64,000 nt of DNA from Phycisphaerae bacterium (GTDB lineage: Bacteria; Planctomycetota; Phycisphaerae; UBA1845), in assembly GCA_029260215.1 (NCBI GenBank), contig JAJDDQ010000058.1:1-64000 (forward strand). The letters run 5' to 3'. Position 1 is the first letter of the stretch; each line of letters opens with the position of its first letter. The notes beneath the pieces were generated by a model that saw only the letters and a program-made list of their open reading frames with translations, was not told the origin of the DNA and made no database searches. The translations under genes and the position numbers were made by a program. Positions 1 to 64,000 of this stretch are shown here, piece by piece.

Positions 1-20
1 CAAAACTTCCCTGTCCATGA

Positions 21-2138
21 CTATCTCCCGATTGAATAAAAGATCGTAACACGCCCGGAATTCTGACAGCCCCCCGCGCCCTGCGCAAGTAAAGTGAGGC
101 GCGAATTATTCCACAGCGCCGAAGGAAATAGCCACACCCGAGTGATGATCTTCCTCGTCCGGCGACTGTGCCGAATCAGCCAGGGCAGCTTTCGCAGGTC
201 GTCCGTCATCAGCCCGATGTCAGCCGTCTCAAGAGACGCGTCCGTACCGCCACAGCCCATTGCAATTCCAACGTGCGCGGCGGCCAACGCGGGCGCATCG
301 TTGATCCCGTCTCCGACCATGATTACGTGCGTTCCCCTTGCTTTGTACGCCTCTACGGCTCGAACTTTGTCGGCAGGTAGCAACTCGGCCTGGTAATCGG
401 TAACACCGCATTCCTGCGCCACGGCTTGAGCGGTTCCTACGTTGTCGCCGGTCAGCATGACAATGGTCGAGACGCCGCACGCGCGCAGTTTCTCGACACT
501 CTCACGAGCCTCCTCACGTGGTGAATCCGCGAGGAGAAACACGCCGAGCGGATTGCCATCGGAACTCAATGCAATCACTGTATGGTGGCAGTCATCGTGT
601 TCGAGAATGGCTTGATGGGCTTCTGCTGTACAGTTGTTCTCCTCTTCGAGGAATCGATGGTTGCCGATCAGATAGGTCTTGCCTTCAATCTGCGCTTTCG
701 CCCCTTTGCCGGATATGGCTGTGTAGTTGTCACAAGGTGGGGGAGCGACACCCTGATCTCGCGCGTACGCAACGATCGCCTGTGCGATCCAATGCTCGCT
801 GCGTTGCTCAACGGCGGAAGCTAGTTCGAGCAAACAAGAGACCGAGGTGTTGTTGATCGGGATGACCTTCTCCACGATCGGGCGACCACGGGTCAAAGTT
901 CCGGTTTTGTCCAACGCGACAACCTCAGCCTTTCCAACGGATTCCAAGTACTCGCCGCCCTTTATCAAGACGCCGTTTCGGGCCGCCGAAGCCAGCCCGC
1001 TGACGATCGTAACGGGCGTGGAAATAACAAGGGCACAGGGGCAGGCGATGACAAGCAGGACGAGCGACCGGTACAGCCAAGTCCCCCAGTCGCCCTCCAA
1101 CACGGTGGGAGGAAGAACGCACACAAGAATCGCGCCGCCGATGACCGCCGGCGTGTAGTAACGGGCGAAGCGATCGACGAAACGCTCCGATGGAGAACGT
1201 CTCCCCTGGGCTTGATCGACCAGACGGATCACGCCCGCCAACACGGAGTCGCCGGCTGGTTTTGTCACGTTGATAACAACAGCACCCTCTTGATTGATCG
1301 TACCGGCGAATACTCCATCGCCGATCGCCTTGTTCACTGGTATCGACTCTCCGGTAATCGGGGCTTGGTTGGCGGACGTACTCCCTTCGATGACGCGTCC
1401 GTCGAGCGGGAATTTCTCGCCGGGCTTGACGATCACGTGATCGCCGATGACCACTTTGGATGCGTCGACTTCGACTTCGATCCCGTTTTCCATTCGGACG
1501 CGAGCTGTGGGGGGTGCGAGATCTATCAACGATTGGATCGCTCTTCGCGCACGGCCGACGCTCCAACCTTCGAGCCAATTGGAAAGCATGAACAGAAACG
1601 CGACAGTCGAGGCTTCGAACCATTCTCCAAGCCCAATGGCCCCAGAGACGGCCACAGTCATCAACACATTCATATCAGGCTGAAATCGCCCGGCGGCGCG
1701 CAACGCGTTTGGAGCTATGTGCCACCACGCGGCGGCAATCGCTATCGAATAAGCGATGGCGGAAGGCCAAGTCGTGTGATGAAGGGATGTTGCCGGCACC
1801 CAGGCCATCGCAAGCCCGGCGGCAGTGCCAAGCCCCGACACAATGGTCAATCGAAGCGTCTTTCGCTCGTTGCCGCTCTGGTTATCGTTCGGCATTTCAC
1901 GATCGGATGCCGTTGTCGCGTTCATCCCGGTTGTTCGGATGATCGAGATGATAGCCTCGGGGCCAACGGCGGATGGATCGAAGTCGACGGTCATCGTGCT
2001 GCGTATAAGATTGAAAGACAGGTCGAGGACGCCCGTCTTCCCCGCAAGGGCTCGTCGCAGATCCTCGATCTCGTCAGGACAATCCATGCCCGCGATTTGG
2101 AGACAGACTGTTTGCGACTCGCTGAGGTTAGGCTTCAT
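21..2138 (-). CDS. P1B-type heavy-metal ATPase (ZntA/CadA-like), C-terminus altered
   Basis: Predicted ATP-driven exporter of divalent soft metals (Zn/Cd/Pb class) in the inner membrane. Seen: an N-terminal HMA domain with GMDCPDE (Cys20), the TGE actuator motif (262-264), the CPC metal site in a membrane helix (366-368), the phosphorylated Asp410 in DKTGTLT, and a GDGINDAP hinge. Two things are odd. The conserved HP dipeptide of the nucleotide domain reads HW (SEHWIA). After RRTRKII the frame no longer resembles the family, and the last transmembrane pair is absent. A neighbouring frame at about 105-135 encodes VAISFGAVE followed by a stop, which resembles the expected helix start, so a frameshift is likely. 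It is the last gene of a metal-efflux series and begins 54 bp after czcA. Family is certain; activity is doubtful. Confidence 0.9.
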   Translation of the reverse strand: MKPNLSESQTVCLQIAGMDCPDEIEDLRRALAGKTGVLDLSFNLIRSTMTVDFDPSAVGPEAIISIIRTTGMNATTASDREMPNDNQSGNERKTLRLTIVSGLGTAAGLAMAWVPATSLHHTTWPSAIAYSIAIAAAWWHIAPNALRAAGRFQPDMNVLMTVAVSGAIGLGEWFEASTVAFLFMLSNWLEGWSVGRARRAIQSLIDLAPPTARVRMENGIEVEVDASKVVIGDHVIVKPGEKFPLDGRVIEGSTSANQAPITGESIPVNKAIGDGVFAGTINQEGAVVINVTKPAGDSVLAGVIRLVDQAQGRRSPSERFVDRFARYYTPAVIGGAILVCVLPPTVLEGDWGTWLYRSLVLLVIACPCALVISTPVTIVSGLASAARNGVLIKGGEYLESVGKAEVVALDKTGTLTRGRPIVEKVIPINNTSVSCLLELASAVEQRSEHWIAQAIVAYARDQGVAPPPCDNYTAISGKGAKAQIEGKTYLIGNHRFLEEENNCTAEAHQAILEHDDCHHTVIALSSDGNPLGVFLLADSPREEARESVEKLRACGVSTIVMLTGDNVGTAQAVAQECGVTDYQAELLPADKVRAVEAYKARGTHVIMVGDGINDAPALAAAHVGIAMGCGGTDASLETADIGLMTDDLRKLPWLIRHSRRTRKIITRVWLFPSALWNNSRLTLLAQGAGGCQNSGRVTIFYSIGR

Positions 2139-2192
2139 CGTTCTAATCCAGGATTGAGGTATGCTCCGAAAGTTGTGCTTTCCACGATTGTG

Positions 2193-5100
2193 TTACGCGG
2201 GATTCACCGCAGCTTCCTTGCCTCCGAGGAGCGAGTAGAACACCGGCAGCACGAGAAGCGTCAGCATCGTTGATGTCAGAATTCCGCCGATGACCACCGT
2301 TGCGAGAGGGCGCTGAACTTCGGCGCCTACGCCGGTATTGAATGCCATCGGCACGAACCCCAAAGCGGCGACCAGCCCGGTCATCAATACGGGGCGTAAG
2401 CGCATCATGGCTGCCCGCTCGATGGCTTCGTGCATGACCGCGCCCTTGTCGAGCAGGCTTCGAAGGTACGATACGAACACCATATCGCCGAGGACGGAGA
2501 CGCCGGACATAGCCACAAATCCCACACCGGCTGATATGCTGAACGGCATGTCGCGAAAGTACAGCGCAAAGATTCCGCCGACAGCCGACAGCGGGAGTGT
2601 GAGGAAGATACGAAATACATCTGTGACTCGTCCGTAGGTGATGTACAACAGGACGAAGATCAGGCTTAGGGCGAGCGGTACGACGAACATCAGGCGTGTC
2701 GCGGCACGCTCCAAATGTTCGAACTGCCCGCCGTAGCGGACGAAATAGCCCGGTGGGAATTCAACTTCGGATTCGATTCGTTTTCGCACCTCAGCCACCA
2801 GCGTGCCGACGTCGCGACCGCGTGCGTTGCACTGAACGACCACGCGGCGCTTGCTCCATTCGCGATTGATGGTGGATGGCCCATCGACGATCTCAATCTC
2901 GGCCAAGCGCGTGAGCGGCAGGAGTTGGCCCGAGGCGGTGGGAATCAGCAGGTTGGCGACGCGCTCCGGGTCCGTGCGATACTCATCCGGCAATCGTACG
3001 GAGAGCGGAAATCGAATCTGCCCCTGCCTAATCTCGCCGATGCGAATGTTGCCGATGGCTGCGATGAAATCCAGCACTTCGCCAGCCGGCACGCCGTGTC
3101 TTGCGAGCTGATCTTGTCGCAGGCGAATTTTCAGCATGGGCAAACCCGTGATTTGCTCCGTCACCGTGTCGGCGCTGCCGGGAATGGATTTCAGAATTTC
3201 CTCGATCTGTCCGGCGATGGACTTGAGTTGATCGAAATCATCCCCGAATACCTTGACACCCAGATCGCTGCGAATGCCGGCCACCATTTCGTTCACGCGC
3301 ATCTCGATGGGTTGCGTGAAGATCGCGCGCATGGCGGGCATGGTGCTCAATCGGCCTTCCATCAGCTCCACCAGCTCTGCCTGTGTGCGGGCACGCTGCC
3401 ACTGGGCGCGCGGGTGCAGTGTGATGAACACGTCGGTCAGTTCGATTCCCATCGGATCGGTGGCGACCTCGGCTGTTCCCGTACGCGACCAGATGTCGTT
3501 GATTTCGTCCGGAAAGCTTTGCAGCAACACGCGCTCGATCTGTGTTCCGTAGCGTACGGATTCATCCACGGAGACGCCCGCGAGCCGCACCGTATTGATA
3601 ACGATCGCCCCTTCGGAGAGGCGGGGGATGAAAACGGCTCCAAGCCCCATCGCGACCCAGACCGAGCACACAAGGGCGACCACCGTGGCGGACAGGACAA
3701 CGGTTCGAGCGTTCAAGAAAGCACGCAGCAAAGGTGCGTACACCCGTTTCGCAAGCCGGACTATAAGCGGCTCGCGTTCCTTCAGCTTCTTCGGCAAAAA
3801 CAGGCTGGCCAACACGGGCATGAGTGTCAGCGATGCGATCAACGATCCGATCAGCGCGAAAATGACTGTAAGCGCCATGGGCGAAAACAGTTTTCCCTCG
3901 ATGCCTTCCAGAGTCAGGATCGGCAGGTACACAATCATGATGATGAGTTCGCCGAACATTGTCGGCCTGCGCACTTCGATTGCGGCGTCGCGGACCACCT
4001 CGATCCTGGATCGGCCGTCCTTGTTCTCCGCTAGATGACGGACGCTGTTTTCGATCATGATGACCGAGCTGTCGACGACGAGACCGAAGTCTATGGCACC
4101 CAGGCTCATCAAGCTGCCGGCGATCCCGGCTCGAAGCATCAGGTTTCCCGCGAAGAGCATCGAGATGGGGATGGCGAGCGCTACGATCAAGCCGGCACGA
4201 AAATTCCCCAGGAAAAGGAACAAGATGACGATTACAAGTATCGCGCCTTCGAACAGATTCGTCTTAACGGTGTCGAGCACGCGATCAACCAGGTCCGTCC
4301 GGTCGTACAACGTCTTGACGGTCACATCCTCGGGGAGCGACATCCGCGCTTCGTCCAATCGCGTTTTCAGCCGCCCGGTGACGTCACGACTGTTCTCGCC
4401 CATGAGCATGAAGCCAAGCCCAAGCACAGCCTCGCCCTGCCCGCCGTAGGTGACAGCCCCGCGGCGCACCTCGTGCCCATCGATGACATCGCCGAGATCG
4501 CGCACGTAGACCGGCACGCCGTCTTCGGCCGTAACGACGATGTTGCCGATCTCTTCAAGCGTGGTGACGAACCCGATGCCCTGAACAAGCAACTGTTCGC
4601 CCGAGCGCGTAATGTTGCCGCCGCCGACGTTGGCATTGTTGCGACGAAGCGCGTTAAACAAATCCAGGAGCGACAGGCTGTACTTGTTCAGCTTGGCCGG
4701 ATCGACGACAACCTGATAGTGACGCTCCTGCCCGCCCCAACTGTTGACCTCCGCCACACCGGAAACACTGCGAAGCTGAGGCCTGAGAATCCAATCCTGA
4801 ATCGAACGAAGCTCGCTGAGGCTTTTCGTTTCGCTGGTAAGTATGTAATGGAAAACCTCACCCAGGCCCGTGGCGACAGGCCCCATCTCCGGCTGCGACA
4901 AGCCCTGTGGCAGTTCGACCGTGCTTAAACGTTCCATCACCTGCTGCCGGGCGAGATAGATGTCCGTGTCATCGTCGAAGATAACGGTGACTTGGGATAG
5001 GCCGAACTTGGAGATGGAGCGAACTTCCACAAGCCCCTTCAGCCCACTGATGGCCTGCTCGACGGGGAACGTGATTTGCTGTTCGATCTCGACGGGCGAC

Positions 5101-5267
5101 AACGCTGGTGCGACCGTGTTGACCTGCACCTGTATCGGCGTGGTATCGGGGAATGCGTCGATCGGCAGCCGCGACAGGGAAAACAAGCCCGTCACCGCGA
5201 GGCCCAGAGCGATCGCGATTACAAGAAAGCGATGCCGCAGTGACCAGAATATGATGGCATTGAGCAT
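2193..5267 (-). CDS. czcA: CzcA-family heavy-metal RND efflux pump
   Basis: Inner-membrane, proton-driven RND pump subunit of a tripartite metal exporter. At 1024 residues it has the full family length. The N-terminal LPIDAFPDTTPIQVQVNT signature is typical of CzcA. The fourth-helix motif AIDFGLVVDSSVIMIEN carries Asp393, Asp399 and Glu406, the layout linked to divalent Zn/Co/Cd export in HME-RND proteins. It begins 15 bp downstream of the adaptor stop codon and is followed by a P1B ATPase, so the three are probably co-transcribed. No outer-membrane partner (CzcC) lies beside it. The metal cannot be fixed from sequence alone. Confidence 0.95.
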   Translation of the reverse strand: MLNAIIFWSLRHRFLVIAIALGLAVTGLFSLSRLPIDAFPDTTPIQVQVNTVAPALSPVEIEQQITFPVEQAISGLKGLVEVRSISKFGLSQVTVIFDDDTDIYLARQQVMERLSTVELPQGLSQPEMGPVATGLGEVFHYILTSETKSLSELRSIQDWILRPQLRSVSGVAEVNSWGGQERHYQVVVDPAKLNKYSLSLLDLFNALRRNNANVGGGNITRSGEQLLVQGIGFVTTLEEIGNIVVTAEDGVPVYVRDLGDVIDGHEVRRGAVTYGGQGEAVLGLGFMLMGENSRDVTGRLKTRLDEARMSLPEDVTVKTLYDRTDLVDRVLDTVKTNLFEGAILVIVILFLFLGNFRAGLIVALAIPISMLFAGNLMLRAGIAGSLMSLGAIDFGLVVDSSVIMIENSVRHLAENKDGRSRIEVVRDAAIEVRRPTMFGELIIMIVYLPILTLEGIEGKLFSPMALTVIFALIGSLIASLTLMPVLASLFLPKKLKEREPLIVRLAKRVYAPLLRAFLNARTVVLSATVVALVCSVWVAMGLGAVFIPRLSEGAIVINTVRLAGVSVDESVRYGTQIERVLLQSFPDEINDIWSRTGTAEVATDPMGIELTDVFITLHPRAQWQRARTQAELVELMEGRLSTMPAMRAIFTQPIEMRVNEMVAGIRSDLGVKVFGDDFDQLKSIAGQIEEILKSIPGSADTVTEQITGLPMLKIRLRQDQLARHGVPAGEVLDFIAAIGNIRIGEIRQGQIRFPLSVRLPDEYRTDPERVANLLIPTASGQLLPLTRLAEIEIVDGPSTINREWSKRRVVVQCNARGRDVGTLVAEVRKRIESEVEFPPGYFVRYGGQFEHLERAATRLMFVVPLALSLIFVLLYITYGRVTDVFRIFLTLPLSAVGGIFALYFRDMPFSISAGVGFVAMSGVSVLGDMVFVSYLRSLLDKGAVMHEAIERAAMMRLRPVLMTGLVAALGFVPMAFNTGVGAEVQRPLATVVIGGILTSTMLTLLVLPVFYSLLGGKEAAVNPA

Positions 5268-5282
5268 AAGGGTTTTCCAGGC

Positions 5283-7367
5283 CTAGTCGACGTCGCAGCA
5301 TCCCGCGCCGATGTTGGACTTGAGGATCTCCGTTTTCATCAGAAAGCTGCCAACCGTAACCACGGATTCACCCGGCGACAGGCCCGCGAGAATTTCGACA
5401 TGACCGTTGGCGCTCGTACCCAGAGAGACTTTGCGCGGCTCGAAAAGAGTATCGTCCTGCTTGACGAACACGAGCTGACAGCAGCCGTCGGTCTGAACGG
5501 CTCCGCTGGGGACGGAGACGATTTCATCGTTGTCATGCACGATGATCCGCGCAAGCCCGAACATGTTGGCGCGGAGCAGGCCTCTCTCGTTGGGAAGACT
5601 CGCCCGAACTTTGACGGTACGCGTTTGATCGTCCACGACACTGCTGATCCACGTGACGGTTCCGTCGAAAGAGTGGCCGGGCAGACCATCCACCGTGAAC
5701 AGAATCGGCAAGCCTGTGCGAACGACCGCGAGGTCGCGTTCGCGCACCGCCATCATCAGCCACATCGTCGAGAGATCGGCGACCGTGTAGAGCGCGTCTC
5801 TCTGCTCGACGACTTCACCGACCACCGCCCGACGCTCCACGATGCGACCAGCCACCGGGCTGTGCAATGCGTAGCGGGTGAGTGCGGTGTCCGGTTCGTC
5901 GCCCAAGGTCGCCACCTGCGCCTCGCTCAGGCCGAGAATGTGAAGCTCACGCTCGACCGCATCCAATCCGCTCTTGGCCACCTTGAGCGTGCGCACCGCC
6001 ACAAGACGGTTTCGCTCGCTGTCGAACGCGACCGCCTCGCGCGTGGCGTAAAATGCCGCTTCGGCTGACACCAGCCTGCTCCTGGCTGTGTCGAAAGACT
6101 GTTCGCTGCTGATCTTCTTTTCGAGCAAAGTCCGCTCGCGCTCGAGTGTCGTGCGGGCCAGCTCCAGCGCGGCGTGCGCCTGCAACAGGCGGCTCTTGGC
6201 GTCGCCCACCCGGACATTCGCGATTTTCCTTCTAACCTCTTCGGACGCGGCTGACGCAGTGCAAACTTCCAGCATGTGCAGAGTCCCGCGATGGATCGTG
6301 TCCACACGCTCGAAATCCGCAATGGCGAGAAAATGCCCTTCGCGCATCCTGATGTAGCGGCTCTTCGCTTCACCGAGCGCGGGGCTTTCCAACACCGCCA
6401 GCAGATCACCGGCGTTGACGAAGCTTCCCACCTCGACGGACGCCTCCGTCACGAAACCGGGCACGCGGGGCGTGATTCTGACGAGCCGCGTCTGATCGAA
6501 ACCCGCTTCAGCCGGGCACTCGATCGTGTCGGATAAACGGCGCGTCCTGACGATCTCCGTTTCGATGCCGGCGTCGCGCGCCGTGGTCGCATCGAGGAAG
6601 CGAACCTTCAAGCGATCCACCTGACATTGGCTGTCGTTACTTCCCGTGAGCAAACGACGGTTGGCTACCAACTGAATCGGCAGGTCCGCGTCGATCATCG
6701 CTTCGCCGACCGGTTCGTCCTCCTGCCAATCCGGGTCGAGCCTAGCCCATCTGGCCTCGACCTCCGGATGACAGGCCACGCACTGCGATTCCGGCAGGTC
6801 GTGTTCTGCGCACCAGTCGCCCGCCTCCTTGAACGCTTCAGCCGAAGCGCCGCATCGCGTGCAGACGGATTCCGGTACGCCATGTCCGTTGCACCAGCCC
6901 TGATCGAGCGTCGGCTCCACGGCACTCGACGCAGGACCGGGCAGCGGACGCGCGTTTTCGCTCGCGGCGGTGGACACGGTTCCATCGGGAACATCCGTCG
7001 CGCCCGCTGGGTTCAAAGCAGCCCAACGTTCGCGGACTTCGGGGTTGCAGATCGTACACTGCGTCTCGGGCAGCCCGTGTGCCCCGCACCAGTCGCGTCC
7101 ATCCTTGAACTTCGCGATCAACGAAGAGTCGCATCGTGTGCAGACGGACTCCGGCACGCCGTGTCCGTTGCACCACCCTGCGGACATGTCGATCGGCACC
7201 GCGCTGGTATCGGGACCGAAGTCGGCATTACTGACCAGCTTCGCCGGTGCGGCGCTGTTACGCTGGTCGTGTAGCTCGCCGGTTTCGTCGCACCCGCTCG
7301 CAACGACCAACGCGAGCATCACCCCGGCACAAACCGCGCGGGATGTGGAGTTGAAAGTCGTCTTCAT
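5283..7367 (-). CDS. czcB: CzcB-like periplasmic adaptor lipoprotein with duplicated Cys/His metal-binding knuckles
   Basis: Membrane-fusion protein linking the CzcA pump to an outer channel. The ATG at 7367 is chosen over an upstream one because it has a GAGGAA ribosome-binding site and opens directly into a lipoprotein signal (VVASGC, Cys26). Residues 64-110 and 157-202 form two copies of a module, each with two knuckles of the form WCxxHxxPExxCxxC. The cysteines are near 66/76/79, 94/104/107, 159/169/172 and 186/196/199. The rest is a standard adaptor: barrel-sandwich half-motifs, a coiled-coil hairpin at about 400-520, and a beta-barrel end. The extra module probably captures or senses metal in the periplasm; that is inference. 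It ends with Cys-Cys before the last Asp-Val-Asp. Confidence 0.9.
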   Translation of the reverse strand: MKTTFNSTSRAVCAGVMLALVVASGCDETGELHDQRNSAAPAKLVSNADFGPDTSAVPIDMSAGWCNGHGVPESVCTRCDSSLIAKFKDGRDWCGAHGLPETQCTICNPEVRERWAALNPAGATDVPDGTVSTAASENARPLPGPASSAVEPTLDQGWCNGHGVPESVCTRCGASAEAFKEAGDWCAEHDLPESQCVACHPEVEARWARLDPDWQEDEPVGEAMIDADLPIQLVANRRLLTGSNDSQCQVDRLKVRFLDATTARDAGIETEIVRTRRLSDTIECPAEAGFDQTRLVRITPRVPGFVTEASVEVGSFVNAGDLLAVLESPALGEAKSRYIRMREGHFLAIADFERVDTIHRGTLHMLEVCTASAASEEVRRKIANVRVGDAKSRLLQAHAALELARTTLERERTLLEKKISSEQSFDTARSRLVSAEAAFYATREAVAFDSERNRLVAVRTLKVAKSGLDAVERELHILGLSEAQVATLGDEPDTALTRYALHSPVAGRIVERRAVVGEVVEQRDALYTVADLSTMWLMMAVRERDLAVVRTGLPILFTVDGLPGHSFDGTVTWISSVVDDQTRTVKVRASLPNERGLLRANMFGLARIIVHDNDEIVSVPSGAVQTDGCCQLVFVKQDDTLFEPRKVSLGTSANGHVEILAGLSPGESVVTVGSFLMKTEILKSNIGAGCCDVD

Positions 7368-7478
7368 TATTTTCCTCGGTTTCAAATTGGACGAACGCGC
7401 ACCGATCACCGGCAGCGTTGGCGGAATAAGGAAACGCACTGCGCGCACAGAGGCTGCGTCGCACTGACGGGCTGGGAA

Positions 7479-7895
7479 TCAGATCAGGAGTGGTCGATCG
7501 GAAATCGGGATGGGGAGATGTTCGCGCAGCCTCGCCGTGCTCAAATCGCGTGTACGAATTTCGTGTTGCGGCAAGGCATCGTTCGGTGCTTGCATTGAGA
7601 CGACACCCACCACCAGCAGGACCGCGAAGTCGTCGTCCGATTGCTTCGAGTGCGTCGAGACGACGTTGCACGATTCCGCACAGGAATCACAATCGCGTGG
7701 CTCGGGCGATTCCGTATTATTGGAACACCCGTCGCCGTCGCACGGGCAACCGCTGGGGTACTCAGCCGGCGCGTCGCGGGAACCTTCATGCGCGGGAATT
7801 CCCAACGCGCAGCACTCGACCAGCACGCCCGCTCGGCAGAGCGTCGGCATGCCCACCAGACTCCAGACAACAGCCGCAAGTGCAAGAACCCGCAT
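7479..7895 (-). CDS. Cys-rich secreted small protein at head of czc genes
   Basis: A 138-residue protein with an N-terminal signal peptide (roughly residues 1-22, cleavage near CRAG) and about a dozen cysteines, including CPCDGDGC and DCDSCAESC clusters, then a second hydrophobic stretch (FAVLLVVGVVSM). No catalytic domain is recognised. It reads in the same direction as the czcB-czcA-ATPase genes and lies 111 bp upstream of czcB, so a periplasmic metal-binding or accessory role is plausible. The function is inferred from position and cysteine content only. No clear ribosome-binding site was seen before the ATG. Confidence 0.6.
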   Translation of the reverse strand: MRVLALAAVVWSLVGMPTLCRAGVLVECCALGIPAHEGSRDAPAEYPSGCPCDGDGCSNNTESPEPRDCDSCAESCNVVSTHSKQSDDDFAVLLVVGVVSMQAPNDALPQHEIRTRDLSTARLREHLPIPISDRPLLI

Positions 7896-7944
7896 GAATA
7901 CAAGCTTATGTCACGCGTCCACATGCGTCAACGAAATTCGACAC

Positions 7945-8312
7945 GACGCTGAATCCGATCGCATAAGGGGGTGCTATTTCTTGTGGCATGGCCTGGTCAG
8001 TCCCGAAAGGATCAGTAAGTGCAACCGTGGCTTGCCGTTTAGCGGACGCTACGATGTCAGAGAGCGTTTCCGGTGGCAGCAGCGCCCGCTAAACGGCATG
8101 CCACTACCGGTTCGCAAACCGTAGTGGGGCGGGCGGGAGGCTTCACCCGCCGCACCACCCCGAAGCGTTTGAAGTCTCAAGAGACAATTCCTCCGATGCT
8201 ACGATGTATGGCCACACTTGGGGGAGTCAGGGCAGTCACTTATTTCTTGGCCCTTGGCAGTCAATCGGGTAGGATTTCGGCATGCTTCACGTCGCTCGAA
8301 TCGTTGTCGCAG
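7945..8312 (+). repeat. Intergenic repeat, copy A (order X-R-Y)
   Basis: Three blocks recur near 9.36-9.69 kb. X is the 17-bp gacgctgaatccgatcg at 7945. R (about 8028-8217) includes the block beginning ggcttgccgtttagcggacg and, further on, gaagtctcaagagaca. Y (about 8230-8312) begins gggcagtca and ends aatcgttg. In this copy the order is X-R-Y. R contains a perfect 13-bp inverted repeat (8033-8045 with 8086-8098) and a second hairpin around 8101-8127. The start (about 7987-8075) also matches 39440-39530. No protein-coding gene was seen between 7896 and 8475. Confidence 0.7.
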
Positions 8313-8484
8313 GTTAGCCGCACCTCGTGACCCAGCATAGACGAGGCCGAGTTGTCTTCGATCCGCCTCGCCAAGGAGAGCAGGAGGACAGATAAATGCG
8401 TGGCTGCCCCTCGTTTTCCCGTAGCGATATTGGGGCTGGTATTGCTGATGTATTACAGCAACTTCAAGATCACGGATGTGGATC

Positions 8485-9150
8485 ATGTTAGATTTGGCTG
8501 TTGTTTATGCTATCGTCGGTGCGTTTGGATGGGGGCTATGCTCAGGCCCTCCTGAGAATTCATCTCGTGCGTTGAACAATGATCAGTTGAACGAGCAATC
8601 GGGTTCGGACGCTTCGGTCGTGAGGCGAATGCCGCTCGACAAATCGGACGTAAAGTTGGATCATGATGTCTTGGAAGTCGTCTTGGGCGATCTCCTGGCC
8701 TTCGATGGAACGGACTCGCCCGTTGTGGTTGGCGGCTCACCACCTGAAAAGATTCTCTTTGCTGAGAGAGTAAGACAGTCATCTCAAACCGTCGATCAAG
8801 TGTTGTTCCGCCACCCCGAGAACGCTTGGGAAAAGCTGACATCTTCTCAAATCAACGCGTCCCGAGAAGCGGCGGAGTGTCTCGTGCGGCGAATCCAGAA
8901 ACACAATTCTTTTGATGATTTCGCACCGCAGGATAAGAGGATAGTTATTTACAAAGAGCAGGTAAATCAGACTAAGGGCGTTTCGAGGCGAACGAGGATG
9001 GATCGCGTAATTCAGGCTTGGGCGCCCGGCTACTCCAAAGATAAACAACTTGCTGTCGTACGGCTGTTTATGGTGTGGGGAAGGCATCACATGTCGGGGA
9101 CGTACGTTCTTACCTGGGATAATGGGAAGTGGTCCGTGTGTTTGCGTTAA
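8485..9150 (+). CDS. Hypothetical protein with N-terminal hydrophobic segment, atypical composition
   Basis: About 221 residues; an in-frame ATG at 8476 is equally possible and neither has a strong ribosome-binding site. The first 20 residues are hydrophobic (signal peptide or anchor). The remainder is soluble-looking, with no motif recognised, and ends in a small beta-like segment (GTYVLTWDNGKWSV). The base composition is visibly more A/T-rich than the neighbouring metal genes. The gene is bracketed by two related direct repeats (7945-8312 and 9360-9691), which suggests it was inserted or shuffled as a cassette. Function unknown. Confidence 0.6.
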   Translation: MLDLAVVYAIVGAFGWGLCSGPPENSSRALNNDQLNEQSGSDASVVRRMPLDKSDVKLDHDVLEVVLGDLLAFDGTDSPVVVGGSPPEKILFAERVRQSSQTVDQVLFRHPENAWEKLTSSQINASREAAECLVRRIQKHNSFDDFAPQDKRIVIYKEQVNQTKGVSRRTRMDRVIQAWAPGYSKDKQLAVVRLFMVWGRHHMSGTYVLTWDNGKWSVCLR

Positions 9151-9359
9151 TTTGCTTATTATTTATGAGATGCCGGCAACAAGACACAGATATTGCCTCA
9201 AGATCGTGGAATACATCGCACAGCGGATGCCAAGAAGACGCAATACTTTAGGAGCGGTTTGGCGAAGGGGCTGGGGTGCGGAAAAGGTGTCACCCAGTTA
9301 GCCAGGCTCCTGTCAAGGGTAACTGTTCGGAAGAAGGTAAAAAGGTAAAGTAAAAAGGG

Positions 9360-9691
9360 GGGCAGTCATCTATTTATTGCCCATTGGCGGCAGATCGGGC
9401 AGAGTTTCGGCATGCCTCATGTTGCTCGAATCGTTGCCGCGCGTGTGACCGAGGCTTGCCGTTTAGCGGACGCTACGATCTCAGAGAGCGTCCCTTGTGG
9501 AAACAGCCCCCGTCAAATGTCGGCTGTCGGTTTTCTGCTTTCGACTTTCGAAGGCTCGCAAACCGTAGTGGGACAGGGGGCTGTTCCAAGAGATTTCACC
9601 TGTCGTACCGACACGATGCATTCGAAGTCTCAAGAGACAAATCCTCCGCCGCCACCATGCAAGGCCACACCCATGACGCTGAATCCGATCG
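9360..9691 (+). repeat. Intergenic repeat, copy B (order Y-R-X)
   Basis: This copy is in the same orientation as the one at 7945-8312, but the flanking blocks are exchanged: Y (9360-9441), R (9451-9672), X (9675-9691, identical 17 bp). R is colinear between copies, including the cgctacgat core, aaccgtagtggg, and gaagtctcaagagacaa near 9624. The 13-bp hairpin of copy A is degraded here. The 633 bases between 9151 and 9784 hold no other recognisable feature. Confidence 0.7.
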
Positions 9692-9784
9692 TGTGGAGTG
9701 GGTATTCGGACCGTATTGACATCGACTTTCGACTCCGCGTAAGCTGGCGCTTCGTTTGGGCCGATAATTCCCATGTGAAACGTC

Positions 9785-10276
9785 ATGAGCAGGCTTGGCA
9801 TTAAATCAACATGGAAGAAAGCGGTGGCGGCGGCGCTGGTTCTCGTGCTGCTCGCGCGCGTACCGTCTGCCGACGGGTTGCTGCTGCACGATCACGGCGA
9901 TCATGGCCTGCACGCGCATGCTGTGGCGCTCGACGACCTGTCCGGCGGCGGTTCTCGCCTTGCCTGGCACCACCACCATCACCACGATGACGGTCGCCAC
10001 GAAAAACGCGACGATACGGACGGTTGCGAGCATGCCGATTCACTGTTCATTTTCGTCAATGCCCCAGCCACTGCCACCGGCACCCATTGTGCATCGGGTG
10101 CAGTGTTTAGTCCGACGCAGCGTTTCTCCCCAAGCGCGTCGCCCCGGTTGATTCAATCGAGCGATTCGATCGAAACGCGTCGTTTTTCAGTCGCCCGCCA
10201 ACCTTGCGCGCACTCCCTGCGCCCGGTTTCCGCGCTCGATGCGCTGCTCAGTAGCAGCCACGCACTCCTGCTCTGA
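9785..10276 (+). CDS. His-rich exported small protein at head of second metal module
   Basis: A 163-residue protein with a basic N-region and hydrophobic core (about 12-30) resembling a signal peptide, then many His and Asp residues (HDHGDHGLHAHA, six consecutive His near 62-67). No enzyme domain is seen. It precedes the His-rich adaptor by about 110 bp on the same strand. Similar exported His-rich proteins head other metal-efflux gene sets. A periplasmic metal-binding role is inferred. No clear ribosome-binding site precedes the ATG; the strong His and cysteine bias argues it is a real gene. Confidence 0.6.
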   Translation: MSRLGIKSTWKKAVAAALVLVLLARVPSADGLLLHDHGDHGLHAHAVALDDLSGGGSRLAWHHHHHHDDGRHEKRDDTDGCEHADSLFIFVNAPATATGTHCASGAVFSPTQRFSPSASPRLIQSSDSIETRRFSVARQPCAHSLRPVSALDALLSSSHALLL

Positions 10277-10386
10277 TCCATTCGTGTTAATCGACTTGCT
10301 TCGTTTCCTGTCAGCCGTGTGGGCTGTGGGAGTTGTCCCCGTGCGTTGTGTACGGGGGCCGGCACGCGAATCGTAAGAGCACACTC

Positions 10387-12135
10387 ATGCAAAACTGTTT
10401 ACGAATGTTGGCGATGGCGGCCTCGCTCTCGCTGGGTGCGATGGTTGGATGCGACCGTCCCACGCAAGGCATGCCCGATACCCACGAGCACGGCGACGAT
10501 GATCACGGCCACGGACACGACGGCGAGGATGGCCTTGAGCCGATCGGTATTACCCTTTTTACCTCGAAGATGCTTCTGTACATGGAGTATCCGCATCTTG
10601 TGCAGGACGAGCAGGCGGAATTCCTCGCGCATTTTTCGGTGTTGGCCACCGGGGAACCCGTCCGTTCAGGATCGCTCACCTTCGAGGTAACCCCGCCGGG
10701 GGGTACGCCCGTAAACCTGACAATCGAGGCACCAAAACGCGACGGTTTGTACGTACCGGAATGGGTTTTCGAGTCTGCCGGTGTGCATCGACTGCGGCTG
10801 CTGCTAAATGGCCCACAGGTGCAGGACACGATCGATGTCGGCAGCGTGATCGTCCACGCCACCGTCCACGACGCCGAGCACGAAGCTTACGGGACGGAGG
10901 GCGACGAACCCCCCGATCTCGTGCCGTTTCTGCTGGAACAGCAGTGGAAGATCGAGTTATTGCTCGAATCGGCTTCGCTGCGCACATTGACGCACCGCAT
11001 CAAAGCCCCAGCGCGGATCGTTCCCAAGCACGGCACCTCAGCCGTGGCTGGCTCACCGATTGCAGGCCGCCTGTCGCCGCCTCACGATGGGCACTTCCCG
11101 CGCGTCGGAGAGCGTGTTGAAGCAGGAGAGGTGTTGGCATTCGTCGAGCCGCCTCTGCCCGTTACAGACGCGGCTCAACTCACCGCCAATCGTGCGTGGC
11201 AGGAAGCGCTGGAGTTGGAAATTGCATTCCGCAAACTCGATCTCGACATGAGAGCAGCTGAAGTCGAAAGAAATGTCCGCGCCGCGTCCGCCAAGCTGGA
11301 TTTCGCCAAACGCGCGAAAGCCCGCGCGGAAGAACTGCGTCAAAAGGGCATCGGAACGGACCAGCAATTCGAAAAAGCGATGCAGGATTTGCAGGTCGCA
11401 CGCGCGGAGCATGAGGCTGCCATCGCGTCGGAACGCGCCAACAACGAGATAAGAACGCATCTAAGTCAGCTTCACGCAAGGGCGGATAACGATCTTGATA
11501 CGGGCATCAGCCAAGCGTCGCACAGACATATGTCGATCAACGCACCCATCGCCGGCCTCGTGGTGGAAACGACCGGCATCGAGGGTGAGCACGTCGAGGC
11601 CCACGCGTCCGTGTTCAAAATCGTCAACGCCGACCGCGTCTGGGTACGCGCCAACGTGTCGGAGTTCGATCTCGGCTCGCTGAGTGACAATCCCGGCGCG
11701 ACGCTGACCCTGCCTGCGTTTCCCGGTTGGCGGACCGACATCCTGACCGAAGCCGGCGGTCGTTTCGTGCATCTGGGGACTGTCGTGGACGAAACGTCCC
11801 GCGTTGTCCCGATAATCTATGAGCTGCCCAACCCGCAGGGTCGATTTCGCATCGGAATGCTGGCTGAGGTTCTGGTGGCCACCGAAACAGCGGACGAGGT
11901 CGTGGCGATTCCCGAAAACGCCATCGTCATGGACAACGGCAGGCCGATCGCCTTCGTCATGCTCGGAGGCGAAACCTTCCAAAGGCGGGAGATCGAACTC
12001 GGCATCCGGGACAACGGCTTCGTGGAGATCAAAAACGGCGTCGAGGTCGGGGAATATGTCGCCACCAAAGGCTCCTACGCGCTCAAGCTGGCATCGCAGT
12101 CCCCATCGTCTTTTGGAGCGGGGCATGTTCATTAG
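10387..12135 (+). CDS. RND efflux periplasmic adaptor (CusB/CzcB-like) lipoprotein
   Basis: A 582-residue membrane-fusion protein. The ATG at 10387 is preferred to an upstream TTG because it directly begins a lipoprotein signal (GAMVGC, Cys22). Residues 30-48 are His/Asp-rich. Residues of about 52-165 form an Ig-like domain (EVTPPGGTP, VHRLRLLLNG) that resembles the extra N-terminal domain of other planctomycete and Bacteroidetes adaptors. Then come a barrel-sandwich, an alpha-helical hairpin rich in Ala/Glu/Arg (about 270-390) and a C-terminal beta-barrel (EVLVATETADEVVAIPENAIV). It should pair with the CusA-like pump starting at 13276, with the chelatase-like lipoprotein between them. Confidence 0.88.
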   Translation: MQNCLRMLAMAASLSLGAMVGCDRPTQGMPDTHEHGDDDHGHGHDGEDGLEPIGITLFTSKMLLYMEYPHLVQDEQAEFLAHFSVLATGEPVRSGSLTFEVTPPGGTPVNLTIEAPKRDGLYVPEWVFESAGVHRLRLLLNGPQVQDTIDVGSVIVHATVHDAEHEAYGTEGDEPPDLVPFLLEQQWKIELLLESASLRTLTHRIKAPARIVPKHGTSAVAGSPIAGRLSPPHDGHFPRVGERVEAGEVLAFVEPPLPVTDAAQLTANRAWQEALELEIAFRKLDLDMRAAEVERNVRAASAKLDFAKRAKARAEELRQKGIGTDQQFEKAMQDLQVARAEHEAAIASERANNEIRTHLSQLHARADNDLDTGISQASHRHMSINAPIAGLVVETTGIEGEHVEAHASVFKIVNADRVWVRANVSEFDLGSLSDNPGATLTLPAFPGWRTDILTEAGGRFVHLGTVVDETSRVVPIIYELPNPQGRFRIGMLAEVLVATETADEVVAIPENAIVMDNGRPIAFVMLGGETFQRREIELGIRDNGFVEIKNGVEVGEYVATKGSYALKLASQSPSSFGAGHVH

Positions 12136-12201
12136 GCGGCGCGCGTCAAATGTCCCGGCGGGCATTGCGGGTTGGAACTGATGAGGCTAGGATGCCTCGA
12201 A

Positions 12202-12218
12202 TTGAGACTCGGTCTCAA
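12202..12218. promoter_or_regulatory. Candidate Fur-type operator
   Basis: TTGAGACTCGGTCTCAA is an 8-1-8 palindrome with one mismatched pair. It resembles Fur-family boxes of the TGAGAAT-n-ATTCTCA type. It lies 40 bp upstream of the CbiX-like lipoprotein start, in the only sizeable gap of the module. Regulation by Fur or a relative is an inference. Confidence 0.4.
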
Positions 12219-12257
12219 CTAATAATGACCCCTTGAAGACAGCAGGAGAACGTTTCG

Positions 12258-13136
12258 ATGAGGATTTTTTCACTCTTGATGGTCGCGAGCATCAGCGCGT
12301 GTTCCGCCCCCAAATCCGGCGTATTGTTGATGGCACACGGTGGCAGCGCCGCCTGGAATCAGAATATTGAAGCGACGGTGGCGCCGTTGCGGGACAAATA
12401 TCCGATCGAAATCGCCTTCGGGATGGCCAAAACGTCCACCATCAGGGAGGGCGTGCGGAAGCTGGAGGATCAGGGCGTGAAACGGATCGCCGTGGTCCGC
12501 ATGTTCGTTTCCGGCGACAGCTTCATCGAGCCGACCGAAGTCATCCTCGGGATGCGCGAAGCACCGCCCAAATCCGCCCACGCCTCGCACGGTTCCCACG
12601 GCTCGCACAGCATGGTCGGCGGCGGTGGTCATCACATGGAAACGCCCGAGCGAATCGACACGAATGCGTCGTTCATCGTCAGCCGTAAGGGCGTCGGCGA
12701 GTCGCCGCTCGTTTCGGAAATCCTGGTGGATCGCGTCAAAGCGTTGAGCACCAAGCCGACCGAAGAAAGCGTGCTGATTCTCGCCCACGGGCCTGCCGAC
12801 GAAGCGGAGAACGAGCGCTGGTTGGCCAACATGAGGTTGCGCGCTCAGCAGCTTCATCAGCTTGGCGGGTTCAGGCACATTCAGTGCGAAACGTTGCGCG
12901 AGGATTGGCCCGAAAGACGTGCCGAAGCGGAGAAACGCATCAAGGAGTACGTGGCATCCGGTAATAAGAATGGCGGGCGCGTCATCGTTGTGCCGTTCCG
13001 CATCGGCGGGTTCGGGCCTTACCGGGAGGTTCTGGAAGGGCTGGACTACGTAGCCAGCGAACGTGGATTCTGCCCGCATCCCAACATGACAAGCTGGATT
13101 GAGCAGACCGCCGAAGAGTGTCTGAACAAAGGTTAA
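12258..13136 (+). CDS. Exported CbiX/SirB-like chelatase lipoprotein with His-rich insert
   Basis: A 292-residue protein made of two CbiX-like halves. The first has VLLMAHGGSA (His27) and the second VLILAHGPAD (His177); these match the conserved metal-binding His of sirohydrochlorin cobalt/iron chelatases. Unusually for this cytoplasmic enzyme family, it starts with a lipoprotein signal (SISAC, Cys15). Residues 108-126 form a His/Ser/Gly-rich insert (HASHGSHGSH and a further HH pair). The second conserved His expected late in each half is not evident. The ribosome-binding site GCAGGAG lies about 8 bp before the ATG. Its place between an RND adaptor and pump suggests a periplasmic metal chaperone, perhaps for Co, Ni or Fe; this is inference. 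Confidence 0.82.
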   Translation: MRIFSLLMVASISACSAPKSGVLLMAHGGSAAWNQNIEATVAPLRDKYPIEIAFGMAKTSTIREGVRKLEDQGVKRIAVVRMFVSGDSFIEPTEVILGMREAPPKSAHASHGSHGSHSMVGGGGHHMETPERIDTNASFIVSRKGVGESPLVSEILVDRVKALSTKPTEESVLILAHGPADEAENERWLANMRLRAQQLHQLGGFRHIQCETLREDWPERRAEAEKRIKEYVASGNKNGGRVIVVPFRIGGFGPYREVLEGLDYVASERGFCPHPNMTSWIEQTAEECLNKG

Positions 13137-13275
13137 GTAAGCCCCGCAGCCGGGCGCAGCAGATACAAGTACTGCGCGCCCTGCTATGACCTTTTCCATA
13201 CCGGTGTACCGGTTCAAGGCAGAGGTTCTGGTCGCAGGCGGGGCGGGGTATGGTTACCTTGGAAGGGTTGCGACG

Positions 13276-16200
13276 ATGATTAACGGGCTGATTCGCTGGT
13301 CACTCGCCAACCGCCTGGCCGTCGTTGTTCTGTCGGCGATGCTCGTGATTGTCGGCGTTTTCGTGACCACCACCGTTCCCGTGGACGTGTTTCCCGATCT
13401 GACGGCGCCAACCGTGTCCATCCTCGTTGAGGGCCACGGAATGGCACCGGAAGAGATGGAAACGCTCGTAACCTTCCCCATCGAAACCGCCGTCAACGGG
13501 GCGGCTAGCGTCCGGCGCGTGCGCTCGGCCACCGCGGTGGGGATCGCCGTCGTGTGGGTCGAATTCGAGTGGGGCACCGACATTTACCGTGCGCGGCAGA
13601 CGGTGAATGAGCGGTTGGCCACCGTCTCCGGCAAGCTGCCGCCGCAGGTCGAGCCGCCCCTGCTCGCGCCCATCTCGTCCATCATGGGCGAGATTATGTT
13701 CATCTCACTCATCTCGGACAAACACGGCCCACTACAACTGCGGACGGTCGCGACGACCGATCTTCGCAGGCGACTTCTTTCCATCCCCGGCGTTTCGCAA
13801 GTCACGCCCATCGGTGGAGACGAAAAGCAATATCAGGTGGTATTGTCTCCGCAGCGACTTCGAGCCTATGGTTTGAATATGCGGCAGGTCGCGGATTCGT
13901 TGCGCGGTGCGAACGAAAATGTCTCCGCAGGGTTTCTTGTTCAGGGCGGCGAGGAGTCGATTCTTCAGGGCATCGGACGAATTCAGACGACGCGCGACAT
14001 CGCCGATACCGTGGTCGCGTTACGCGGGGACAGGCCCGTCAAAGTATCCGATCTCGGTGTTGTTCGGATCGGGGCAGCCATCAAGCGCGGTACGGGGTCG
14101 GCCTCACGACGCGGGCCTGATTGGGAGCCGATCACCGAGCCAGCCGTCATTCTCGCCATCCAGAAGCAGCCCGGAACCAACACGCTGACGCTGACGGAAC
14201 AGCTTGACGCTGCATTGGACGAGATGCAGGCGTCGCTGCCGGACGGCATGTACATCAACAAGAATCTCTTTCGGCAGGCGGATTTTATCCAAATTTCGAT
14301 TCACAACACGATCGAAGCGCTCCGCGACGGCGGCATCATGGTGATCCTCGTCGTCGTCGTGTTCCTGGCGAGCATGAGATCGAGCATCATCACGCTGTTG
14401 GCCATCCCCATCTCGCTCATCGTCACCGTGCTGGCGTTGAAGGCGTTCGGTTCGAGCATCAACACCATGACGCTCGGCGGGATGGCCATCGCGATCGGTG
14501 CGCTCGTCGACGACGCCATCATCGACGTGGAGAACATCGTGCGCCGTTTGCGCGAAAACGCCGCGTTGCCGAGCGAGAAAAGACGTACGCCCGTCGAGAT
14601 CGTGTTCAAAGCGAGTGTGGAAGTGCGGGCGTCGATCGTTTTCGCCACGCTCATCATTCTGCTGGTTTTCGTGCCTCTGTTCTTTTTGTCCGGTGTCGAA
14701 GGTCGTCTGCTGCAACCGCTCGGCATCGCATTCATGGTCTCGTTGGCTGCGTCGCTTCTGGTCGCCCTGACGGTGACGCCTGCGTTGAGTTACTACCTGC
14801 TGCCCACAAGCTCAGCCGTTACCCGAGCCGATGAGCCGTGGCTTGTGCGATTTCTCAAACGAATCTATGACAAACCGCTTCGCTGGGCGATGCGTCATCC
14901 GTGGCTGGTAGCTGTGCCCACCGCGCTTTTGCTTGCTCTGGCGATCTTCGTCGGCGCCTCCCAAGGCCGAAGCTTTCTGCCGGAGTTCAACGAAGGTGCG
15001 CTTGTGGTCGGCATTGTCACGCTGCCCGGCACGTCGCTGGAAGAGTCCGACAGGTTGGCCAACATCATACAGACCACGCTCATGGAGCATCCGGAGATTG
15101 TGGCCATCGGTCGGCGCACCGGGCGCGCCGAACAGGACGAGCATGTTCAGGGCGTCGAGGCTAGCGAGATTGACCTGACGCTCGACATGAGTGCGCCGGA
15201 GCGTCTTGGCCTTGAGCGACGCAGCAAAGCCGAGCTGTTGAAGGCTCTGAGGAGCAGCTTGGCTGTGGTTCCCGGCGTGCAGACCACCTTCGGGCAGCCC
15301 ATAGGGCATCGCGTTGACCACATGTTGTCCGGCACGCGCGCCAACATCGCCATCAAGGTTTTCGGGAGCGATCTCAAGAAGCTGCGCTCGTTGGCCAAGC
15401 AGATTGAAACAACGATCGAACCGATTCCCGGCGTTGTGGACCTCTCCACGGAGCAGCAAACGGACATCCCCACGGTGCGCGTTGAGTTTGATCGTACCGC
15501 GCTGGCTCGATTCGGGCTGACCACCGACGACGCAGCCTCCGCGCTCGAAGCCGCGTTTAAGGGTGTGGAGGTCACGCAAATTCTGGAGGGACGCAAGACC
15601 TACGATCTCGTCGTGCGCGTTGGCGGCGGTGATGGCGATGAGGCGGTGTCGTGGTTGAAAGCGTCGTCGCGCGACGTTCGCGAAGTGCTGGTCGATACGC
15701 CCGGTGGCACGAAAATTCCATTGAAATCCGTGGCGCGCATCAGCGAGGAGCGAGGCCCAAACCTCGTCATGCGGGAGAACGCGCATCGCCGGATTATTGT
15801 CCAGTGCAATGTGGCTGATCGTGATTTGGGCGGCGTGGTGGATGACATTCGCCAAGCCGTTGCGGAAAAGGTCGAGCTTCCGCAAGGTTACTACGTTAAA
15901 TACGGCGGCCAGTTTGAGAGCGCTGAACAAACGCGACGCAGGTTGGCGATTCTCGGTCTGGTGGTCGTTCTTGGGATCGGATTCCTGCTTCACGTCGTGT
16001 TTCGAAGCGTGCGCGACGCGGCGCTCATCATGTTGAACCTGCCGTTGGCATTGATCGGCGGTGTGGTCGGTGTGTATCTTTCCGGCGGAGTCCTGTCTGT
16101 AGCTTCGTTGATCGGGTTCATCAGCGTGTTCGGCATCGCCGCCCGCAACGGCATCATGATGGTCTCGCACATTCGTCACCTTCAGAGATTTGAAGGAGTC

Positions 16201-16506
16201 ACCGACTTTGCCGAGGCGGTGCGACGGGGCGCGCTGGAACGCCTGGCCCCCATTCTGATGACCGCGATGGGGTCGGGATTGGCTTTGATTCCGCTGGTGG
16301 TCGGCGGCGATCAACCGGGCAAGGAGATTCTTCGCCCGATGGCCATGGTGATCCTGTTCGGCCTGTTATCCTCGACGTTCCTGAACATGATCGTCGTTCC
16401 CGCGTTGTTCGTACGTTTCGCTCTTCCGGTAGAAGCCGAGTCGCCCGTCGAAATCGAAGGCGACATCCAGCGGATTGGCCACGCGCTTCCCGCCGTCCCG
16501 ATTTGA
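13276..16506 (+). CDS. CusA/CzcA-family heavy-metal RND efflux pump
   Basis: A 1076-residue inner-membrane RND pump. The ATG at 13276 follows a GGAAGGG ribosome-binding site and gives the usual RND start (MINGLIRWSLANRL); the 30 upstream in-frame codons are non-coding in appearance. The signature VPVDVFPDLTAPTVSIL is present. The proton-relay helix reads GALVDDAIIDVENIVRR with Asp412, Asp413, Asp417 and Glu419. That differs from the CzcA-type motif of the other pump in this window and is closer to CusA-like sequences, so the two pumps probably handle different metals. A 139-bp gap with a GC hairpin separates it from the chelatase gene. No outer-membrane factor follows. Confidence 0.93.
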   Translation: MINGLIRWSLANRLAVVVLSAMLVIVGVFVTTTVPVDVFPDLTAPTVSILVEGHGMAPEEMETLVTFPIETAVNGAASVRRVRSATAVGIAVVWVEFEWGTDIYRARQTVNERLATVSGKLPPQVEPPLLAPISSIMGEIMFISLISDKHGPLQLRTVATTDLRRRLLSIPGVSQVTPIGGDEKQYQVVLSPQRLRAYGLNMRQVADSLRGANENVSAGFLVQGGEESILQGIGRIQTTRDIADTVVALRGDRPVKVSDLGVVRIGAAIKRGTGSASRRGPDWEPITEPAVILAIQKQPGTNTLTLTEQLDAALDEMQASLPDGMYINKNLFRQADFIQISIHNTIEALRDGGIMVILVVVVFLASMRSSIITLLAIPISLIVTVLALKAFGSSINTMTLGGMAIAIGALVDDAIIDVENIVRRLRENAALPSEKRRTPVEIVFKASVEVRASIVFATLIILLVFVPLFFLSGVEGRLLQPLGIAFMVSLAASLLVALTVTPALSYYLLPTSSAVTRADEPWLVRFLKRIYDKPLRWAMRHPWLVAVPTALLLALAIFVGASQGRSFLPEFNEGALVVGIVTLPGTSLEESDRLANIIQTTLMEHPEIVAIGRRTGRAEQDEHVQGVEASEIDLTLDMSAPERLGLERRSKAELLKALRSSLAVVPGVQTTFGQPIGHRVDHMLSGTRANIAIKVFGSDLKKLRSLAKQIETTIEPIPGVVDLSTEQQTDIPTVRVEFDRTALARFGLTTDDAASALEAAFKGVEVTQILEGRKTYDLVVRVGGGDGDEAVSWLKASSRDVREVLVDTPGGTKIPLKSVARISEERGPNLVMRENAHRRIIVQCNVADRDLGGVVDDIRQAVAEKVELPQGYYVKYGGQFESAEQTRRRLAILGLVVVLGIGFLLHVVFRSVRDAALIMLNLPLALIGGVVGVYLSGGVLSVASLIGFISVFGIAARNGIMMVSHIRHLQRFEGVTDFAEAVRRGALERLAPILMTAMGSGLALIPLVVGGDQPGKEILRPMAMVILFGLLSSTFLNMIVVPALFVRFALPVEAESPVEIEGDIQRIGHALPAVPI

Positions 16507-16640
16507 AAATCTCCGGGTGCGGTTTCAGCCAAACACCCAGCGAGCCACGGACTTCAGTCCGCGCGGATCCCCCAGTGTCTATAAGGATAGCTCGCAGAAG
16601 CAGAAGCTCTGCTTGTGCATCGAATTCAATCTAATGTATT

Positions 16641-16743
16641 GTCACAACTCAATTGACGGATCGAGTGACCCACCTCTTCAGAGGTGGGAGGGTCGAATAG
16701 TCCATCGAATTCGAATCCCCCACGGCTAAAGCCGCGCGGCATC
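16641..16743 (+). repeat. Palindromic intergenic repeat, second family, copy 1
   Basis: The unit has gtcacaactcaatt (16641-16654), then a palindrome cccacctcttcagaggtggg (about 16670-16689), then a palindrome around ccacggctaaagccg. The core recurs in inverted orientation at 60421-60500, yet the leading gtcac-actcaatt block keeps the same orientation there. The rest of 16507-16772 shows no gene. It may also act as a bidirectional terminator between the converging pump and glycosidase-like genes. Confidence 0.75.
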
Positions 16744-16772
16744 CAATCCGTTGTTCTGGGCTTGGCAATGCA

Positions 16773-17975
16773 CTAGCGTTGGGTGTCGACGGGCACGTAG
16801 GGGCGTGCGAAGTGCCTGTCCCAGTGGGCAAACGCGGGTCGCGGCGCGCCGGCGCCATCGATCAGGCCCGCATGCTGCCAGACGCGGAAGAAGTCCGGAA
16901 CCTCGCCCCGGATGCGCTCAAACGCTGCATCGAAATCACGGGGGATGTACCAGATTACGAACTCCATATCCACCGTATCCGCGAGGGCCAAGATGGACGC
17001 CATCACGGATTCTTGCTGAGGCTCGCTTCCGGGGATCTCGACATCCAGCGCCGAGATGACGATGGGTTCGGCTGTCTCGCCGGATTCGCTGATGATGAAC
17101 GGTTTGCCGAATTCGGTGAATTCTGTCCGCAACCAGATGAAGACTGATTCCACTTCGCTGGAAAGGAGCGTAGTGAATGGGTAGAAACTCACGCCGACGA
17201 AATCGCTGTAGGGCATCAGCTCTTTGAAGGCTTCGAGCATCTCCCCGCGATCTTCCCACCCTACGTTCAACATGTTCTGGAGCGAGAAACTTATGAAAAT
17301 CGGCAGATCCGGATAGGCACGCTTCAGGGCGGTGTACACGGCTTGATGAAGCTCAACGTAGGCTCCCCATTCCGCTCTGGATTGATGGAACAACTCGTTG
17401 ACCTCAATCCCGATGCACAGGTAGTCCGGCTCGAAGAATTCGATCGCACGCAGACAGTGCGTTAGATAGGCGCTGATGACCCTGGGGTCGTCAAAGGTGG
17501 CTGTCTCGAACGCCGGCGGCAGCGGTAGGCCCTCTGCTTCAGCCCGGTACGCTGCCAGCGTCGTTCGGCCCCAGTCGATCGGTGTCATCGCGACGAAGCT
17601 CTTGCTGTTTGGGTGATCGGCGGACCGTTCACGCTCCCAATCTCTGTCCAAGTCGGGGTCGTAAGGCATGCCAGCCAGCGCTTCAGTCCAGGGGACGCCC
17701 TCAAGATAGTGCGCGACAACGTCCGCGTTTTCAGCCAGAAAACCATTGACCCAATCGACCGCTTCGGTGGTTTGATCGTGCGGGAAGGGGGAGAAGCCCA
17801 TCCGAAAACTTCGCGCGGACCCCGCAGTGGGAGTGCCCCGAAATCCGTCGTCCAGAATCGAGGTGTTGTCGCAACCACCACAAACGAGCAGCACCGCCCA
17901 TACGCCCGCGATGGCGATCTGGCGGCGTAACCCGCGTACGATTTCCGCTCGTCTTACGATGAAGTGTTTGGTCAC
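16773..17975 (-). CDS. Glycoside-hydrolase-like TIM-barrel lipoprotein
   Basis: A 400-residue exported protein starting at GTG behind an AGGAGG ribosome-binding site. It has a hydrophobic signal ending in LLVCGGCD, which may be a lipobox. The body looks like a clan-A glycosidase barrel: a possible acid/base Glu in CIGIEVNE and a possible nucleophile Glu in FIISESGE, with FVGVSFYPF and FVIWYIPRDFD between and after them. It resembles GH53-like or related uncharacterised barrel proteins, but the exact family is not settled. It stands alone, followed by a sugar transferase on the same strand. Confidence 0.6.
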   Translation of the reverse strand: MTKHFIVRRAEIVRGLRRQIAIAGVWAVLLVCGGCDNTSILDDGFRGTPTAGSARSFRMGFSPFPHDQTTEAVDWVNGFLAENADVVAHYLEGVPWTEALAGMPYDPDLDRDWERERSADHPNSKSFVAMTPIDWGRTTLAAYRAEAEGLPLPPAFETATFDDPRVISAYLTHCLRAIEFFEPDYLCIGIEVNELFHQSRAEWGAYVELHQAVYTALKRAYPDLPIFISFSLQNMLNVGWEDRGEMLEAFKELMPYSDFVGVSFYPFTTLLSSEVESVFIWLRTEFTEFGKPFIISESGETAEPIVISALDVEIPGSEPQQESVMASILALADTVDMEFVIWYIPRDFDAAFERIRGEVPDFFRVWQHAGLIDGAGAPRPAFAHWDRHFARPYVPVDTQR

Positions 17976-18143
17976 GGTTCAGACTTCCTCCTGAAGGGCA
18001 AACCCTAACATTACGATACGCCGCGACTTGGCCTAATGCAAGAAATCAACGCTCGTTCCCCGTATGGAATATCGGCACCAGTGCTTTCTCGCACAGGTAT
18101 TTTGCGTTGAAGTCTGTCTTGATTCCGGGGACGCTGCCGCGTG

Positions 18144-18914
18144 TCAGTAGGATCCGTGTGCCCGCAGGACACTTGCGATGGTGGCCAGCACGATGTTCAG
18201 GTCGACGCGAAGGGAACGCTCCTTGACGTACTGCAAATCGAGCGCTTTGGTGGTCCGAAACCTCAGATTGCACCGCCCGCTCACCTGGGCGTAGCCGGTG
18301 ATTCCCGGTTTGACGTCGAAAATGCGACGTTGGTTGGGGCGATAATATTGCGTCATTTCAGGGATATCGGGGCGAGGACCGACCAGAGTCATGTCTCCCT
18401 TGAGCGTGTTCCAGAAATTGGGCAGCTCGTCGAGGGTCATAATACGCAACCGGCGACCCAGCCGTGTGTGGCGCGGATCCTTACGCACCTTGAACCGCAA
18501 TTGGCGCACCTCGTCCGGCGAATATTTATACTCGTACAGTTCCGGGAATCGTTCCCGAGCATCGACGTACATGGTGCGGAATTTGAGGAACCAAAAAAGT
18601 TGGCCCCCGACGTCGTGCTTGCGGCGCTCCGGACCGTCGTACTGTGTCTCGGTGCTCCGGTTACGACGGTTTCGCCCCACGCGCTGCTGCCGAAATATCG
18701 CCGGTCCCGGCGAAGTCAGACGGATGAGCACCGCCAGTATCAGCATTATCGGTGCCGCGCAGATGAGCGCGACCGATGACACAACGATATCGCACGTGCG
18801 GCGAATCGCTTCAGCCATCAGCACGCGGAGTTCGACGGATGTAGTTTTGACACGTTCCCGAACTGGGTCGTCACCGACCGTGCCTGCCTCACAGGTTGCG
18901 GATTGAGCCTTCAT
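18144..18914 (-). CDS. Undecaprenyl-phosphate sugar phosphotransferase (bacterial sugar transferase family)
   Basis: Likely initiates exopolysaccharide synthesis by moving a sugar-1-phosphate onto undecaprenyl phosphate. It has one strong membrane helix (about residues 38-62 from the ATG) and the catalytic-domain motifs of PF02397: SPGPAIFRQQRVGRN, LPNFWNTLKGDMTLVGPRPD, KPGITGYAQVSGR and DLQYVKERSLRVDL. It lacks the long N-terminal multi-helix region of WbaP/WcaJ-type enzymes, so it is the short form. The ATG at 18914 with upstream GAGG is chosen; a GTG at 18938 is possible. The nucleotide-sugar dehydrogenase and O-antigen-ligase-like genes in this window may serve the same surface polymer. 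Confidence 0.9.
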   Translation of the reverse strand: MKAQSATCEAGTVGDDPVRERVKTTSVELRVLMAEAIRRTCDIVVSSVALICAAPIMLILAVLIRLTSPGPAIFRQQRVGRNRRNRSTETQYDGPERRKHDVGGQLFWFLKFRTMYVDARERFPELYEYKYSPDEVRQLRFKVRKDPRHTRLGRRLRIMTLDELPNFWNTLKGDMTLVGPRPDIPEMTQYYRPNQRRIFDVKPGITGYAQVSGRCNLRFRTTKALDLQYVKERSLRVDLNIVLATIASVLRAHGSY

Positions 18915-18938
18915 AATCCCCTGCCTCGCTTTGTACAC

Positions 18939-19418
18939 CGAGCCTCAAAGTCCGACTCGAGTGTTCCGGACCCACAACACGACCGCGAAAGGCACAGCTG
19001 CCCGCACGCCCGCCGTTGTACCGAATCAGAATAACCCCAGAAACTGGTTCCCCGAGAATCCGCCTGAATATTGCTACCAGTATGACAAGCGTACCCCGGC
19101 GACCCCCAAGAGTCAAACAAAAAAGCCCAGCAGGGACCGCATTATTGGATTTGCGGCCCAACGAATATCGGACTGAAAAAACGGGGCTTTATCAGCCTCC
19201 GAAACCACCTTGATACTTCGATTTTTCCATCAAGTCCTTGGCGGCATCCGGTGCAGCGAGGTTTTTCCACCCCAGCTTCGGGGTGCGGAATTTTCGGCTG
19301 GTTTTGTCTTGCGCGGAGCCTGTGGGGCTCCCCGTCGCCCTGGGCGGGTGGGGTTCTCGTGTCCAGCTTGCCCGGGTGGTGGAATCCGATACGATACTAT
19401 GGGTTGTTTTTCCATCTC
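18939..19418. other. Gene-free interval with GC hairpins
   Basis: This 480-bp stretch between the sugar transferase start and tRNA-Val has no convincing reading frame. It holds hairpins such as caccccagcttcggggtg (about 19277-19294) and ggagcctgtggggctcc (about 19316-19332). It may contain the promoters of both flanking genes, but no consensus elements could be fixed. Confidence 0.4.
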
Positions 19419-19492
19419 GGGCGGTTAACTCAGTTGGTTAGAGTGCCTGCCTTACAAGCAGGATGTCACAGGTTCGAGTCCTGTACCGCCCA
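19419..19492 (+). tRNA. tRNA-Val(UAC)
   Basis: A 74-nt cloverleaf. The acceptor stem is GGGCGGT with ACCGCCC plus discriminator A, the D-arm is near ctcagttggttagag, the anticodon stem is CCTGC/GCAGG with loop CTTACAA (anticodon TAC), and the T-arm is CAGGTTCGAGTCCTG. CCA is not encoded. It is followed 20 bp later by a terminator hairpin. Confidence 0.95.
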
Positions 19493-19512
19493 GTTCCCGG
19501 TTTTGAACGGAC

Positions 19513-19546
19513 GCAAAAGAACCTCTGTTCCTCAGAGGTTTTTGCA
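19513..19546 (+). terminator. Rho-independent terminator after tRNA-Val
   Basis: A long hairpin with acctctg/cagaggt at its core, extended by gcaaaa/ttttgc, and a run of T on the 3' side. It is placed directly downstream of the tRNA gene. Confidence 0.75.
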
Positions 19547-19678
19547 TTTCCGGGCTTGGATTGTTCGCTTCCGATTCCTGGTTTGCGCGTGTATTGCGCT
19601 GGCAAAACGGGCCTAATCGGGCGAGCAGGGCAGCCTGGTGGGGTGTCGATGTTCCTGGTCATCAAGCCATGACATGGT

Positions 19679-21016
19679 CTACATGGGCGATAAGGTTTTG
19701 ATATTCATGAGGTTGCAAATCAGGCTGCGGATGTCGGTATCGCGGCATGTTGGATCGCGGTGGGGCGACGGGGACGAGCAGATGACGGCGCCGTGGTGGT
19801 GGTCGGCTGCTGGCGGTACGCCGTGCGATCCTTTGACGAGGGTCGCGTCGAGAGGAATGCTTTTCGTCGCCGGGTCGAAGAAGAGTTCGACGGGGTCGTA
19901 GCCGGGCTTGCGGTGGATGTCGACGGTGTGGGCGAAACGCGGAGCTTCGCTATCCTGAAGCCACCAGTAGTAAGCGAACCAATGGTCGTCCCGGCTGATG
20001 GCGACGATGTCTCCGGAACGCGGGTGATCAATCGCGACCTTCGCCCGGTCGGAGCCGCTGTACACTTCGGCGACGCCGGGCAGTTGCCGGATGACTTCCT
20101 CGACCTGTGCGATTGCGTCTTCCCTCGCGTAAATATGGGCACACTGGTGGTCGACCATCGCAAAGGCTTGGCTGCGTGCGAAATCGATGCATTGGCCTTC
20201 GTCGGTGCTTTTTGTTTCGAGTAATCCCGCTTCGTGCAGCGCTCTGTTGGGATAAACCACGCCGGAGACAACGGTCATCGCGTATTCGCTGACGACGAGG
20301 TACACCGCATCATTCGCGATGGGTGATTGTTTTACAAAGGCGTCGAAATCAGCCAGTTCCGCGTCAAGCTCGCGCAATGCGGTGACGGCCTGCGGGCTGT
20401 TGGGGCCGAACTTTTGCGAGGCGTAATCCAGGTGCGGCAGGTAGATGTAGTGGAGGTTGGGGCTGTGCTCGGCGATGAGCCACCGGGCTGCCTTGAGAAT
20501 CCACTGCGTCGATTCGATGTTGGCCATCGGGCCCCAATAATGTTGAAGCGGGAAGTGCCCAAGCTCCGCGAGGAGTTTGTCGTAGAGGCCTTCGGGTTTG
20601 GCGTAGCACCACAGGTCCATGCGTCCGTCATCGTGGTGGATGGGTTCGGGCGTGATGATGTAATCGGCTGCGGCGTCTTTGATGTTCTGTGCGTGCCAAA
20701 CGGCTGACGTCAGTCCGGCAGCAGCGACGTCGTCCCAGATTTGCGAACCGGTGACACAATCGTTTCTGCCGACCCAGAATTCGACCTCTTTTCGATCGTG
20801 ATGGTAGAAGCCGTTGGCGATGACGCCGTGACGGGCGGGGGGTTGCCCGGTCCAGGTTGAGGCTTGGACGGTTGAAGTAACCGAGGGAAACGAAGGTGCT
20901 ATGCGTCCGACGTTGCCGCCGCCGGCCCATCGGTGCAGTGTGGGCGTGACGGACGGATCGTCGATGTCGCGCGGTCTGAGGCCTGGGATGGAGAGGTAGA
21001 TCAGGTGTTGGGTCAT
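19679..21016 (-). CDS. Alkaline-phosphatase-superfamily phosphodiesterase (nucleotide pyrophosphatase-like, EboF-like)
   Basis: A metal-dependent phosphodiesterase-like protein of 445 residues. The start MTQHLIYLSIPGLRPRDID and the nucleophile region PSFPSVTSTVQASTWTGQPP match the type I phosphodiesterase/nucleotide pyrophosphatase fold; the Ser/Thr in SVTST is the likely nucleophile. Further metal ligands are suggested by HLDYASQKFGP and GSHG near the C-terminus. In this position of the active site VVSEYAMT replaces the usual SDHGM. The ATG overlaps the stop of the upstream TIM-barrel gene (ATGA), so the two are translated together. This pairing matches the EboE-EboF genes of the ebo/edb cluster, although eboA-D are not nearby. 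Confidence 0.8.
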   Translation of the reverse strand: MTQHLIYLSIPGLRPRDIDDPSVTPTLHRWAGGGNVGRIAPSFPSVTSTVQASTWTGQPPARHGVIANGFYHHDRKEVEFWVGRNDCVTGSQIWDDVAAAGLTSAVWHAQNIKDAAADYIITPEPIHHDDGRMDLWCYAKPEGLYDKLLAELGHFPLQHYWGPMANIESTQWILKAARWLIAEHSPNLHYIYLPHLDYASQKFGPNSPQAVTALRELDAELADFDAFVKQSPIANDAVYLVVSEYAMTVVSGVVYPNRALHEAGLLETKSTDEGQCIDFARSQAFAMVDHQCAHIYAREDAIAQVEEVIRQLPGVAEVYSGSDRAKVAIDHPRSGDIVAISRDDHWFAYYWWLQDSEAPRFAHTVDIHRKPGYDPVELFFDPATKSIPLDATLVKGSHGVPPAADHHHGAVICSSPSPHRDPTCRDTDIRSLICNLMNIKTLSPM

Positions 21017-21864
21017 GGTTCGATTCCGTTGCGTTCGGGCCAAAGTGCGGAGAGGAATCCGTATGCTTCGCGTGAAGCATTTGGAGCGTCGTGGCTGTGT
21101 CGTGACAGCTCCACGTGTACCGGGCCTTTGTATTCGACGGCGGTCAGGACGCCGATGATTTCGGTGAAGTTCATGTCTCCCTGACCGAACATGAGATGCT
21201 CATGCGTGCCCCGGAGCATGTCTTCCAAATGTATGTTGAAGATTTTTTCCTGCCAGCGACGGGCGTGATCGGTAAGGTCGCCGTCGTTCAAGCAGTGAAC
21301 GTGGCCGATGTCGAGTGTTAGACCAAAGAGTGGGTGGATTACCGTGTTGTGCAGCCGTTCGAACTGGGCCATGCGTTCGATGTACATGCCGGGTTCGGGT
21401 TCGAAGCTGAGTCGAACGCTGTGCCGTTCCGCGTGGGCGAGGACGTCGCAGACGCCGGCGACGAGCCTGCGGAACAGGTCGGGTTGTTCGGTTTCATCGT
21501 CTGCGGCTCCGGACCAGAAAGACACCGAGTCGGCTTGCATGGCTGCGGCGATTTCGACTGCCCGGCAGAGGAATGCGATACGCTGATCGCGCAATTCCTG
21601 ATCGGCACTGAGAAGCGTCGGATGGTGCTTTCGTCTCGGGTCGAGCAGGAAGCGTGCGCCGGTTTCTATCGTGCAACGCATGTCGAGCGTGGCGAGTTGC
21701 TTGCTGATTGTCTCGGCTCGATGCAGCCAGTCGTCGTCGAATGGGTCGAAGTGGTTGTGATCGAGCGTGATGGCGACGCTGCGGTAGCCTAGTTCAGCCA
21801 GAATGTTCAGCGCGTCTTCCAATCGGTGGCATGCGAATCCGTTGGTGACGTAGCCGAGCAGCAC
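21013..21864 (-). CDS. Sugar-phosphate-isomerase-like TIM-barrel protein (EboE-like)
   Basis: A 283-residue AP-endonuclease-2/xylose-isomerase-like barrel. Visible ligands typical of this fold are the Glu in SFEPEPGMY, Asp/His in LTLDIGHVHCLND, His in NIHLEDM and Glu in VHVELSRHSH, which together would form a metal site. The start MLLGYVTNGFACHRLEDAL resembles EboE-type proteins. Its 3' end overlaps the start of the phosphodiesterase gene by 4 bp. The substrate is unknown. In other bacteria the ebo genes act in localising small molecules in the envelope; a link here is inference from the pair only. Confidence 0.8.
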   Translation of the reverse strand: MLLGYVTNGFACHRLEDALNILAELGYRSVAITLDHNHFDPFDDDWLHRAETISKQLATLDMRCTIETGARFLLDPRRKHHPTLLSADQELRDQRIAFLCRAVEIAAAMQADSVSFWSGAADDETEQPDLFRRLVAGVCDVLAHAERHSVRLSFEPEPGMYIERMAQFERLHNTVIHPLFGLTLDIGHVHCLNDGDLTDHARRWQEKIFNIHLEDMLRGTHEHLMFGQGDMNFTEIIGVLTAVEYKGPVHVELSRHSHDAPNASREAYGFLSALWPERNGIEP

Positions 21865-21977
21865 TGCGAGCCTCCTTCCGCGTTGGGCGGGTTCTGATGT
21901 TGCAACGATATGCGGATTGGTGTGTGTCGCAAGGGGTGTGGTTTGGCGTTTGTGCGAATCGTGCGTTGTGCCTTTCC

Positions 21978-22027
21978 GGCCGCTCTCTTCACGCTTCCGC
22001 GTTGGTCGTTTTCAGTTTCTGCGGTTT
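21978..22027 (+). repeat. Degenerate copy of dispersed repeat
   Basis: This 50-bp stretch (ggccgctctcttcacgcttc and onward) aligns closely with 28790-28840 within the longer repeat at 28704-28875. It fills the gap between the EboE-like gene and the protease gene. Confidence 0.55.
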
Positions 22028-22054
22028 GGATCGTGATCGCTTCGATTGGTGCCG

Positions 22055-23242
22055 TTAAATCGGGCCTAGCGTTTGGGAGAGCAGGAGGACGGCGTCCTGG
22101 AAGCCGATGGGGAACAACTCGGGTTCGTAGAGTGGGGCGCGTTTGAATATCTGCACGTCGAGAAACGTGTCGGCGGGGGAGACTGCGTCCATCAGGGCAG
22201 TGAAATCGTCAACGTGGTTGAGGCCCAGCAGATGACCGATCTCGTGGGCGGCGATATTTCCGATGGCCAAACCCAGTTCGTCGGCGGAAGGCGTGATGGT
22301 GAAGGTGAAGGGTGAGAATACATCGGTGAAAATGATGGCTACGTCGGACGTGTCTTCGTTGTATCGATCGATGCTCTCGGAGATGCCGAAGGCTTCGAAA
22401 GCGGGGGGGTGCGATCCGCCGAAGAGTACGGTTGAGAAAGGCGGGTCGGGTACTCGGTCGTCGTCGGTTGTGAAGATGGTCAGGTCGAAGCCGTCGAATG
22501 CGTCGGTGACGCGGGCGACGATGGCTTGCTTGATGGTTTCAGATTGCCCGTCGTAAATCGGGTGGATGTCGGCGGCTTCGAACGCGGGCACGAAGGGGAC
22601 GCCGAGGTTGGCTGCGCTGACACTGCCACCGTCGAAATCGAGCAGGACAGTCTGGCCGGCGGGCGCGGGAATGTTGTTGTTGGGACGGACTTCGACGTCG
22701 AGGCGGTAGGAGCCGTCGCGCCGGAACGGGTCGGCGAGGGTTGAAGCGGTGACGACGAGAAAGAAACGGCTGGAGTCGTAGCGCAGGACGAAATCGATTG
22801 AGGAATCGAGGCTCAGCGCGGTGTCGTCGTTGTCGATGACGAGATTTCGATCGGCGTCGAACAAACCTATCATGGCGTCGAGGTTGCTTCCGAACGGTCG
22901 GGTGTCGACATCGATGACGACGCGGTCGCCGGCGTTCAGCGGCCCGAGGTCGAACACGTCGGTATCGCTTCCGTTTTCAATCGTGCCCTGGAGTCGCGCG
23001 CGGCTGGCAGAATCGAAGTCGGCGGCCAATGAGTCGGCAAAGTCGTCGTTGGGCTCGCCGGTGACTCTGCCCGTGGCAGTCCCGCCGGAGGGACTGCGAT
23101 TGCCGTCCTCGACCGTGCGGTCGGCGGTGACCAGCCCACATCCGCTGAGCGTCGCCAGCATGAGTGCCATCGCGACGGATGATCTCAGAAAATTGTGGCG
23201 CGAATGCGGTCGCTTGAAGCGTTTCAGATTGTTCGACAAAAC
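22055..23242 (-). CDS. Secreted metzincin-like metalloprotease lipoprotein
   Basis: About 395 residues from a GTG at 23242; the longer frame would overlap the upstream gene, and the GTG sits close behind a GGGGGA. The N-terminus is basic, then MALMLATLSGCG gives a lipoprotein signal. Residues of about 70-190 resemble a bacterial pre-peptidase-type beta domain (GDRVVIDVDTRPFGSNLDA). The catalytic zinc motif is HEIGHLLGLNH, and a Met-turn-like ALMDAVSP follows, as in matrixin-type metzincins. It is a paralogue of the gene directly upstream (23305-24606). It probably acts outside the cell; its target is unknown. Confidence 0.75.
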   Translation of the reverse strand, partial: VLSNNLKRFKRPHSRHNFLRSSVAMALMLATLSGCGLVTADRTVEDGNRSPSGGTATGRVTGEPNDDFADSLAADFDSASRARLQGTIENGSDTDVFDLGPLNAGDRVVIDVDTRPFGSNLDAMIGLFDADRNLVIDNDDTALSLDSSIDFVLRYDSSRFFLVVTASTLADPFRRDGSYRLDVEVRPNNNIPAPAGQTVLLDFDGGSVSAANLGVPFVPAFEAADIHPIYDGQSETIKQAIVARVTDAFDGFDLTIFTTDDDRVPDPPFSTVLFGGSHPPAFEAFGISESIDRYNEDTSDVAIIFTDVFSPFTFTITPSADELGLAIGNIAAHEIGHLLGLNHVDDFTALMDAVSPADTFLDVQIFKRAPLYEPELFPIGFQDAVLLLSQTLGPI

Positions 23243-23304
23243 ACGTCCCCCGTTTGCACGCCCGTTATTGGACGACGCATCGTAGGGCGTGCCTTTGTGT
23301 CGTG

Positions 23305-24606
23305 TCAACGCGAACTGAGTTGCTGGGCCTTGGCGCGCGTGACGAGGCAACGGTCACAGCCGCATATGGAGAAAGTCGGTCTTGATGCGGTTGCGGGAAA
23401 CGTTGATTTGGCGCGAACGGTGACGTCGGCGCGTTGAAGCTCGATGCTTTGTAAAACCATGTCGAGCCGGCCGCCGACGGAGTCGATCAGCGCGGTTGGC
23501 GCGTTTTGGAAGCCGACGGGAAACGTGGAGGGTTCCAGCGGCGAACGCGTAAACGTCTGGTTGATCATCAGGTCGCGCAGTGAGGCTGTTATGTCCATCA
23601 GGCCGGTGATGTCCGTGGTGTGGGCGAGTCCGAGCAGATGGCCCAGCTCGTGGCTGGTGACATTGGCGAGGGCGACGGCGTATTGATCGAGGGTGGGTTC
23701 GAGCACGCCGAAGATTTCGAAGGTATCGGTGAAGACGATGGCTTGCTGCACGGTGCTTTGATTGAATTCGTCCACGTTTTCCGCGACGCCGAGCAGGCCT
23801 GGGTCGTAGGCACCGAAGTGGATGGTGGAGATGTTGCCGGTCGGGGCGTCGGGATCGAAGCTGGTGTAAATGTCTACGTTGAGTCCGACGTAGTTTTCGC
23901 GCACGAGGTCGAAAATCTTGTCGACGAGCGTGCGCGTGTTCCCCTCCAGCTCGGGCGAGATGACGCTCGCGTCGAATTTCGCGATGTCGATGCCGGCTCG
24001 ACCGCCGAACGCCACGCCGGAGGCACCGTGGAAGTTGAGCACGACGGTTTGCGACTTCGGCTGGGGCAGGGTTGAGCCGGTTTCCAGCGTGACGGCGAGC
24101 GTGTATTCGCCGGTTGAGGCGGAGGACGGGCTTGTCGCGATGACGACGTAGCACGCGGTGCAATCGCGCGGCAGGACGAAGCTGATGTACGGGTCATCCA
24201 GCTTGGCGAAGAAGTTGCGGTCGTCGTTGGTGTACAGGAGGTTGATGTCGTCGTCGAAGACGGCTGCGGCTGCGTCGAGCCAATTGCGTGCGGAGAGATC
24301 GACGGTGAGGCGGTCTCCGGCACGCAGCGGTCCGACATCGTAAACGTCGATATCGCCGGACGATTCGATGCTGCCGGTCGCGATTTGCGTCTGGTTTTCG
24401 GTGAGCGGCAGCAGTGTGGGCGTGTTGAACGTATCGTTGAACTCGTCCTCGGTCACGCGCTGGACGCCTCCGCTGACGAAGGTCGCGAGCGGCCCGGTGG
24501 TTTCGGTGAACAGTATTTCCGTTCCGCCGCATCCCGCAGCCGCCAGCGTGCAGAACCCTGCCGCGGCGATGCGCACAGGACGGCCCGTGTGCTTCAATCC
24601 CCTCAT
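23305..24606 (-). CDS. Secreted metzincin-like metalloprotease lipoprotein, paralogue
   Basis: 433 residues starting at ATG 24606, with a lipoprotein signal CTLAAAGCGG. The layout matches its downstream neighbour: an N-terminal beta domain (GDRLTVDLSARNWLDAAAAV), then the zinc motif HELGHLLGLAH, a Met-turn-like GLMDITASL, and a tail including ICGCDRCLVT that could form a disulphide pair. The two genes lie 62 bp apart and probably arose by tandem duplication followed by strong divergence. The activity is inferred from the HExxHxxGxxH motif. Confidence 0.75.
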   Translation of the reverse strand: MRGLKHTGRPVRIAAAGFCTLAAAGCGGTEILFTETTGPLATFVSGGVQRVTEDEFNDTFNTPTLLPLTENQTQIATGSIESSGDIDVYDVGPLRAGDRLTVDLSARNWLDAAAAVFDDDINLLYTNDDRNFFAKLDDPYISFVLPRDCTACYVVIATSPSSASTGEYTLAVTLETGSTLPQPKSQTVVLNFHGASGVAFGGRAGIDIAKFDASVISPELEGNTRTLVDKIFDLVRENYVGLNVDIYTSFDPDAPTGNISTIHFGAYDPGLLGVAENVDEFNQSTVQQAIVFTDTFEIFGVLEPTLDQYAVALANVTSHELGHLLGLAHTTDITGLMDITASLRDLMINQTFTRSPLEPSTFPVGFQNAPTALIDSVGGRLDMVLQSIELQRADVTVRAKSTFPATASRPTFSICGCDRCLVTRAKAQQLSSR

Positions 24607-24819
24607 GATGTCCCCTCAAATGCATCCTTGCGACGCGTGCCAGCTGCCCCGCATAAATCCCCTTTCATGCGGAGGCGCTCAGGCTGTTCAGCCGGCGCAC
24701 GACGATGACATGGTCAAGCTACGATTCGGCTTGGCGGGCAGATGATGAGGTAAATGTGAGAATGGTCGCGTCCGCAAATAGTGTGCGTTAAAGTGCCATG
24801 ACGCGGCACTCGTTGCGAG

Positions 24820-27800
24820 CTATCGGCTATCGGACGGTGTGATCGTGTCCGAATCTGCGCTCGCGGGCGGGTTATCGGTTGTATTTGCAGGGTTTTGCGC
24901 GGGTGCGTCGGTCGGCGGGGCGATACCGAGCGCCTGACGAAGTTCGCGTTCGAGCAATGCAAAGCCCGGATGGTCCGAATGAAGCCCGTGTGCGAGACGC
25001 ACATATTCGTAGACGACGGCTGGGTTGGCACCGCGTTGCAGGGCGTGTCTTAGCGAGAGAACGGAATCATCAAGTCGGCCCGCGTCGAGCATGACCTGTG
25101 CCTGCAAGCGCAGGACGAGTTCGTCGTTGGGGTTGAGCTCGGCTGCACGACGGACCCAATCGTTGAATTGCAGCGGGAGCGCACCGCGACTGCGGCGGAT
25201 CATGTTCCGACACATGTTCGCGTAAAGTCTGCCGATGTCCGCGTCGAGTTGTTTTTCGTGTGTGATGTGCGTCATGGCAGCCAGGAGATCGCGGGCTGCG
25301 TCTTCCTGACTGCCCGCGAGGTAATAAGTCATCATGCGCAGGCGGACGGTGTCGGCGGTTTGGCGACCGGGTGTCGAATCGGGGAGAAGCTCTAGGGCGC
25401 GAAGAGCGTAGGAGACAGCATCGTTCCACTGGACGGGATCGCTGAAGAATCGGTACTCCGCCATCTCCGCCCAGCAGGCTGCCTGGCCTATGGTGCCGGG
25501 TTGAACGGTGTTGGCGTAGAGGTCGGCTGCGAGCTTCGCGGCGTCGTGTGCTCGGGCGTAGTCTTCGCGAAGCAGGCGAACGAGGGCGGCGATTCTGAGT
25601 TTTTCCGGCGCGAATGGGTCTTCGGTTATGGGCTGGTCGTCGGTGGGGACGAGCGTATTCCAAAGTTGTCCGAACTGTTCGTCGAACGAATCGGCGGCGG
25701 CCAATCGACTGATGAACTCGGTGTATTCACCGGCGATGGCTTCGTAGCGCAGCGGGCGGGCGATGACGTCGAACAGATCGGCGAAGTCGATGGTGCTGCG
25801 TGCGACGTCGGCGTAGTTGAGGGCGATGAGCGAATCGTAAGGCCTGCGTTGAAGTTCGTTTGCGAGTGCTCTGCCCGCATCGGCCAGTGAGCGGTTGGCC
25901 AACGCTTCGTCACCGTCGACGCGCGCAAAGACATGTCGAAGCTGGATTAGCCTGAATTCAAGCCAGCCCGCATCGAAGTATCGCGGAGCATGCCGGACGA
26001 GTTTGTCGAGCGCAGCGCGGGCCTGGCTGAGATGCTGCTCGCTGGCTGTCCTTGCATCGTCGGCCAACCTGGACAGCGTCGGATCGGGCGGGTTGGTGGC
26101 CCGTGCCCTTGTGATGCGGTCGAGGGCTTGGTTTTGGTTCTCGCGCGCGATGAACAGATGCGTCGAACACAGGCGCTCAAAAGATTCGAGCCTACGCTGA
26201 GGACTCAACCTCGACCGGGCGGCGGACGAAGCTGCCCGGACCGCACGATCGAAATCGCGTTCGCCGATGGCTACACCGATTTCGTAGTTGGCCCGTGCGG
26301 CGCGGAAGTCTGCCACCGACGCTGTGAGCAGAATCAAGCCGACCGCGAGTGCGACGATTCCGACGATGCGCCGGCGGGCGAGCCGATTGAGAAACGGTGC
26401 CCACGGGTCGGCCTGCGGCTTGCGCGACAAAGACCAGACCAAACCTATGACAGTGAAATAGACGGCTGGAAACCCCGCGATGCGCAGCGCGACATCGGCA
26501 GATTCCTCGATCATGAGCGCAACGAGCGTGGCCGCTGTCGCGATGAGCATCCAACTGTGCAACGGGTCGGTCCGTTCCCGCAGCGCTTCGATGGCAGCCA
26601 ACAGCGTGAGCACGAGCGATCCGATCGCGAGGGTCAAGCCTATGGCACCCAGATCGGCTGCGATTTCGAACCATTCGCTGTGGGCGTGGGCGATGCGTGC
26701 GTTGAGGGCCTGCGGGTCTGCCAGGACATCGCGCGAAGCGAAGGCGTCGGCGAGCATGACGTACCCGCCCTGACCCTGGCCTGCGATAGGCGCGTCGGAA
26801 ATGAGATCGACCGCGTAGGACCATGCGTAATGTCGCAACCGAAGAGAGGCGTCGCGTCCGGTGTTCGAGGGCGCGGTGAAGCTGGGCCAAGCGAAGGCGA
26901 GGGCGATGATGCCGATGACGAGCACGGACCCGCCGAACCACGCACGTCGCCCGGCGGGCAGGGCGAAGAATCCGATGAGCAGAATTCCGGCGGCCAGCGC
27001 AATCACCCCGCCGCGCGATCCCGACAGCACAATGGCCCACAGAATGACGGCGATTGCGATGATGAGAGCGAGAATCGACAGAACGCTGCTTTTGCGTTTG
27101 CGAACGCTGGCAGTCAAGGCCGGGATGGCGCCGACCGCGACGACGACGCCCGGGATGAGACACGCTGCCAGAAAGAGCGGGTTGCCGATCGGATACGCTG
27201 CCCGCCGCACCGGATTACGCACGCCGTGATAGGCGATCGCGAGAACAGCAGTCAGCGCGCAGACGATCACAAGGATGACCGCACCGGAGACAGCCGTCTT
27301 TCGATTCAGTCCCCAGCCCAAAGCCAGAGACCAGACCACACCGACGGCCAGCAGAATGGAGCCTCCGAGCGCAGCGTCTGGAGCGACGGCCCATTGCGTG
27401 CTGAGAAAGGACCACACAACGTAGGCGATCATCATGACCTGAGCGGCTGCGAGCGTCGGAATCTGCCTGCGCATGCCATCGCCCGAGCCGCCGGCGTCCC
27501 CGAGCGGTTCGCCAGCGTCGCTGTAGATCGGTTTGAGCAACAAAGCGATGCCGCCGGCGATCGCAGCCAAGGTCGCCCCAATGCCAAAGACAAGCCCTTT
27601 AATCTCGACGCCCTGAGCAGTGGTCTGCGTGTAGTTGACGTTCAGAACGTGGACGATCGCACGCATCAGCGACTCTTCAGCCCAGTCTTTCGACCCCTCC
27701 AGCCGGGCGAAAGGCCCGCACGTCAGCAGGCAGGTTCCCGCAAGCGTCAAAGCCAGCAAGCAGACCATGACAACATGAATCGGGCGAATGCGATCGGGAT

Positions 27801-27822
27801 CGTGAATGGTTGGGACGTCCAT
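24820..27822 (-). CDS. O-antigen-ligase/polymerase-like membrane protein fused to a TPR-rich tail
   Basis: 1000 residues from ATG 27822; the longest frame would run through the upstream cobalamin gene. About a dozen membrane helices fill residues 15-570. The Wzy_C-type region carries LSGSRGG and a later AHSEWFEIAADLG, both usual in O-antigen ligases and polysaccharide polymerases. Residues of about 590-980 are soluble and helical, with TPR-like pairs such as ELNPNDELVLRLQAQVMLD and RLDDSVLSLRHALQRGANPA. The last 20 residues are rich in Pro, Ser, Asp and Thr. It is likely to polymerise or transfer surface glycans; the TPR part may recruit partners. Both statements are inference. Confidence 0.85.
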   Translation of the reverse strand: MDVPTIHDPDRIRPIHVVMVCLLALTLAGTCLLTCGPFARLEGSKDWAEESLMRAIVHVLNVNYTQTTAQGVEIKGLVFGIGATLAAIAGGIALLLKPIYSDAGEPLGDAGGSGDGMRRQIPTLAAAQVMMIAYVVWSFLSTQWAVAPDAALGGSILLAVGVVWSLALGWGLNRKTAVSGAVILVIVCALTAVLAIAYHGVRNPVRRAAYPIGNPLFLAACLIPGVVVAVGAIPALTASVRKRKSSVLSILALIIAIAVILWAIVLSGSRGGVIALAAGILLIGFFALPAGRRAWFGGSVLVIGIIALAFAWPSFTAPSNTGRDASLRLRHYAWSYAVDLISDAPIAGQGQGGYVMLADAFASRDVLADPQALNARIAHAHSEWFEIAADLGAIGLTLAIGSLVLTLLAAIEALRERTDPLHSWMLIATAATLVALMIEESADVALRIAGFPAVYFTVIGLVWSLSRKPQADPWAPFLNRLARRRIVGIVALAVGLILLTASVADFRAARANYEIGVAIGERDFDRAVRAASSAARSRLSPQRRLESFERLCSTHLFIARENQNQALDRITRARATNPPDPTLSRLADDARTASEQHLSQARAALDKLVRHAPRYFDAGWLEFRLIQLRHVFARVDGDEALANRSLADAGRALANELQRRPYDSLIALNYADVARSTIDFADLFDVIARPLRYEAIAGEYTEFISRLAAADSFDEQFGQLWNTLVPTDDQPITEDPFAPEKLRIAALVRLLREDYARAHDAAKLAADLYANTVQPGTIGQAACWAEMAEYRFFSDPVQWNDAVSYALRALELLPDSTPGRQTADTVRLRMMTYYLAGSQEDAARDLLAAMTHITHEKQLDADIGRLYANMCRNMIRRSRGALPLQFNDWVRRAAELNPNDELVLRLQAQVMLDAGRLDDSVLSLRHALQRGANPAVVYEYVRLAHGLHSDHPGFALLERELRQALGIAPPTDAPAQNPANTTDNPPASADSDTITPSDSR

Positions 27823-27841
27823 ATCTGGCGCGTGCAACGGG

Positions 27842-28408
27842 TTAACTCTCGCCGTCGGGTTTCGGGTTCTTGCCGGTGTTCCAAACGACATCGGCCACAT
27901 CGGACTGCGCGTTGGCCAACCTCGACCACGCGAACAACAGATCGGCGAGACGGTTGAGATACGTGACGGATTCGGTCGCAATATGCTCGGACCGAGCCAA
28001 CGTGACGGCCGAACGTTCCGCACGGCGACACACCGTTCGGGCGATGTGCAGGCGGCAGGCACATTCCGAACCACCGGGGAGAATGAAGTTCTTTAACGGA
28101 GCAACCGCGTCGGTGGCCTGGTCGATCCATGTCTCCATAACGGCGATGTCGCCGGGTGTGACAGCCGGCGTGTCGGCGCTCGCCGTGGGGTCAGCCAGTT
28201 GCGATCCCAGAGCGAACAGTTGATTCTGCGAAACGGTCAGCCTCGAACGCATTTCGTCTTCCACACAGGCTGCGACAGCCCAGCCGAGCACGGCGTTCAG
28301 CTCGTCGACCTGCCCGTAGGCTTCGACGCGGGCGTGATCCTTGGATACACGATCCCCGCCGATCAAGCCGGTTTGGCCGCTGTCACCCGTTTTCGTGTAG
28401 AGACGCAC
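27842..28408 (-). CDS. pduO: Cob(I)yrinic acid a,c-diamide adenosyltransferase, PduO type
   Basis: Makes adenosylcobalamin by moving the adenosyl group of ATP to cob(I)alamin. The GTG at 28408 with GGGAG seven bases upstream gives 188 residues, the family size, and the usual start RLYTKTGDSGQTGLIGG. Other family motifs are VDELNAVLG, FILPGGSECACRLHIART, CRRAERSAV and LNRLADLLFAWSR. It is 19 bp upstream of the O-antigen-ligase-like gene. No B12 riboswitch was recognised upstream, where repeat sequence lies. Confidence 0.93.
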   Translation of the reverse strand: MRLYTKTGDSGQTGLIGGDRVSKDHARVEAYGQVDELNAVLGWAVAACVEDEMRSRLTVSQNQLFALGSQLADPTASADTPAVTPGDIAVMETWIDQATDAVAPLKNFILPGGSECACRLHIARTVCRRAERSAVTLARSEHIATESVTYLNRLADLLFAWSRLANAQSDVADVVWNTGKNPKPDGES

Positions 28409-28469
28409 ATCTCGCTCCCGTCGAAAGTTTCGTTTTCTCAGTACTCTGCCAACCATCGCTCGGTGTGAT

Positions 28470-28502
28470 GGGACGAACAGAGCCGCGACCGTAAGGGAGC
28501 GG
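28470..28502 (-). repeat. Short copy of dispersed repeat (inverted)
   Basis: The block agagccgcgaccgtaaggga plus gcggt is, in reverse orientation, a shortened form of the 28704-28875 repeat core (ccgctcccttcacg ... cgcggttctg). It suggests an internally deleted copy, placed as an inverted neighbour of the longer copy. Confidence 0.5.
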
Positions 28503-28703
28503 TGGGCCGCGACAATCGCATGGTACGACCGTTTCGCGATCTTCCGAATCGACGCGAATTACCCTTCGACTCGCGTCTGGCACACCGCTGGCCTCGTTGC
28601 TTGTCTGGTGACGACTTTCTCTTTTCGACGTCGTCGGTCGAACACGGGACTTTACGTGTCCTTCGGACCGGACGCAACGACGGCAGGGCACGTGGTCGGG
28701 CGG

Positions 28704-28875
28704 GGGGTCCGTGACAGTATCGGCGGAGATTGGAAATATCGTATCGGAACGGCTGGTACGGGCGAAAAAGCGTGTAACACGTTCATGGCTTGGCCGCTCC
28801 CTTCACGCTTCCGCCTTGGGCGCGTTCAGTGTCGCGGTTCTGATAAACCGTATTCGTCCCGCCGGAATTGTCATG
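28704..28875 (+). repeat. Dispersed repeat, long copy 1
   Basis: About 172 bp that aligns end to end, with a few substitutions, to the reverse complement of 39532-39704. Shared blocks include ggggtccgtgac, cgtgtaacacgttc and cttcacgcttccgc. The repeat lies in the gene-free gap between the adenosyltransferase and molybdoenzyme genes (28409-29025). It has no conserved reading frame or obvious terminal inverted repeat. Confidence 0.8.
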
Positions 28876-28926
28876 GACCCTCGGGCGGGGGGGCATCCCA
28901 AAACGGGTGGCAATTCGTAGTGCAGC

Positions 28927-29005
28927 GTGGCACGGTCTACCGGCGCAGTCGGTAGGCCGTGGGTGCTGCGGAACGTCACGGCCTGACTACGCCAGACCGT
29001 GCCAC
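28927..29005. repeat. Long imperfect hairpin
   Basis: The outer arms gtggcacggtct (28927-28938) and agaccgtgccac (28994-29005) pair perfectly over 12 bp. Inside, ggcgcagtcggtaggccgtg pairs with cacggcctgactacgcc, leaving a 3-nt bulge. The whole folds into a stem of about 79 nt. It sits just downstream of the molybdoenzyme stop codon and could end transcription, or be a mobile palindromic repeat. Confidence 0.7.
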
Positions 29006-29025
29006 CCAGAATGGGATGCACGCAG

Positions 29026-31284
29026 TCACGCCGGCTCGATGCGAACAGCCACGTTGTAGTCCGGCTCGGTGCTGGGCTGGTCGTAAATGCCAAGCGGGAT
29101 CAGGTCGTTGGCCAGCGGCCAAAATGCCTGCACGGACCCGCTGCGTACGTCGGCGTCGGGGCGGCAGACGCCGAGGATACTCGCTTGAGCCGGGGTCGTG
29201 AGGCGGATTTTCTGATCGGCGACGAGCGAGCGATCGGACGCATCCTGCGGGTTCATGAGAATGTCGCGTCGTGAGACAGCCGACGAGAGCGAATCCTTGT
29301 TCGCACCCACACGATGCTGCGAATTCCATTGGCCAAAGCCGCGACGCGTCGTCAGCGTGAGGTATCCCGCCGGCGTCTTCGTGCGGTCGTGCTCGACCGT
29401 GGCGAAGCGGGCGCGGTTGTCGGGCATGCCCGCAAAACCGTTGCGGAAAAGATAAGGCCCTCCCCACTGCATCTGGCGGTGTGGCTCGGACAAGTCGGCG
29501 ATGCCCTCGTACACGCCGATGGTGCGGTCCATCATTTCCCGGATGGCCTGAGTGTGTGCATAGTCGAAGCCGCTCGCATCCGAACCCAATACACGCCCGG
29601 CGATCTGCTTGAGCGCCTGCCACGATTCGGGAAGGTCGCGATGGTCGCGCGGAATCGTACCGCGAAACGCGCGGATCGTGCGATCGGTGGCCGTCGTGGT
29701 GAAGACGCTGTCCCATTCATACCAATTGCGGATGGGAATGATAAGCGACGCTTCGCCCGGCTCGATGAGTGCATCGCTGTTCATCATGACATCGAGCCGG
29801 ATGCGATAGGGCGTTTTGCGCAGCGTCTTCTCGATGAACGACCGATCGGGCATGGTCTCGCGCAGGTTTCCACCGAGTGACATGAGCAGTTTGATGTCCC
29901 CGCATTCTGCGGCTTCGATCATAGGCCCGGTAGCCAGACCGGGCTTGGCGGAGAGCGGCGCAGACCAGAATTCCGAAAACCGCTCAGCCGACGATTCATT
30001 GACGGGGGCGCCCCCCGGAAAAACGTTCGGCGCAACGCCGCACTCGCCGGAGGCCTGCACGCCGCTTTGCCCGCGAAGCGGTGCGACACCCGCGTTGGGC
30101 TTGCCAAGTTGCCCAGTGGCCAACGCAAGATTCACGAAGGCCTTGATGTTGTCCGTGCCCCGGCGATGCTGCGTCAAGCCCATACCCCAGCAGAACAAGG
30201 CGTTTTCCGATCGTGCGAGGACCATTGCGACGCGACGTATTTTCTCGATCGGCACGCCGGCAGCGCCCGCCAACTCATCCAGCGACGATTTCGCGAGCAG
30301 CTCAGCCACGCCTTCAAACTCACTCGTGCGCGTCTGAATGAACGTGCGATGTTTGTCGGTGAGCAGTGCGTCTTCGATCAACACCTTGAGCACACCGTTG
30401 AAAAAGGCGATGTCGCCGCCGATGCGCACGGGCACGTATTCGTCGCAGATTTTGCTGCCGAACAGAGCACTGCGTACGCTGGACGGCACCCAATAACGGT
30501 CCAGACCCGGTTCGCGGTACGGGTTGACGACGATGACGTACGGGCGACCGCCGCGCGTCGCTCTGCCACGCTCGATGTAACGCATGACCAGCGGTTGATT
30601 GTTGGCCAGATTCGTGCCGGCCAACACGAGCACGTCGGTGTTCATGAAGTCGCTGAGCGTTCCGCTGGAGACGCCGGCCCCCACGGTGGCTTTGAGCGCG
30701 GTGACGCTGGCAGCGTGACATTGTCGGGCGCAACTGTCGACGTTGTTGGTGAACCCGACCACGCGAGCGAATTGCTGGAACGCGTAGTATTCTTCGTTGC
30801 CGACGGCTTTACTGGTGGTGAAAAAACCGCACGCATCGCCTCTTTGCTCTGTTATCCAACCACCAGCGAGGGCGTACGCATCGTCGAACGAAATAGGTTC
30901 GTAACCCTTCCCTCCGCGTCGCCACAACAGGGGCGAGGTCAGCCGGCCGATACGTTCGATGCGGTCATTTCCGAGCTTGCGGATTTTCGCTGCGTCTGCG
31001 AAGGCGCGCGGCGGTGCATCTTTGCGCAGCGCTTCTTCGAGCAACCCCAGTCGTACGAGGCAGAAGTGCGGCGAGTTGGGGAGGACGTTGTCGCGCAGGC
31101 CGTCCGTCTGAACGGCACATCCGTTGCAAGGCCCGTTGAGCATTTGCCAGGCCTTGTGCCAGCTCCCGTGCGTTTCGCGCAGCGTCCGCAGAACGGCGAG
31201 AAAGTGACGCGGCTTCTTCCGCGCCAAGACACCGAACGGTGCGTAACGCTCAAAAATTGCGCGAGTCTTGTCCTGTAAACTCAT
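29026..31284 (-). CDS. FdhF/YdeP-family molybdopterin oxidoreductase
   Basis: A 752-residue bis-MGD oxidoreductase of the formate-dehydrogenase-H-like branch that includes YdeP. Seen: an N-terminal CNGC pair (Cys53, Cys56), the conserved SCARQCHAAS segment (Cys185, Cys189), molybdopterin-binding stretches (VLVLAGTNLANNQPLVMRYI, WGMGLTQHRRGTDNI, LATGQLGKPNAGVAPLRGQ) and a C-terminal MopB-type barrel (TLTTRRGFGQWNSQHR). No selenocysteine codon or partner subunit is nearby. The substrate is unknown for this family; formate is not proven. Confidence 0.88.
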   Translation of the reverse strand: MSLQDKTRAIFERYAPFGVLARKKPRHFLAVLRTLRETHGSWHKAWQMLNGPCNGCAVQTDGLRDNVLPNSPHFCLVRLGLLEEALRKDAPPRAFADAAKIRKLGNDRIERIGRLTSPLLWRRGGKGYEPISFDDAYALAGGWITEQRGDACGFFTTSKAVGNEEYYAFQQFARVVGFTNNVDSCARQCHAASVTALKATVGAGVSSGTLSDFMNTDVLVLAGTNLANNQPLVMRYIERGRATRGGRPYVIVVNPYREPGLDRYWVPSSVRSALFGSKICDEYVPVRIGGDIAFFNGVLKVLIEDALLTDKHRTFIQTRTSEFEGVAELLAKSSLDELAGAAGVPIEKIRRVAMVLARSENALFCWGMGLTQHRRGTDNIKAFVNLALATGQLGKPNAGVAPLRGQSGVQASGECGVAPNVFPGGAPVNESSAERFSEFWSAPLSAKPGLATGPMIEAAECGDIKLLMSLGGNLRETMPDRSFIEKTLRKTPYRIRLDVMMNSDALIEPGEASLIIPIRNWYEWDSVFTTTATDRTIRAFRGTIPRDHRDLPESWQALKQIAGRVLGSDASGFDYAHTQAIREMMDRTIGVYEGIADLSEPHRQMQWGGPYLFRNGFAGMPDNRARFATVEHDRTKTPAGYLTLTTRRGFGQWNSQHRVGANKDSLSSAVSRRDILMNPQDASDRSLVADQKIRLTTPAQASILGVCRPDADVRSGSVQAFWPLANDLIPLGIYDQPSTEPDYNVAVRIEPA

Positions 31285-31453
31285 ACCGATCTGCCAACAT
31301 CGTCAATAACCGACCGCGAACCGTTTCCAACAATAGCCGCAATCGCCCGCTCGCGAAAATCGGCGTGATTTTCCCTGCGGGATGTTTCCGTTATCATCCC
31401 AGCACGATTCGGGCCGGGGAGTTCGGGAAAACCGGCGATTACCATGAACGAGC

Positions 31454-31471
31454 CGCCGGCTTCAGCCGGCG
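31454..31471. repeat. Small GC palindrome
   Basis: cgccggcttcagccggcg pairs over 7 bp around a ttca loop. It lies in the 257-bp gap between divergent genes (31285-31541) and resembles short REP-like hairpins. Nothing else is recognisable in the gap. Confidence 0.5.
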
Positions 31472-31541
31472 CGGAGCTTGAACAACAATCACTTCGGGCG
31501 TCTCGCGTTTTCGCGGCGACCCCTTGATGGAAGGTTGCGTT

Positions 31542-32804
31542 ATGTTTGATTTGTCCTCCACCGTCGATCGGAGATCACGTTTCTGCATGCCCGTGTTGGC
31601 CATAGCTTTCACGGTCGTCGCGGGTTGCGCGACGACGCGGGACTGGTCTCATTGGCGGGGGCCTAACGACGACTTCACCGTGGAAGTCAACGGCCTGGCA
31701 GACCAATGGCCCGACGACGGACCGCCACAATTGTGGTCCCGAAAGCTGGGGCCTGGCTACTCCGCCATTGTCGCAGCCGATGGCGATCTGTTCACCATGT
31801 ACCGCGACGCGGACGCGGACGTGGTCATTCGGATGAACGCAGCCGACGGCGACACACAATGGGAATTCCGCTATGTCGCCCCAACTTCGGAAGGGCAGGT
31901 GCTCGACTTCGGCAAAGGCCCCAGCGCCACGCCACTTTATCTCGACGGGAAAATCTATACGATCGGTTTCAACACGACGATGCACTGCCTCGATGCAGGC
32001 ACGGGTCGAAAACTCTGGTCGCGCAATCTCATCGCGGACTTCGGCGGGAAAAAACAGAAATTCGGCTACGCAGCCAGCCCCATCGAACACGACGGTGCGA
32101 TCCTCGTGCTCGTCGGTGGAGAGGGCGGCATTGTAGCCCTCGAGCCGGACGACGGATCGGTTCGATGGAGAAGCGAGCCGCAGGATATCAGCTACGTGAC
32201 ACCGAAAGTGATCAATGTCGATGGCCAGGATCAGATCGTTCTGTTCTCCTCGACGGAGGTCATGGGACTCGACGCAAGCGATGGCCGGAAAATCTGGTCC
32301 CAGCCGTGCGAGAATCAGTACAAGAACAACGCGTCGGACGCGATCTGGAGCGACGACAACCTGCTGTGGGCCGCTTCGCAAATGGACGGTGCTACGCGCG
32401 TCCTGCATCTCTCCCGCCCGGACGGGGGCGAGACGAAAGTCGAACAGGTCTGGTTCAACGACAAGGTCAAGGTTTTCCACTGGAACAGCGTCCGCGTCGG
32501 CGATCATGTCTACGGTTCGATCGGCGGGAAGACCACATTCGTGTCAGCCATCGACGTGCGCACCGGCGAGATCAAATGGCGCCAGCGCGGGTACCACAAA
32601 GCACAGATCGTGTACGCCGGTGACCGAATAATCTTCCTCGATGAAAACGGCAAGCTGGCGATGGCCCGCGTTTCACCAGACGGTTTCGAATTGCTGTCCG
32701 AGACGCAACTACTCGAAAAAGTCTGCTGGACAGTCCCCACACTCGTCGGCAAGACGCTCTACGTCCGCGATCAAAACAAGATCATCGCCCTGGACCTTGG
32801 TTAA
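31542..32804 (+). CDS. PQQ-like beta-propeller lipoprotein
   Basis: 420 residues from ATG 31542, preceded by GGAAGG at 7 bp; the upstream TTG is less likely. A signal ends in FTVVAGCATT, a lipobox. The rest is built of repeated propeller blades (DWSHWRGPN, GTGRKLWSRNLIADF, LDASDGRKIWSQPCENQYKN, DVRTGEIKWRQRG), as in PQQ-dependent dehydrogenase-like and BamB-like proteins. Planctomycetes have many such proteins with no known substrate. It ends 61 bp upstream of threonine synthase. Confidence 0.85.
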   Translation: MFDLSSTVDRRSRFCMPVLAIAFTVVAGCATTRDWSHWRGPNDDFTVEVNGLADQWPDDGPPQLWSRKLGPGYSAIVAADGDLFTMYRDADADVVIRMNAADGDTQWEFRYVAPTSEGQVLDFGKGPSATPLYLDGKIYTIGFNTTMHCLDAGTGRKLWSRNLIADFGGKKQKFGYAASPIEHDGAILVLVGGEGGIVALEPDDGSVRWRSEPQDISYVTPKVINVDGQDQIVLFSSTEVMGLDASDGRKIWSQPCENQYKNNASDAIWSDDNLLWAASQMDGATRVLHLSRPDGGETKVEQVWFNDKVKVFHWNSVRVGDHVYGSIGGKTTFVSAIDVRTGEIKWRQRGYHKAQIVYAGDRIIFLDENGKLAMARVSPDGFELLSETQLLEKVCWTVPTLVGKTLYVRDQNKIIALDLG

Positions 32805-32865
32805 GAACGATGACGGACATCGCCCGCCCGAAACACCCGGAGCCGATGTGCAGCATCGGTTTGAT

Positions 32866-34092
32866 ATGACTTGTCACGTAACGCATCTTGAGTCAGCCAT
32901 CGACGGAACCAAATTCGACGCAGGCGGTGTGCATACACTGCACGAAGGTCGGCCTCTGTGGGTGCGCTACGATCTTGAATCCGTAGCCCGGTCGTGTGGG
33001 CCTGAGGTGTTCGCGTCGAGGCGGGCGGACCTTTGGCGGTATCGCGAACTGCTGCCGATTCGCGACGAGCGGGACATCGTTTCGCTCGGCGAAGGGATGA
33101 CACCGTTGCTGCCCACACCGCGACTCGGTGCGTCGCTCGGGCTGAGCGATTTATGGATCAAAGACGAATCGCAAATGCCGACCGGTTCGTTCAAAGCGCG
33201 CGGCATGACAATAGCGGTCTCGATGGCCAAGTCGCTAGGCCTGTCGCGTTTCGCGGTGCCGACAGCCGGAAACGCAGGCGGAGCGTTGGCAGCCTACGGC
33301 GCTCGGGCCGGTGCGGAAGTGTTTGTGTTCATGCCGTCGGACACCCCGTCGGTGAACATGATGGAATGCGTGTGGGCGGGCGCGAAAACGTGGCTGGCGA
33401 ACGGGCTAATCAACGATTGCGGTCGGATCGTGCGCGAGGGTTGCGACGCGATGGGCTGGTTCGATTTTTCCACGCTGAAGGAACCCTATCGGCTTGAGGG
33501 GAAAAAGACGATGGGGCTGGAGCTAGCCGAGCAGTTCGGATGGACTCTGCCCGATGTGATCCTCTACCCCACCGGCGGCGGCACGGGATTGATCGGTATG
33601 TGGAAGGCATTCGATGAGTTGCGTCAGTTGGGCTGGCTTCGATCCGAGAAGCGCCCGCGTATGGTGGCTGTACAGTCGGACGGGTGCGCGCCGATCGTGC
33701 GTGCCTTTGACAATGGCGAGCGATTCGCCGAGCCGTGGAAGAACGCAGCCACTTGTGCATCGGGCTTGCGCGTGCCCGCTGCGGTGGGGGATTTTATGAT
33801 TCTCGACGCGATCCGCGAGAGCGGCGGGTGCGCGATCGCGGTAGCGGAGGCCTCAATTTCAGCCGCGATGCAGCGGGCGATCTCGCTGGAGGGTTTCAGC
33901 CTATGCCCGGAGGCCGCCGCGTGCATACAAGCCGCCGAGAGACTCGTCGCGAGCGGATGGATCAAGCGTGACGAGCGCGTCGTGCTGTTCAACACCGGAG
34001 CAGCGCAGAAATACACCGATCTTCCAACGGCGGACCTGCCGCGCCTGGCTGCGGGCGAATCGATCGATTGGGACCGATTCCAAACGCAGTGA
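32866..34092 (+). CDS. thrC: Threonine synthase
   Basis: PLP enzyme converting O-phosphohomoserine to threonine. The ATG at 32866 gives 408 residues and the usual start for the short form; the longer frame would overlap the propeller gene. The PLP-binding lysine is Lys110 in PTGSFKARG. A phosphate-binding loop is seen in PTAGNAGGALAAYGA and a second in YPTGGGTGLIGMWKAF. It is separated from the small gene on the opposite strand by 25 bp. A related PLP-lyase assignment such as cysteate synthase cannot be excluded. Confidence 0.9.
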   Translation: MTCHVTHLESAIDGTKFDAGGVHTLHEGRPLWVRYDLESVARSCGPEVFASRRADLWRYRELLPIRDERDIVSLGEGMTPLLPTPRLGASLGLSDLWIKDESQMPTGSFKARGMTIAVSMAKSLGLSRFAVPTAGNAGGALAAYGARAGAEVFVFMPSDTPSVNMMECVWAGAKTWLANGLINDCGRIVREGCDAMGWFDFSTLKEPYRLEGKKTMGLELAEQFGWTLPDVILYPTGGGTGLIGMWKAFDELRQLGWLRSEKRPRMVAVQSDGCAPIVRAFDNGERFAEPWKNAATCASGLRVPAAVGDFMILDAIRESGGCAIAVAEASISAAMQRAISLEGFSLCPEAAACIQAAERLVASGWIKRDERVVLFNTGAAQKYTDLPTADLPRLAAGESIDWDRFQTQ

Positions 34093-34117
34093 TTCGGCCT
34101 CAGCGCGAAGCTCAGCT

Positions 34118-34309
34118 TCAGAAGATAAAATCCACGCCGAAAGTCGAGTCGCAGCACCCACCGATGACATCGACAAACACGGCATCGTCGTAGACGACGT
34201 CCGCGAAATCTTCGAGGCTGATCAACAGGTCCGGGATGTTGCACGTAATCGTCCCAAACGGCATAGCCGCCGCCATCGCCAGGTACCATTTCATTCGTCG
34301 TTTGCGCAT
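34118..34309 (-). CDS. Mini exported protein, paralogous to those at 61.4 and 61.7 kb
   Basis: A 63-residue protein. The ATG at 34309 is chosen because GAGGA stands six bases upstream. The basic start MRKRRMKW and a hydrophobic core ending in GTITC form a signal that lacks a classical lipobox. The mature part is short and acidic, with GGCCD, and ends in Phe. The size, signal pattern (basic start, Ala-rich core, Pro then Cys) and terminal Phe match two other small genes in this window. Function unknown. Confidence 0.5.
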   Translation of the reverse strand: MRKRRMKWYLAMAAAMPFGTITCNIPDLLISLEDFADVVYDDAVFVDVIGGCCDSTFGVDFIF

Positions 34310-34426
34310 TGGCATTCCTCGTTCTTGTGTCAATCTGATTCTGCACACATCGACACGCGCCGGGTAGCCGGGTTGGTGTTTTTTTCACGATGGATCGCAA
34401 GTCAGGAATTGTAAACGGGTTACTGC

Positions 34427-34470
34427 AAAAAAAAATCGGCCCGCCGCATTCGCTTGGAACACGGCGGGCC
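34427..34470 (-). terminator. Terminator of the dockerin-type secreted protein
   Basis: On the minus strand a 9-bp stem GGCCCGCCG/CGGCGGGCC is followed by ga and nine T. It is 46 bp beyond the stop codon of the gene at 34516. Confidence 0.9.
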
Positions 34471-34515
34471 TGCGGAAACGAGGTTGCTTCCGAATTTCAA
34501 TCGATCGGAAAGTCG

Positions 34516-35862
34516 CTACGGGCGAGCCGAATTCATCTCGGCACCGTTCCACGTTTCGGTCGAGTCGCCGACACCGAGGATCAACTGCCTCAGCTTGAGC
34601 AGGTCGAACGGTCCGATGTCGCCGCTGCGGTCGATGTCCAGATAATTCTCGATCACGCCAACCTCCGGCAGCCAGATTCCGTTAATTCCCTGGCGGAACT
34701 GGAGAAGGTCGAACGGCGTAACACTGCCGTCCTGATTAACGTCGCCGGGCAGGGCTGCGATGTCGATACGGTCCGGCTCGTTCTGGGGGCCTAGACTGCC
34801 CAGGTTCAGAACGGGCGTGCCGAACGTGCTGTTGGCGACGACTTTGATCGTGGTCCACTCCTTCGTCGAAACGGGGCGATCCCACGTCACACGGTAGACG
34901 AGTGCGTCAATCTTCTCGACGGAGATGATATTGGGAGCCGCTTCTCCACCGGTCTGACTGATGGCGAAGTTGTCGACCGTCAAAGGTCCGCCGATCGGGT
35001 TGCCCTGCACAGGCTGGCTGAAAGCTACATCGGTGTAGGTCGCACCGAGATCGACCTGGACGCCGTTGGTGCTCTCCGCTCGCGGATCGATGAAGCCGGT
35101 GAACGGCTCGGTTTCCTCGGGCGGCTCGTTGTCGCCTGCGATCGGCTTGCCGTGGATGATGATCGGTGAATCGCACGCTGCCGTCCCACCGACACTGCAT
35201 GTGCAACTCTGCCCGACTTCCATGACGCTGATGCCGCCGGCAGCCGCACACTGCGCGGGCGAGGTTTCGAAACACTGGCCGTTGGCACAGCAGCAGTTGC
35301 GTTCGGTGATGGCCTCGCAAATGTTCGGGCCGCAAGCAAAACCGATCCCGAGAAATTCACCGCCGAGCAGATCGCAATCATCGGCGGTCACACCGTTGGT
35401 GCAGCCATCGGCAGTTCCGCAGCAGCCGCCGAGCAAAGGAGGCGATCCAGCGCAATCAATATCACCGCAGTCCGCGCCCGATTCGATGTACGGCCGCCCT
35501 CCCCCGAAGAGGCAGTCGTTTGCGGACATGATGCTGCACTCGTCGCCCATGCAGCACGGAAAATCCGTTTCGCCCAATACACAACCCAGAGCCGGGCTGC
35601 CACAATCCGATCCGTTGCCCAGATACTCTCCGCCCGTCGCCTCGCAGGCTTCCTGTCCGATGGGCGATGTGCACGTTCCGCCATTATTGTGGCAGCAGGC
35701 ACCCGACTGGCTCAGATCGATGATCTCGCCCTGGCATTCTTCCGGCGGATCGGGCCAAGGGATACATGCCCCGGCGGAGCAGCACAGGACTTCACCGCCG
35801 ACGGCGGCTTGCGTTACGAGCGTGGCACCGAGCAGCGCCGCGAAGATAGTCTTAAGAAACAT
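34516..35862 (-). CDS. Secreted Cys-rich repeat protein with C-terminal dockerin-like domain
   Basis: 448 residues with a signal peptide (MFLKTIFAALLGATLVTQAA). Residues of about 25-235 hold roughly five repeats with spaced cysteines of the type GACC...CTS...C...GGEYLGNGSDC, common in planctomycete secreted proteins. A beta-rich domain follows (YTDVAFSQPVQGNP). The C-terminus has two EF-hand-like dockerin repeats: GDVNQDGSVTPFDLLQFRQ and LDIDRSGDIGPFDLLKLRQ. It is probably a cell-surface or exported structural protein. A strong terminator follows. Confidence 0.85.
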   Translation of the reverse strand: MFLKTIFAALLGATLVTQAAVGGEVLCCSAGACIPWPDPPEECQGEIIDLSQSGACCHNNGGTCTSPIGQEACEATGGEYLGNGSDCGSPALGCVLGETDFPCCMGDECSIMSANDCLFGGGRPYIESGADCGDIDCAGSPPLLGGCCGTADGCTNGVTADDCDLLGGEFLGIGFACGPNICEAITERNCCCANGQCFETSPAQCAAAGGISVMEVGQSCTCSVGGTAACDSPIIIHGKPIAGDNEPPEETEPFTGFIDPRAESTNGVQVDLGATYTDVAFSQPVQGNPIGGPLTVDNFAISQTGGEAAPNIISVEKIDALVYRVTWDRPVSTKEWTTIKVVANSTFGTPVLNLGSLGPQNEPDRIDIAALPGDVNQDGSVTPFDLLQFRQGINGIWLPEVGVIENYLDIDRSGDIGPFDLLKLRQLILGVGDSTETWNGAEMNSARP

Positions 35863-36134
35863 TGGGAGCGATCCTCACTTTCTCTTGAGTCGAAGAGTGC
35901 ATCATGACAGAACAAGCCGTCGAAATCGAGCGGAACGTCTGTCACTGCAATCTGTTCAGCCTGACGCAACATGCGCGGGCCTTACCGAAAAACACGTGTT
36001 TTGCGTTCACAATCCGTGGCGGTGACGGTTACAATGGCCGAACACGGTTCCACGGTGTCCGTTGTTCGTCCCGCCAACTAGCACCGCAACGTTTGGCCCA
36101 CCACAGGGCCGGTGAATCTGAAAAAAAATGAGCG

Positions 36135-36731
36135 ATGCAGAGAGTTGGCGAATTGAGGAAACAGAAAGCCCAAACAGTCGTCGAGCGTGAAATGGCGACT
36201 CCGGAGACGGACGAGGATCGCATCCGCACGATCCTGCCGCTTGTCTACGACGAGCTGCGCAGGCTCGCACGCCACTACATCCGCCGAGAACGGGCGAACC
36301 ACACCCTGGGGCCTACCGCACTGGTCCACGAAGCCTATCTGCGTCTGGCAGAGCAAACGTCAACACTCTGGAAAAACAGAGGGCATTTCTATTCCATCGC
36401 AGCCCAGGCGATGCGCCGCGTTCTGGTAAACCACGCAGTTCATCGTCGTCGCATCAAACGCGGCGGCGGGCGGGAGGCGGTCGAGTTCGACGAGCAGCAG
36501 GTGATGTGCCTCGACGACAGTGTGGACCTCATTTCGGTGGACGAAGCGTTGCAGTCGCTCGCCGAGGTTGACGAGCAAAAGGCACGCGTCGTGGAGATGA
36601 AGTTCTTCGGCTCCCTGACCAACGAAGAAACAGCCGAAGCACTCGGCGTCTCAGTAACAACGGTCAAGCGCGAATGGCGATTGGCCCGCATCTGGCTGTT
36701 GAAACAACTGAACGCCGGAGAGCGCACATGA
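36135..36731 (+). CDS. ECF-type RNA polymerase sigma factor (TIGR02999-like)
   Basis: Sigma-70 family regulator with the planctomycete/acidobacterial pattern: region 2 ILPLVYDELRRLARHYIRRE, then LGPTALVHEAYLRLA, and region 4 ALGVSVTTVKREWRLARIWL. Up to 198 residues; an ATG at 36192 would give 179, and neither start has a strong ribosome-binding site. The conserved N-terminal helix of the family is shortened or altered. Its stop overlaps the start of the kinase gene (ATGA), a coupling found widely in planctomycetes, so the kinase is a likely partner in signalling. The 272-bp gap upstream shows nothing recognisable. Confidence 0.92.
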   Translation: MQRVGELRKQKAQTVVEREMATPETDEDRIRTILPLVYDELRRLARHYIRRERANHTLGPTALVHEAYLRLAEQTSTLWKNRGHFYSIAAQAMRRVLVNHAVHRRRIKRGGGREAVEFDEQQVMCLDDSVDLISVDEALQSLAEVDEQKARVVEMKFFGSLTNEETAEALGVSVTTVKREWRLARIWLLKQLNAGERT

Positions 36732-39388
36732 ATCGCCGATGGGAATCCGTCGAGCGCATTCTGGAGGCTGCGCTCGAGCATACGCCCGAAGAACGATCGC
36801 GATTCGTCCGTACCCAGTGTGGTGCGGATGAAGAACTTCGCGCCGAAGTCGAAGCCTATCTCAACTGCTCCGATGAATCAGAGACTTTTCTGGTCAAGCC
36901 AGCGTGGCAGGCGTTGTCTTTGGATGAAGACATGGACGACTCTCCGGAGATTGATCCCTACCCAGGCCGGCGCGTGGGGGTGTACCGCATCGTCCGTCGC
37001 ATCGCATCAGGCGGAATGGGGTCCGTGTATCTAGCCGAACGCGACGACGAGCACTTCGAACATCGCGTAGCCGTCAAGATCATTCGGCACGGGTTCGGGT
37101 CGGCTGACATTCTGCGTCGCTTCAAAGCCGAGCGCCAGTTGCTGGCCCGTCTCGATCACACGTACATCGCGAAACTTCTCGACGGCGGAGCCACCGAAGA
37201 GGGCGTTCCCTATCTCGTGATGGAGTTTATCGACGGTGAGCCGATCGACGAATACTGCGCGAAGCGCAACCTATCCGTGGAAGCGCGTTTGAAATTGTTC
37301 CTCGCCATCTGTTCCGCTGTTCAGTACGCTCATCAAAATCTCGTCGTGCATCGCGATCTGAAACCGCAAAACATTCTCATCACAAACGACGGCACGCCCA
37401 AGCTGCTCGATTTCGGAATCGCCAGGCTGCTTCAATCCGACGACGACGAAACAGCCACATCCTTCCGGACGATGACACTCAACTACGCAAGTCCGGAACA
37501 GATACGCTGCGATGTCGTAGGAACCGCTTCGGACCAATACTCATTAGGTGTCATCCTCTTTGAATTGTTGTGCGGGGAGCGTCCTTACCGGCTTGACGGT
37601 CTCTCGCCGGCGCTTGCGGAACGCTCGTCGGAAACGCCGCCGCCCAAGCCCAGCGCGTCGGTCTCAGATTCGTTCGACGATCGCTACCGCAAGTGGCTGA
37701 GTCGCAGGCTGGCGGGCGACTTGGACAACATCGTGCTGATGGCCATGCGCCCCGTGGCGGAGCGACGCTACCCGTCCGTCGAGCGTTTCGCGAACGATAT
37801 TCGCCTGCATTTGTCGGGCATGCCGGTCACCGCGCGGCCCGATGCACTATCCTACCGCACACGCAAATTCATTCGCCGAAACGCAGTGGCCGTCGCGGCG
37901 GGCCTGGTAGTTCTGCTCTCGCTGTCTGCCGGTCTCGTGTCGACGAGTTGGCAGGCACGCATCGCCCAGCGGGAGCGCGACGCAGCCGATATCGCCCGCG
38001 TCGCGGAGCAATCACAGAGGGAGGCAGCCGAGTCGAACGCACACCGTGCGGAACAGGTCTCACGCTTCCTTGGAGACCTCTTCGAGGTAGCCGCCCCCGA
38101 TCAATCGCTGGGCGAAACGCTCACCGCGCGTCAGGTTCTGGATCGCGGGACCGCGCGCATCGAATCTGAGCTGCGTAATCAGCCCAAAACCCGAGCCATG
38201 CTGATGACCACAATGGGCGGCGTCTACATGAATCTCGGCGCTTACGAAGAAGCGGGCAGGCTGTTGCAGAGCGCGCTGGAAATTCGTCGCGAAGAATGCG
38301 GCCCGAGCAGCGAAGAAACCGCCGAAACACTGAACAGCCTCGCGGACCTCGCGCAGCAACGCGGAGAGTACGATAAGGCTGAGCACGCTTACACAGAGGC
38401 GTTGGACATTCGCCGCGATTTGCTGGGGCCTGACAGTCCGGGCGTCGCCGAAACGCTGAACGGGCTGGGCCTGCTTCTGGAGCGAAAGGGCGAATATGAG
38501 CGATCCGAGCACATGCTGCGCGAAGCGCTGGCCATGCGGGAAAAGTTCCTGACGCTGAATCATTTCGATACCGTCGAAACGATGCTCAATCTTGCGGGCG
38601 TGTGTCATCGATTGAACAGACTCGACGAATCGTTGGAGTTGTACTCCTCGGCCTTGGCACTGGAACGGCGGCTGACGATCGATCTGCACCCCGATCTTGC
38701 CGTTATCATGAACAGCTTAGCCGCACTGCTCATCGATCAGGAACGGTACGACCAAGCCGAGTCATTTCTGAACGAATCCCTGTCGATGCGCCGCAAGTTG
38801 TTCGGAGTGGAGCATCCGCGCGTGGCATCGAGCTTGAGCAACCTCGCCAACCTGTACAAAGCCACCGATCGCCTGAACCAAGCCCGTTCGCTTTATGAAC
38901 AGTCGCTCGCCATGCGGCGAAACACCCTGCCCGAACACCACCCCGATATCGCTTTGAGCCTGAACAACCTGGCCAGTTTGCATTATGCGCAAAAAAGGTT
39001 CGGGCAAGCAGCCTTCTATTACCTCGATGCCCTCAAGCTGTGGGAACGTCAACTCGGGCGCACGCACCCGACGGTAGCCGTCGCGCTCATCAACCTCGCC
39101 AATGTCCGCATGGGCCAGGGCAACCCGTCCGGCGCGGCGGCGCTGTATCGGCGAGCGCTCGCGATTCGCCGCGAATCTCTGCCCGACGATCACCCCGCCA
39201 CAGCCAAGACCGGCTACTACCTCGCCCTCGCACTCGCGCGCGCCGGCAACGCATCCCACCGCGACGAAGCCAGCCAGCTTCTCACCGAATCGATCGAACG
39301 CTTCACCGGGTATTACGGCACGGACCATCGTCTGACCACCGCCGCCCGAAAGCTGCTGGCCAACCTCCAACCCGAAACACGCCCGTAA
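36728..39388 (+). CDS. Ser/Thr protein kinase with membrane helix and TPR tail
   Basis: 886 residues. A short N-terminal helical region (1-60) is followed by a kinase domain (about 85-365): glycine loop ASGGMGSVY, Lys117 in VAVKII, catalytic HRDLKPQN (Asp210, Asn215) and DFG (Asp228). A single membrane helix lies at about 385-406. The outer part has about eight 42-residue TPR repeats of the kinesin-light-chain kind (EYDKAEHAYTEALDIRRDLL and similar). It is translated with the ECF sigma gene through a 4-bp overlap. The predicted role is membrane signal sensing, with the TPR part outside and the kinase inside. Confidence 0.92.
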   Translation: MNRRWESVERILEAALEHTPEERSRFVRTQCGADEELRAEVEAYLNCSDESETFLVKPAWQALSLDEDMDDSPEIDPYPGRRVGVYRIVRRIASGGMGSVYLAERDDEHFEHRVAVKIIRHGFGSADILRRFKAERQLLARLDHTYIAKLLDGGATEEGVPYLVMEFIDGEPIDEYCAKRNLSVEARLKLFLAICSAVQYAHQNLVVHRDLKPQNILITNDGTPKLLDFGIARLLQSDDDETATSFRTMTLNYASPEQIRCDVVGTASDQYSLGVILFELLCGERPYRLDGLSPALAERSSETPPPKPSASVSDSFDDRYRKWLSRRLAGDLDNIVLMAMRPVAERRYPSVERFANDIRLHLSGMPVTARPDALSYRTRKFIRRNAVAVAAGLVVLLSLSAGLVSTSWQARIAQRERDAADIARVAEQSQREAAESNAHRAEQVSRFLGDLFEVAAPDQSLGETLTARQVLDRGTARIESELRNQPKTRAMLMTTMGGVYMNLGAYEEAGRLLQSALEIRREECGPSSEETAETLNSLADLAQQRGEYDKAEHAYTEALDIRRDLLGPDSPGVAETLNGLGLLLERKGEYERSEHMLREALAMREKFLTLNHFDTVETMLNLAGVCHRLNRLDESLELYSSALALERRLTIDLHPDLAVIMNSLAALLIDQERYDQAESFLNESLSMRRKLFGVEHPRVASSLSNLANLYKATDRLNQARSLYEQSLAMRRNTLPEHHPDIALSLNNLASLHYAQKRFGQAAFYYLDALKLWERQLGRTHPTVAVALINLANVRMGQGNPSGAAALYRRALAIRRESLPDDHPATAKTGYYLALALARAGNASHRDEASQLLTESIERFTGYYGTDHRLTTAARKLLANLQPETRP

Positions 39389-39397
39389 CAAAGCGTT

Positions 39398-39437
39398 CCC
39401 CCTCGGAAACAGCGTTGTTTCGGGGGTGGCCATTTTT
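39398..39437 (+). terminator. Terminator of the kinase gene
   Basis: A hairpin with CCCC...GAAAC pairing to GTTTC...GGGG around agcgtt, followed by tggcca and five T. It lies about 10 bp after the kinase stop codon. Confidence 0.65.
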
Positions 39438-39439
39438 GC

Positions 39440-39530
39440 GGCAAGGCCCGTTCAGTCCCGATAGGGTCAGTGAATGTGGCCGTGGCTTGCCGTTGAGCGG
39501 ACGCTACGATGTCAGACGGCGCTCTCGGGT
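39440..39530 (+). repeat. Dispersed repeat, matches start of the 8-kb copy
   Basis: Homologous to 7987-8075, including cagtcccgat, the ggcttgccgt core and agcggacgctacgatgtcag. It abuts the unrelated repeat at 39532, forming a mosaic. Confidence 0.7.
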
Positions 39531-39531
39531 G

Positions 39532-39704
39532 CATGACAGTCTCGGCGGGGTGTACGCGATCTATCAGAACCGCGACACTGAACGCGCTCAATGCGGAAGC
39601 GTGAAGGGAGCGACCAAGCCGCGAACGTGTTACACGCTTCTTCGCCCGAATCAGCCGTTCAGATACGAGGTTTCCAAATCTCCGCCTAAACGGTCACGGA
39701 CCCC
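39532..39704 (-). repeat. Dispersed repeat, long copy 2
   Basis: Reverse complement of the 172-bp repeat at 28704-28875, full length and with few gaps. Shared blocks (here read on the plus strand) include tgacactgaacgcg-like sequence, gcggaagcgtgaagggagcg and gtgttacacgcttcttcgcc. It lies in the gap before thiC. Confidence 0.8.
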
Positions 39705-39768
39705 GGTGGACGATCCTCCCCAACTTATTAAGATACGCTCAGCAGTCTGTTGGCGAGCATGAACTTTC

Positions 39769-39866
39769 GGTGTGGCACCGGTTTTCAACCGGTGCAGGCG
39801 TGGTGTTCTTCGTCGCGACGGGTTCCAGATCAGTGAAAACACGCGACTGGGAACCATCGCCACACC
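39769..39866 (+). other. Structured element upstream of thiC
   Basis: The ends ggtgtggc (39769-39776) and gccacacc (39859-39866) pair over 8 bp and enclose two further hairpins: caccggttttcaaccggtg and gggttcc...gggaacc. This gives a three-way-junction layout of about 98 nt, ending 104 bp before the thiC ATG. It lacks the conserved CUGAGA and other core bases of the TPP riboswitch. It may be a leader RNA or just another palindromic repeat. Confidence 0.35.
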
Positions 39867-39970
39867 TTTCGATGCTCTGTCAATCCATCATCGGCAGCGC
39901 GAAAACCGCGGACGCGTTTGCGTCGTAGACTTGGGAATTCTCGCGCACGCCAGTTGAGGAAGGAACATAA

Positions 39971-42642
<2,672 letters not shown>

Positions 42643-42701
42643 GACAACATTGTACGGGCGAACGCTTGACAACGGCAGGGCGGTTCGGTGACGTGAGGAT
42701 T

Positions 42702-44489
42702 ATGAAAAGTAAGAAAATTGTCAGCCTGGCGATTGCGGCATCGCCGTTGCTGCTTGGCGGTTGTGCGCAATGGTTTATCGATGAGGCTGATCGTGAGGTG
42801 GCGACGCTGATCGAGCAGCGGCAACGGGAGTCCCTGGGATTCACGACGAACTCGAATATCGGACGTGAAAGGGGGATGGTGACCCGTGGGGGTGATCGCT
42901 ACAGTTTCTCCCCGTCGCCGGTGGCTCCGGACGTTCCGGACGAGTTTCGTCGTGCTACGTTCGGTTCGGAGGATGAGGCAGCGGCTGAGGATGGAGTGTC
43001 AGCCGGTACGGAGGACCAGGGTGAAGCACCGATCGTTACGATGGACCGGCGGCAGGGCGGTGCGACGAAGTTCGTGTTGTCGGATGTGCTGGCTTACGCT
43101 CAACGTCACTCACGTCGCTACCAGACTGAAAAGGAGCTTCTGTATCTTTCGGGTCTCGATCTGACTTTGGAGCGATTCCTCTGGACCCCGCGATTTGTCG
43201 AGGATGTGTTGAGGCTTGATTATCAGAACGCGGGCCAGTCGGGGAATTTCGATCAATCGCTTTCGGCGATCGCGTCCTTCGCGGTCGAGCAGCGTCTTCC
43301 GTACGGCGGCGAGATTACGGCTCGCGTTGTGGACTCGTTCATGCGGGACATCACGCGCAGTGTCACGACGGGCGAGTCGGGGGATGTGACGCTGGATGCG
43401 CGCATACCGCTGTTGCGCGGTGCGGGGCCTCCGGCGTATGAGCCGCGCTATCAGGCGGAGCGCGATTTGGTCTATGCGATTCGCAATTTCGAGCGGTTTC
43501 GACGTTCGTTTCTTGTTGACATATCGAGCGATTTTTTCGACCTGCTTTCGCAGCAGGCACAGATCAAGAGCGCCGATGCGCAGGCTGAGAGTTTGAAGCA
43601 CGTCTATATACGCGAGCAGGCGTTGGCGGACGCGGGCCGGCGGTTGCAACTGGACGCCGATCGCGCGCAGGTCAGTGTGCTTACAGCGCAGGACACCGCC
43701 CAGCGGACCCGGGCGCGTTATCGCACATCGCTGGACGGGTTCAAGATCAGGCTGGGCATGCCGACGGTGGAGGAGATCGAACTGGTTGCGGATGACGCCG
43801 TGGAGCTGACGGATCCGAGGGTGGAGCCTGGGGATGCTCTTGAGACGGCGTTGCGTTATCGACTCGACCTGGTGAGCGCGCGCGACCGTGTGGACGATGC
43901 CCGGCGTGCGGTAACGGTGGCCAAAAACAATCTGCTTCCGCAATTGGATATTCGGGGCGGTGTGGCGATGGATACCGACCCCACGGGGCGGAACAGGCGA
44001 TCGTACAATTCTGAGCGGGCACGCTGGAGCGCGGGCGTTGATCTTGAGATTCCCTTGAACCGGAAGCGGGAGCGTAATGATTACCGTAGCGCTTTGATTT
44101 CCCTTCGCCGTGCCCAGCGTGACTTCGATCAGGCGTCTGACAACGTCCGTCTGGACGTGCGGCGTGCGATGCGCGGCATAGCGTCGGCGTTTTCTTCGAT
44201 GGAAATTCAGCGTGAACAGATAAGAATCAACGAATTCCGCGCCGAGATGGCCGATGCACAGTTAAAGGCTGGGCAATTGGCATCCACGCTGAATGTCGTG
44301 GACGCCCAGGAGGATCTCAGCCGTGCGCGGAACGGTTTTGCTGAGGCTGAGTCTGTTTTTCGTAGGGCTATTTTGGAGTTCCTGCGTGATACGGGCACGT
44401 TGCGGGTGAGCGATGCTGGCAGATGGGTCACGTTTGACCGGGAAACGGGTGAGCCGATCGTCTCAAACACGGACGCGACCGGTTCCTGA
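42702..44489 (+). CDS. TolC-family outer-membrane lipoprotein
   Basis: Outer-membrane channel subunit of 595 residues from ATG 42702 (upstream frame rejected; GTGAGG just before the ATG). Lipoprotein signal ending LLLGGC (Cys21). The body has two helical OEP-type halves: VLAYAQRHSRRYQTEKELL with LFRQ-like helices, and ALETALRYRLDLVSARDRVDDA with NNLLPQLDIRGGV, and a late KAGQLASTLNVVDAQEDL. It is followed by an adaptor and an ABC ATPase, so the set looks like an exporter. It could also serve the two RND pumps that lack a channel. Confidence 0.88.
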   Translation: MKSKKIVSLAIAASPLLLGGCAQWFIDEADREVATLIEQRQRESLGFTTNSNIGRERGMVTRGGDRYSFSPSPVAPDVPDEFRRATFGSEDEAAAEDGVSAGTEDQGEAPIVTMDRRQGGATKFVLSDVLAYAQRHSRRYQTEKELLYLSGLDLTLERFLWTPRFVEDVLRLDYQNAGQSGNFDQSLSAIASFAVEQRLPYGGEITARVVDSFMRDITRSVTTGESGDVTLDARIPLLRGAGPPAYEPRYQAERDLVYAIRNFERFRRSFLVDISSDFFDLLSQQAQIKSADAQAESLKHVYIREQALADAGRRLQLDADRAQVSVLTAQDTAQRTRARYRTSLDGFKIRLGMPTVEEIELVADDAVELTDPRVEPGDALETALRYRLDLVSARDRVDDARRAVTVAKNNLLPQLDIRGGVAMDTDPTGRNRRSYNSERARWSAGVDLEIPLNRKRERNDYRSALISLRRAQRDFDQASDNVRLDVRRAMRGIASAFSSMEIQREQIRINEFRAEMADAQLKAGQLASTLNVVDAQEDLSRARNGFAEAESVFRRAILEFLRDTGTLRVSDAGRWVTFDRETGEPIVSNTDATGS

Positions 44490-44631
44490 CAACATTACAC
44501 GCATGAAACACTTATAATCTTTGTCGTGCGGGGCTGGGCAACTAGAATGATGGGCATCGGCCCGTCGTATGGCCCCTCTTGATCGCGCGTTGCTGCGCCA
44601 AACGAAATGTACCGCCGGAGATAACCGACTG

Positions 44632-46293
44632 ATGTCTACCACCACGACAGCCGTTCTCGATTCCGCGCCGGCAGCGCGCCCGCCGGTTGCGAAGAAACGA
44701 AACGGTGGCGGCGCGCGCCTTTTCTGGATCGCCGGCGGGGTGATTGTAGCTGTCGGCGTTGTTATGGTGCCGGGCCGAAATCTTCTGATGCCGGCGATCA
44801 GCGATACGCGTCCCGATATCTACGCCGTCACGCGTCGTTCGTTCCCGATTATCGAACAGGCCAAGGGCGAACTTGAAGCGAAGAAAACGACGGATATCAA
44901 GAGCAAGGTCGAGGGTCGATCCACGATAATCTGGCTCATCGACGAAGGCACGAACGTCGAGGAAGGCGATCTGCTGGTCAGGTTGGCCAGCGACAAGATC
45001 AAGGAGCGAATCGTTCAGCAGGAAGCTCAGGAGGCTAGCGCTATCGCCACGAAAACGGCGGCGGAGAAAGACCTGGAAATTCTTTTTGACGAAAACAAGA
45101 GCAACATTCGCAAGGCTGTGCTGAAGCTGGAATTGGCTGAGATCGACCGCGACAAGTACATCAACGGTGATGCGGAGGTTCGTCGGCAGGAGTTGAATCT
45201 CGAGTTGGCGCGTGCGGGGCAGTCGTTGGTGCAGGCCATAGACAATTACGAGATAACGCAGCGTCTGTTCGAGCAGGAGTTCGAATCGGAGCAGAAGCTG
45301 AAGGAAGATCGATTTAAGAAGGATGAGGCGGAGCGGTCGAAGAAAAAGGCCAAGTTGAAACAGACGACGTTCGAGACCTACGAGTACCCGAAGGAAATCA
45401 AGAAGCTCGAGTCGGATGTGGCTGAGGCGGAGCAGGAGTTGGAGCGTGTTCGGAAGTCCTCGTCTGCGAAAGAGGACCAGAAAAAAGCCGAAGTCGAGTC
45501 CAAGCGGGCGCAGCTTCTCAACACGCAGAATCAGTTGAAGAAGCTGCGTGAGCAGTTGGGCTACTGTGAGATGAAAGCTCCGGGGCCTGGGATTGTTGTG
45601 TATGAGACCGGCAGCCGGTGGAATCCGCAGAGAATCGCAGAGGGGGCGGAAGTCTACGAACGACAGACGCTGGTGAGTTTGCCGGATCCGGCGGCGATGC
45701 TGGTCAAGGTGCGTATTCACGAAGCCAAGATGCATCGCATCGAGATCGGGCAGAAAGTCGAACTCGAAATCGACGCCGTGCCGGAAAAGGTTTTTACGGG
45801 CGAGGTGACGCGGATTGCTCCGTTGGCGGATTCGCGTAATAGTTGGCTTAACCCGGATCTGAAAGAATACGAAACTGAGATTGCACTGAACGAATCGGGG
45901 CCTGCGCTGAAGCCGGGTATTACCGCTCGGGCCAGTATTCGTATTTCGTTTCTGGAGAATGAACTTTGCGTGCCGTCGCAGGCAATCTACACGAAGGGCG
46001 GCAAACACTACGTCTTCGTCGACGATGGAAGCGAAGGTAAGGTGCGTGAAGTCACTCTGTCCGAAGCGAGTTCCGAATATGTCGGGATCGAATCCGGCTT
46101 GTCGGAGGGCGAGGGCGTGCTGCTGAGTGTTTCCGATATCGTGCGCTCCACGATCCCCGAAGCGAAAGTGGATGAACGCGGTAAGCGTCCGGAAGCGTTG
46201 GCGGGTACGACTGTGGCTGAGCAGAAAGTGTCGAAGCCGAAACGCGGCAGTCACGGGAAACGCGGCGGGTCGCGTCGCGGCGGGCCTTCTTAA
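44632..46293 (+). CDS. HlyD/MacA-type periplasmic adaptor
   Basis: 553 residues from ATG 44632 with GGAG eleven bases upstream. A single membrane helix at about 29-50 is followed by a barrel-sandwich (VEGRSTIIWLIDEGTNVEEG), a very long charged coiled coil (about 110-310, Lys/Glu/Arg rich) and a beta-barrel (MLVKVRIHEAKMHRIEIGQK). The last 40 residues are Lys/Arg/Gly-rich. The 142-bp gap before it has TATAAT at 44513 that may be a -10 element. It is followed at 9 bp by an ABC ATPase gene, matching MacA-MacB-like exporters. Confidence 0.88.
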   Translation: MSTTTTAVLDSAPAARPPVAKKRNGGGARLFWIAGGVIVAVGVVMVPGRNLLMPAISDTRPDIYAVTRRSFPIIEQAKGELEAKKTTDIKSKVEGRSTIIWLIDEGTNVEEGDLLVRLASDKIKERIVQQEAQEASAIATKTAAEKDLEILFDENKSNIRKAVLKLELAEIDRDKYINGDAEVRRQELNLELARAGQSLVQAIDNYEITQRLFEQEFESEQKLKEDRFKKDEAERSKKKAKLKQTTFETYEYPKEIKKLESDVAEAEQELERVRKSSSAKEDQKKAEVESKRAQLLNTQNQLKKLREQLGYCEMKAPGPGIVVYETGSRWNPQRIAEGAEVYERQTLVSLPDPAAMLVKVRIHEAKMHRIEIGQKVELEIDAVPEKVFTGEVTRIAPLADSRNSWLNPDLKEYETEIALNESGPALKPGITARASIRISFLENELCVPSQAIYTKGGKHYVFVDDGSEGKVREVTLSEASSEYVGIESGLSEGEGVLLSVSDIVRSTIPEAKVDERGKRPEALAGTTVAEQKVSKPKRGSHGKRGGSRRGGPS

Positions 46294-46302
46294 CCTGTCG
46301 TT

Positions 46303-47016
46303 ATGGGCAATTCCATCGCATCGGTCGTCAACCTGACCAAGATATACGGCACGCCCGGCACGAGCGTTGAAGTATGCGCTTTGCGCGATATCTCCATCGA
46401 ATTTGAGACCGGCCACATGATCGCGATTTGCGGTCAGAGTGGTTCGGGCAAGAGCACGCTGATGAACATTCTCGGCTGCCTCGATCGGCCGACGGGGGGG
46501 ATGTATTGGCTTGGCGATCTCGATGTGGCCCAACTGGACGACGACGAGCTATCAAGTCTGCGCGGTCAGCGTCTGGGGTTTGTGTTTCAGAATTTCAACC
46601 TGATCCCGCAACTTACGGTGCAGGAAAACGTCGAGGTGCCGCTGTTTTACCAGCACGTGCCCGCAGCCGAGCGTCGTGAGCGTGCGACGCGCATGATCGA
46701 GATGGTCGATCTGGGGCCGCGCGGTCACCATCGCCCGATGGAACTGTCCGGCGGCCAGCAGCAGCGCGTTGCGATCGCCCGCGCGCTGGTGAACGATCCG
46801 CTGGTCATCCTGGCTGACGAGCCTACGGGAAATCTGGACAGCAAGACGGGCGACGTGATCCTGCGTATGTTCGACGGTTTGCGCTCCAAAGGGAAAACGA
46901 TCATACTCGTCACGCATGAAGATGAGGTGGCAGCCTGGTGCGATCGCGTGATTACGCTGCGCGACGGGGAAATCGTCTCCGACGAATCGAACAGCCAGCC
47001 CATCGGAGCGGGGTAG
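46303..47016 (+). CDS. ABC transporter ATP-binding protein (LolD/MacB-type)
   Basis: 237-residue ATPase with Walker A GQSGSGKST (Lys50), Q-loop VFQNFNLIPQ, signature LSGGQQQRVAIARAL, Walker B LVILADEPTGNLD and His in LVTHE. These place it with LolD/MacB/FtsE-like ATPases. It should drive an FtsX-type permease, but none follows: the next gene is on the other strand. The permease may be elsewhere in the genome. Confidence 0.93.
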   Translation: MGNSIASVVNLTKIYGTPGTSVEVCALRDISIEFETGHMIAICGQSGSGKSTLMNILGCLDRPTGGMYWLGDLDVAQLDDDELSSLRGQRLGFVFQNFNLIPQLTVQENVEVPLFYQHVPAAERRERATRMIEMVDLGPRGHHRPMELSGGQQQRVAIARALVNDPLVILADEPTGNLDSKTGDVILRMFDGLRSKGKTIILVTHEDEVAAWCDRVITLRDGEIVSDESNSQPIGAG

Positions 47017-47021
47017 CGCGC

Positions 47022-48068
47022 CTACGGATTGGCTGCGCACCATGCGACCTGCGCGGAATCATTCGCGACCAACCACTGCACTTTGCGTTCGATCATGCGC
47101 AGGAACTTGAATCCGGTCCAATGGCCGAAGGAGCCGGTCTGCGCGATGGGCATGGCGGTCTCGCCGATGATGGCTTCGATCATCAGGTTGGACAGGCAGT
47201 TTCTTTCGTTTTCGCTTAGCGGTGACAGGCTTGAGTATCCGTTGATGAACGCGGCGAGACGATTTGCGTCGGGCTGATCGGGCCAAGTGTCAGGGTCGCC
47301 GCCGGTGATGAGGGAGAATTGCAATGCGCCGTTTGCGATGTCGATGGCTCTGCGGGCGGCGCGGCAGGAGTCATAGTCAATGACGCCCAGGACGCTTTCG
47401 CGCTTGAACAGCATATTGCCGGGGTGCCAGTCGCCGTGGATGATCTGCATGGGCAGGTCCAGAAAACCACGATCGTTGCATGCGTCGGCGGCCCGATCGT
47501 ATTCGTCGAACAGGCGATCGGTCAGTTTGACCAGATCGGTTTCAAAGCCGACAACACTGTCGTGGCTGGAGATGGTTCTTGGGATCGATTGCAAGGCGGT
47601 CCGCACATTGTTGACGTCGTGGAAGCTTCCCGCCGGCGTGTGTTCGTCCAGCGGGACAGCCGATGTTATTTCGTGAAAGCGTGCCAAGGTTCGCCCCGCG
47701 TCGTACGTCTGTTCGATTGTGCCCGAGTAATCGTGCCCGGATACGAACATGAACAGTTCGTACAGTTGGTCCTCGCGTCGCAGGCAGGTGTCGCCTTCGC
47801 GTGTGGGGATGAGCTGGGCGAGTGGGAAACCAGCGGCTGCGAGTTGTTCCTGCGCGGCGTGGGCGAGGTTGACGCGCCGTTCACTGCTCCGTCGGGTGGC
47901 GCGTCGTTTCAGCAGGTACTTGCCGTCCTTGGCGACGATGCCGACTTTCGGACTTCGCCGCGAACCGCGCTTGAACGGCGTGATGGATTCGATCACGCCG
48001 AGGTCGTAATGACTGAGCACGACCGCGAGTTCGTCGGCGTCAAATCGTTGTCTGCCTCGATCTTTCAC
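47022..48068 (-). CDS. Phosphotransferase of the APH/homoserine-kinase-II fold
   Basis: 348 residues from GTG 48068, with AAGGAA just upstream. The catalytic loop IIHGDWHPGNMLF and the metal-binding GVIDYDSC are clear. An N-terminal lobe with RGSRRSPKVGIVAKDGKYLLKRR provides the ATP-binding Lys. It ends six bp after the stop of the converging ABC gene. The substrate could be homoserine, a sugar, choline or another small alcohol and cannot be told from the sequence. Confidence 0.85.
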   Translation of the reverse strand: MKDRGRQRFDADELAVVLSHYDLGVIESITPFKRGSRRSPKVGIVAKDGKYLLKRRATRRSSERRVNLAHAAQEQLAAAGFPLAQLIPTREGDTCLRREDQLYELFMFVSGHDYSGTIEQTYDAGRTLARFHEITSAVPLDEHTPAGSFHDVNNVRTALQSIPRTISSHDSVVGFETDLVKLTDRLFDEYDRAADACNDRGFLDLPMQIIHGDWHPGNMLFKRESVLGVIDYDSCRAARRAIDIANGALQFSLITGGDPDTWPDQPDANRLAAFINGYSSLSPLSENERNCLSNLMIEAIIGETAMPIAQTGSFGHWTGFKFLRMIERKVQWLVANDSAQVAWCAANP

Positions 48069-48164
48069 CGGGCTTCCTTATAATGTCGGGTCGCCGTCAC
48101 GGGATCGATCCTAGTGGAACGGCCTGTCCCATGAAAGCAGTTTTTCGGTCAGCGGAGATTGTTC

Positions 48165-48737
48165 GTGAATCGAAATGAAGCCCTCGCGTTGCTTGGCGAG
48201 TATGTGAAGAATGAAGCCCTTGTCCGTCATATGCTGGCCGTCGAGGCTGCGATGGCTCGCTATGCGAGACGTTTCGGCGAGAACGAATACCAATGGCGGC
48301 TGGTGGGTCTGCTTCATGATTTCGACTACGAACGGTTTCCCGAACCACCAGACCATACGCAAAAAGGGGCGGAGATCCTCCGCGAACTTGGCGTTGACGA
48401 GGATATTATCGGGGCTGTCCTTTCTCATGCGGATTGGAATCTCGACACGTACCCGCGTGATTCGCTGCTGCGCAAGACGCTTTTCGCGGTCGACGAGCTT
48501 TGTGGTTTTGTTTATGCGGTGGCGCTGATGCGTCCGAACCGGCTCGATGGGCTTTCCGCTCGGAGCGTGAAGAAGAAGCTCAAGCAGAAATCGTTCGCGG
48601 CGGCGGTGTCGCGCGATGACATTCACAATGGTGCGGAAGCGCTGGGGATTCCGCTTGACGAACACATCGAAGAATGTGTGGCTGCTCTGGCTGACATCAA
48701 GGACGCGCTGGGATTGCAAGCCGACGAGGCGACGTGA
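48165..48737 (+). CDS. HD-domain hydrolase-like protein
   Basis: 190 residues; the GTG at 48165 is chosen because GGAG lies seven bases upstream. The HD fold is shown by His in LVRHMLAVE, the HD pair in LVGLLHDFDYER, and His in PDHTQKGAEIL, with SHADWNLD following, as in the HDIG-type family of small phosphohydrolases. Metal-dependent phosphohydrolase activity is likely; the substrate is unknown. It diverges from the APH gene with TATAAT at 48079, a possible -10 box. Confidence 0.88.
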   Translation: MNRNEALALLGEYVKNEALVRHMLAVEAAMARYARRFGENEYQWRLVGLLHDFDYERFPEPPDHTQKGAEILRELGVDEDIIGAVLSHADWNLDTYPRDSLLRKTLFAVDELCGFVYAVALMRPNRLDGLSARSVKKKLKQKSFAAAVSRDDIHNGAEALGIPLDEHIEECVAALADIKDALGLQADEAT

Positions 48738-48772
48738 TCGGCGCGTTTTGAATCACGATTTTCCACAGTTAT

Positions 48773-48802
48773 AAGAAAAGCCCGGCCGACAGGCGACCGG
48801 AC
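48773..48802 (-). terminator. Terminator of the S41 protease gene
   Basis: On the minus strand, tCCGGTCG and CGGCCGG form a stem (one mismatch) around cctgt, followed by gcTTTTcTTaT. It is 34 bp after the S41 stop codon. Confidence 0.7.
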
Positions 48803-48835
48803 TGATGTTGTAATTATGGTTGGACGGGCGGCTCG

Positions 48836-51130
48836 CTAACGATTGCGCACTTTCGGAGCGTTCTCGCTATCGCGATTCTGCTCGGCGGCAGCGACCACCA
48901 GATCACGCTCACCGATGAGATGCAGCCGAAGCAGCAGCAGAGCGGTGTCAAGCTGTAGATCGATCTCGGGGAATTCGTTGGGGTCTTCCGCGAGATTCAA
49001 CTTGTCCTCTTCTTCTTCGTCATCCTCCTCGTCGTCGCTGTCATCGTCTTTGGACTCGGAGTTTGCGTCGTCGGCCTTTGCGTCTTTGCCGTCGGTTGAG
49101 GTCAAGTTTTCATCGTCGAGTTTGTCCCCGTCGGCGTCCTCGTCCGCATCGTCGTCGGATTCTGCGGACTTGCCGAGCAACTCACGCGCTCGCCACATCT
49201 CGCGTATGCGGTAAATCTCCTTGGGTACGACGCGGTGCTCGACGTTCGGCATAACGCCCCATTCGGTGCGTCCTTCGTCGTGGTGCATCTCCCGCCCGCT
49301 GGGGAGGTAGTAGCGGGCCGTCGTCAGCTTCAGGTGGGCGATGCCGCCGCCGAGTTGCATGAGCTTCTGCACGCTGAACTTGCCGAACGTTCGCTCGCCG
49401 ACGATCAAGGCTCGCTTGTGATCCTGCAACGCGCCAGAGACGATTTCGGATGCGCTGGCGCTGTAGTCATTGACCAGCACGATCAGCGGCAGATCGCGGA
49501 AAGGCCCGTCGGTCGCAGCGTCAGGGTTACGCCACTGTGGGTCGTGCATGCCGCGCGTGCTTACCACGATTTCGTCCCGGCTGAGGAACAGTTGGGCCAT
49601 GTCGATGGCGGCCTTCATCAGTCCGCCGGGGTTGAACCGCAGATCGAGAATCAGGCCTTTCGCGTTTTGATCGAGCATGTCTTCGATGGCAGACCGGAGT
49701 TGATCGACGGTGTTTTCCTGGAAGGAGTTGACACGGGCATAGCCGATGCCGATCTCCGTGTCGATCATGAAATTCCACTCTTCCGCACTGTCGCGGTCGA
49801 ATCCCTTGACCGAGAAAATCTGAACGCGAGCGCGTTTGAGTGTCACATCGAAAGGGTCCGATCCGTGCCGGTCGATGGTCAGCGTGACGTCCGTGTTGAT
49901 CGGGCCTGTAATCGTCCGCACGACTTTGTTGAGCGAAAGGCCTTCGATCGTTTTTCCGTTTACATGTGTGATGACGTCGTCGGGGAGAATTCCGGCGCGG
50001 TAGGCGGGCGTGTCTTCGAGCGGTGTCACGACGGTCACGGGGAACTTGTCGCCGCCGGAAATACTGATGCCCACGCCGACGAAATCGCCGCGCGTGTGCT
50101 TGTCGAACTCGCGAAATTCGATGGGCCAAATGACCGACGTGAAATCGTCGAGCGGATCGAGCGCTCCGAGCATGTATTCGTAGACCATCAACTCTTCGGG
50201 GAGCTGCACGGTTTCCTCATTGATCTCCATCGCGCGACGGAAGAACTCGTTGGCTTTCCGCGAGCGAAATCCAGCCGTCCCAGAACGCTTCACCCTGCCC
50301 AATAGAGCCGTGAGGCGATCGTTAAAGTGGCCTCGGAGTTCGACATCTCCAAGCCCGTCGAAGACCTCGCGCATTTTTTCCGATTCGCCCAGCAACAGCA
50401 AATGTTCGAATCCGGATTGGGTGATCCCGCGGAAGTCCGCCTGCTCGACGTAAAATCGTTCGATGCGAATCATCGCGTCCGTCGCATTGCGCGGGTCAAT
50501 TCCTTCGAGCATCTCCGTCCAGCGCGATTCGTCCTCATAGATCGCGTCGAGTCGGGCGATGTTCAAGCACTCGCCACGCCGCTTTTCGTATTCCTTGTTG
50601 TCCTCAAACAGGCCGGCCAGATCCGAATAGAAGGCGAAAGCTTTGTTCCAGTCCTTTTCCGCCTGCAACTCTTTCGCTTTGGCGGCGGCCAACCCTTCCA
50701 GCTCGCGTACCCAATCACTGTTGAGCAGAGCGTCCTTGTCCGAGGCGTAGAGCGTCGCCCGGGTCGTTTCGATGAGGGCTTCGCGAAGCTCTTTATCCTT
50801 GAGATGCCCCTTGGCCCGCTCGACGTAGCGCTCGTATTCACGCTGCTTGGCCTCTTTTTGCTTGGCGTAGAGTTTGTGGTAGACGGACAGCCAATGATCG
50901 ACGCGTTCAGCCGTTTTCGCGTCGGAGGCGAGGGGTGCGAGTTTTTGGGGTAGCGGTGCTGACTCCGCCTGTTCGATCAGTTGCTTGTTACGCTGCCAAA
51001 GCTCCCAACGATCGCTCCGGGTGAGCGACGCCATTTTTCCGTCGCCGGCAAACGTGGCGACGGTCTGGAAAGCCATCGCCAAAACCACGACGGGCGTCAC
51101 ACAGCGCAACAAACGGTTCGCGCGGGTCAT
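48836..51130 (-). CDS. S41-family C-terminal processing protease with PDZ domain and acidic tail
   Basis: 764 residues from ATG 51130, which has AAGGAG six bases upstream; an upstream ATG was rejected. A signal peptide is followed by a helical N-terminal region (about 25-290). A PDZ domain (about 365-405) carries AYRAGILPDDVITHVNGK. The catalytic domain carries YSASASEIVSGAL with the Ser near 558 and GERTFGKFSVQ with the Lys near 583. Residues of about 650-715 are almost all Asp, Glu, Ser and Ala, which is unusual. Probably a periplasmic Ser/Lys-dyad protease. A terminator follows. Confidence 0.92.
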   Translation of the reverse strand: MTRANRLLRCVTPVVVLAMAFQTVATFAGDGKMASLTRSDRWELWQRNKQLIEQAESAPLPQKLAPLASDAKTAERVDHWLSVYHKLYAKQKEAKQREYERYVERAKGHLKDKELREALIETTRATLYASDKDALLNSDWVRELEGLAAAKAKELQAEKDWNKAFAFYSDLAGLFEDNKEYEKRRGECLNIARLDAIYEDESRWTEMLEGIDPRNATDAMIRIERFYVEQADFRGITQSGFEHLLLLGESEKMREVFDGLGDVELRGHFNDRLTALLGRVKRSGTAGFRSRKANEFFRRAMEINEETVQLPEELMVYEYMLGALDPLDDFTSVIWPIEFREFDKHTRGDFVGVGISISGGDKFPVTVVTPLEDTPAYRAGILPDDVITHVNGKTIEGLSLNKVVRTITGPINTDVTLTIDRHGSDPFDVTLKRARVQIFSVKGFDRDSAEEWNFMIDTEIGIGYARVNSFQENTVDQLRSAIEDMLDQNAKGLILDLRFNPGGLMKAAIDMAQLFLSRDEIVVSTRGMHDPQWRNPDAATDGPFRDLPLIVLVNDYSASASEIVSGALQDHKRALIVGERTFGKFSVQKLMQLGGGIAHLKLTTARYYLPSGREMHHDEGRTEWGVMPNVEHRVVPKEIYRIREMWRARELLGKSAESDDDADEDADGDKLDDENLTSTDGKDAKADDANSESKDDDSDDEEDDEEEEDKLNLAEDPNEFPEIDLQLDTALLLLRLHLIGERDLVVAAAEQNRDSENAPKVRNR

Positions 51131-51588
51131 AACCACTCCTTGTGCATAGGGATGCATCACGCGGGCCGCAACCACACTGGATGCGAAAATCGGACGCATC
51201 GATTGTCGGTCCGCTAAATGCGTATCGGCAACACCGGATTATACGTTTCGCCCCCGCCGGGGTCCAACGTGTAACCACATAACACATGAATCGACAAAAT
51301 CACCCCGCCAATCCTCCCAACGACGACTTCGGACGCTCCGCGTCGGGATCCTTCGCGTCGAGACCCTCCGCGTCAAGGCCCTTCGAATACGATCGCAGGT
51401 CCATAACACCTCCAGCGTGCCGACCGCGCCCGATCAGAACCGCGAGGCTGAATGCGACCACAGCGGGAGTCCGAGAAGGTCGGCTTCCCGCCGATTAAGT
51501 CCGCGTCCGCGACGGAAGCGGGCTGTCCAGCGTGGTCGGTGGTGTTTACAACGCTTTTGTTGCTCGCATTCGTGCCACAGCCAGCAAC
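51131..51588. repeat. Gene-free gap with a degenerate repeat fragment
   Basis: The 458 bases upstream of the S41 gene and downstream of the beta-repeat protein show no convincing gene. At about 51432-51475 the sequence gatcagaaccgcgaggctga is a shortened relative of the 39556-39610 part of the dispersed repeat. Near 51340-51380 the phrase ccgcgtcgaga-like recurs three times in tandem. Confidence 0.4.
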
Positions 51589-53316
51589 CTACGGACAAGC
51601 GCCGAACGCAACCGTGTTAGCACAGCCGGTTTGCGTGATGCTTGTCGTGCCGCTGGTCGCGCCCGCGATTTCCAGGCCGAGATAGGCCGTCGTCGCGTGG
51701 CAGCCCACCACTGTAACGTCACCGTTCAAATCGCCGGTAGTGATCTCGACACAGCCGTCGTAGGTAATGCTCGGCAGCGGCGGGATTCCCACCGAGGCCG
51801 GTCCGACCAGAATGTCGCCGTTCACGTCGAGGACGAAAGTCACCACCCCATTGGCTCCAAGCCCACCTTGCAGATGGATGAGTGACAGTACGCCGGTCCC
51901 GAATGGCAAGGACATGAACCCGTCGTGTAGTCCTTCAACCACAATATCGCCGTTCATTATCTGATTCTGGATGACAATACGACCGTTGAACTGTGTGACA
52001 TTCCCGCCTACGCGAATCTGTCCGTCGAAGTTGTTATTCAGAAAGATTTGCCCGTCGAGGTTTCCGTCGACGTTGATCGTACCGTCCACATCGAAATCGA
52101 CGAATATCTCGCCAGATGGCCCGATATCGCCGTCAATGTCGATCGAGCCGACAGACAAAATGAAGGAGTCGGACAATATCTGGCCGTCATGGTCACCGAG
52201 GATATGGATCGTCCCGGAGAAGCCCGCAGCTGCGCCTTCATAGATGATTCCATTGGACGACCCGCCGATTGAGCCACCAATCGAATCGAGCGTAAGCGAG
52301 CCGGTGAACCCGAAGGCTGAATTGAAATCGGCCAACCATATCTCGCCATTCAGTACACCGACGTCAACAATTGCCCCACCACCGCCTCGATGCAATGCCA
52401 TCCAACCTCCGAGGTCCACGTCCGAACCACGGAAGTCGATCGACGCGGTTGCGGTCGTTCGCCGGAGAAACCGCACCGATGTGCCCGCCGGAATCCCGCC
52501 CGGCAACACGAGGTCACCTGCGAACAACGCGCCGGGGGTTTCCCCGAAAAGAACGAAGAGGATATTACTCAGATCGGAATCGAACGACGCGATTTCCACG
52601 CTCCCGCGCACGCCGACATCACCCCACACGCGGAATTGCGACCGGCCGCGGAGGGCGACCTTAACTTCGATCGGCCCCGTAAGGTTGCCACGCACATTCA
52701 GGCTGCCGTCAAAGGCGACCTCCTCGACGGCGATGCTGCCGGACACATTGCCCTGAATGTCCAGGTATTCGACAATGGGCACGGAGATGTCGTTCGGGAC
52801 GTCGCCCCCGATGGTCAGATTGCACGTTCCACCGTTGCCGGCACTGTCCCTGACGACAACAAGATCCCCAGCCAACGCGCCGGCGGTACTCCCCGAAACG
52901 CTGGAGAACCCGGTCCAGTTCGCGTTCGGGTCTTTCAGATTCATTGATGCGACGTTGACAGCCCCGGCTCCGAGCGTTGTGCCGTTGGCAATCCTGATCG
53001 GGAAATCATGCGTCAGAACGTCGGCGTCGATCGTCAGATCGCCGAGGTTGTCCGGCGTCGTGTCGGTGTCCGTTTTCTGCGACCAGACCCGCCAGTTGCT
53101 GTCGCCGACCTTGAATTGCACGTCCGGGTTGGCGGCGTCGCTGAACCCAAACTCGAAATCGAAGTTAGGAAGGGGATTGGTTCCCTGATTCCATTCCACG
53201 CAAACGTAGGGGCTGTTGCCCCCGTTGTCGCTGCAAGTCCGGCCTCCACCGTAGGTTACCTGACTCATGGCGATCAAAATACAACTGAACATCATGGCTA
53301 AAAAACGTGTTTTCAT
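51589..53316 (-). CDS. Secreted beta-repeat protein of unknown function
   Basis: 575 residues from ATG 53316; the longer frame was rejected because this ATG opens a clear signal peptide (MKTRFLAMMFSCILIAMSQV) with AAGGGA upstream. The mature protein has many short beta strands with a Gly every few residues, such as DGTINVDGNLDGQIFLNNN and NGRIVIQNQIMNGDIVVEG. The pattern suggests a right-handed beta-helix of a bactofilin-like or adhesin-like kind. No catalytic motif is seen. It is divergent from the dockerin paralogues, with only 86 bp between starts. Confidence 0.75.
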   Translation of the reverse strand: MKTRFLAMMFSCILIAMSQVTYGGGRTCSDNGGNSPYVCVEWNQGTNPLPNFDFEFGFSDAANPDVQFKVGDSNWRVWSQKTDTDTTPDNLGDLTIDADVLTHDFPIRIANGTTLGAGAVNVASMNLKDPNANWTGFSSVSGSTAGALAGDLVVVRDSAGNGGTCNLTIGGDVPNDISVPIVEYLDIQGNVSGSIAVEEVAFDGSLNVRGNLTGPIEVKVALRGRSQFRVWGDVGVRGSVEIASFDSDLSNILFVLFGETPGALFAGDLVLPGGIPAGTSVRFLRRTTATASIDFRGSDVDLGGWMALHRGGGGAIVDVGVLNGEIWLADFNSAFGFTGSLTLDSIGGSIGGSSNGIIYEGAAAGFSGTIHILGDHDGQILSDSFILSVGSIDIDGDIGPSGEIFVDFDVDGTINVDGNLDGQIFLNNNFDGQIRVGGNVTQFNGRIVIQNQIMNGDIVVEGLHDGFMSLPFGTGVLSLIHLQGGLGANGVVTFVLDVNGDILVGPASVGIPPLPSITYDGCVEITTGDLNGDVTVVGCHATTAYLGLEIAGATSGTTSITQTGCANTVAFGACP

Positions 53317-53402
53317 CTGATGAATCCCTTCTTGAATTCTTCGTGATTTTCTGTTCATTTCTCGGTACAATCGTGGCCGCACAGAACCGTCGGAGACGTA
53401 CC

Positions 53403-54251
53403 ATGCGATATGCAGCAATTTGTGTTCTCGCCACCCTGTTGGCGGCGAGCGCGCGCGCTCAGGTTGTGTCATCAGAGTTCCTTTCCGATCCGGCTAGCGA
53501 GGGCTGGCCGCTGTTTCAGCAATACTGCGATCCTGACTTGTGGATCGAGGATGGCGTGTACCATCAGAGCCTCGATTTCGACGCATGCGGCGCGCCTCCG
53601 CCTCCCGGCGGGGGAGAGGACACATACCTGCGCGACGTTTCCCGGTTCAACGGCTCCGCAACGTGGTTCTACGAATTTCGGGTTGAAACGAACGGTGATC
53701 GGTCCGAGATACCCGGAGGCGGCGCGGCGGGGCTTGCCGCTGGAAATTTTTTCGGCGAAAATTACAAGGTCAACGTCGCACGTGATCAGGTGAAATTTCA
53801 TCGCGACAACCTGATCCCAAACGTGTTCGTGGATGTCGAAAGCGGCGTGCCGCACACCATTCGCCTGGAGTTGAACAACGAAGAAGCGCCCACGTTCAAG
53901 TGGTTCCTTGATAGCCAACTGGTCGACGCCGGCGTGGGCGAGGGCGTCTTTCCTTCCGACGATGCCCGCGTTGTTTGGCGAGGTAAAGCGTGGATGCTGC
54001 CCTGCGAGAACGCCTGGTACTACATCCGCTACGGCGTGATTCCGGTCGAGTCGTCCGGCGATTTCGATTCCGACGGCGACCGCGACGGACGCGACGCCTT
54101 CTACTTCGCCGAGTGCATCGCCGAGCGCGGCAACGGCCCCGGTATCACCACCGACCCCGGCTGCCCGTGGGCCGACATGGACGCCGACGGCGACGTGGAC
54201 TTCGCCGACTTCGGAACGTTCCAACGCACCTTCACCGGGAGCGACGAGTGA
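53403..54251 (+). CDS. Secreted protein with dockerin-like EF-hands, tandem paralogue 1
   Basis: 282 residues from ATG 53403 with GGAG seven bases upstream. Signal peptide MRYAAICVLATLLAASARA. The central domain looks like a lectin-like beta sandwich (FNGSATWFYEFRVETNGDRS, HTIRLELNNEEAPTFKWFLD). The end carries two Asp-rich calcium loops, GDFDSDGDRDGRDAFYFAEC and DMDADGDVDFADFGTFQRTF, as in planctomycete dockerin-like tails. It is followed at 19 bp by a close paralogue. Function unknown; likely surface exposed. Confidence 0.85.
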   Translation: MRYAAICVLATLLAASARAQVVSSEFLSDPASEGWPLFQQYCDPDLWIEDGVYHQSLDFDACGAPPPPGGGEDTYLRDVSRFNGSATWFYEFRVETNGDRSEIPGGGAAGLAAGNFFGENYKVNVARDQVKFHRDNLIPNVFVDVESGVPHTIRLELNNEEAPTFKWFLDSQLVDAGVGEGVFPSDDARVVWRGKAWMLPCENAWYYIRYGVIPVESSGDFDSDGDRDGRDAFYFAECIAERGNGPGITTDPGCPWADMDADGDVDFADFGTFQRTFTGSDE

Positions 54252-54270
54252 TACGGCGGGAGACGAGACT

Positions 54271-55143
54271 ATGCGTTTGGGAATCATCCTATTCTTGTTA
54301 ACGCTTTCGGCGGGCCAGGCGCGCGCGCAAATATTTTCATCCGAGTTTTTCTCCGATCCCGTAAGTGAGGGTTGGCCGCTTCTTCAACAGTATTGCGGCC
54401 CGATTTTGTGGAACGAAGACAGCGCGTACCACCAGCAACTGGGGTTCGATGCTTGCCCGGAAGATCCTCCGCCGGGCGGCGGTCAGGATGAATACGTTGT
54501 GAGTGTGTCCGAATACAACGGCGTATCGCGGTGGTTTTACGAGTTTCGCTTGACCACAAACGGCGACCGATCGGAGATACCCGGCGGCGCTCCAACGTCG
54601 TTTGTCGCATTCAACTCCTTCGGTGAAAGCTACGGGGTCAACGTCGCGCGCGACCAAGTGAAGTTTTACCGCGATACGTTGATCCCCAACGTGTTCGTGG
54701 ATGTCGAAAGCGGCGTGCCGCATACCATTCGCCTGGAGTTGAACAACGAGGAAACGCCCACATTCAAATGGTTTCTCGACGGCCAACTGATCGACGCCGG
54801 CATGGGCGAAGATTTCTTCCCTTCCGACAACGCCCGCATCACCTGGCGGGGCAAAGCGTGGTTTTTGCCCTGCGAAAACACCTGGTACTACATCCGCTAC
54901 GGCGTGATTCCGATTGAGTCGTCCGGCGATTTCGATTCCGACGGCGACCGCGACGAGCGCGACGTTTTCTACTTGGCCGAGTGCATCGCAGACCGCGGCA
55001 ACGGCCCCAACATCACAGCCGCCCCCGGCTGCCCGTGGGCAGACATGGACGCCGACGGCGATGTAGACTTCGCCGACTTCGGAATGTTCCAACGCACCTT
55101 CACCGGCTCCAACGCCGATGCAGACGATGGCGGCGGCAAGTAG
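54271..55143 (+). CDS. Secreted protein with dockerin-like EF-hands, tandem paralogue 2
   Basis: 290 residues. Signal MRLGIILFLLTLSAGQARA and the same order of domains as its neighbour: FSSEFFSDPVSEGWPLLQQY, the shared NVFVDVESGVPHTIRLELNN block, and calcium loops GDFDSDGDRDERDVFYLAEC and DMDADGDVDFADFGMFQRTF. Some stretches are almost identical in DNA to paralogue 1, pointing to recent duplication or gene conversion. The last residues NADADDGGGK differ. Confidence 0.85.
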   Translation: MRLGIILFLLTLSAGQARAQIFSSEFFSDPVSEGWPLLQQYCGPILWNEDSAYHQQLGFDACPEDPPPGGGQDEYVVSVSEYNGVSRWFYEFRLTTNGDRSEIPGGAPTSFVAFNSFGESYGVNVARDQVKFYRDTLIPNVFVDVESGVPHTIRLELNNEETPTFKWFLDGQLIDAGMGEDFFPSDNARITWRGKAWFLPCENTWYYIRYGVIPIESSGDFDSDGDRDERDVFYLAECIADRGNGPNITAAPGCPWADMDADGDVDFADFGMFQRTFTGSNADADDGGGK

Positions 55144-55737
55144 TCTGGCTAGCCAATACCGTCCGCATCGCAAGTTTCCCGTTTTGATTCCAACGCCCTC
55201 GTCCATGACGCATTCCCCGACGTGCAGCGATTTCCCCGCGTCTGACAGAACATACTCCCTACTACAGTCGCGTCAGAAGCATCAAGAATAAAATCATTAA
55301 ATGCCTTGAGGGAAGTGACAGATTCTGACACCGTTGTTTTTCAATGCGTCATTCAGACTGTCCGGCACGGGAAGTGCATTGCGGAAAATTCGGGCAATAG
55401 GCGAACGGGGAAAGCAGTCCAGGCGGGATCGATGGCCCAGAACAGTCGCGCCGCGATCGCCGCGGGTTCGATTGTCGTGGTGGCTCGCTGCGGCGACGAA
55501 AAAGTCGTCCCCGGCTACAGCGTGTTTGGGTGTAGCCGGTGGGGAAGCGTGCTGCGCGCGTTTCCGAGCGCGTCGAAGGATTCCAAATTTCGGATTTTCG
55601 CTCCTGCGCGTGCTGTCACGGGCTTTTCTGATTCTTCCAAACGCCGCCAACGTTGCGTTGGTCTGGGGTCGGCTTTATGGTCGATAATTCAGCGTATCGC
55701 GACGGGACGTGTGTGCAGTGTCGAACGAGGGGTGCCG
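55144..55737. other. Gene-free gap upstream of uvrA with a strong hairpin
   Basis: 594 bp between the dockerin paralogue and uvrA. At 55509-55544 CCCCGGCTACA pairs with TGTAGCCGG(t)GGGG around a short loop. The frame that runs from 55306 into uvrA is in this gap but has no signal or family similarity, so it is taken as non-coding. Confidence 0.5.
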
Positions 55738-58623
55738 ATGGCCGCCGGAAACGAGATTCGAATCGTCGGTGCTCGCCAGCACAACCTGAAGAATGTCTCC
55801 GTCCGCATTCCCCACGACGCCATGACTGTCGTCACAGGTCTCAGCGGCTCCGGCAAAAGCTCTCTCGCGTTCAACACCCTGTACGCCGAAGGCGAGCGCA
55901 AGTTTGTGGAGTCGCTCAGTGCTTACGCGCGGCAGTTCCTCGAACAGATGCCCAAGCCCGATGTTGACCGCATCGCCGGATTACGCCCGACCATCGCCAT
56001 CGAGCAGCACAGCGGATCCTCCAACCCCCGCTCGACGGTCGCCACCACGACGGAAATCTATGACTACCTGCGTGTTCTGTTCGCACAGATCGGCACACCC
56101 CATTGCTTCGTCTGTCGAAAGCCGATTGTCCGATCGAGCATCGCCCAAATGGTCGATGCCGTGGTCGATCAGCCCGAGGGCACGCGCGTGGTGCTGGCTG
56201 CCCCGGTGTGGACGGACGGCGGCGATGATCGGCTCGACCGGTTGGACCTGGCTGTGCGAAACGGCTTCGTACGTGTGCGTGTAAACGGAACGGTCTATGC
56301 GGTGGAAGAAGCGGCTGAGATGAGCATCTCGCCGAAGGACCGAATCGATATCGTCGTGGACCGGCTGGTGGTACGCAATCAGATCGGTGCGCGGTTGGCG
56401 GACAGTCTTGAGATCGCGCTCAAGCTCGGCGGCGGCAGGGCGATCGCAGCTATGGGCCCCGACGTGAACAGTCTTGAAGACCACGCGTTCAGCGAAGACT
56501 TTTGTTGTGCGGAGCATCCCGACGCAACGCTGCCGGAACTCTCCCCGCGCATGTTCAGCTTCAACTCGCCGCTCGGAGCCTGTCCGGATTGCAACGGCCT
56601 GGGTGCCAGACTCGAATTCGACGCCGATCTCGTCATCGCCGATCGCGACCTGTCGCTCAAAGCCGGCGCGGTCACCAGTTGGCCGACGTCGGCCAAACGC
56701 ACCGCCAACGGCAAGAATGGTGCCGGAGCCGAGCAATTTTGCAAGCATTTCGGCATCGAACAGGACGTGCCGTTCCGCAATATCTCGGAAGACGTGCAGC
56801 GCATCATTCTGCACGGCACGCGACCGGCGGACGTCAAGACGTTTGGCCACCAGTTCGAGGGAGTCATTCCGAGTCTCAAAAGCCGCTGGGCCGCCACCGA
56901 TTCCGAAAGCGTCAAGCAGCGTCTGATGCGTTTCATGAGCGAAGCACCGTGTCTGGCCTGCGGCGGAGCGCGTCTGCGCCGGGAGTTGTTGGCTGTCACG
57001 ATGGACGGGCGGAGCATCGCCGAAATATGCGCGCTCGATATCGCAGAGGCCCGGTCATTTTTCAACCACGTCAAATTCAAGGGTGAAGCGTCGATCATCG
57101 CCAAGCAGCCGGTCCATGAAATCCGCAACCGGCTGCGTTTTCTGGAAGATGTCGGGCTTTCTTATCTCACGCTGGACCGTGCCAGTGCGACGCTTTCGGG
57201 CGGGGAGGCGCAGCGTATTCGCCTCGCGACGCAAATCGGCAGCGGGCTTGTCGGCGTGTGTTATGTTCTGGACGAACCCACGATAGGCCTGCATCAACGC
57301 GACGGTCTCAGGCTGGTAGGGACGCTCAAGAAGCTCGCTCAGGAAGGCAACACCGTCGTCGTCGTCGAGCACGATGAGGACATGATCGCAGCCGCCGATC
57401 AAGTCATCGACATGGGCCCCGGTGCGGGCGCTCATGGCGGCGAAGTCATCGCCGAAGGAACGCTGGACGATATTCTACGCTCGCCCAAGTCGATCACAGG
57501 CCAATATCTGACGGGGAAACTCGAGATTCCCGTCCCCGAAAAACGGCGTCGAACCGTGGCGACGAACCGCGTCGAAATCCGCGGTGCGAAGGAAAACAAC
57601 CTCAAGAATATCACCGTGAGTTTCCCGCTCGGATGCTTCGTCTGCGTCACCGGCGTCTCGGGAAGCGGCAAGAGCACTTTGGTCACGCAAATTCTGCAAC
57701 GCGTGCTCCACCGGCGCATCTACGGCACAGGCCGGCGACCGGGTGCGTACGATCAGATCGTCGGAGCCTCGCGCATCGACAAGATCATCGAGATCGACCA
57801 ATCGCCCATCGGCAGGTCGCCGCGCAGCAACCCCGCCACCTACGTCGGCGCGTTCGACCTTGTCCGCAAGCTGTACGCCAAGACGCGCGACGCAAAAATT
57901 CGCGGCTACGGACCAGGCCGATTCAGTTTCAACATCAAGGGCGGTCGATGCGAAGATTGCCAGGGCCAAGGCACAAAGCGCATTGAGATGCACTTCCTGC
58001 CCGACGTGTTTGTCGAGTGCGGTTCGTGCAGGGGGTCACGCTACAACCGCGAAACGCTCGAGGTTCGCTATCGCGGCAAGACCATCGCCAACGTGCTCGA
58101 ACTGCGCATCGATGAAGCCTCCATATTTTTTCAGAACTTCAAGAAGACCAAGCAGCTTCTGCGCGCCCTGATCGACGTCGGCCTCGGTTACATGAAACTA
58201 GGCCAATCAGCCACCACACTCTCCGGCGGCGAAGCCCAGCGCGTCAAGCTCGCGGCTGAACTCGGCAAGAGCGCGTCCGACCACACGCTGTACATCCTCG
58301 ACGAACCGACCACAGGCCTGCACTTCGCCGATATTCAGAAACTCCTCCGCGTGCTCGATCGGCTCGTATCGATGGGCCATACCGTGCTGGTCGTCGAGCA
58401 CAATCTGGATGTCATCAAAATGTCCGATTGGATCATCGACCTTGGGCCCGAAGGCGGCGACGAGGGCGGCGAAATCGTGGCCCAGGGCACGCCCGAAGAC
58501 ATCGTGAAAGTCCGCAAAAGTCACACCGGTCGGCACCTCAAACCCCGACTGGAAGGTAAGCCTCCTCTAACGCCGACGCCCAAAGTAGTCGCACGCAAAC
58601 GCCGCGCCCGCGTCAAGACATAA
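55738..58623 (+). CDS. uvrA: Excinuclease ABC subunit A
   Basis: DNA-damage sensor of nucleotide excision repair. 961 residues from ATG 55738, which has GAGGGG upstream; the longer frame was rejected. Two ABC ATPase halves: the first with Walker A GLSGSGKSS (Lys40) and signature LSGGEAQRIRLA; the second with GVSGSGKSTL and LSGGEAQRVKLA. Zinc-finger cysteines include CPDC, CLAC, CEDC and CGSC. The family hallmark YAEGERKFVESLSAYARQFL is present. It stands alone, as usual in bacteria. Confidence 0.97.
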   Translation: MAAGNEIRIVGARQHNLKNVSVRIPHDAMTVVTGLSGSGKSSLAFNTLYAEGERKFVESLSAYARQFLEQMPKPDVDRIAGLRPTIAIEQHSGSSNPRSTVATTTEIYDYLRVLFAQIGTPHCFVCRKPIVRSSIAQMVDAVVDQPEGTRVVLAAPVWTDGGDDRLDRLDLAVRNGFVRVRVNGTVYAVEEAAEMSISPKDRIDIVVDRLVVRNQIGARLADSLEIALKLGGGRAIAAMGPDVNSLEDHAFSEDFCCAEHPDATLPELSPRMFSFNSPLGACPDCNGLGARLEFDADLVIADRDLSLKAGAVTSWPTSAKRTANGKNGAGAEQFCKHFGIEQDVPFRNISEDVQRIILHGTRPADVKTFGHQFEGVIPSLKSRWAATDSESVKQRLMRFMSEAPCLACGGARLRRELLAVTMDGRSIAEICALDIAEARSFFNHVKFKGEASIIAKQPVHEIRNRLRFLEDVGLSYLTLDRASATLSGGEAQRIRLATQIGSGLVGVCYVLDEPTIGLHQRDGLRLVGTLKKLAQEGNTVVVVEHDEDMIAAADQVIDMGPGAGAHGGEVIAEGTLDDILRSPKSITGQYLTGKLEIPVPEKRRRTVATNRVEIRGAKENNLKNITVSFPLGCFVCVTGVSGSGKSTLVTQILQRVLHRRIYGTGRRPGAYDQIVGASRIDKIIEIDQSPIGRSPRSNPATYVGAFDLVRKLYAKTRDAKIRGYGPGRFSFNIKGGRCEDCQGQGTKRIEMHFLPDVFVECGSCRGSRYNRETLEVRYRGKTIANVLELRIDEASIFFQNFKKTKQLLRALIDVGLGYMKLGQSATTLSGGEAQRVKLAAELGKSASDHTLYILDEPTTGLHFADIQKLLRVLDRLVSMGHTVLVVEHNLDVIKMSDWIIDLGPEGGDEGGEIVAQGTPEDIVKVRKSHTGRHLKPRLEGKPPLTPTPKVVARKRRARVKT

Positions 58624-58742
58624 CACCCCGCACATTTGAACGAAACGACGCTCCGAGCACGTTGGAGTTGCACATTTCCCGTTTCATTCAACAATATATT
58701 TGAATCGTGGGGCGTCCTTCTTTCACCAATAGCGAGCAAGAC

Positions 58743-60392
58743 ATGAAAGCGTCGGACCTTTTCGTCAAATGCTTAGAGGCTGAGGGCGTTGAATACATCT
58801 TCGGCATACCGGGCGAGGAGAATGCCGACGTGATGATGTCGCTCAAAAACTCATCGATTCGGTTCGTCCTCTGCCGACACGAACAGGGAGCGGCGTTCAT
58901 GGCCGACGTTTACGGGCGACTCACCGGTCGTGCCGGCGTCTGCTTGGCGACACTCGGTCCGGGTGCGACCAATCTCGTGACAGGTGTAGCCGACGCGAAC
59001 ATGGACCGTGCCCCGGTCGTCGTGATCACCGGTCAGGCGGATACTCGGCGGCAGCACAAAGAATCGCATCAGAACATGGATGTCGTGGGCATGTTCAAAC
59101 CCATCACAAAGTGGGCGGCTCGCGTCGCCCATCCGGACAACATTCCGGAAATGGTTCGCAAGGCGTTCAAGCTGGCTGAGATGGAAAAACCCGGCGCGTG
59201 CATGATCGAGCTTCCCGAAGACCTGGCCCACGCACAAACCGACAAGATGCCGATTCCGAGGCAGCGCTTTCGCAGGCCCGCGCCCGATTACAAAGCCGTT
59301 GCGTCGGCAATCGCACTGATCCGCGAAGCCCGCAATCCCGTCGTACTGGCCGGCAACGGCGCGATTCGCAAGAGGGCCAGCAACCAGCTTCGCATTTTCG
59401 CCGAGCGCACCGGCATCGGCGTGATCAACACGTTCATGGGCAAAGGCGCCCTGCCACGCACGCACCCGCAGTGTCTGTTCACGATGGGGTTGCAGGCCCG
59501 CGATCGGATTTCCTGTGTGATGGATCAGGCTGACCTTGTCATCGCCGTTGGCTACGACCTCGTGGAGTACCATCCCAGCCTGTGGAATCAGGGCAACGCC
59601 AAGAAGATCGTACACGTTGATTTTCTACCGGCGGAGGTTGACGAGAATTATCGCGTCGATGTTGAACTCGCCAACGACGTCGCCGACTCGCTTTGGGCGT
59701 TCAATCAGGCGTTTGAGAATCTTGACAGTCCCATGTGCGACGGCGGGCGGCATGAGAAAATTCGGAGCGAAATCCTCGATGATTTGAGCGAATTCAAGGA
59801 CGACGACACCGAGGGCGTGATCAAACCGCAAAAAGCCCTCTGGGACGTTCGCGAAGTGTTGGACGCCGACGATATTCTTCTTTCCGACGTGGGCGCGCAC
59901 AAAATGTGGGTCGCCCGCTACTATCAAGCCGACGAAGCCAACACCTGCCTTATTTCCAACGGTTTCTGCTCGATGGGGTTCGCGCTGCCCGGTGCCATCG
60001 CAGCCAAAATGGTCCACCCCGATCGCAAAGTGCTCGCAGTCTGCGGGGACGCCGGTGTTCTGATGAACATTCAGGAGCTGGAGACAGCCTGCCGCTACGG
60101 TGTGAACATCGTCGTTCTCATCTGGGAGGATCGCGACTACGGGCTAATCACCTGGAAACAGCAAAATCAATTCGGCGACCACTTCGATATGACCTTCACC
60201 AATCCCGATTTCGTCAAGCTGGCGGAGAGTTTTGGTGCCGCCGGTTTCCGCGTCACCCGCTCGCGCGATCTGAAGCCGACCCTCGAACGTGCCTTCGCGT
60301 CGAACAAACCCGCCCTTGTGACGATGGATGTCGATTATCGCGAGAACATGAAGCTGACCCAGCGGCTCGGAGAAATCACCTGCACGATTTAG
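58743..60392 (+). CDS. Acetolactate synthase large subunit (AlsS-like)
   Basis: Thiamine-diphosphate enzyme joining two pyruvates to acetolactate. 549 residues from ATG 58743. Catalytic Glu47 in CRHEQGAAFMADVYGR, and the ThDP motif GDAGVLMNIQELETACRYG with ...IWEDRDYGLI. The tail (VDYRENMKLTQRLG) resembles the catabolic AlsS branch more than IlvB. No regulatory small subunit is adjacent. Its exact role (catabolic or amino-acid synthesis) is unsure. Confidence 0.88.
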   Translation: MKASDLFVKCLEAEGVEYIFGIPGEENADVMMSLKNSSIRFVLCRHEQGAAFMADVYGRLTGRAGVCLATLGPGATNLVTGVADANMDRAPVVVITGQADTRRQHKESHQNMDVVGMFKPITKWAARVAHPDNIPEMVRKAFKLAEMEKPGACMIELPEDLAHAQTDKMPIPRQRFRRPAPDYKAVASAIALIREARNPVVLAGNGAIRKRASNQLRIFAERTGIGVINTFMGKGALPRTHPQCLFTMGLQARDRISCVMDQADLVIAVGYDLVEYHPSLWNQGNAKKIVHVDFLPAEVDENYRVDVELANDVADSLWAFNQAFENLDSPMCDGGRHEKIRSEILDDLSEFKDDDTEGVIKPQKALWDVREVLDADDILLSDVGAHKMWVARYYQADEANTCLISNGFCSMGFALPGAIAAKMVHPDRKVLAVCGDAGVLMNIQELETACRYGVNIVVLIWEDRDYGLITWKQQNQFGDHFDMTFTNPDFVKLAESFGAAGFRVTRSRDLKPTLERAFASNKPALVTMDVDYRENMKLTQRLGEITCTI

Positions 60393-60398
60393 TGCATG

Positions 60399-60500
60399 GT
60401 CACGACTCAATTAGAGGTTTGGGTGCCCCATGGCTTTAGCCGTGGGGAAGTCGAATCCAAGGGCCATTCGCGCTCCCACCTCTGAAGAGGTGGGGCACCC
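60399..60500 (+). repeat. Palindromic intergenic repeat, second family, copy 2
   Basis: gtcacgactcaatt (60399-60412) is followed by a core (60421-60500) that is the reverse complement of the core at 16659-16743: ccatggctttagccgtgg, then cccacctctgaagaggtggg. The repeat occupies most of the 161-bp gap after the acetolactate synthase gene, where it may also end transcription from both sides. Confidence 0.75.
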
Positions 60501-60553
60501 AACGGTCATTTCAGGCCTGACGAAGAACTGAACGCGCCGTCGAAGCGTTCGCA

Positions 60554-61255
60554 TCAGTTGTGATTGATGCTCGGCGGCCAATCCGGACGCTGCGCTTGTC
60601 TGTCCGCCAACAGAGCGCGTAGCTCCGTCGCCAGGATTTCCGCACGAACCTCGACCTCCGGCTCCGAAAGGATGCGCTGCTTGAGGTCGCTTTTTTCAGG
60701 GCCGAGGAGATGAAAAGCTGCCACGTCGATCATCCTTTCCGGCGACGCGCACGGCTGGACGACGGCATCGACCACCTGACGCTCGCGTTCGCCCATCGCT
60801 GCCACATCGCCGAGCAATGATCGCACCTGCTCGACAGCGTCGCTCACCGAATCCAGCAGGTTGACCGGTTTGCATGCGAATGGCTTGAGTGACGCCGAGC
60901 GGTACGGACCTGAGACATCTTCCAAAACGACGCGCGCCCGAGCCTGCCCCGCGAGCAGGATGTTGCAACAACCGTCGGGCAACTCCCGATGCTGCACGAG
61001 CCGCCCCACGCCCACCACCGGCTCGATCGGGGCTTCGTTCGTGTGATAGAGGGCTTCACAATTGGGCTGAAGCAAGGCGACCGCCAACCATCGTTTGGAC
61101 GCCGGCTTATAGAGGATATCTTTCACCATCACCCGGTAGCGATGCTCGAAAACGTAGAGCGGCAACATCGCTCCGGGAAGCAGTACGCAGTTCGGCAGCG
61201 GAAACACGGGCACCGGCTGAGCCAGATTGGATGGATCGAACATCTGCATCATCAA
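60554..61255 (-). CDS. LON N-terminal-domain protein
   Basis: 233 residues. PVFPLPNCVLLPGAMLPLYVFEHRYRVMV-like start matches the LON substrate-binding domain (PF02190), seen in small stand-alone proteins as well as in Lon. The C-terminal part is helical, with no ATPase or protease domain. Several Met codons (61255, 61252, 61249, 61243) could be the start. It may bind protein clients or help protein quality control; function unproven. Confidence 0.85.
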   Translation of the reverse strand: MMMQMFDPSNLAQPVPVFPLPNCVLLPGAMLPLYVFEHRYRVMVKDILYKPASKRWLAVALLQPNCEALYHTNEAPIEPVVGVGRLVQHRELPDGCCNILLAGQARARVVLEDVSGPYRSASLKPFACKPVNLLDSVSDAVEQVRSLLGDVAAMGERERQVVDAVVQPCASPERMIDVAAFHLLGPEKSDLKQRILSEPEVEVRAEILATELRALLADRQAQRPDWPPSINHN

Positions 61256-61357
61256 TAGTTTAGGCCAATCCCCCCCCGGAGACGAACTTTGTTGTTGATC
61301 GACGGGCGGTTGCCCCTATCATGCCCGAAACGCACTCTAATTGGCCGGAGCTTAGCA

Positions 61358-61552
61358 ATGTTTGTCATGCCCAGATGCATTCGTCGAGTCGTTCTCGCTG
61401 TCGCCGCGGTTCCCATGCTCCAGATCGGCGGCTGTACGCTGGGGACGTTCCTGGGCGATACCGTGTCCACCGCATTCGACCAAGCCGTCGTGGGCGGTCT
61501 CGTCGGGGGGCTTGGCACCGTTGTCAGTCCGTTTCTCGCAGCGCTGTTTTAG
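61358..61552 (+). CDS. Mini-lipoprotein
   Basis: 64 residues from ATG 61358, with GGAG seven bases upstream. Basic start MFVMPRCIRR, Ala/Val-rich core and lipobox QIGGC. The mature part (TLGTFLGDTVSTAF and a Gly/Val-rich tail) ends in Phe. It resembles the gene 190 bp downstream and the small gene at 34118-34309. Function unknown. Confidence 0.65.
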   Translation: MFVMPRCIRRVVLAVAAVPMLQIGGCTLGTFLGDTVSTAFDQAVVGGLVGGLGTVVSPFLAALF

Positions 61553-61742
61553 ACGCAGCCGGAATCGAAACCGGGCGGCGACGCCACGGGCTTGGCACCC
61601 CCATCCCCGGACGATTCAACAGCCGCAGCAACCAACAGTAGTTCGGATCGTTTGGCTCGAAAAGGTGAATTCTTCTCTTGCCTGAGCCAACGGATGTTGT
61701 ATCATTCCCGCGAATGGACCTTTTTTGACATGGAGTCAAGTT

Positions 61743-61961
61743 ATGTTTTCAATGCCTAAGTGTGTTCGGAAGTTGGCGATTGTGGCGGCTGCGTTTCCTT
61801 TGATGCAGATGGGTGCGTGTTCGATCGATCAAAATCTCGTCGCGGCGCTCACCAACGCTTCGAACCAGCGTGTGATTGCAGGCCTGAACGCGGGGATCAC
61901 CAATTTGACCCGTTTGTTCACCGAGCTTCCGCCCCAGTTCCAGTTTGGCTTCTTCAACTAG
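61743..61961 (+). CDS. Mini-lipoprotein, paralogue
   Basis: 72 residues from ATG 61743, with GGAG eight bases upstream. Start MFSMPKCVRKLAIVAAAFPL, then lipobox QMGAC; the mature part has an Asn/Thr-rich helix and ends FQFGFFN. Close in pattern to the neighbour at 61358. The pair appears to be a tandem duplication. Confidence 0.65.
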   Translation: MFSMPKCVRKLAIVAAAFPLMQMGACSIDQNLVAALTNASNQRVIAGLNAGITNLTRLFTELPPQFQFGFFN

Positions 61962-62102
61962 AGCTGGCGGTTCTCACTCCCGCAACTTCACCCGATCGGT
62001 GCTCCGGAATCTCCGGGGCCCGGCGGGTTTGTTGCGCGCCCTTGCCGAACCCGACCGGGTTTCAAACCAAGCTTGTCGTTTCTGCGATGTACGTGTCGTC
62101 GC

Positions 62103-63560
62103 CTACCGGATGCCCCCCTGGCGGCGTAGCGCGCTGCTCTGAAATCCGTAAAGACCCCAACCCTCGTCCTGCCACCAGTCGCGCACGCGCCCTATCGCTT
62201 TCTTGCGTAAAACCGGGCTTCCATCGGGGTCGAATCGGAAGTCCCGCCGCGTATGTTCCTGAATCACGTAGGCGCTCATGTCCGCCCGGGTGGCTGTCGC
62301 AGGTAGATTCTGTCGCAGATTCGTCGGCAGGGAGGTTTGTAGCGGTCCGTCGTTATCGTCGTGCGTCAGCGCCAGCGCGAGCAGCGGAATCGACATCGGC
62401 TCCGCCGGGCGCGTAGCCGCCGCGATGAGTATCACGCGACTGTTCGATTTGCGCGAATTCGAACCCGAGAAAAAATCCGCTTCAATCAGTTCGGATAACT
62501 TGTCAAACTCGCTCCGCCCGCCGTAGCGGATCATGATGTCGGCTTGGCGATTGGAGATATTTTCGCTCGCCGAGATGGATTCCGTGATCCGTCGCACACC
62601 CGAGAGGTCGCCGAGCGTCGCCAGCCGTTGCGTGATGTTCATGCGATCGTTCACATTGTCACAGCGGTCCAGCAACTCGCGCAGGTGCGCGATCGCGCGG
62701 GCCGTTTCGTTGTCCAGGATCATTAGTTCGATCATCCGGTTGGCTTGGGCGTAATTGATCTTGCGGATGAGCCACGAGCGAGATTCCAAGTTGCCGAGAG
62801 ATTGGGTCTCCTCCCACCATTGGCGGGCCAACGCCGTCGTTTCGTCGCGAAGAGCCTTGTCGAGGTCGCTGAACCACGTATTTCGATCGGCTGTGTAGAA
62901 CTTGCACCGCGACATAGCCTCCAGAAGCGCCATCGCAATGTCGCAGCGACGAAAAACCATCGACGGAATGTTCGTATTCTTGGTCATGTTCGTGCAGCGT
63001 GTCGCGGTGCGATCGTCGAGGGCGGCGATCAGGTGCGGAATCATACGCCGCCCGCGTTTCAGGATGCGTACGGCGGGTTCTGTGTACTCGAACTCCTCCT
63101 GCCGCGCGAATGCGTCCCAGTGCAGTTCCCGGTTGCCGTCGCGTCCCATCTGGAGGTGCAGCGGTGCGTAGATCAGCTTGCCGTTCTCGGATTGAATCAC
63201 GGGAAGGCGAGATTCCATCAGCAGCGCGACGACGCCTTCGTCCGAAACGTCAGCCCCGTTTTTCGGCAACCCCGGAGCCTGATCGACTGCTCGCAGGATC
63301 GAATCGTATTGATTCTGGATCAATCCGATGGTGATCGCCGGGCCTTCACGCTCCAGGATGTTCTCCACCTCGCTCGCGACATTCAGCCAGCTTTCACCGT
63401 CTCGAATGTGCTCGCATGTCTTGTTCCAAGCCACAATCATTTCGCGATCATGGTTCCGCGTCGCAGGCCTTTGTGCGGTCGCAGCATCGGTGCACAGCAA
63501 CGCGGCTGTGGCAGCCATGACACACAGCACACGATTCCACCGGAGTGGGACAGGGGGCAA
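62103..63560 (-). CDS. Exported hypothetical protein
   Basis: About 485 residues if the TTG at 63560 is used; this gives a basic N-region and a signal peptide (LCVMAATAALLCTDAATA). GTG 63530 and ATG 63518 are alternatives. The mature protein is helical with repeated short helices (IPHLIAALDDRT, IAHLRELLDRCDNV, RNTWFSDLDKALRD) that recall HEAT-like repeats. No catalytic motif is recognised. It lies downstream of a nucleotide-sugar dehydrogenase on the same strand. Confidence 0.65.
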   Translation of the reverse strand: MPPVPLRWNRVLCVMAATAALLCTDAATAQRPATRNHDREMIVAWNKTCEHIRDGESWLNVASEVENILEREGPAITIGLIQNQYDSILRAVDQAPGLPKNGADVSDEGVVALLMESRLPVIQSENGKLIYAPLHLQMGRDGNRELHWDAFARQEEFEYTEPAVRILKRGRRMIPHLIAALDDRTATRCTNMTKNTNIPSMVFRRCDIAMALLEAMSRCKFYTADRNTWFSDLDKALRDETTALARQWWEETQSLGNLESRSWLIRKINYAQANRMIELMILDNETARAIAHLRELLDRCDNVNDRMNITQRLATLGDLSGVRRITESISASENISNRQADIMIRYGGRSEFDKLSELIEADFFSGSNSRKSNSRVILIAAATRPAEPMSIPLLALALTHDDNDGPLQTSLPTNLRQNLPATATRADMSAYVIQEHTRRDFRFDPDGSPVLRKKAIGRVRDWWQDEGWGLYGFQSSALRRQGGIR

Positions 63561-63631
63561 TAGGGGATTTTGCTTACAGGTTGTCGGCTTCGGTCGGCGC
63601 GAACCCCGAGCGGCGGCGTCTCTGCGTCGCC

Positions 63632-64000
63632 TCACGCCTTGACGATTTTCCGCCGCCCGCTCTGGCAGTCCACTGTGGCGTTGCGCGTATCGACGATCAG
63701 GTTGGCGTGCTTGACGATCCATGGGTAGTCGTAGGCGCTGTGGTCCGTTGCGATCAAAACGCAATCATAGCCGGCCAACATCTTCTCACTCAGGCGTTTG
63801 CTGCGCATGCCGAGGTTGTGTTCCCGCTGCTTGTGCGTGGCCGGCACGTGCGGGTCATTATAGTCGACTTTCGCGCCTTTTGCCTTCAGAAGCTCGATTA
63901 GCTCGATTGAGGGCGATTCGCGGATGTCATCCACGTTTTTCTTGTACGCAAGCCCCAAAACCAGCACCTTGGAGCCGTTCAGGGATTTCTTGACCGAGTT
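63632..64000 (-). CDS. Nucleotide-sugar dehydrogenase, C-terminal part (runs off the window)
   Basis: The visible 122 residues end the UDP-binding domain of UDP-glucose/GDP-mannose dehydrogenases. Seen: VLVLGLAYKKNVDDIRESPS, with the family Lys and Asp, then VDYNDPHVP and the final VDTRNAT. The frame continues past position 64000, so the NAD domain is not visible. It would oxidise a UDP-sugar to a uronic acid for surface polysaccharide. The sugar cannot be defined. Confidence 0.9.
   Translation of the reverse strand, partial: NSVKKSLNGSKVLVLGLAYKKNVDDIRESPSIELIELLKAKGAKVDYNDPHVPATHKQREHNLGMRSKRLSEKMLAGYDCVLIATDHSAYDYPWIVKHANLIVDTRNATVDCQSGRRKIVKA

Follow-up and report, generated by a model that had tools for sequence, protein, structure and literature searches.

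The CbiX-like gene that lies between the adaptor and pump genes of a CusA/CzcA-type RND operon in the window (the whole 64-kb stretch of DNA analysed here) probably encodes a Fur-controlled, exported protein with a class II chelatase fold that would serve iron or heme-iron acquisition. The features of this region are:

9785-10276, plus strand: exported His-rich protein whose place before the adaptor is conserved among orthologous operons
10333-12135, plus strand: RND periplasmic adaptor (HlyD_D23) with a His-rich N-terminus
12202-12218, no strand assigned: 17-bp palindrome TTGAGACTCGGTCTCAA, putative operator of the Fur type, 40 bp before the start of the CbiX-like gene
12258-13136, plus strand: exported two-half CbiX/SirB-fold lipoprotein, 292 aa, with lipobox Cys15, an AHG motif in each half and a His-rich loop
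13276-16506, plus strand: CusA/CzcA-family RND pump, whose ORF opens at 13186

The flanking genes are as the sequence-only reading had described them, including the His-rich exported protein and the His-rich adaptor. The adaptor's lipoprotein start is probably at 10387, and the pump probably starts at 13276 rather than 13186, because its homologues align from 13276; the nearest solved structures to the pump are ZneA and CusA. Positions 21-7448, on the opposite strand, hold another heavy-metal system that diverges from this one:

21-2138, minus strand: P-type ATPase-like ORF
2193-5267, minus strand: CusA-type pump
5283-7448, minus strand: adaptor with a repeated Cys/His motif (WCNGHGVPESVCTRC, WCGAHGLPETQCTIC) in its N-terminus

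The description of the protein as two-half and CbiX-like stood. Its first half matched Pfam CbiX (PF01903) at 25.8 bits against a curated cut-off of 22, matches to the NCBIfam CfbA models fell below those models' own cut-offs, and both halves were visible in the family alignment, each with one AHG motif. An AlphaFold model built from 5 sequences, and thus from a shallow alignment, gave a pLDDT of 82.6 and a pTM of 0.77, with mature loop residues 91-110 disordered. The predicted two-half class II fold was closest to B. subtilis SirB (5zt8; Z 16.5 over 229 residues, rmsd 3.4), followed by periplasmic CbiK (2xvx; Z 15.7) and Porphyromonas gingivalis FetB (9b86; Z 14.5).

The N-terminus of the ORF (MRIFSLLMVASISAC followed by SAPKSGVLLMAHGGS) comprises a short hydrophobic stretch and the lipobox ISAC. 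The lipobox Cys is present in 20 of 23 non-anammox homologues (family alignment, read by eye), and the remaining three have an ordinary hydrophobic N-terminal stretch instead. Lipoprotein export, predicted in the sequence-only reading, is thus right and conserved as judged from these N-termini. The His-rich insert (about residues 106-125) is likewise real. It is not unusual for this fold, since the sequence match places it where archaeal CfbA/CbiXS has its own His-rich loop. A second two-half CbiX/SirB gene was found elsewhere in the same genome (contig C56), beside cobA-like, hemA-like and sulfate-assimilation-type genes. Its product is cytosolic and canonical, and the window copy is therefore not the housekeeping chelatase.

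The evidence for iron control comes from the palindrome. In the window it is the sole match at up to three mismatches, a search that expects about 2 chance matches over this length; we therefore placed weight on zero mismatches and on relatives. Genome-wide, 12202-12218 is the only zero-mismatch site. A scan of 11 related genomes with TGAGANTNANTCTCA returned 20 exact sites, distributed over 8 genomes, and a backward control pattern returned 1. When the flanks were read with the help of Pfam and phmmer, 19 of these 20 boxes fell before just three gene types: the CbiX-like gene (7 sites), heme oxygenase (7, one of them, in G710, about 0.9 kb from the gene) and the Fe2+ uptake genes feoAB (5). 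The window genome itself carries box-like sites before heme oxygenase (ATGAGAATCAGTCTCAA, L148) and before feoA (TTGCGACTCAGTCGCAA, L165), and has one Fur gene (G000:C33:118901-119254). A 17-bp Fur palindrome also precedes feoAB in delta-proteobacteria, and the geometry of our box equals it (PMC545781). Because of the box's targets, we infer that Fur is its binder.

The twentieth exact box (G559:C74; L157:4542) lies before a prepilin-like gene (4614-5534, plus strand). In four CbiX-like homologues (L108:1018, L109:2935, L099:9498 and L007:7828) the box runs into the ORF as called, covering its first codons (ATGCAACTGAGACTCATTCTCAAT and similar), so translation may really begin further downstream.

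At 11 loci, scattered over the tree, a matrix built solely from ten feo and heme-oxygenase boxes scored at least 20 in front of the CbiX-like gene, with 0 of 300 shuffles reaching this score at each. The scan found no box at 8 of the 18 close loci (L095, L097, L098, L100, L101, L104, L110 and L111) or near the gene at the remaining distant loci. The same box also precedes an anammox-type operon, so labelled from the gene content of the genomes, that encodes a P-type ATPase and an exported CbiX.

Presence of heme oxygenase did not follow presence of the CbiX-like gene (8 of 16 genomes with the gene, 16 of 30 without), and the two are therefore not obligate partners. Among genomes that have the gene, heme oxygenase occurred in 7 of 8 with the box and in 1 of 8 without it (p about 0.01), a split made post hoc, after the data were seen, and among related genomes that are not independent.

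Homologues are sparse: they were present in 22 of 392 sampled genomes of the phylum and in 17 of 397 of the class, on four further contigs (some identical with contigs already counted) and on three plasmids of Candidatus Manganitrophus (Nitrospirota). On these plasmids the homologue lies beside genes for a sigma-like regulator, a TonB-dependent receptor, a PepSY membrane protein and a ferritin-like protein. The anammox-type operon runs HMA_2, unknown, P-type ATPase, small protein, exported CbiX, thioredoxin-like, encapsulin, multiheme-Cu-oxidase; the CbiX of this type of relative matched PF01903 at 47.9 bits. One such region (L044:3656-16548) holds three Fur-like boxes together with HMA_2, P-type ATPase, exported CbiX, thioredoxin-like, encapsulin and Cu-oxidase/multiheme genes, and is possibly an iron-controlled encapsulin locus.

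Position between adaptor and pump had suggested a different role, in which the lipoprotein is a periplasmic hand-over or buffering factor that would take up Cu, Co, Ni or Zn and deliver it to the adaptor or pump. Comparison of gene order with other genomes divided the evidence. Two orthologous operons (L112 and L113), in G664 and G547, with pumps 89% and 85% identical to the window pump, have the His-rich protein, adaptor and pump complete but no CbiX-like gene between adaptor and pump; in G664 these two genes are 15 bp apart. The nearest homologues of the window protein (L095, L100 and L101) lie away from pumps. Together, these observations make the window arrangement look like an insertion of the CbiX-like gene into a metal RND operon. 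Conversely, in L103 the corresponding His-rich/adaptor/pump operon directly follows the homologue on the same strand, and in L097, L104, L105 and L107 CusA-type pumps occur within about 6 kb of it. With the window included, this amounts to 6 of 18 close loci, compared with a rough expectation of a few percent for a random gene (some contigs are short, and related genomes have 0 to 7 CusA-type pumps in 3-9 Mb). These loci come from related genomes, so that the independent events are fewer, about three to four. Even so, the gene does cluster, loosely but repeatedly, with metal-pump loci in order-level relatives, and iron acquisition alone does not explain this. In L104, a gene for a DtxR-type regulator lies 48 bp upstream of the homologue.

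RND clustering was considered as the main context of the family and rejected, in view of the orthologous operons that are without the gene and the close relatives located elsewhere. These comparisons do not support a dedicated hand-over role, nor does it fit a box that is common to iron uptake genes rather than efflux genes; some link to metal-pump loci is real, and anammox relatives place CbiX behind a metal P-type ATPase. We consider hand-over to the RND pump unlikely on present evidence. The window adaptor and pump are of the CusCBA/CzcCBA kind, and we know of no CbiX-fold component in such systems.

The residues of the predicted cleft bear on what the protein might do there. The metal site of CfbA (His9/Glu42/His75) corresponds to His10/Glu43/His76 of SirB (PMC11301274). 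In an alignment to CfbA, the first half of the window protein retains mature His12 but has Met41 and Phe74 at the Glu42 and His75 positions; the second half retains His162 but has Gly238 in place of the second His (the mapping onto the CfbA/SirB site was partly by eye). Thus neither half has the His-His pair of class II chelatases, the first His alone being kept in each. This loss argues, at the level of aligned residues, against ordinary chelatase catalysis, and since the canonical His-Glu-His site is not conserved, dechelatase activity cannot be assumed either. In the CbiX-S/CfbA dimer, equivalent His positions face one another across the tetrapyrrole (PMC7689651). With one His from each half in the cleft, a sandwich of the heme type is plausible, although His12 and His162 only suggest heme binding.

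These features set the protein apart from its known relatives. It shares with SirB/CbiX-L (sirohydrochlorin ferro-/cobaltochelatase) the two-half fold over its whole length and the equivalent of the first-half His10, but it is exported, box-controlled and has Met and Phe for Glu43 and His76. It resembles the archaeal nickelochelatase CfbA/CbiX-S in sequence, His-rich loop included, and, like the homodimer, has an AHG His on either side of the cleft, but its halves are fused, it is exported, and the second His of each site is lost. Export of the fold is not in itself new, and the new role that the sequence-only reading saw for it overlooks two known cases: both the periplasmic cobaltochelatase CbiK(P) of Desulfovibrio vulgaris and FetB/IhtB of P. 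gingivalis, a surface/exported protein linked to heme-iron use (PMC6460266, PMC13227078), are exported proteins of this fold. CbiK(P) is of the CbiK sequence type, was not matched in a sequence search and is 14% identical to the window protein (the His pair of Salmonella CbiK sits in its C half; PMC7689651). FetB/IhtB is 12% identical and is a Bacteroidota protein. It is encoded with a TonB-type uptake system.

A FetB-like exported enzyme that inserts or swaps metal in an extracellular tetrapyrrole, and takes no part in iron acquisition, would account for the modelled fold matches to FetB and periplasmic CbiK and for the cleft His retained in each half, and FetB has been reported to make Mn-protoporphyrin (PMC13402209). 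We regard such an activity as improbable here: the second metal-site His is gone from both halves, no tetrapyrrole biosynthesis genes were recognised nearby, and the genome has its separate cytosolic SirB/CbiX. Least probable of all is a catalytically dead fold that stores or senses iron or another metal outside the cytoplasm with the His-rich loop as its working part, for although the chelatase dyad is lost and nearly all close homologues have the loop, it varies in length and content, and the best-conserved stretches belong to the folded core (AHG in the first half, EIAFGMA, HxME after the loop, AHGP in the second half, CETLREDW, GFGPY and CPHPNMTxW).

Acquisition of iron or heme iron is the reading that we prefer, and binding of heme or iron outside the cytoplasm, feeding FeoAB, is the most likely role. 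We infer the ligand and the direction of metal flow from context: regulation and the Manganitrophus neighbourhood point to iron acquisition, and the fold together with heme-oxygenase co-regulation points to heme. Together with feoAB and heme oxygenase, the CbiX-like gene would form a small iron-starvation regulon under Fur. At low iron, Fur would leave the 12202-12218 palindrome and the protein would be made; anchored to the membrane outside the cytoplasm, it would bind iron or an iron-tetrapyrrole, most likely heme, in the cleft between its halves, where mature His12 and His162 could lie on the two faces of the ring. The His-rich loop would receive or deliver the metal, which FeoAB would then import. 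In the window lineage, this Fur-controlled gene would have been inserted between adaptor and pump, and its promoter may also drive transcription of the pump. Among the annotated neighbours of the gene in Planctomycetota, no TonB receptor or heme transporter was recognised, and the window genome has two TonB receptors, neither linked to heme import.

An open question is how bacteria extract iron from heme outside the cytoplasm. In Bacteroides, heme is dechelated in the periplasm and the iron imported by FeoAB; the periplasmic dechelatase of Bacteroides fragilis has been described biochemically, and the protein was not identified in that work (PMC6460266). For IhtB/FetB, extraction of iron from heme has been proposed (PMC6460266; PMC13227078). 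An exported chelatase-fold family whose operator is common to feoAB and heme oxygenase is a specific candidate for a periplasmic dechelatase. We propose, tentatively and as the more doubtful part of our reading, that it constitutes a new exported CbiX-fold family with one His per half in a sandwich cleft, acting as a periplasmic heme-binding or heme-iron-extracting factor within the Fur regulon of Planctomycetota, with relatives in Nitrospirota. If true, the sandwich-cleft family would be a candidate for the type of dechelatase described in Bacteroides. We found no earlier description of an exported CbiX or of a planctomycete Fur box in the literature searched, and the results outline an iron regulon and its operator for Planctomycetota. 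They also illustrate that gene order alone, here a position between adaptor and pump, can mislead about function.

Two further gene families recur near the CbiX-like gene. In L095 and L101 it has a prepilin-like gene directly upstream, and in L102 a divergent one. The second family (IQRWKEDPGGTYRAWFLWDERIKNFRSIR) had no Pfam match in the member tested, from L105; its members are:

L096:17256-18539
L105:11012-12286
L106:4948-6249
L107:12045-13361
L102:6392-7666

In L102 and L105, a gene for a CsoR-like regulator is also nearby.
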